Below, in pieces: positions 1-20,307 of a stretch of DNA of 20,307 nt. The notes under the pieces are model-generated. The model worked only from the letters and a program-made list of their open reading frames with translations, was not told the DNA's origin and searched no databases. Made by a program: the position numbers and the translations under genes. The stretch is from a virus: the IMG/VR virus record IMGVR_UViG_3300009488_000100, positions 1 to 20,307 of that record; one strand, written 5' to 3'. The stretch's first letter is position 1; the number at the start of each line of letters is the position of its first letter.

Positions 1-565
1 CGCGAGTCATGTCGATACCGGATGGATCGTGATCCCCGAAGTGCAGGATCACTGTCGTCTGTTTCCGGTTCATCTCGTAGTGCCTGGCGCGGACGTAAGC
101 TCGCCACTGCTCAGACTGAGAGACGTAGCCGCGGCATGCAAAGTAGGGCACATCCATCTCGTCGCAGACGCCTGCGATAACGCCGGCCAGGGCTTCCTTC
201 TCAATCCACACCTCGACTCGCTCAGGCTGGTTCGACCACATATCAATCTCGTATGTGTCGAGCGCATCCTGGATTGCCTGGCGCGGACCTGTGAAGTGGT
301 AGTTCGACTTGAGGTTCCTGGTGCGATCTTCGATCGACTGCCAGTCCACCATGCCGGCGAGCCTGGCATCGTTGATGATTGAGCCCAGGCGCTTGTAGGA
401 CTGCTGCGTGTTCGGAAGCATGCCCCTGGCGACAAACTGATAGTAGAGCTGCCGCAATGTCAGGACGAATCCCTGGGCCTTGTACTCATCGATGATGGTG
501 TTGGCCTCATAGATGATGTCCAGCGATGCGTCTTTGAAGTTCTTCTCGATGAATGCCTGTTTCAT
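1..565 (-). CDS. Stand-alone Spo11/topoisomerase VI A-like TOPRIM protein, C-terminus cut by window edge
   Basis: The frame is open from ATG 565 to the window edge (188 residues seen). Residues 36-42 read TLRQLYY, the arrangement of the winged-helix motif that carries the catalytic tyrosine in Spo11/Topo VI A (candidates Y41, Y42). A basic stretch follows to about residue 84. Residues 117-188 look like a TOPRIM fold: a strand ending WIEKEAL (acidic residue E122) and later HFGDHDPSGID, giving the DxD pair D178/D180 followed by P-S-G-I as in Spo11. Known family members make or mimic type IIB double-strand cleavage. Here a DNA-cleaving or DNA-binding role in replication or recombination is inferred. 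No B (ATPase) subunit is in the window. The start has GGAGGT six bases upstream, and its ATGA overlaps the stop of the preceding gene, so it is translationally coupled and the last visible gene of unit A. Confidence 0.75.
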   Translation of the reverse strand, partial: MKQAFIEKNFKDASLDIIYEANTIIDEYKAQGFVLTLRQLYYQFVARGMLPNTQQSYKRLGSIINDARLAGMVDWQSIEDRTRNLKSNYHFTGPRQAIQDALDTYEIDMWSNQPERVEVWIEKEALAGVIAGVCDEMDVPYFACRGYVSQSEQWRAYVRARHYEMNRKQTTVILHFGDHDPSGIDMTR

Positions 566-969
566 GATGCGACCTCCTCAACTCCGTACACCTTCCAGGT
601 GTCCAGGCAATCTGCTTGTGGTTTATGAGCGAAGTATTTGAATGCCTTGGATACTGCGACATATCGATCGGTGGCATAGAACGTCTCGCGATGCACCGTC
701 ATGTCTTCCAGTCTAATCAGGCTGACTCGATACTTAAATTCATGGAGCGCAGATTGGACTGGGCGATTGAGATCGAGTTGCTGTTCAGTGTTATCTTCCA
801 GGCTGAACTGATGGGTCAGGTCTTCGCGACGAATTATTTCCAGCATCTTGCGACCGATGGTTTCCAGCTTGCGCTCGAAATAGCAATCGCTGATAGGCCA
901 GGTGTGCGTCTTGCCATCAGCGGCACGGAGAGTGACTTGGTACTCTTGTTTGACTACAGCTCTGGCCAT
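562..969 (-). CDS. Hypothetical protein, 135 aa
   Basis: This is the fourth gene of the leftward unit A. It starts at ATG 969 inside a TAATG overlap with the previous gene, and its stop overlaps the start of the Spo11-like gene (ATGA). The protein is soluble and of mixed charge. It has a beta-rich N-terminus (QEYQVTLRAADGKTHTWPIS), a charged helical middle (about residues 30-70), and a C-terminal half with aromatic residues (about 78-135). No signal peptide, membrane segment or Cys motif is seen. I do not recognise the family. Its place directly before the Spo11-like gene suggests a partner or accessory in DNA metabolism, which is inference only. Confidence 0.8.
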   Translation of the reverse strand: MARAVVKQEYQVTLRAADGKTHTWPISDCYFERKLETIGRKMLEIIRREDLTHQFSLEDNTEQQLDLNRPVQSALHEFKYRVSLIRLEDMTVHRETFYATDRYVAVSKAFKYFAHKPQADCLDTWKVYGVEEVAS

Positions 970-1223
970 TACCAGCCCTCCCTACGTGCAGCGGCCAGTG
1001 TGTCTCGACCGGCTTGCGTGATGATGATGTCCCAGGCATTGCCGTAGGCTTTGTTCTTCCGATCCATCGGCATGACCATGCCTCGTGCTGCGAGCGCACA
1101 TCTTGATGATGGTGCCCCGTTTCCAATACCAGGATAGAGACTGCCATCGGCGCGATTCACCGCGGCTGCCAGTTGCTTCAGCATGCTGTCGGTGAGGTTG
1201 TGTTCGGTCCAGGTTTTGATCAT
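969..1223 (-). CDS. Small winged-helix-like hypothetical protein, 84 aa
   Basis: ATG 1223 overlaps the stop of the upstream gene (ATGA), and GAGGAGAG lies just before it. The stop TAA overlaps the next ATG. The sequence has the pattern of a small winged helix: an N-terminal helix (TDSMLKQLAAAVNRADG), a second helix ending in ALAARGMV, then a wing-like stretch and a C-terminal WDIIITQAGRDTLAAAR, which resembles the 'W-x-I-T-x-x-G-R' ending common in winged-helix DNA-binding proteins. A DNA-binding role is therefore plausible but rests on pattern only. It is the third gene of unit A. Confidence 0.75.
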   Translation of the reverse strand: MIKTWTEHNLTDSMLKQLAAAVNRADGSLYPGIGNGAPSSRCALAARGMVMPMDRKNKAYGNAWDIIITQAGRDTLAAARREGW

Positions 1224-1429
1224 GATCCACTCTCCTCTGCTGGTGGCACGAAGGCATCAATGACGCGCAGACAATCACGAGCTGTGAGTAAGTCATTGCC
1301 ATCGACCGGATCGATGCTGGTGAATAGAATGTTCTCTCCTGACAGTGCATCATCGATGCGTACCTGGTAACCGCACCCAGGATTAAATGTGTCATGGAGA
1401 CCGAAGGTCACGTTGATTGGTCTGCTCAT
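1220..1429 (-). CDS. Hypothetical protein, 69 aa
   Basis: This small acidic protein is the second gene of unit A. ATG 1429 sits in an ATGA overlap with the stop of the first gene, and GAGGCAAT before it is a weak Shine-Dalgarno site. Its own stop overlaps the next start. The sequence alternates short beta-like segments (INVTFGLHDTF, YQVRIDDALSG, ENILFTSIDPV) and ends in a Pro-Glu-rich tail. It has no motif I recognise. The family is unknown. Confidence 0.75.
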   Translation of the reverse strand: MSRPINVTFGLHDTFNPGCGYQVRIDDALSGENILFTSIDPVDGNDLLTARDCLRVIDAFVPPAEESGS

Positions 1430-1704
1430 GCGATTGCCTCCCTTGCTTTGGCCATCCAGGTCCTGGCGGCCTTGGTGGATCCCTTCCGCCTGGCGACACC
1501 ACCTAACGAGCTAAGGCCCTTCTTCAGGGTGATGTTGGCTGGGCTCATGTACTGTTCCTCAGATTTCGGTTTTGTGAAATGAATGAGAGCTCGCCCTCTG
1601 AGCATGACGATGTGAAGCGTGGATCTGCCATCGACAACCAGGCAGACACCGACCTGCTGGCGACCGGCTTTGTCGTAGTGATAATTCATCATTCGTGATT
1701 GCAT
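1426..1704 (-). CDS. Hypothetical basic protein, 92 aa, first gene of unit A
   Basis: ATG 1704 was chosen because AGGAG (1715-1711) lies six bases upstream and promoter A lies just before that, giving a leader of about 24 nt. Residues 18-46 look like a small beta sheet (VGVCLVVDGRSTLHIVMLRG). The C-terminal third is strongly basic (LKKGLSSLGGVARRKGSTKAARTW, about residues 61-84) and could bind nucleic acid. The later in-frame ATGs (residues 5 and 6) have weaker sites. Function is unknown. Confidence 0.8.
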   Translation of the reverse strand: MQSRMMNYHYDKAGRQQVGVCLVVDGRSTLHIVMLRGRALIHFTKPKSEEQYMSPANITLKKGLSSLGGVARRKGSTKAARTWMAKAREAIA

Positions 1705-1718
1705 ATCGGACTCCTAAA

Positions 1719-1764
1719 ACTGTACCCGAATGACCATTATATCAAATTGACAGCATGACTGCAT
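1719..1764 (-). promoter_or_regulatory. Promoter/operator A for leftward unit A
   Basis: Read on the minus strand: -35-like ATGCAG (1764-1759), a 17-nt spacer containing TGCTGTCA (1755-1748), a perfect -10 TATAAT (1741-1736), then 8 nt and GGGTACAGT (1727-1719) close to the expected transcript start. The spacer motif and GGGTACAGT recur at the same positions in promoters B and C. Promoter activity is inferred from hexamers, spacing and location. Confidence 0.65.
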
Positions 1765-1863
1765 CTCGACAGGATCACAAAACGACAAAATGCAGGCTGG
1801 AGCCCTTTAGTGGCGTAGCCGATTTGCCCAGAAATTTTTTTTTCGAGATGATTTTGGTCGCGC

Positions 1864-1887
1864 AAAAAAAAGGGCCCGAAGGCCCTT
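1864..1887 (-). terminator. Rho-independent terminator of unit B
   Basis: On the minus strand the 7-bp stem AAGGGCC/GGCCCTT closes a TTCG loop and is followed by eight T residues. It lies 23 bases past the stop of the DUF932-like gene and upstream of promoter A. About 200 bases (1705-1910) hold only this hairpin, promoter A and a nine-T run (1835-1843) that I cannot assign. Confidence 0.9.
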
Positions 1888-1910
1888 AATAAGTCCGGGT
1901 ACGGACGGAG

Positions 1911-3005
1911 TTATGCTGCTTCTGCGATCTGTCTCCAGTCGTTCTTTGGCAGCTCAATGATGTCTCCACCAAGGCGCTCGAACTCTGAGGCCCGGTCGTA
2001 ATCGTCCAGGTCTTCAGCAGAGCGTGTGACTGCGGCATGCAGTCCGTAACGACTCAGGTCGCCACCTGTGATCAGGTGCTTCAACACTGAGTCGCGTTCG
2101 CCTTCGGTCCACGAGAACTTCTTGCGGACTCGCTCGATGACTTCCACTGGGGAGTCTTCGATCTTGTCCTGCGTGGACTCCTCCAGGCGCTTGGCCAGAG
2201 CCTCGAACCGAGCCTGGTTGAACGCACCCTTGGTGATGTCCCTGGCTTGACGCCACAGAGCCTCATCGGAGACCTGCTTCGTCTTGTCAGTCAGCAAGGC
2301 ATACACCTCGTCTGAGACATCAGCTCGTGAGCCGGCGTGGTACTTCTTCATAGCCGCGCCGAAGGTTGCAAGGTTTGTGCAAGCCTTGGTCCAGATCGAT
2401 GTCTCGATCAGCAACGTGCCGGCACCGATCTCGGAGTTCGAGATGGTGATAGCCGGAGAGATCGTGTCAAAGATCGTGTGACCACCGTCGCCCATGAACT
2501 TGCCAGTCGGAATGTCTTTCATGATGGCTTCATCGACTGCCTTCAGATAGAACTTGCGTTCCGTAATGTCGGCAGAGATGACCATCACTCCAAGCTCATT
2601 CAGAACTGGAAGCACGGCTTCGGCAAGATCCTCATTCTCCAACGGGCGAAACCGATCAGAGAGTAAGGCCCGCATCTTCGCGTCCAGGACACGAATCATC
2701 CGTGCCTCGTTGGCATGATCCTGGAACCAGCGATTGATACTATCCACCAGAATCTGCGGCGCATCAGTGAGCATGCGGTCGTAGTATTTCTTCGGGATCT
2801 CCAAGTAGCCGGCCATTTGACCGTGCGCGTAAGGTGCGATCGGGAAGGCTTCCTGCCCTTGCAGATTCATCACAACCTGGGGAAGCGCATCGACGGTCTC
2901 AACGGATGCCGACAGCTTCTGTACTGGTGCGATGAAGTCCTGCTTGGACTCAGCCCGGCGCTCGATCTCCTGCGCCAGTTCAGTCAGTGACTTTCCTCTT
3001 TTCAT
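1911..3005 (-). CDS. DUF932-like phage/plasmid protein, 364 aa
   Basis: The call rests on the pattern of the DUF932 (TIGR03299-like) family found in phages and plasmids: RMIRVLDAKMRALLSDRFRPLEN (about residues 102-124, quoted in part as RALLSDRFRPL), SADITERKFYLK (144-155), and SNSEIGAGTLLIE...CTNLATFG (189-216). Length fits the family. Members are common accessory proteins of mobile elements, and their biochemical role is not established to my knowledge. AGGAGG (3019-3014) lies eight bases before ATG 3005, a very strong site suggesting high expression. It is the second gene of unit B, 80 bases after the 153-aa gene, and ends just before the terminator. The C-terminal ~100 residues are charged and helical and may be a separate domain. 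Confidence 0.8.
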   Translation of the reverse strand: MKRGKSLTELAQEIERRAESKQDFIAPVQKLSASVETVDALPQVVMNLQGQEAFPIAPYAHGQMAGYLEIPKKYYDRMLTDAPQILVDSINRWFQDHANEARMIRVLDAKMRALLSDRFRPLENEDLAEAVLPVLNELGVMVISADITERKFYLKAVDEAIMKDIPTGKFMGDGGHTIFDTISPAITISNSEIGAGTLLIETSIWTKACTNLATFGAAMKKYHAGSRADVSDEVYALLTDKTKQVSDEALWRQARDITKGAFNQARFEALAKRLEESTQDKIEDSPVEVIERVRKKFSWTEGERDSVLKHLITGGDLSRYGLHAAVTRSAEDLDDYDRASEFERLGGDIIELPKNDWRQIAEAA

Positions 3006-3085
3006 GATTCAATCCTCCTATATGGATTGTTGTGGTGCGGACTTGCACCCAGAGGGGCACTCGTGAGAATTCCCTACTGGCTGCA

Positions 3086-3547
3086 TTACGGGATGTACCA
3101 AACTGGACCTCCATCTCGGTCATCGTATCCATGCGTGATGGTTCGCTCGATGCCATGATCGCCTGGGACATAGTAGTAAGGATCGATGTGATCAGCTATT
3201 TTGCTGAGCGCATCTTCAGCATCCTTCCTGGTGTAGCCGGTTGGGAAGACCACGACCGCGCCGTATCGCAAAGGCTCCTGGTTCAGGTAAGCCCTGACAT
3301 GCTCAATGACGACAAAGATGTCGTCTGAGTAGAACGTGTCGGTCATTGGATCAGTGGTGTCGATGCACCAGACTTTTTTGACTTGGCCATGGTTATCTTT
3401 TTGGCCGAAGTCTCCGTAGCGGATTGCGGCAGTGTATCTGCGCTGGCCATGATCCCGGTGGAGGTGGTGGACGTTGCCATTATCACGCACACTTTCGCAG
3501 GCCATCTGGACATCATCCTGGGTGATGCGATCTCTTTCGTAACTCAT
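3086..3547 (-). CDS. Hypothetical protein, 153 aa, first gene of unit B
   Basis: The frame stays open upstream to 3700, but I start at ATG 3547. It has GGAG nearby and lies 18 bases inside the transcript predicted from promoter B, whereas the longer form would read through promoter B and the terminator at 3626-3648. The protein is His- and Asp-rich (VHHLHRDHGQRRY, HIDPYYYVPGDHG) and mostly beta/alpha mixed, with a YTRKDAEDALSKIADHID helix near residue 115. There is no signal peptide. I do not recognise the family. Confidence 0.8.
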   Translation of the reverse strand: MSYERDRITQDDVQMACESVRDNGNVHHLHRDHGQRRYTAAIRYGDFGQKDNHGQVKKVWCIDTTDPMTDTFYSDDIFVVIEHVRAYLNQEPLRYGAVVVFPTGYTRKDAEDALSKIADHIDPYYYVPGDHGIERTITHGYDDRDGGPVWYIP

Positions 3548-3564
3548 GCTTGACTCCGTTATTG

Positions 3565-3609
3565 ACTGTACCCAGGATCGATTAGGCCACAGTGACCGCA
3601 GGATTGCAA
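3565..3609 (-). promoter_or_regulatory. Promoter/operator B for leftward unit B
   Basis: Minus strand: TTGCAA (3609-3604), a 17-nt spacer with TGCGGTCA (3600-3593), a -10-like CCTAAT (3586-3581), 7 nt, then GGGTACAGT (3573-3565). It has the same layout as promoters A and C, with one base fewer before GGGTACAGT. It sits between the terminator of unit C and the first gene of unit B. Confidence 0.65.
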
Positions 3610-3625
3610 GGATCTGTTTAACAAT

Positions 3626-3648
3626 AAAAAAAGGGGCCCGAAGGCCCC
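3626..3648 (-). terminator. Rho-independent terminator of unit C
   Basis: On the minus strand GGGGCC-TTCG-GGCCCC is followed by seven T residues. It lies 20 bases past the 46-aa gene and directly upstream of promoter B. Loop and stem are almost the same as in the terminator at 1864-1887. Confidence 0.9.
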
Positions 3649-3668
3649 AACGGAGGAGATTGGTGCGC

Positions 3669-3809
3669 TTAGTAGCGCAAAAGTCGAACTGGTTCGCCAT
3701 CCTTGTAGATGGTCACGCTCCGATGCGCTTGAAGCATCCAGGCGCGAGCAGCGACTATGGCCAACCACAGGGTCGCGTATTGCGTGATCTCAATATCGAT
3801 CGTAAACAT
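3669..3809 (-). CDS. Small membrane-associated hypothetical protein, 46 aa
   Basis: Three in-frame ATGs occur (3818, 3815, 3809). I chose 3809 because GAGG then lies nine bases upstream. The first half is hydrophobic (about residues 10-28, YATLWLAIVAARAWML) and would form one amphipathic or membrane helix. The second half is polar and basic (TIYKDGEPVRLLRY). It overlaps the upstream gene by 20 bases and is followed by the unit C terminator. Function is unknown. Confidence 0.65.
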   Translation of the reverse strand: MFTIDIEITQYATLWLAIVAARAWMLQAHRSVTIYKDGEPVRLLRY

Positions 3810-3960
3810 CGTCATCATCCTCTGTATCCCTTACCACGCCAAGGTTCTGGCGGATGTCAGCGATGGTGGACTTGATGCCGCCACGCCTGGCAATAACATA
3901 CGCGCATGCGGCGAGGTCGGCTGCGACGTAGATCACAGCGATGTAGCAGAGAATTTCCAT
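3790..3960 (-). CDS. Small membrane protein, 56 aa, first gene of unit C
   Basis: ATG 3960 has AGGAG five bases upstream and is about 29 nt inside the transcript predicted from promoter C. Residues 2-23 (EILCYIAVIYVAADLAACAYVI) form a hydrophobic segment with two Cys. A basic patch (ARRGGIK) follows and would sit in the cytoplasm. The tail is acidic (DTEDDDDVYDRY). The topology suggests a single-pass inner-membrane peptide of the early region. Function is unknown. Confidence 0.75.
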   Translation of the reverse strand: MEILCYIAVIYVAADLAACAYVIARRGGIKSTIADIRQNLGVVRDTEDDDDVYDRY

Positions 3961-3972
3961 GACTTGCTCCTA

Positions 3973-4001
3973 TTGACTAACTGTACCCAGCGTCCGACAA
4001 T
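3973..4001 (+). promoter_or_regulatory. Possible rightward promoter overlapping promoter C
   Basis: TTGACT (3973-3978), a 17-nt spacer and GACAAT (3996-4001) match sigma-70 hexamers at five and four positions. It would drive the rightward genes and would clash physically with promoter C. The match is modest and nothing independent supports it. Confidence 0.25.
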
Positions 4002-4025
4002 ACACACCTGACCGCATGATTGCAA
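3980..4025 (-). promoter_or_regulatory. Promoter/operator C for leftward unit C
   Basis: Minus strand: TTGCAA (4025-4020), a 17-nt spacer with TGCGGTCA (4016-4009), -10-like TATTGT (4002-3997), 8 nt, then GGGTACAGT (3988-3980). Over the first 17 bases it matches promoter B at 16 positions and promoter A at 14. It lies at the divergence point between leftward and rightward genes. Confidence 0.65.
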
Positions 4026-4042
4026 GGACCAAGTTCATTAAA

Positions 4043-4065
4043 GTAATCAGAGGCATTGTGATTAC
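4043..4065. repeat. Perfect 7-bp inverted repeat, operator-like
   Basis: GTAATCA (4043-4049) and TGATTAC (4059-4065) are perfect inverted copies separated by nine bases. They lie between the divergent promoters and the first rightward ATG (4073). Centre-to-centre spacing of 16 bases would suit a dimeric repressor or activator. It could also form a weak hairpin over a possible AGAGG site at 4049-4053. Confidence 0.5.
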
Positions 4066-4072
4066 AAATACA

Positions 4073-4246
4073 ATGTCATTCAAAGTTCCGGTCGAGGAGT
4101 TCGGCAAGCGGGATTTCGGGCTGACTAGATTGGATGTGGCCAGAAAGCTCATTGATGAATTTCTGGGCCTAAAAGTGGAGGGCATCTCGACCATGCAGGT
4201 GATTCCTTTGGGCGATTTCTGCGAGGTCCGATTGCGTTCGGAATGA
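4073..4246 (+). CDS. Hypothetical protein, 57 aa, first rightward gene
   Basis: The sequence looks protein-like (LTRLDVARKLIDEFLGLKVEG, then a strand-rich end MQVIPLGDFCEVRLRSE), and its stop overlaps the next ATG (ATGA). The start is uncertain. ATG 4073 has no good Shine-Dalgarno site. GTG 4058 would have AGAGG four bases upstream, and ATG 4016 lies inside promoter C. No family recognised. Confidence 0.55.
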   Translation: MSFKVPVEEFGKRDFGLTRLDVARKLIDEFLGLKVEGISTMQVIPLGDFCEVRLRSE

Positions 4247-4410
4247 GAACTGTGAGAATCTACCGACCGTGCAAGTATCATAAGCGTCACCCGACACATC
4301 CTCGGTGGGCCGGCTGCGGCTGCCGGGAGACAATGGAGCATGTGCGTGAGCGTCCCAGCAGAAGCTATCGAAGTCGAGCCTCACAACACCAGAGGCTGGC
4401 CGCGCACTAA
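4243..4410 (+). CDS. Small Cys/His-rich basic protein, 55 aa
   Basis: This short frame begins at ATG 4243 in an ATGA overlap with the previous stop. Residues C10, H13, H16, H19, C25 and C27 could bind one zinc ion. The C-terminal half is Arg/Ser-rich. Its last 71 bases overlap the start of the terminase small subunit in another frame, so either this gene's tail or the terminase start may need adjustment. Coupling and metal-site-like spacing support it, but length and overlap weaken the call. Confidence 0.4.
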   Translation: MRTVRIYRPCKYHKRHPTHPRWAGCGCRETMEHVRERPSRSYRSRASQHQRLAAH

Positions 4411-5029
4411 AAAGCAACTGGCCTTCGCGATAAACGTAGTCCAGCTCGCGATGAAGCCACATCCAGCGATGCTCGCTGCCGGCTATTCCAAAAACACGGC
4501 CCACATAAAGTCCCACAAGTTGGCAGCTCAGTTGCGTCCGTTCTTCGCGTTTCTCCAGGAAAGGAAGAACGAGGTGGCCGCGGCTCACTACGATGCGACG
4601 ACGACCAGGATCCTGCACGAGATGTCAGCGATCGGTCTTCAGAACATCAAGGATTACATCAGGACCGTGAAGGTCAATGGTGTAATTCGTCTGATCGGAA
4701 AGCCGGTGATTGAGCTGACGGATCCGCAAGCCCTGGCTGTCGAATCCTGGGAGGCTGTGCCGATCAAGACAGACGATGGTGAGGAGCTGGATTACAAGTA
4801 CGTGCTGCACGATAAAGCCAATGCTTTGGTGAACCTGGGCAAGCACCTGGGGATGTTCTCCGAGAAGCTAATGCTGGATCTGAATATGCGGCAGAGCCAG
4901 GCCAGGTCCCTGGACTTCAGCGCCCTGCCGCAAGACGAATTGGAGCTTGTCATCAAGACTCTGGAAGGCATACAACAGAAAGCTGCAAAGGCCAGAGCAA
5001 TCGAGGGGGAGTCTCAGCGAATCGATTGA
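4340..5029 (+). CDS. terS: Terminase small subunit
   Basis: The protein recognises phage DNA and hands it to the large terminase for packaging. The N-terminal part shows the Terminase_2-like helix-turn-helix pattern: GWPRTKKQLAFAINVV (19-34), then the hallmark HPAMLAAGYSKNTAHIKSHKL (about 41-61, AGYS-x-NTA core) and an FFAFLQERKNEV helix. The C-terminal part has the typical KANALVNLGKHLGMFSEK segment and a helical tail for oligomerisation. A length of 229 aa is usual to slightly long. GGGAG lies ten bases before ATG 4340, and GTG 4350 is another possible start. The large subunit is 9.5 kb downstream instead of adjacent. Confidence 0.8.
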   Translation: MCVSVPAEAIEVEPHNTRGWPRTKKQLAFAINVVQLAMKPHPAMLAAGYSKNTAHIKSHKLAAQLRPFFAFLQERKNEVAAAHYDATTTRILHEMSAIGLQNIKDYIRTVKVNGVIRLIGKPVIELTDPQALAVESWEAVPIKTDDGEELDYKYVLHDKANALVNLGKHLGMFSEKLMLDLNMRQSQARSLDFSALPQDELELVIKTLEGIQQKAAKARAIEGESQRID

Positions 5030-5073
5030 GTTTCCTGCCTCATTCCCGTAGTCTTTGAAGCGAGGGTATGGTC

Positions 5074-5175
5074 ATGAAATTTGTCAGAAATGTTGTAATT
5101 GTTCTTCTGGTTCTCGCCTTGTTGTATGTCATGGGTGTAGCATTCCTCACTGGCATTCAAGGAGGGCATCCATAA
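5074..5175 (+). CDS. Single-pass membrane peptide, 33 aa
   Basis: ATG 5074 is preceded by GAGGG, and the stop overlaps the next start as TAATG. After MKFVRN there is one hydrophobic segment (VVIVLLVLALLYVMGVAFL) and a short polar tail (TGIQGGHP). It could be a small inner-membrane peptide working with the secreted protein encoded next, for example in lysis or exclusion; that is inference. The frame lies within another longer open frame that I consider spurious. Confidence 0.65.
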   Translation: MKFVRNVVIVLLVLALLYVMGVAFLTGIQGGHP

Positions 5176-5846
5176 TGAGAATTGCAGCACTCATCGGAAT
5201 CTTCTTAATGACAGGGACAGCACTCGCGACTGGCAGTGACGACGACGATCGTGATCTCGGCCAGGATCAAACCCAGGGTCAAGCCCAGGATCAATACCAG
5301 GACCAAACCCAGGGCCAGGAAACCATGGTCAATGTCGAGAACGCATCGGCTGGTGGCCAGGCAATCAACGAAGGCAATGATCAGAAGGTCGAGTTCAACT
5401 CGAACTACGAGTCCCAGGCTCCTGACATTCTCATGGTTCCGAACAACAACACTGAGAAATGTCTGCGGATCTTTGGCCTGAGTTTCAGCACCGAGGGCGG
5501 CGGAGGTGGCATCGGATTCCCATGGAGATCTGCTCCATGCGATTTCGAGCAAGCAGCCGACGATGCTTTTGCTGGTGGCGAACGAGACCTTGGCTGGTTC
5601 TGGAAGTGCCAGAGCAAGAATCTATACAAGCCGTTTCGAGCGAAAGGCGAGAGTAAAGAGTCAGCGATCGATGACTGCCAAAGCAGAATGATGGCAGGCG
5701 TCAGCCAGGCAAACGTAATCAGTAAGCTCCAGAGTGACCTGGCCGAGCTGAATCTTTTGCGCCAGAATGAATTAGAGCAGTACCGGCAGTCACGAGAACG
5801 ATGTCAGAATTTGACTGAGACGCTGGAGGAAAACTGCACTAAATAG
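5175..5846 (+). CDS. Secreted Gln-rich phage protein, 223 aa
   Basis: ATG 5175 (GGAGG nine bases upstream) gives a clean Sec signal peptide, MRIAALIGIFLMTGTALATG. A longer open frame upstream would hide it. The mature part has three regions. First is an Asp- then Gln-rich repeat (residues about 30-49, Q-[DG]-Q-x units). Second is a Gly-rich segment (STEGGGGGIGFPW) in a Cys-containing domain (APCDFEQAADDAFAGG, WFWKCQSK, DDCQSRM). Third is a C-terminal coiled coil of about 45 residues ending in CTK. Similar Q-rich exported proteins occur in other phages without a known role as far as I recall. An envelope or virion-surface function is inferred. Confidence 0.75.
   Translation: MRIAALIGIFLMTGTALATGSDDDDRDLGQDQTQGQAQDQYQDQTQGQETMVNVENASAGGQAINEGNDQKVEFNSNYESQAPDILMVPNNNTEKCLRIFGLSFSTEGGGGGIGFPWRSAPCDFEQAADDAFAGGERDLGWFWKCQSKNLYKPFRAKGESKESAIDDCQSRMMAGVSQANVISKLQSDLAELNLLRQNELEQYRQSRERCQNLTETLEENCTK
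5262..5321 (+). repeat. Five degenerate 12-bp tandem repeats
   Basis: Units of the type CAGGATCAAACC repeat five times in frame and encode Gln-Asp/Gly-Gln-x. Third-position and Asp/Gly differences show the units are diverged. They lie just after the signal peptide of the host gene. Confidence 0.8.
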
Positions 5847-5854
5847 GAGAACGC

Positions 5855-6265
5855 ATGAACAGGATGTCACAATGGTTAGCGGTCGCATTCTCAACCTGGT
5901 TCACCTGGTTGATCTATACGTCGAACACGCTGGCCGGCACCGAGGCCCAGGTTGATCTGGTCGTCTGGATCACCTGGGGCTTGTGTGCAATATCGGTTCT
6001 CTCATTACTGATCAAGAATGAGGCCATGGTCCAGTTCGGACCAAAGACGCATATGCTGAAGGCAGGTGCTGACATCAACATCCTCGCTCAGATTGTCCTG
6101 CTGATAGTGACTGGTCACTGGTTTCTGGCATGGGTGCGAGCTACATCGGAGGTCTTAGTTCGTGGAAAATATAAGTACGCGCATTCGGAAATGGTTTGGC
6201 AACAAGGTAGCGCCGGGCTTGAAGAAGCTCGCCGGGCCAGAACTGACCTACCTACTCAGCGATGA
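5855..6265 (+). CDS. Three-helix membrane protein, holin-like topology
   Basis: TAGGAGAACGC precedes ATG 5855. Three hydrophobic segments are visible: about residues 7-27 (WLAVAFSTWFTWLIYTSNTL), 33-53 (VDLVVWITWGLCAISVLSLL) and 75-94 (INILAQIVLLIVTGHWFLAW). A polar C-terminal tail of about 40 residues follows. Size and three-helix topology fit many holins. No endolysin is visible nearby, so the role is only a suggestion. The tail overlaps the next gene by 104 bases. Confidence 0.7.
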   Translation: MNRMSQWLAVAFSTWFTWLIYTSNTLAGTEAQVDLVVWITWGLCAISVLSLLIKNEAMVQFGPKTHMLKAGADINILAQIVLLIVTGHWFLAWVRATSEVLVRGKYKYAHSEMVWQQGSAGLEEARRARTDLPTQR

Positions 6266-6374
6266 TCGTCGATCGATTACATGCTTGAGATGCGGCAGGA
6301 CTTCGTACAACAAGAACGACATCAAGAATCTGTTCTGTGGCCTTTGCGGATACCATGAACTCCCGAAGCCATAG
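6162..6374 (+). CDS. Zinc-ribbon protein, 70 aa
   Basis: GTG 6162 has GGAGGT eight bases upstream, a strong reason for this start despite the 104-base overlap with the membrane protein gene. The N-terminal half is basic. C41, C44, C59 and C62 (CLRCGRTSYN...FCGLCGYH) form a C-x2-C...C-x2-C zinc ribbon with H65 beside it, a motif often seen in small bacterial and phage proteins. A nucleic-acid or protein-contact role is likely, but the specific function is unknown. Confidence 0.75.
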   Translation: MENISTRIRKWFGNKVAPGLKKLAGPELTYLLSDDRRSITCLRCGRTSYNKNDIKNLFCGLCGYHELPKP

Positions 6375-6663
6375 ATCTCCCAGACAGTTGCACGAACGAT
6401 GGCTGGCCTGGCGCAAGAAGATGGTCGAGGAAAATTTCCCCGATGTCTGTACGTGCTACATTGAAAAGCCGTTCGCCAAGCAGGGCTCATGCAAAGACTG
6501 TGAGATGTGCCCTGGTTGCGAGCAACATATAAAAAACGAATGCTGGCCGGCGCATGAGCGGAAGTGTCGAGCTTTGAGGGATTTATCGGATGCCAATTCT
6601 CAACTACACAACAAAAATAGCACCGGAAAAAACATGCGGAGAGATTCAGCAGAAGCTGGCTAA
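6355..6663 (+). CDS. Cys/His-rich zinc-binding protein, 102 aa
   Basis: ATG 6355 is used; GTG 6337 is an alternative. Residues 32-71 hold a dense metal-binding pattern: C32, C34, C46, C49, C52, C55, H58, C63, H67, C71 (CKDCEMCPGCEQH, ECWPAHERKC). That is enough for two zinc ions in a cross-brace or B-box/MYND-like arrangement. The N-terminus is basic (SRSHRSPRQLHERW). The last 24 residues overlap the next gene and look low in information. No known family assigned. Confidence 0.65.
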   Translation: MNSRSHRSPRQLHERWLAWRKKMVEENFPDVCTCYIEKPFAKQGSCKDCEMCPGCEQHIKNECWPAHERKCRALRDLSDANSQLHNKNSTGKNMRRDSAEAG

Positions 6664-7036
6664 GGCTGGAGCCCAGGCGATCATGCACGAGTACAACGAT
6701 GATGGTGTTCTTGTGAGACTGTCATTCAAGATCGAATGCCATGGCATGGTGTTGCCGTTCATGTTGCCGGCGAACATCGGAAAGATTTATTCGATTCTTC
6801 AGAACGATCAGCGAGTGACGCGCCGTGACAAAACAATGGAACAGGCAGCGCGAGTCGCCTGGAGAATAATCAAAGATTGGATCGAAGCTCAGCTCGCGAT
6901 CGTGGAAGCCGAACAGGCGGACATGGCTGAGGTTTTCTTGCCGTACATGCAGGATGGACGCACTGGGAAAACGGTGTATAACATGCTTCGGGACAGTGAT
7001 TACAAACTACTGGGAGGGCCAGATCATGCCGCTTAA
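6590..7036 (+). CDS. Conserved phage hypothetical protein, 148 aa
   Basis: GAGGG lies nine bases before ATG 6590. The architecture is an N-terminal strand plus TCGEIQQKLAKAGAQAIMHEY, a beta hairpin (VLVRLSFKIECHGMVLPFMLP), and the helix AARVAWRIIKDWIEAQLAIVEA (about residues 85-106) leading to EVFLPYMQDGRTGKTVYN. I recall this layout from uncharacterised proteins of several proteobacterial phages, but no function is known to me. The stop overlaps the start of the next gene by 11 bases. Confidence 0.8.
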   Translation: MPILNYTTKIAPEKTCGEIQQKLAKAGAQAIMHEYNDDGVLVRLSFKIECHGMVLPFMLPANIGKIYSILQNDQRVTRRDKTMEQAARVAWRIIKDWIEAQLAIVEAEQADMAEVFLPYMQDGRTGKTVYNMLRDSDYKLLGGPDHAA

Positions 7037-7400
7037 AATCGATTGCGGTGACGTAGAATTTTCAGTGAACATCGTGTTCGGTATGACGTATCGAGCTGAA
7101 GCCAAAAGCGATGACGAGCGAGCGGAACGGCTTGCGATGATCAACAAAGCTGTGGATCTCAAGGAGACTTTGGAAAAAACAATCCTGGGACAGATTGCTG
7201 ATCATGTCGGTTACGACCAGACGACTATCGACGCCAAGATCCATGAGCGGGACGAGAAGATCGCTGCTAATAAAGCAGCCGAGGATCAGGGCAGAGCGGA
7301 GAAGGCAACGCTCCGCCGCGGTCTTCCGCCGCTTGAGCCACCTCCGCCAATGGAGCATGGAACATTGCCGGCAGCATTGGAAAAACCATCTGAAGAATGA
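7026..7400 (+). CDS. Hypothetical protein, 124 aa
   Basis: ATG 7026 follows GGGAGGG and sits in the end of the previous gene; a longer frame from 6954 lacks such a site. The N-terminal 25 residues are strand-rich. The middle is a charged helix (SDDERAERLAMINKAVDLKE...) with a likely coiled coil to residue 95. The tail is Pro-rich (GLPPLEPPPPMEHG). No membrane segment or known motif is seen. Confidence 0.75.
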   Translation: MPLKIDCGDVEFSVNIVFGMTYRAEAKSDDERAERLAMINKAVDLKETLEKTILGQIADHVGYDQTTIDAKIHERDEKIAANKAAEDQGRAEKATLRRGLPPLEPPPPMEHGTLPAALEKPSEE

Positions 7401-7606
7401 AAATCTGGTTCGGAGAGTTTGAGGGCAAGGAGCCCGGCGAGATGCCAGATCATTATTTGAAGTGGCTGTCGGAAGATGCGATGCCACCGATAGCGCCGAA
7501 ACATTATTCGTTGATTCAACAGGCTGCGCTACGAGAAGAATGGAAAGACCTACTGAGCGAAGTAGAGGATGAGATCAGTGAACGATCACAAGATAATTCT
7601 GCCTGA
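7397..7606 (+). CDS. DUF3820-like small protein, 69 aa
   Basis: ATG 7397 is in an ATGA overlap with the previous stop. The start IWFGEFEGKEPGEMPDHYLKW resembles DUF3820 proteins, whose usual pattern is 'M-x-FGK-x-KGK-x-L-x-ELP-x-YL-x-WL'. The C-terminal half is an acidic helix. Family members are small and of unclear function, often next to exonuclease domains. The match is by eye. Confidence 0.65.
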   Translation: MKIWFGEFEGKEPGEMPDHYLKWLSEDAMPPIAPKHYSLIQQAALREEWKDLLSEVEDEISERSQDNSA

Positions 7607-7928
7607 CCGGGATGGTGTATCCAACCTGGAGATCAGGCGCATGCAAAGCGAGCTGGAAGACAAGCCAGAGCCGGTCGAGATGCTTGGTTGCATGCCAGTG
7701 GATCTAATCAAGAAGGTTGTCAGCGAGTTGAACGAGGCCATCGAATCAGTCGAGCGAGGCGAGGTATCGTCTGTCTGTTTGCTGAGCATCATGCCGCAGG
7801 ATTCAATCATCGATGCCGGCAAATGTTTCATGAGCGTAGCCGAGGATGAGCTTGGAAAGCTCGACGAGCTGTTTCATATGTCCCTGGCGCAACGAGCAGA
7901 CATGGAGCCACCTGATGAAGCTGGCTAA
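7569..7928 (+). CDS. Hypothetical acidic helical protein, 119 aa
   Basis: ATG 7569 is the longest start. GTG 7578 has GAGG nine bases upstream and may be the true one. The protein is acidic and helical (NLEIRRMQSELEDK, DLIKKVVSELNEAIESVERG, AEDELGKLDELFHMSLAQ), without Cys motifs of note. It overlaps both neighbours (38 and 14 bases). Family not recognised. Confidence 0.7.
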   Translation: MRSVNDHKIILPDRDGVSNLEIRRMQSELEDKPEPVEMLGCMPVDLIKKVVSELNEAIESVERGEVSSVCLLSIMPQDSIIDAGKCFMSVAEDELGKLDELFHMSLAQRADMEPPDEAG

Positions 7929-8214
7929 AATTAAGTTCGGGATCGATCTCCTGGAAGCAATCCTGGCTGCCAAAAACAATGACTTTGTGGAGACCGATTG
8001 TCCAGGTGATGTGAAAGTGGTGAAGGTGATCCAGGATGATAGCGATCAGGCCAATCATTGCATCGTCCTGGTGTTGACCAGTGAGGAAGCTGACTGGCCG
8101 GATATTAAAATGAACGGACCTGACGAGATACCTTTCGTTGAGCCTTTCCAGTACACTGTGCGCGATCCAGATGAGGACGAGTCGCCGCCACCGACCGAGG
8201 AGACAGTACCATGA
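7915..8214 (+). CDS. Hypothetical acidic protein, 99 aa
   Basis: ATG 7915 has GGAG about eight bases upstream; a longer frame from 7846 only reads the overlap. It has an N-terminal helix (FGIDLLEAILAAKNNDF), two beta strands (DVKVVKVIQDDS, HCIVLVLTSEEA), and a Pro/Asp/Glu-rich tail. It may be a small alpha/beta phage protein, with no family recognised. The stop overlaps the next ATG. Confidence 0.75.
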   Translation: MKLAKIKFGIDLLEAILAAKNNDFVETDCPGDVKVVKVIQDDSDQANHCIVLVLTSEEADWPDIKMNGPDEIPFVEPFQYTVRDPDEDESPPPTEETVP

Positions 8215-8393
8215 CTGACACCAGGGGCAAGGGCTTCCAGACGCCTGCGACAGAACATCCTCCCTATGAGCCATGCACCGATCTGAATGTGCCTGAGAAA
8301 GATCCTGGTCGCACCATCACTAAGATGAAGCGACTCAAGGGATCACGACCGGCATCTTCGCAGAAGGTTCGCAATTTCCCATCTCATAAGTGA
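8211..8393 (+). CDS. Small basic hypothetical protein, 60 aa
   Basis: It starts in an ATGA overlap with the previous gene. The first half is polar and Pro-rich, the second half strongly basic (ITKMKRLKGSRPASSQKVRN). It is probably disordered and could bind nucleic acid. No family recognised. Confidence 0.65.
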   Translation: MTDTRGKGFQTPATEHPPYEPCTDLNVPEKDPGRTITKMKRLKGSRPASSQKVRNFPSHK

Positions 8394-8401
8394 GGTGACT
8401 C

Positions 8402-8653
8402 ATGCCATCCAGCAGATCAGCGAAAGAGATCTGTCGCGAGGATCCTACGTCAATCTCATGCAAAGTAGCCACGAAACGAGAGGCTAGGCGCAAAGAATAC
8501 GAGGAAAAATACGCGGAGCCTGAAGCGGAGGAGACCGAGATCGAGGAAACTGAAACTGAAGAAGCCGAGACTGAAGTAACAGAAGCACCGAAGCCGGCGA
8601 CTGAGCGTCAGAAATATCTCGATGAGCTGGAGAAGGAAGCCGGGAGTAAATAA
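8402..8653 (+). CDS. Acidic low-complexity protein, 83 aa
   Basis: GAGGT lies six bases before ATG 8402. Residues 38-62 are an extreme Glu/Thr run (EPEAEETEIEETETEEAETE), between a basic N-terminal third and a helical end (ERQKYLDELEKEAG). The next gene is basic and also low in complexity and starts in the stop codon of this one, so the two may pair by charge. A virion or scaffold role is possible but unsupported. Confidence 0.7.
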   Translation: MPSSRSAKEICREDPTSISCKVATKREARRKEYEEKYAEPEAEETEIEETETEEAETEVTEAPKPATERQKYLDELEKEAGSK

Positions 8654-9078
8654 TGGCCAGCAGAGCAAACAAAGAAGCGCGGGATGAAGCACCATCATAT
8701 GGTGCGCCAATGGGTCCGCCAGTTGTCACCGAGGAAGAAAAGCGCAGGCGTGAACGTGAACGTCAGACCAAGCTGGAGACCGAGCCAAGCGCCGAGGAAC
8801 GGAAAAGGCGCATCAAGCGCCACGAGGAGGCTGGAAAAGCTGAGACAGCCAAGCAACGTCGAGACAAGCTCGCTGAGGCACCGAAACCAGAAGCATATAC
8901 GAGAGTCGGTGAAACCACAGGTAAGCCTCCGACCCAGATCATAGCGGAGCGGCCAGAGGATGTTGGCAGAGCGATCGACATTGCTGAAGGTGTCGAGCCG
9001 GAACCAAGGGCAGCTCCACCAGCGGAGACAGAGCCGACAATTCCAATAAGGAAACGAGAGCCACCGAAGCGGAAGTAA
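8653..9078 (+). CDS. Charged coiled-coil protein, 141 aa
   Basis: It starts in a TAATG overlap with the acidic gene. Residues 25-75 are Arg/Lys/Glu-rich and would form a long helix or coiled coil (EEEKRRRERERQTKLE, EERKRRIKRHEEAGK). The rest is Pro-rich and disordered, ending in a basic KREPPKRK tail. Charge and low complexity resemble phage scaffold or internal proteins, but nothing specific supports that. Confidence 0.7.
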   Translation: MASRANKEARDEAPSYGAPMGPPVVTEEEKRRRERERQTKLETEPSAEERKRRIKRHEEAGKAETAKQRRDKLAEAPKPEAYTRVGETTGKPPTQIIAERPEDVGRAIDIAEGVEPEPRAAPPAETEPTIPIRKREPPKRK

Positions 9079-9082
9079 CACG

Positions 9083-9697
9083 ATGAAGCTCACCAGGAGA
9101 GCATTTTTTGAGGGATTGGCATGCGCCATGGCCACAGTCGCCATCGCTACGCGCATGGCCCCCAAGTTCCTGCCTGATAACCTGCTGCATACCGGCACCT
9201 GGCGCTACGAGCAGGCCACCGATAAGTATTTCTACGGAGTGGACCTGGCCAAGCCCTGGGAGATCCAGATCTTTGAGCAGACTGACTTCCATGATCCTGA
9301 GTCGTGGAAGCTGCTGGATCCCAGTGAGTTGATGCAGCGAGCATACGAATCACTCATCGAGACCGAGAAGAAAATTCAGATTGGTCCGCATAGGGATTAC
9401 CCAGACCGGACATTCGTATGCGACGAGGATGAGCGATGGCCCTGGAATAATGTCAGCGAGATCTCGCACGAGACGCTTGTTGAAGTCGGCGTGGATCCGG
9501 ACATGGATGAGGCCATGGAAGCTGCCTCAATCATTGCGATGAGCCAAGGATTCGCTGCTCTCCAGGTTGAGGGCGGCCCTCACATCATCAATGGTGACTA
9601 CAACTTCGCTGCCGATAACCTGGAAGACATGGAGGTGGACATCATCTCTGTGCCGACGATCCATACGACCAGGGAGGAACTGTTCCGGTATGGTTGA
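9083..9697 (+). CDS. Exported protein with twin-arginine-type signal, 204 aa
   Basis: The N-terminus MKLTRRAFFEGLACAMATVA has the Tat pattern (T-R-R-A-F-F) followed by a mildly hydrophobic stretch to about residue 22. The mature part is acidic and rich in Trp, Tyr and Asp (TGTWRYEQATDKYFYGVDLA, ERWPWNNVSEISHETL), with an ASIIAMSQGFAALQVEGG segment near residue 150. I do not recognise the family. Export through Tat is predicted, not shown. It overlaps the next gene by eight bases. A second Tat-signal gene lies at 11218. Confidence 0.75.
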   Translation: MKLTRRAFFEGLACAMATVAIATRMAPKFLPDNLLHTGTWRYEQATDKYFYGVDLAKPWEIQIFEQTDFHDPESWKLLDPSELMQRAYESLIETEKKIQIGPHRDYPDRTFVCDEDERWPWNNVSEISHETLVEVGVDPDMDEAMEAASIIAMSQGFAALQVEGGPHIINGDYNFAADNLEDMEVDIISVPTIHTTREELFRYG

Positions 9698-9866
9698 ACA
9701 GAAGTGGGAGCGTAACGGACGACGCATCCTCGATCTGGCCACCGGCAAAGCGGAAATCTACGAAACATTCAATGGGGCGAAGCGGAAAAGTCGTGCCCTG
9801 CAAATGGAGAACACCAAGGCCCTGGGCCGCGGCGACATGAGACTGAAACAGAGGAGATGGAAATGA
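9690..9866 (+). CDS. Small basic protein, 58 aa
   Basis: ATG 9690 follows GGAGGAAC at about 11 bases; a longer frame upstream is a shadow of the previous gene. The protein is basic (RNGRRILDLATGK, GAKRKSRALQ, RLKQRRWK) and ends in an ATGA overlap with the next gene. It may bind nucleic acid; family not recognised. Confidence 0.65.
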   Translation: MVEQKWERNGRRILDLATGKAEIYETFNGAKRKSRALQMENTKALGRGDMRLKQRRWK

Positions 9867-10483
9867 TTGATTACGGAGACTGCAAAGCGCCCTACTGGAC
9901 CGGCAGAATTGTAGTGAAACGATGGGTAGCGATGCTGCACCAGGTCGTGATCGGGCTGCTGTTCCTGGCCCTTGCTGTCACGGCGCAAGCCGGCGAAGCG
10001 GAGCTTACCTGGACAGCGCCAACTCAAAACACTGATGGCACACCGCTGACTGACCTGGCTGGTTTCAAGATCTACCTGGGAACGACGCAAGGTGGACCGT
10101 ATCCAGTGTCGGTTGATATTCCCGATCCATTGGCAACGACATTCACCGTGCCGAACCTGACTGAAGGGACGACATATTATTTCGTCTCGACAGCCTACAA
10201 CAGTGCGGCCACCGTCCAGGAAAGTGACTTCTCGAACGAAGCCATGAAGCTCATTCCGTTTGCAGTACCGAATCCACCATCGATGTTGACAGTCGTCGAG
10301 ATGGTTGCATTCTATGTCGTGGCGCAGGAGAACAAGTATGTCCTGGTAGCTGTTGGCGAAGTACCGAATGGAACTCCGTGCGATCCAGATGAGACAGTGA
10401 ATGGACATTATGTGGTGCCCAGGACTTCAGTGAACTGGTATGGCAGTGTGCAACCAGAAGCAGTCGTAGCGAAGTGTGCCTGA
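9863..10483 (+). CDS. Exported fibronectin type III-domain protein, 206 aa
   Basis: I chose ATG 9863: it has GAGGAG six bases upstream and overlaps the previous stop; ATG 9857 lies against the site. After a polar 17-residue lead, VAMLHQVVIGLLFLALAVTA is a signal peptide or anchor, probably cleaved after AQAG. Residues ~48-135 form an FnIII domain (AELTWTAPTQNTDGTPL, GFKIYLGTTQGGPY, TTYYFVSTAYNSA). A second beta-rich domain follows with two Cys (GTPCDPDE, VVAKC). FnIII domains in phages usually sit on surfaces and help attach to host carbohydrates. The odd N-terminus could mean a start at GTG 9914. Confidence 0.75.
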   Translation: MIDYGDCKAPYWTGRIVVKRWVAMLHQVVIGLLFLALAVTAQAGEAELTWTAPTQNTDGTPLTDLAGFKIYLGTTQGGPYPVSVDIPDPLATTFTVPNLTEGTTYYFVSTAYNSAATVQESDFSNEAMKLIPFAVPNPPSMLTVVEMVAFYVVAQENKYVLVAVGEVPNGTPCDPDETVNGHYVVPRTSVNWYGSVQPEAVVAKCA

Positions 10484-10593
10484 AGCGCATCAAGCAGTGG
10501 TGGGATCGTTTGAGAAAGAAACCACCTGACGACAGACAAAATCCAAAACCGGCAACGAACTTGACCGTGACGGTCACCAGGAGCGAAACATGA
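10474..10593 (+). CDS. Tiny basic protein with FnIII A-strand-like tail, 39 aa
   Basis: This short frame fills a 107-base gap. It begins at GTG 10474 (no clear Shine-Dalgarno, so the start is uncertain) and ends in an ATGA overlap with the next gene. It has an amphipathic basic helix (LKRIKQWWDRLRKKPP) and then KPATNLTVTVTRSE, which looks like the first strand of an FnIII domain. The gene directly after supplies the remaining strands. Confidence 0.45.
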   Translation: MCLKRIKQWWDRLRKKPPDDRQNPKPATNLTVTVTRSET

Positions 10594-10901
10594 CGATGAG
10601 TGCAACAGTAGGCTGGGTGCTTCCTACGGAAAGGGAGAGCGGGAATCCTTTACCAGTGACTGCGATCAAGGAAAGTATTATCTCGATCAAAGTTGATGGC
10701 GCTCCCAGCTTCACAGAGCTGGATCGAGTGCCGGCACCAGGTATATCGCATCTGATTCCGGACCTGGCAGATGGAGCCTGGGTATGGCAAGTGGAAATTG
10801 TCGATGCGTCAGGGAGAGTATCCGCACCAGCGGAGCAATCGTTTCTCATAGATGATTCGCCGCCGATGCCAGCGACAGGATTGACGGTTGATCTGTCATG
10901 A
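10590..10901 (+). CDS. Fibronectin III/Ig-like protein without signal, 103 aa
   Basis: AGGAG lies six bases before ATG 10590. The sequence reads as strands B-G of an FnIII-like sandwich: SATVGWVLPTERESGNPLPV, IISIKVDGAPSFTEL, the conserved loop LIPDLADGAWVWQVEIVDASG, then SAPAEQSFLIDD. The end MPATGLTVDLS resembles an A strand again. There is no signal peptide, unlike the first FnIII gene. It is possibly a virion decoration or fibre component. Confidence 0.7.
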   Translation: MTMSATVGWVLPTERESGNPLPVTAIKESIISIKVDGAPSFTELDRVPAPGISHLIPDLADGAWVWQVEIVDASGRVSAPAEQSFLIDDSPPMPATGLTVDLS

Positions 10902-11221
10902 CGCAAGTAGTGTGGGCATGGATAGTCGCTGCTGTGGTGGCGGTGGCGGTGTTCGTGAATTACGTAACGCCGGATCATCACTGGAGCATGGTGTACGAAG
11001 CAATTCAAACGCCGGAGGCACCAGGAGGTCAGAAGCGACTCGTATTGTTCAATGAAGACGGTCTCACGGAGAGTGAATGCACTGCACTGTTCGATGAAAA
11101 GCTGCATGTGCTGAACAACAATGCCGCGGTGATGTCTTACGACATCTCGTGCGAATACCTGGAGACGACAGGTCATGGCTATCTTTTCCAGGCCCAGAAT
11201 AATTGGCTGCTTCCACCATGA
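10898..11221 (+). CDS. Membrane-anchored or secreted hypothetical protein, 107 aa
   Basis: It starts in an ATGA overlap with the FnIII-like gene. Residues 4-22 (VVWAWIVAAVVAVAVFVNYV) form an N-terminal hydrophobic segment with few positive charges, an uncleaved anchor or signal. The outer part has two Cys (C61 in ESECTALFDE, C85 in YDISCEYLE) that could pair. The stop overlaps the next start. No family recognised. Confidence 0.7.
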   Translation: MTQVVWAWIVAAVVAVAVFVNYVTPDHHWSMVYEAIQTPEAPGGQKRLVLFNEDGLTESECTALFDEKLHVLNNNAAVMSYDISCEYLETTGHGYLFQAQNNWLLPP

Positions 11222-11466
11222 ACAGGCGTGATTTCATTGTCAGTGCGATCGGTGCTGCAACGATGGCAACAGTGCCGGATGTTGATGATCCACTGCATAG
11301 CTTAGAGAATCCTTTCGGCATGGGCCTTGCCCCAATCAAGGCTGAAGGTGCGACAATCGCATACGACCAGGGAGACAGGATGGCTGTGGCCCTGGCCAGG
11401 TCGATGATGGAGACGAAAGAACAGGTGAGCGCGAGGATACTCGGTGAGCATTCGGAAGAAAGCTGA
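11218..11466 (+). CDS. Small Tat-signal protein, 82 aa
   Basis: ATG 11218 overlaps the previous stop (ATGA). The N-terminus MNRRDFIVSAIGAATMATVP is a near-ideal twin-arginine signal (N-R-R-D-F-I, short hydrophobic core). The remaining ~60 residues are short, Gly-containing and end in a helical stretch (ALARSMMETKEQVSARIL). Similar tiny Tat proteins occur in phage genomes as far as I recall, without a known function. It overlaps the next gene by 23 bases. Confidence 0.7.
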   Translation: MNRRDFIVSAIGAATMATVPDVDDPLHSLENPFGMGLAPIKAEGATIAYDQGDRMAVALARSMMETKEQVSARILGEHSEES

Positions 11467-11701
11467 TAAAGGTGACGCCAGGGAGATAGGAGACAGGCCG
11501 AAAGAAGCGGCTGGCTTCCGGGAGTGCAGTATCTGTGGCGGCCCATTCGACCTCGATGCGGAAGGTGGCTGCGAGGGCAGCATAGGAATCCTGCCGGTGG
11601 CATTCTGTCCCACCTGCAAGGCAGGGATCCTGGATTTCGCTGATTCTTATCAGCCAGGATTCGACTGCCCACATTGCCAGGAGTACATCGAACGAGAATA
11701 G
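11444..11701 (+). CDS. Zinc-ribbon protein, 85 aa
   Basis: GTG 11444 is used, with AGGAT upstream. Three CxxC pairs are visible: C28/C31 (CSICGG), C55/C58 (CPTC) and C75/C78 (CPHC), plus C43. This allows one or two zinc ribbons. The first 20 residues are basic and charged. No catalytic motif is visible; it is probably a small structural or nucleic-acid-contact protein. Confidence 0.7.
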   Translation: MSIRKKADKGDAREIGDRPKEAAGFRECSICGGPFDLDAEGGCEGSIGILPVAFCPTCKAGILDFADSYQPGFDCPHCQEYIERE

Positions 11702-11724
11702 GACTGGAGCTAAAGGGAGAGAGA

Positions 11725-11955
11725 ATGATTAGCGAACATGAGGTCCGCTTCGCGAAGAACGGTGCCATCGTAGGAATGGAAACGCTGCGAGGCATGTGGG
11801 CAGACATGACCGATGACTGGCGAGCATTCACTGGCGGCTGGTGCCTTGGGTATTCCCTCCAACTCGATCAGCACCTGGCCAGGTTCGGCGTGAGGCTGGA
11901 GGATGATCCTGAGCTTGAGCGTTACTTGAGGAAGCATTATGCCGCGACCGACTGA
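11725..11955 (+). CDS. Hypothetical protein, 76 aa
   Basis: ATG 11725 follows GGGAGAGAGA; a longer frame from 11674 would overlap the previous gene. The sequence is helical and acidic, with a Trp-rich centre (MWADMTDDWRAFTGGWCLGY). No known motif. It overlaps the next gene by 17 bases. Confidence 0.7.
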   Translation: MISEHEVRFAKNGAIVGMETLRGMWADMTDDWRAFTGGWCLGYSLQLDQHLARFGVRLEDDPELERYLRKHYAATD

Positions 11956-12226
11956 AGGCAAAGTCCTTGAGCTGAGCATTCCATCGGACATCTGTGACGC
12001 AGCAGTCGAGGATGCCTGCACTCGTGTCCAGGAGGAAGGCACTATCCCCAGGATCCTCGCGTACAACATGGATGACTACACCAGGTATGGCACCACGATC
12101 GATGACATTGCCTGGAAGTACGGGATCGTCGCATTGATCGATACGACCTACATGGATGGCGAGTGGGCTGTTCACAACCTGGGTGAAGGTGATGAGCGAG
12201 TAACCTGCTGGAACGCTATGCCATGA
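11939..12226 (+). CDS. Hypothetical acidic protein, 95 aa
   Basis: GAGGAAG precedes ATG 11939. It is a compact acidic alpha/beta sequence (CDAAVEDACTRVQEEG, ILAYNMDDYTRYG, GIVALIDTTYMDGEW) with three Cys not in a metal pattern. The stop overlaps the next ATG. No family recognised. Confidence 0.7.
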   Translation: MPRPTEGKVLELSIPSDICDAAVEDACTRVQEEGTIPRILAYNMDDYTRYGTTIDDIAWKYGIVALIDTTYMDGEWAVHNLGEGDERVTCWNAMP

Positions 12227-12411
12227 CAAAGATGACGCTGGAACAGGCTGAAGCAATCCTGGAGAAAGGTGGTATCAATCATCGCAATCCAACCGCGGAG
12301 CAGCGCGAGGCGAAGAACGTGTACTTCGATGAGGTGATCGTGCCGAAGTACGGTGGGCTCGATAAAGTGCCAGCGTACATGGAGCCTGACTGGATGGAAG
12401 GATGGACCTGA
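12223..12411 (+). CDS. Hypothetical protein, 62 aa
   Basis: It starts in an ATGA overlap. The first half has a helix-loop look (LEQAEAILEKGGINHRNPT), the second is acidic with EVIVPKYGGLDKVPAYMEP. The end overlaps the following gene by ten bases. No function can be assigned. Confidence 0.65.
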   Translation: MTKMTLEQAEAILEKGGINHRNPTAEQREAKNVYFDEVIVPKYGGLDKVPAYMEPDWMEGWT

Positions 12412-12608
12412 AGAAACGCCACCAGGAATTGCACCAGGGCCTCGATGAGCTGCTGGCCTGCTATCTCATCCAGACAAAGAAAACGATTTCACAGACGCCA
12501 CTGATGGAGTTCCTGAAGTGGTCGTACCTGATGACTGAGAGCCCAACTTGCCAAGCGCATGGAGGTGGGGATTCGGGAGTTGCGCCCCGGAGTACCGATG
12601 GCTCGTGA
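12402..12608 (+). CDS. Small helical phage protein, 68 aa
   Basis: GGAAGG lies directly before ATG 12402. Residues 5-47 (RHQELHQGLDELLACYLIQT, LMEFLKWSYLMTESPT) give two amphipathic helices. This pattern, a conserved HxxLDELLA followed by LMEF-x-x-WS, I recall from uncharacterised small phage proteins. The last ~20 residues overlap the next gene and look unstructured. Confidence 0.65.
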   Translation: MDLKKRHQELHQGLDELLACYLIQTKKTISQTPLMEFLKWSYLMTESPTCQAHGGGDSGVAPRSTDGS

Positions 12609-13023
12609 TACCAGTGGTGCGGTGGTGGCTGATGTGCCGACAATCGGACTGCGGAAGTTCGTCAAGTGGCGACCAGGTAAGAATCCTTATTCGGGATTGC
12701 GCCGGCAGTACGGACAAGAAACGGTTCTGATCCAGGCTGAAGACCTGGAGGCTGGATGGTTTACTGATCCAGGGTATATCCCACCAGATCTGTCGAGCAA
12801 GACCATTGGCGATAAGATCGAACAGTTTGAAAAGTTCCTTGCTGAGAATGAAGTCATTGAGACTGCTAACGCACTCGTCAAGTCAGGTGGACATATCTCA
12901 TTCAGGGATGGCAAGCACAGGACTCGCATACTGCTGAACCTGGGAATGGAAGCCATACCAGTGACCATGACAGAGGAATCCCTGGAGTTTTTCGAGCGAT
13001 ACTATCCATGCGACCGGGACTGA
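12559..13023 (+). CDS. ParB-like-motif hypothetical protein, 154 aa
   Basis: The C-terminal part GGHISFRDGKHRTRILLNLG (about residues 110-129) followed by EAIPV resembles the 'DG-x-HR-x-x-x-L-x-x-LG-x-x-x-IPV' signature of ParB/Srx-type folds. A helix (IGDKIEQFEKFLAENEVIET) precedes it. The function could be DNA or nucleotide binding; this is a weak inference. The start is uncertain: ATG 12598 has GGAG five bases upstream, whereas ATG 12559 has no good site but gives a sensible ELRPGVP lead. It overlaps its neighbours. Confidence 0.65.
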   Translation: MEVGIRELRPGVPMARDTSGAVVADVPTIGLRKFVKWRPGKNPYSGLRRQYGQETVLIQAEDLEAGWFTDPGYIPPDLSSKTIGDKIEQFEKFLAENEVIETANALVKSGGHISFRDGKHRTRILLNLGMEAIPVTMTEESLEFFERYYPCDRD

Positions 13024-13163
13024 TGCAGTGCTGCCGGTGTCATGCGAAGTGGTACGATCGACCAGGGCAATACGGAGAGCATTTTAATTGTCCGAAGTGC
13101 CTGAGCGTGTATTGGATCTGGGTAACCTGGGAGGGCCGGCGTGAAGCTAAGGTTCAGATATGA
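13023..13163 (+). CDS. Zinc-ribbon peptide, 46 aa
   Basis: This short gene starts in a TGATG overlap with the previous stop. C3/C4 and C6 with H7 plus C23 and C26 (CCRCHAKWYD, NCPKCLSVYW) form a minimal zinc ribbon. The end is Trp-rich (VYWIWVTWEGRR). It overlaps the next gene by 23 bases. Overlap and motif support it being real. Confidence 0.65.
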   Translation: MQCCRCHAKWYDRPGQYGEHFNCPKCLSVYWIWVTWEGRREAKVQI

Positions 13164-13434
13164 AGTGGGCCGATGGATCATGGGACGCTTCCGCGGGAAG
13201 GTCCTGTATCCATTCGTCCTGTTCAAGCAGCCCAGGGAGGATGTCACGGACGTATTATTCCGCCACGAGCTGGAGCATGTGTACCAGGTAAGGCGCATGG
13301 GATGGCTGGTCTTCTACCTGAAGTACCTGTGGCTGGGGATGCGCCATGGCTATGCTAACCATCCATTCGAGGACGAGGCCAATGAGCGTGAGAACGATCC
13401 CCTGACTGATGACGAGCAGGCCCTTAGAGGTTAG
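13141..13434 (+). CDS. Small HExxH (zincin-like) protein, 97 aa
   Basis: GTG 13141 follows GGGAGG. RHELEHVYQ (residues 41-49) carries HExxH (H42, E43, H46), the zinc-protease signature. Downstream HPFEDEANE supplies E77/E79, a possible third ligand. A hydrophobic stretch (MGWLVFYLKYLWLGM, 53-67) could anchor it to the membrane. The HELEH-x-x-Q...NPFE-x-EA layout occurs in small uncharacterised bacterial and phage proteins. Protease activity is plausible but not shown, and at 97 residues it is close to the minimum for a zincin. Confidence 0.7.
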   Translation: MKLRFRYEVGRWIMGRFRGKVLYPFVLFKQPREDVTDVLFRHELEHVYQVRRMGWLVFYLKYLWLGMRHGYANHPFEDEANERENDPLTDDEQALRG

Positions 13435-13448
13435 CATCAGGTTAGCAT
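13428..13448 (+). repeat. Direct repeat of AGGTTAGCAT
   Basis: Two perfect 10-base copies (13428-13437, 13439-13448) with period 11. The first contains the stop of the HExxH gene. The second ends directly before ATG 13449 and supplies its AGG site. It looks like a small tandem duplication. Confidence 0.7.
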
Positions 13449-13646
13449 ATGAAGATGTGGGAGAAGGTTAAAATGGCTCTGTGGCTGGGTATTCCCCTGG
13501 CCATGACATCCTGTCACGCTTTTTTGAGTGCGCCCTGGTTGCTGACGCATCACAGCTCGGCAGCATTCGAGGCAATGGTGACGCTGTGGATCCTGAATTT
13601 GTTTGCCTGGTGGTTCTTCTGGCCTACCAGGGCCAGGAAAGAGTAG
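13449..13646 (+). CDS. Small two-helix membrane protein, 65 aa
   Basis: ATG 13449 follows AGGTTAGCAT. Two hydrophobic segments are seen: about residues 10-32 (ALWLGIPLAMTSCHAFLSAPW) and 40-58 (FEAMVTLWILNLFAWWFFW). A basic tail (PTRARKE) follows, which places the C-terminus in the cytoplasm. Topology is compatible with a small holin or pinholin, but nothing specific proves it. Confidence 0.65.
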   Translation: MKMWEKVKMALWLGIPLAMTSCHAFLSAPWLLTHHSSAAFEAMVTLWILNLFAWWFFWPTRARKE

Positions 13647-13675
13647 AATCCGCGGAGCCGCCTGGAGGAAAGACA
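13644..13675 (+). promoter_or_regulatory. TAGAAT leader 1 with strong ribosome site
   Basis: TAGAAT (13644-13649) is followed by GCCGCCTGGAGGAAAGACA up to ATG 13676. Nearly the same leader precedes the gene at 13916. TAGAAT resembles a -10 box, but no -35 is visible here, so promoter function is uncertain. GGAGGAA is a strong Shine-Dalgarno site. Confidence 0.35.
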
Positions 13676-13882
13676 ATGCCCAGAACAATCACCGTGCCAG
13701 TATTCATTGGTGTCCTGAAACAGTCTGCCGATCAACCAGAGCCGGATATAGTTGTCGCTGAGAAGCCGAGGGGCAGCAGAGACTTTGATCGATACAGGTG
13801 GTTCAGATCTACAGTCGATGTCACCGTTCCAGACATAGCGGTCTCAGTGCCATCGACGCCAGCAACACCTGTGACACCATGA
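13676..13882 (+). CDS. Hypothetical beta-rich protein, 68 aa
   Basis: ATG 13676 has GGAGGAA at a good distance, so the longer upstream frame is rejected. The N-terminus TITVPVFIGVLKQ and the later STVDVTVPDIAVSVPST are beta-like, with a charged middle and a Pro/Thr tail (TPATPVTP). No family recognised. It lies between the two TAGAAT leaders. Confidence 0.65.
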   Translation: MPRTITVPVFIGVLKQSADQPEPDIVVAEKPRGSRDFDRYRWFRSTVDVTVPDIAVSVPSTPATPVTP

Positions 13883-13915
13883 TAGAATCGCCTTCGCCGC
13901 CTGGAGGAATAGACT
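13883..13915 (+). promoter_or_regulatory. TAGAAT leader 2, extended -10 type
   Basis: TGATAGAAT (13880-13888) fits an extended -10 (TGn plus five of six bases). It is followed by CGCCTTCGCCGCC, then TGGAGGAATAGACT before ATG 13916. It aligns with the leaders at 13644 and 16456. Confidence 0.45.
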
Positions 13916-14146
13916 ATGCCGCTCAAGAAAGGCAGCAGCGATGAGACTGTAAGCTCCAACATCAGCGAGCTGGTCCATTCAGGTAGGCCACAGAAGCAGG
14001 CTGTCGCGATCGCGATGAGCGAGGCCGGCATCTCCAAGAAGAAGCACAAGCCAGGTAATCCGCACGGAATGAAGCCAGGGCATCCCTACATCGGCTGCCC
14101 AGACAAAGCGCGACCAGCTCACCACCGCAACAAGCAAGATATGTGA
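13916..14146 (+). CDS. Small conserved phage basic protein, 76 aa
   Basis: GGAGGAAT precedes ATG 13916. The start [20 protein letters not shown] followed by [18 protein letters not shown] is a pattern I know from very many phage genomes ('...N-x-x-EL...SG+PQKQA-x-AIA...'). It is usually a short basic protein beside packaging or head genes and of unknown role. The rest is basic and His-rich ([11 protein letters not shown]). The stop overlaps the next start. Confidence 0.75.
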
Positions 14147-14505
14147 TGCCTGAGTTCAACGAAAAGAACCTGGAGAAGGCAGCCCAGGCGCTCCGGATCC
14201 GGCTGATGATCGGCAGAAGCAAACCGCATGCGCCGGCATTGCGTCCGCATACCTGGATATTCCTGCGTCAGCCTGGTAACGAGGAAGACCCAGCGATCTG
14301 CCTGGGCATTGTCTTTCATGTCTGGGCTATGCGGAAGTACAACATGGTCCGCTTCACGGCTCACACCCACACCGGCAAAGAAGTCAAAACATCAGGGCTG
14401 CTCACCAAGCTCGACAACGGTGAGGATGGCCTGGTCCTCGATGTGCGCTGGCCCTGGGAGACGTTGCTGAGGGAGTTCAAGGGGCTCAGCGCCGGAGATC
14501 TATGA
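14146..14505 (+). CDS. Hypothetical protein, 119 aa, next to terminase
   Basis: ATG 14146 lies in a TGATG overlap with the previous gene; GTG 14143 is one codon earlier. A basic helical lead (LEKAAQALRIRLMIGRSK) is followed by beta-rich sequence (TWIFLRQPGN, ICLGIVFHVWAM, NMVRFTAHTHTGKEVKTSG) and RWPWETLLREFKG. Position one base before the terminase start codon suggests co-translation with the packaging motor. No family recognised. Confidence 0.75.
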   Translation: MPEFNEKNLEKAAQALRIRLMIGRSKPHAPALRPHTWIFLRQPGNEEDPAICLGIVFHVWAMRKYNMVRFTAHTHTGKEVKTSGLLTKLDNGEDGLVLDVRWPWETLLREFKGLSAGDL

Positions 14506-14506
14506 G

Positions 14507-16099
14507 GTGGTTGCGGATGCGCTAACTGTCCAGGAAGCAGTATCCAGGCAGCTCAACCAAGCCCAAGCGGAGTTCTATCGGAGAGATCTGAGAGAGTTCG
14601 TTGCGGCTGCCTGGGGCATCGTCGAGCCAAAGCCATTCAAGAATAATTGGCACCTGGATGCGATCTGCGACCACCTCGCCTATGTCACGTTCGGTGACAT
14701 TCGCAATCTCATGATCAACATCCCGCCGCGGCAGACCAAGAGTCTGACTGCGAGTGTGCTGTGGCCAGTGTGGGAGTGGCTGCTGGATCCTGGAGTACAG
14801 TTCCTGTTCGCTTCCTATGCCCAGGAGCTGGCAATCAGGGATGCCGTGAAGTCTCGCCGGCTGATCGAGTCAGCCTGGTTCAAGGAACGATACGCTGACA
14901 CGTTCTACCTGGATCCCGCGGACAACAGGAAGAATCGATACGTCAACAATCACGGTGGCCACCGCATCTCCGGCTCGATCCTGGGTAAGGCGACCGGCGA
15001 AGGTGGCGACAAGATCTGCATCGATGACCCTCACAACATGAAGGACGTTTACTCGGACACGATCCGGTACAACACGCTCTCAACCTGGGACAACAGCCTG
15101 CGATCCAGGCTCAACGATCCGACCACAGGCCAGAAGATCCTGATCGGACAGCGATCGCATGACGCTGATCTGTTTGGCCACATCCTCAGCAGCGAGGACG
15201 AGCGGTGGGAAGTCCTGATGCTGCCGATGGAGTACGACCCAGGCCGGCACTGCATCACATTCTTCAACAAGGGCAAGGGGCACCAGACCGATAAGCCTCC
15301 GGTCTTCGAGGATCCCAGGAGTAAGAAGGGCACACTGCTGAATCCGGAACGCTTCGGCCAGGAGGAGCGGAAGGCCGAGACCAAGGCCATGTCACCCAGG
15401 GACTACTCAGCCCAGTTCAACCAGGATCCGACATCCGGTGGCGGTCTGATCCTGAAGAAGAAGTGGTGGCAGCAGTGGTGCTTTCCCCAGGATCATCCCG
15501 AAGCCGGCAAGCCGATGCCGTACCCAGAGTTCACCGAGATCATCTCGGTGTATGACACTGCCTTCGAGGAGGACGAGGAGAATGACTGCTCTGCCAGGAT
15601 CACCGTGGGGCTGTTCGAGTTCTCACCGACAGGCCGGGAAGCCGATACTGAGGTCAATGCGCTGCTCCTGGAGAGATTCAACGATCGAGTGGAGTTCCCA
15701 GATCTCAAGACTGAGGCGATCGGGCACAACACGGAATGGCATCCTGACTGGACGCTGATCGAGAAGAAGGCCAGCGGACATTCGCTGCTCCAGGAGCTGC
15801 GGAGAGCCGGCATCTCAGTCAGAGGCGTGAAGCCTGGGACCAACGACAAAGTATTCAGGGCTCACATGGTCGCGCAGATCCTGAAGGATGGCCGGCTGTG
15901 GTACATCCCCAGGAACTGGGCCTACGAGGTCATCAATCAATGCGCGACATTCCCGGTCGGTGAGAACGATGACCTGGTGGATTGCGTGGTCATGCTGCTC
16001 GGCTACATTCGACGCATGGGCCTGATTGCTCTGCCTGATGATGAGAAGGATGACGAGCTGGCATTGTTCTCGCAGCCGAAGAAATTCTATGGTGCATGA
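14507..16099 (+). CDS. terL: Terminase large subunit (packaging ATPase/nuclease)
   Basis: This motor pumps DNA into the prohead and cuts it. The ATPase half shows a Walker A-like NIPPRQTKS (71-79), the adenine-side SYAQELAIRDA (103-113), a Walker B KICIDDPHN (169-177, D173/D174) and GQRSHDADLFG, typical of the TIGR01630-type terminases. The nuclease half has D350 (ISVYDTAF), E419 (LIEKKASG) and the D488/D489-D492 pair (ENDDLVDCVV), the RNase H-like metal ligands. Length (530 aa) is usual. It starts at GTG 14507 with GGAG nine bases upstream. The small subunit lies 9.5 kb upstream. Confidence 0.93.
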   Translation: MVADALTVQEAVSRQLNQAQAEFYRRDLREFVAAAWGIVEPKPFKNNWHLDAICDHLAYVTFGDIRNLMINIPPRQTKSLTASVLWPVWEWLLDPGVQFLFASYAQELAIRDAVKSRRLIESAWFKERYADTFYLDPADNRKNRYVNNHGGHRISGSILGKATGEGGDKICIDDPHNMKDVYSDTIRYNTLSTWDNSLRSRLNDPTTGQKILIGQRSHDADLFGHILSSEDERWEVLMLPMEYDPGRHCITFFNKGKGHQTDKPPVFEDPRSKKGTLLNPERFGQEERKAETKAMSPRDYSAQFNQDPTSGGGLILKKKWWQQWCFPQDHPEAGKPMPYPEFTEIISVYDTAFEEDEENDCSARITVGLFEFSPTGREADTEVNALLLERFNDRVEFPDLKTEAIGHNTEWHPDWTLIEKKASGHSLLQELRRAGISVRGVKPGTNDKVFRAHMVAQILKDGRLWYIPRNWAYEVINQCATFPVGENDDLVDCVVMLLGYIRRMGLIALPDDEKDDELALFSQPKKFYGA

Positions 16100-16134
16100 G
16101 GTAACATTCGATCGCCGCGCAACGGGAGAAGACT

Positions 16135-16290
16135 ATGTTCGATCTTCAACTATGGGACGTATCGGTCGGCTTCATGCTGGCCCTGGTGCTGAGTAACTTC
16201 TTTCCCAGGCTGAGCCTGGTTGGTGGATGGCTGATCAAGACAGGCAAGGCTGCCTATCAAGCTGTCAAGAGCAAGTTCGTTAAAGGCTGA
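16135..16290 (+). CDS. Small membrane protein, 51 aa
   Basis: GGGAG lies eight bases before ATG 16135. Residues 9-32 (SVGFMLALVLSNFFPRLSLV) form a hydrophobic segment and the end is basic and helical (TGKAAYQAVKSKFVKG), a topology of small phage membrane peptides. The stop overlaps the next start (TGATG). Function is unknown. Confidence 0.7.
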   Translation: MFDLQLWDVSVGFMLALVLSNFFPRLSLVGGWLIKTGKAAYQAVKSKFVKG

Positions 16291-16436
16291 TGGCCAAGCA
16301 GGGAGGCAACAAGTCACGCAATCAACTCAGGGCAGGTGGCACGATCAACGCCACCTGGCTTGAGAAAAATAAAGCGAAACGACGCCGGTCAAACAAGATC
16401 GCGAAGCAGTCGCGCAGGTTCAACAGGAAGAAGTGA
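16290..16436 (+). CDS. Very basic small protein, 48 aa
   Basis: ATG 16290 overlaps the previous stop. Over a third of the residues are Lys or Arg (KNKAKRRRSNKIAKQSRRFNRK). It resembles a nucleic-acid-binding peptide. No family recognised. Its stop is next to the -35 of the possible promoter at 16433. Confidence 0.65.
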   Translation: MAKQGGNKSRNQLRAGGTINATWLEKNKAKRRRSNKIAKQSRRFNRKK

Positions 16437-16461
16437 CACCGAGCGAATGACCGGATAGAAT
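16433..16461 (+). promoter_or_regulatory. Late promoter candidate before 16501 gene
   Basis: GTGACA (16433-16438), a 17-nt spacer and TAGAAT (16456-16461) each match the sigma-70 hexamers at five of six positions. The TAGAATCGC start of the leader is shared with 13883. The remaining ~40 bases hold TTCGCCGCC and an imperfect ribosome site (AGAGGG). Confidence 0.5.
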
Positions 16462-16500
16462 CGCTGCATCTTCGCCGCCAACGAAGCAGAGGGTACAGCT

Positions 16501-17088
16501 ATGGTTGGTGGATTAAGTGGCGGAGGTCTCCAAGGTCTCACAACTTCAGCGGTTCAGGCCGCAATCGATGAAGCAATCGCGGATGCGTTTGCTGAGATGG
16601 CTAAGTTCCAGTTCGGCCCATTGATGCTGGAGAACCCAGTCAATTCTGACTGGTTTGTTAATGCTTTAGCGCCTGCCGCTGTCGATAGCATTGACCCTGC
16701 TCTGACAGTAAGGCTGTTTGATGCCACGATTCAGGAGGGTGTCGGATGGCAGCTTGTAATACCAGACCAGGCAACCAGCATGACCATTTCCTTCATATCC
16801 AGGGCTGAAATAGCGCCACCTGGAACACGGCAGGTTGGCTTGCGACTGGTTCAGAGGGGCGTTACTGACAATACAGGTATCGGTGCGTGGGATCCTTTGC
16901 CGGCATTGACCGACATAGACATTCCGAACAACGTACTGTTTCAGTACGATTCGCAAACCTTCACCATGGCGACAGTGAACGCCACCCCAGGAGAACTGAC
17001 GCAGTTTGAATTGGTGAGGATACCGCCAGTCGGCACGAACCTTCCCGGCGATTGGGCATTAGCGCATCTCTCAGTTGCGTTCAGCTAA
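16501..17088 (+). CDS. Beta-rich putative virion protein, 195 aa
   Basis: The first 35 residues are Gly-rich then helical (LTTSAVQAAIDEAIADAFAEM), a common trimerisation-style lead of phage fibre proteins. The rest is a predicted beta sandwich (GWQLVIPDQATSMTISFISR, RQVGLRLVQRG, LFQYDSQTFTM, WALAHLSVAFS). The gene is separate from the small-gene block, has its own promoter candidate, and is followed immediately by a LamG protein. A tail-fibre or capsid-decoration role is inferred; no specific family is recognised. Confidence 0.65.
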   Translation: MVGGLSGGGLQGLTTSAVQAAIDEAIADAFAEMAKFQFGPLMLENPVNSDWFVNALAPAAVDSIDPALTVRLFDATIQEGVGWQLVIPDQATSMTISFISRAEIAPPGTRQVGLRLVQRGVTDNTGIGAWDPLPALTDIDIPNNVLFQYDSQTFTMATVNATPGELTQFELVRIPPVGTNLPGDWALAHLSVAFS

Positions 17089-17792
17089 TGTCCACCGACT
17101 TTCCAGGCGTCAATACTCCTCCTGCCCAGGATGAAGCGATCGACCTGGGTACGTTGGCTCCGGCATTTAGCGGAGCGATGTCGATGACGTTCTGGATACA
17201 CATCAACCAGCGTGGTCCTGAGCGGACGATATGTTTCGGTAAGGGTGACGGTCTGCTTGCTACCGATATGGAATGGTCAATAGGGTATGACGGAACCGGG
17301 CCAGCAGATATTGATTTCGTATTAGACACCGGGGCTGGTGGTGTTGTTTTGAATTACAGTCCAGGCCCGGTTGGAGCCCCTCAATGGTTTTTCCTGGCGG
17401 GAACCTACGATGGTGCGAACAAAAGGCATTACGAAAATGGAGTGTTGGTGGCCACTGGAGCGCAGACAGGAAATATCGTGGGTAGTGCGAAAGCGACACG
17501 CATTGCAGCGGTCGATGTAGCTGGCAGCCCAGAGCGTGAGGTCAATGCGTGGATGGCGGATTGCCGACTTTATGATCGTGCCCTGTCAGCAGCAGAGCTT
17601 CAAACCATGTATGTGCTGCGTGGACTCGATGGCATCGTCTCTGGCTTGCTGCACAGGTGGGAACTTAGAGAATGGGTGCCAGGGCAGGTAGCAGGCGGAT
17701 CTGGCGCGACAAAAGATTCTGGCCCAGGTCAGGTCAATGGCACCGCGATCAACAGTCCGCTCGGTGCTGAAAGCGGCCTGAGATTGCGATAG
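17088..17792 (+). CDS. LamG/concanavalin-like lectin-domain protein, 234 aa
   Basis: ATG 17088 lies in a TAATG overlap with the previous gene. Residues ~15-185 match a Laminin_G_3 fold: MSMTFWIHINQRGPERTICF, EWSIGYDG, WFFLAGTYDGANKRHYENGV and MADCRLYDRALSAAELQTMY, whose 'W-x-x-D-x-R-x-YDRALS-x-x-E' ending is characteristic. Such domains bind sugars, and in phages they usually sit on fibres or head decorations. The C-terminal 45 residues contain WELREWVPGQ and a Gly-rich end. Translational coupling to the preceding gene suggests a complex. Confidence 0.8.
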   Translation: MSTDFPGVNTPPAQDEAIDLGTLAPAFSGAMSMTFWIHINQRGPERTICFGKGDGLLATDMEWSIGYDGTGPADIDFVLDTGAGGVVLNYSPGPVGAPQWFFLAGTYDGANKRHYENGVLVATGAQTGNIVGSAKATRIAAVDVAGSPEREVNAWMADCRLYDRALSAAELQTMYVLRGLDGIVSGLLHRWELREWVPGQVAGGSGATKDSGPGQVNGTAINSPLGAESGLRLR

Positions 17793-17805
17793 GAAGGAAT
17801 AGACC

Positions 17806-20304
17806 ATGGCAGTAAGAGCAGATCTTTTATCGACCATGAAGCCGATGCCGACCTTCACGGAGACCGAACAGGCCACCGAGAAGAACATCATCCGGCACAA
17901 CGAAGATGGCACCATCTCGGTGATCCCCAAGGGTGAGATCGCTGAGTACGCTGATGTCGATCACAACGAAGAATCACCTGAAGGCTGGAACGACAACCTG
18001 GCGGACGAGCTGTCTCCCCAGGAACGAATTGGTATCGCGGACGAGCTGATCGAATACTACGAGATCGATGAGCAGGTCCGCGAAGAACACTTCAACAGGC
18101 TGACCGATGGACTCAGGCTCATGGGCCTGACCGACGAGCCGGCTTCGGATGTGCCGTTCAAGGGAGCGGCCACCGTGCAACATCCCTTGATCGCTGAAGC
18201 GACGACGCAGTTCCAGGCGCGAGCGATCGAGGAGTTCTTCCCGCCGCAGGGCCCAGTCAAGCCCTACATCGTTGGTGAGGCGACCGAGGCGAAGGTACTT
18301 CAGGGCGAACGCTTGTCCGATTACATGAATTACCAGCTTACCGAGGCCGACGAGGAATACTTTTGGTCAACGGACCAGATGCTGTTCTATCTCCCCCTTA
18401 GCGGCTCTGCGTTCAAAAAGGTGTACATCGATCCCATCACCGGCATGACGACCAGTCGGTTTGTGACCGCTGAGGATTTCGTCGTCCCGTATCATGCACG
18501 GACCCTGGCGAATGCTCCTCGGTACTGTCACAAGTACGAGATGCCGGAGAACGATGTGTTCAGGGCCCAGGCGGCGGGATCCTTTATCGAAGATGCCAGG
18601 CTGGAGCCGACTCCGCAGATCCTGGTGGACAAGAACACCAGCTTCTCCAGGTACGACATGGAGGACGTAGCAGACGATCGCAGTCCTCAGCAGCATTACG
18701 ACGACACGATCTACACGATCCTGGAATACCACATCGATTACCACATGCCGTGGGATGAGGACGATGACATCGCTCCTCCGTACATCATCACGGTCGAATC
18801 AGAGTCTCGTGAGGTCCTGGCAGTACGCAGGAACTGGAAGCATGACGACGAGCTGCGTAAGAAGCGCATCTGGTTCACCCACTACAAGTATCTCCCCGGT
18901 CTTGGCTTCTACGGCTTTGGACTTCTTCATATCATTGGCTCACTTGCGAAGGCAGTCAGTGGCGGTATCCGTGCCCTGCTCGACAGTGCCTCGGTGGCAA
19001 ACCTACAAGGTGGTTTCAAGTCCAAGGAAGCGAAGATCGCCGGGGAGATACGTTTTACTCCTGGCGAGTGGATCGATGTCGATATGACCGCGGACGAGCT
19101 GTCGAACGCTTTCTTCAACCTGCCGGTGAAGGAGCCATCGACTGCCCTGGCCCAGTTGGTCAGCACACTCGTAGAGGAGGGCCGGCGATTCGCCACGACG
19201 ACCGAGAACATGGTTGGCGAGGCATCGAATACTGGTCCAGTGGGCACGACCCTGGCGCTGATCGAGCAAGGCTCGAAGGTGTTCAGCGGGATCCACAAGC
19301 GCATGCACGTATCGTCCAGGCAAGAGTTCAAGATGATGGCCACACTGAACTACGAGTTCATGGATGTGGAGGAATATCCCTACGAGGTCCAGGGCGAGGA
19401 GCGCACGATTCTCAAGTCCGACTTCGATGGTCGAGTGGACATCATCCCGGTCTCGGATCCGAACATCTGGTCAGCGACTCAGCGCATCGCGCAGAGTCAG
19501 GCAGTGCTGGAACTGGTCATGGCGGATCCGGAGCTGTATCCGAAGAAGCAGCGCAAGATTATTCATCGACGCATGCTGGAGGCGCTGCGGATCCCGGACC
19601 TGGACCAGGTTCTACCGGAGGACACGGACTCGGCCCTGGATCCGGTGAGCGAGAACATGAACTTCCTGGTTGGTAATCCTTCGACCGTGTATCCAAACCA
19701 GGACCACGAGTCGCATGTCGCAGTTCACATGAGTTTTGCTCAAGAGCAGGCCGCGGAGAATCCTGACCTGGTAGCGATGCTGGAGCCGGTGGTCCAGGCT
19801 CATGTCATGGAACACAAAGCCTACTTGTATCGGCAGCAGGTCGAGGCTGACCTGGGTACGCAACTCCCATACATCAACCTGGATGATCCAGCCGAGAACG
19901 AGGATCTGCCGCCTGAGCTGGAGCAACTGATCAGCCAGGCTGTGGCCAAGAAGCTCAGACCTCCGCCACCACCTGCACCGACCGCTGAAGAACAGGCCGA
20001 GCAGGATGAGCGTCAGCGCGAGGAAGACGAGCGTGACCTGGAGGTCATCGGCAAGATCGAGCGTGGTCGAGCTGAGTCAGCAGCCGGCATTGAGCGCAAG
20101 GACGAGGAGTCCACTGCCGAGCAGAAGCGCCTGGATAAAGAATCTGATGCTGAGGGGAAACGCAAAGACAAGGAATCGAGAGCCGAAGTTCGCCGCCTGG
20201 ACAAGAAAGCTCGCGCTCAGGCCACCTTTGGGAGAGGGCCAGTGAGCGCAGTACGGAGTACAACGAGGAAGAAGGCAAAGAAACGTGGCAGTCGCAAGTC
20301 CTAA
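17806..20304 (+). CDS. Portal protein, 832 aa
   Basis: The portal ring connects head and tail and is the docking site of the terminase. The central part shows the typical portal order: EHFNRLTDGLRLMGL, the PFKGAATVQHPLI-x-EA segment, YPLSGSAF-like FYLPLSGSAFKKVYID, then FTHYKYLPGLGFYGFGLLHI and the clip/stem-like MVGEASNTGPVGTTLALIEQ with KVFSGIHKRMH, which I recall from podovirus-type portals. Length is long for a portal. The last ~115 residues are an added Pro-rich and hendecad coiled-coil tail with a basic end. The start has GGAAGGAATAGACC upstream. The protein is complete; three bases remain in the window. Confidence 0.85.
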   Translation: MAVRADLLSTMKPMPTFTETEQATEKNIIRHNEDGTISVIPKGEIAEYADVDHNEESPEGWNDNLADELSPQERIGIADELIEYYEIDEQVREEHFNRLTDGLRLMGLTDEPASDVPFKGAATVQHPLIAEATTQFQARAIEEFFPPQGPVKPYIVGEATEAKVLQGERLSDYMNYQLTEADEEYFWSTDQMLFYLPLSGSAFKKVYIDPITGMTTSRFVTAEDFVVPYHARTLANAPRYCHKYEMPENDVFRAQAAGSFIEDARLEPTPQILVDKNTSFSRYDMEDVADDRSPQQHYDDTIYTILEYHIDYHMPWDEDDDIAPPYIITVESESREVLAVRRNWKHDDELRKKRIWFTHYKYLPGLGFYGFGLLHIIGSLAKAVSGGIRALLDSASVANLQGGFKSKEAKIAGEIRFTPGEWIDVDMTADELSNAFFNLPVKEPSTALAQLVSTLVEEGRRFATTTENMVGEASNTGPVGTTLALIEQGSKVFSGIHKRMHVSSRQEFKMMATLNYEFMDVEEYPYEVQGEERTILKSDFDGRVDIIPVSDPNIWSATQRIAQSQAVLELVMADPELYPKKQRKIIHRRMLEALRIPDLDQVLPEDTDSALDPVSENMNFLVGNPSTVYPNQDHESHVAVHMSFAQEQAAENPDLVAMLEPVVQAHVMEHKAYLYRQQVEADLGTQLPYINLDDPAENEDLPPELEQLISQAVAKKLRPPPPPAPTAEEQAEQDERQREEDERDLEVIGKIERGRAESAAGIERKDEESTAEQKRLDKESDAEGKRKDKESRAEVRRLDKKARAQATFGRGPVSAVRSTTRKKAKKRGSRKS
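20092..20223 (+). repeat. Four hendecad repeats in portal tail
   Basis: Four 33-bp units encode 11-residue repeats of the type K-R-x-D-K-E-S-x-A-E-x (for example KRLDKESDAEG, KRKDKESRAEV). A fifth, weaker unit precedes them. The pattern predicts a straight coiled coil near the portal C-terminus. Confidence 0.8.
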
Positions 20305-20307
20305 AGA

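Follow-up and report, generated by a model that had tools for sequence, protein, structure and literature searches.

Among the closest described counterparts of the locus reported here is C4, an antisense RNA encoded by phages P1 and P7 (Rfam C4); in P1, one loop of this RNA binds an upstream sequence and another occludes the ribosome-binding site (PMC5320573). The CI RNA of phage P4 recognises two complementary leader sequences, seqA and seqC, and terminates transcription in its own operon (PMC4825925). Both of these phage antisense RNAs act on one gene or operon. In bacteria, trans-acting small RNAs derived from 3'-UTRs are often Hfq-dependent. We describe a phage in which the leaders of several operons share a 9-nt tag, GGGTACAGT, the extended reverse complement of which forms the loop of a conserved hairpin behind the RusA gene. 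From the sequence we consider it likely that a 3'-UTR small RNA represses the phage's own mRNAs, that of its own operon included, by pairing with their tag and ribosome-binding site.

The stretch of DNA analysed, referred to as the window, is a 20.3-kb (20,307-nt) phage fragment encoding TerL, the portal protein and TerS. Record G001 (46.8 kb) extends the window from position 10271 onward with 99.9% identity, and record G019 (32.2 kb) is 99.95% identical to G001 across an overlap of 20.3 kb. A topoisomerase-like gene is split between the far end of G019 (32201) and window base 1, so that window, G001 and G019 together cover one phage of about 69 kb; the three records represent one phage species sampled in different metagenomes.

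1-568, minus strand: 5' two thirds of the topoisomerase-like gene, its 3' end lying on G019, which comes to within a few bases of the window's left end

As close relatives we found G004/G005, G006, G007, G009, G015, G016, G020, G021 and L122/L210. GenBank holds no phage matching the window's DNA, and portal relatives are 26-44% identical, the nearest being the Roseobacter phages CRP-901/902. Beyond the window, G001 30770-42505 encodes a polyvalent protein of 3,911 aa that combines an inorganic pyrophosphatase domain (PF18823) with LPD38 (PF18857). An N4-type virion RNA polymerase using special promoters was considered for this protein and rejected, as it shows these two domains without a polymerase match.

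The preliminary description of this DNA had proposed three matching promoter cassettes on the minus strand at 1764-1719, 3609-3565 and 4025-3980 (P3, P2 and P1), and our analysis confirms all three. In the order P3/P2/P1, -35-like hexamers (ATGCAG/TTGCAA/TTGCAA) are followed three bases on by TGCTGTCA/TGCGGTCA/TGCGGTCA, 17-nt spacers lead to the -10s TATAAT/CCTAAT/TATTGT, and GGGTACAGT stands 8/7/8 nt further. A start codon is found 14-20 nt past each tag with a Shine-Dalgarno sequence in between.

3980-4025, minus strand: promoter P1, with -35 TTGCAA at 4025-4020, TGCGGTCA at 4016-4009, -10 TATTGT at 4002-3997 and tag GGGTACAGT at 3988-3980
3790-3970, minus strand: P1 Shine-Dalgarno GGAG (3970-3967) and first gene (56 aa, start 3960), from the ORF list
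3626-3648, minus strand: intrinsic terminator closing the P1 unit just upstream of P2, GGGGCC-TTCG-GGCCCC followed by a T-run
3565-3609, minus strand: promoter P2, with -35 TTGCAA at 3609-3604, TGCGGTCA at 3600-3593, -10 CCTAAT at 3586-3581 and tag GGGTACAGT at 3573-3565
3086-3547, minus strand: gene 1 of the P2 unit, 153 aa, without Pfam or PHROGs match
1911-3005, minus strand: gene 2 of the P2 unit, 364 aa, phrog_1362 of unknown function
1864-1888, minus strand: intrinsic terminator closing the P2 unit just upstream of P3, AAGGGCC-TTCG-GGCCCTT followed by a T-run
1719-1764, minus strand: promoter P3, with -35 ATGCAG at 1764-1759, TGCTGTCA at 1755-1748, -10 TATAAT at 1741-1736 and tag GGGTACAGT at 1727-1719

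The P2 tag is shortly followed by its Shine-Dalgarno sequence (GGAG, 3557-3554), the P3 tag by GGAG at 1714-1711 and the start codon at 1704. These are the only three exact copies of GGGTACAGT in the window, for which 300 dinucleotide-preserving shuffles give an expectation of 0.043 copies per shuffled window and a maximum of 1; the combined pattern TGCKGTCA-N19/20-GGGTACAGT occurs in 0/300 shuffles. Absence of the motif from close relatives keeping the same genes, which the earlier proposal had named as the observation that would count against it, is not what we find: the cassettes are retained in G004, G006, G007, G009 and G015, the same five in which the P1 site is orthologous. Orthologues of the first P1 gene are 55-79% identical, and P3 has orthologous sites in G004, G009 and G015 and the variant GGGTGCAGC in G007. 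Behind P2 of G007, a gene with a PAPS-reductase domain (34612-35406) replaces the window gene 3086-3547, so that the first gene of the P2 unit is swapped between relatives with promoter and leader staying constant.

The idea of a small regulon of three leftward units proved too narrow, the tag being present in at least four further units and in both directions, i.e. in the leaders of RecT, of the DnaB-loader/RusA unit, of a 160-aa gene and of the rightward unit after TerS. Orthologous leaders of all seven units (P1, P2, P3, RecT, DnaB-loader, 160-aa gene and rightward unit) are tagged across related phages. The tagged promoters of RecT, of the DnaB-loader gene, which is divergent from RecT, and of the 160-aa gene all lie outside the window.

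5026-5072, plus strand: rightward promoter after TerS, with TTGAGT at 5026-5031, 17 nt, TAGTCT at 5049-5054, tag variant GGGTATGGT at 5064-5072 and start at 5074
16491-16499, plus strand: GGGTACAGC immediately upstream of the start codon at 16501, conserved in G009 and L021

Relatives carry GGGTATAGT, GGGTACGGT or GGGTACAGT at the rightward unit. Tag bases 1-7 at these sites vary only by A5 to G, C6 to T and A7 to G, exactly the changes that stay paired via G-U with a strand reading ACUGUACCC, and the tag either precedes the Shine-Dalgarno sequence by a few nucleotides or overlaps it. On our best explanation, many mRNAs of this phage would carry GGGTACAGT as a common tag, placed at their 5' ends or close by. 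The GGGTACAGC site is possibly a tag variant and possibly only a Shine-Dalgarno-like coincidence; the same region of the window (16450-16500) shows GGATAGAAT and a small stem-loop, CTTCG..CGAAG, conserved together with GGGTACAGC in G009 and L021. No convincing equivalent of the tag was found in the distant relatives G028, G029 and G031. A pattern match in L211 was discarded as coincidence, L211 being an unrelated phage of high GC content where TACAGT makes a plausible -10, and when tag and spacer motif were scanned for together, mostly chance matches resulted.

TGCKGTCA in the spacer is best read as the terminal part of a 17-bp element, TTGCAATCNTGYGGTCA, conserved in the P1, P2 and RecT promoters and weaker at P3 (the 1764 site).

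Window 4025-4009 and 3609-3593, G019 26990 and the 46031 region of G001, all minus strand: sites of TTGCAATCNTGYGGTCA

At the promoter of the 160-aa gene, TTGCAATCNTGYGGTCA stands about 9-10 bp further downstream relative to -35 and -10 than in the window cassettes, a shift which is unexpected for a core promoter element and suggests a DNA-binding regulator. Several promoters carry the same site at positions that do not depend on their core elements, as in an operator set. TTGCAATCNTGYGGTCA is a signal separate from the leader tag, probably acting at the DNA level, and it may be a DNA operator. Our search for a binding protein among the window's small early proteins gave no Pfam or PHROGs match. 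In G029 (5250-5334 and 58602-59700) and G028 (22448-22519), repeated GTTGCA/TGCAAC boxes precede RecT and neighbouring genes; these are possibly operators of a different regulator.

One more exact copy of the tag sits between convergent operons, without a gene downstream, in the loop of a hairpin.

G019 30662-30750 (L201 10662-10750), plus strand: hairpin just after RusA, about 1.45-1.54 kb left of window base 1

The window's phage has this hairpin, because G019 overlaps G001 (99.95%) and G001 overlaps the window (99.9%). In G019 and seven relatives it is located 3' of the RusA stop codon and 5' of an intrinsic terminator, a position it has in all 8 phages in which it could be examined, with 60-105 nt from stop codon to loop. 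It is long and irregular, 89 nt in the window's phage and 72-89 nt across relatives. On the RusA strand, the apical part with the loop has the sequence GGCUCCGUGACUGUACCC, which is reverse-complementary to the tag together with the Shine-Dalgarno sequence (GGGUACAGU..GGAGYC), and the complement of GGCUCCGUGACUGUACCC, GGGUACAGUCACGGAGCC, looks like an mRNA leader including the Shine-Dalgarno sequence. Within the stem, 94.4% of cells are paired compared to 21-48% in slid controls, and 7 cells have changed on both sides, which is reached in 0/500 shuffles. The RusA strand folds with z-scores of -2.7 to -3.5, better than the opposite strand in 5 of the 6 phages tested, and the T-run of the terminator is on the RusA strand as well. 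Within the clade the 9-nt core of the loop does not vary, leaving no case for the strongest test, joint change of loop and leader.

A cmscan of the hairpin loci against Rfam (E up to 5) yielded only sub-threshold matches to other families, and the Rfam C4 covariance model gave no match even at E = 5. Our covariance model, run over 80 loci, confines the hairpin to this clade and finds it in 0/15 more distant records, several being fragments; neither tag nor hairpin occurs in the more distant relatives, and genome contigs of 84,980 species searched for hairpin plus loop contained none. We identified no dedicated small-RNA promoter. The tag copy in the hairpin was also considered as a promoter and rejected, since -10 and -35 are absent in G007.

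Complementarity between loop and leaders comprises two segments, ACUGUACCC with GGGUACAGU for the tag and GGCUCC with GGAGYC for the Shine-Dalgarno sequence. For the P2 leader, 18 pairs with the loop region are possible, flanking a 4-nt bulge; the P3, RecT, DnaB-loader and P1 leaders pair in both segments, the Shine-Dalgarno side pairing less well in P1 orthologues, and in the leader of the 160-aa gene pairing is confined to the tag region. On cofolding, several leaders gain only a moderate -7 to -13 kcal/mol. When 2,032 candidate start regions of the window's phage are ranked by duplex energy, leaving out the hairpin's own antisense copy, the DnaB-loader leader comes out on top; first rank is taken by RecT in G004 and G007 and by P2 in G009. 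A pyrimidine after GGAG, matching GGCUCC, is present in 22/25 tagged leaders compared to 51/164 genes overall (p = 7e-8, with orthologues not being independent). Aligning each leader with the loop complement of its own phage under symmetric scores, 49/63 transitions are G-U-tolerant and 14 intolerant (p = 6e-6, the transitions again not being fully independent). These p-values overstate the case, because orthologous leaders have a common ancestry and because G is favoured by Shine-Dalgarno constraints as well. The clearest single cases are the DnaB-loader leaders of G019, G020 and G021 (16 tolerant changes, 1 intolerant); in G020, 13 consecutive pairs survive five G-U-tolerant changes. Comparing G-U with A-C cells in consensus pairs was dropped as a strand test, being biased by the strand used and not informative.

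The preliminary description had left open whether the cassettes mark an operator set or a 5'-leader signal. For GGGTACAGT the leader reading is better supported, because its extended reverse complement is the loop of the conserved hairpin after RusA and because the tag is also found in the rightward and other leaders; TTGCAATCNTGYGGTCA may be an operator. We propose a scheme according to which the DnaB-loader/DnaB/RusA transcript would release, or end in, a small RNA, the hairpin plus terminator most likely being this 3'-UTR RNA and acting in trans on the tagged leaders. Bound to tag and Shine-Dalgarno sequence, it would block ribosome binding, which might result in a coordinated shut-off of early, recombination and replication units and in feedback on the DnaB-loader/DnaB/RusA mRNA itself. 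Transcription would start near GGG, the hairpin RNA would have to be made and stable, and pairing would repress rather than activate. Features seen in the sequence and pointing to this scheme are the shared tag, the conserved hairpin, the complementarity, the stem covariation, the direction of leader changes and the RusA-strand terminator; a conserved structured RNA together with a terminator is what a trans-acting phage small RNA should present. The evidence leans towards the wider interpretation that a phage-encoded 3'-UTR antisense RNA governs its own multi-operon regulon via one shared 5' tag, with tag and each Shine-Dalgarno sequence pairing with the same loop and with feedback on its own operon.

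Alternatively, GGGTACAGT might be a DNA operator at the transcription start, recognised by one phage DNA-binding protein, with the hairpin copy being another site or a decoy. This would fit the tag lying at roughly +1 to +9 in promoter-like sequences (P1-P3, RecT, DnaB-loader and rightward unit), the 17-bp element also common to several promoters and the small HTH protein encoded in G007, which could not be connected with the TTGCAATCNTGYGGTCA site. However, the tag of the 160-aa gene lies about 24 nt past the likely -10, showing its position relative to the promoter to vary, and an operator predicts neither a covarying hairpin after RusA nor the extended Shine-Dalgarno match nor the G-U-directional changes, making this explanation unlikely.

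We regard it as quite improbable that the opposite strand is the functional RNA, i.e. a hairpin showing GGGUACAGU..GGAGCC and serving as a leader mimic (sponge) for an RNA-binding translational repressor, for which T4 RegA and CsrB/CsrA control are the models. The opposite strand is leader-like (GGGTACAGTCACGGAGCC), it also folds and its absolute folding energy is more stable in most phages; yet composition-corrected folding prefers the RusA strand in the 5/6 phages mentioned, it is the RusA strand that the T-run terminator serves, for the opposite strand neither a promoter nor a terminator downstream is seen, and the G-U-directional leader changes are left unexplained.

A polymerase signal in the initial transcribed region, e.g. 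a sigma-dependent pause tied to Q-like antitermination via the spacer element, is very improbable, since despite the likeness of TACAGT to a -10 (4/6 matches to TATAAT, including A2 and T6) and the position of the spacer element between -35 and -10, where Q-binding elements lie, the constraint on the whole 9-mer goes beyond what a pause needs, the final T is lost in variants, promoter and first gene have no terminator between them, no Q homologue was found among the early proteins searched and the hairpin stays unexplained. TACAGT as a real -10 was rejected as well: start codons follow 1-5 nt after the tag in several units, so that transcripts could not begin downstream of it.

Our antisense RNA proposal resembles C4 in that a phage RNA would pair with an upstream specificity sequence and a ribosome-binding site, judged here by complementarity only, and in its possible release from a longer transcript, as in P1/P7. 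In contrast to C4, a repressor of ant built from three stem-loops in which the a' and b' loops are separate, we find one long irregular hairpin plus a terminator hairpin, both complementary parts in one loop region, a location after RusA and targets in several operons. With P4 CI the candidate shares being a phage-encoded antisense RNA with more than one complementary leader; it differs in its pairing covering Shine-Dalgarno sequences of separate operons, for which a translation block is expected, and we saw no terminator within the short tagged leaders. Like bacterial 3'-UTR small RNAs, it follows a coding gene and combines hairpin, U-rich linker and intrinsic terminator, whereas its targets would be the virus's own operons, each bearing the same leader tag and its own operon included. 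The cassettes are similar to sigma-70-type phage promoters with operators in their -35/-10-like hexamers and shared spacer element, but the start-proximal tag exceeds what promoter or operator needs and complements a conserved hairpin loop. A recurrent start-proximal motif whose reverse complement forms a conserved hairpin loop in the same genome offers a recipe by which others could search for such systems. As anatomy and number of separate operons differ from both C4 and P4 CI, the locus would be a variant of phage antisense control and a member of neither, and, if true, a single viral RNA reading a common tag on many of its own mRNAs would be the RNA counterpart of a repressor regulon.
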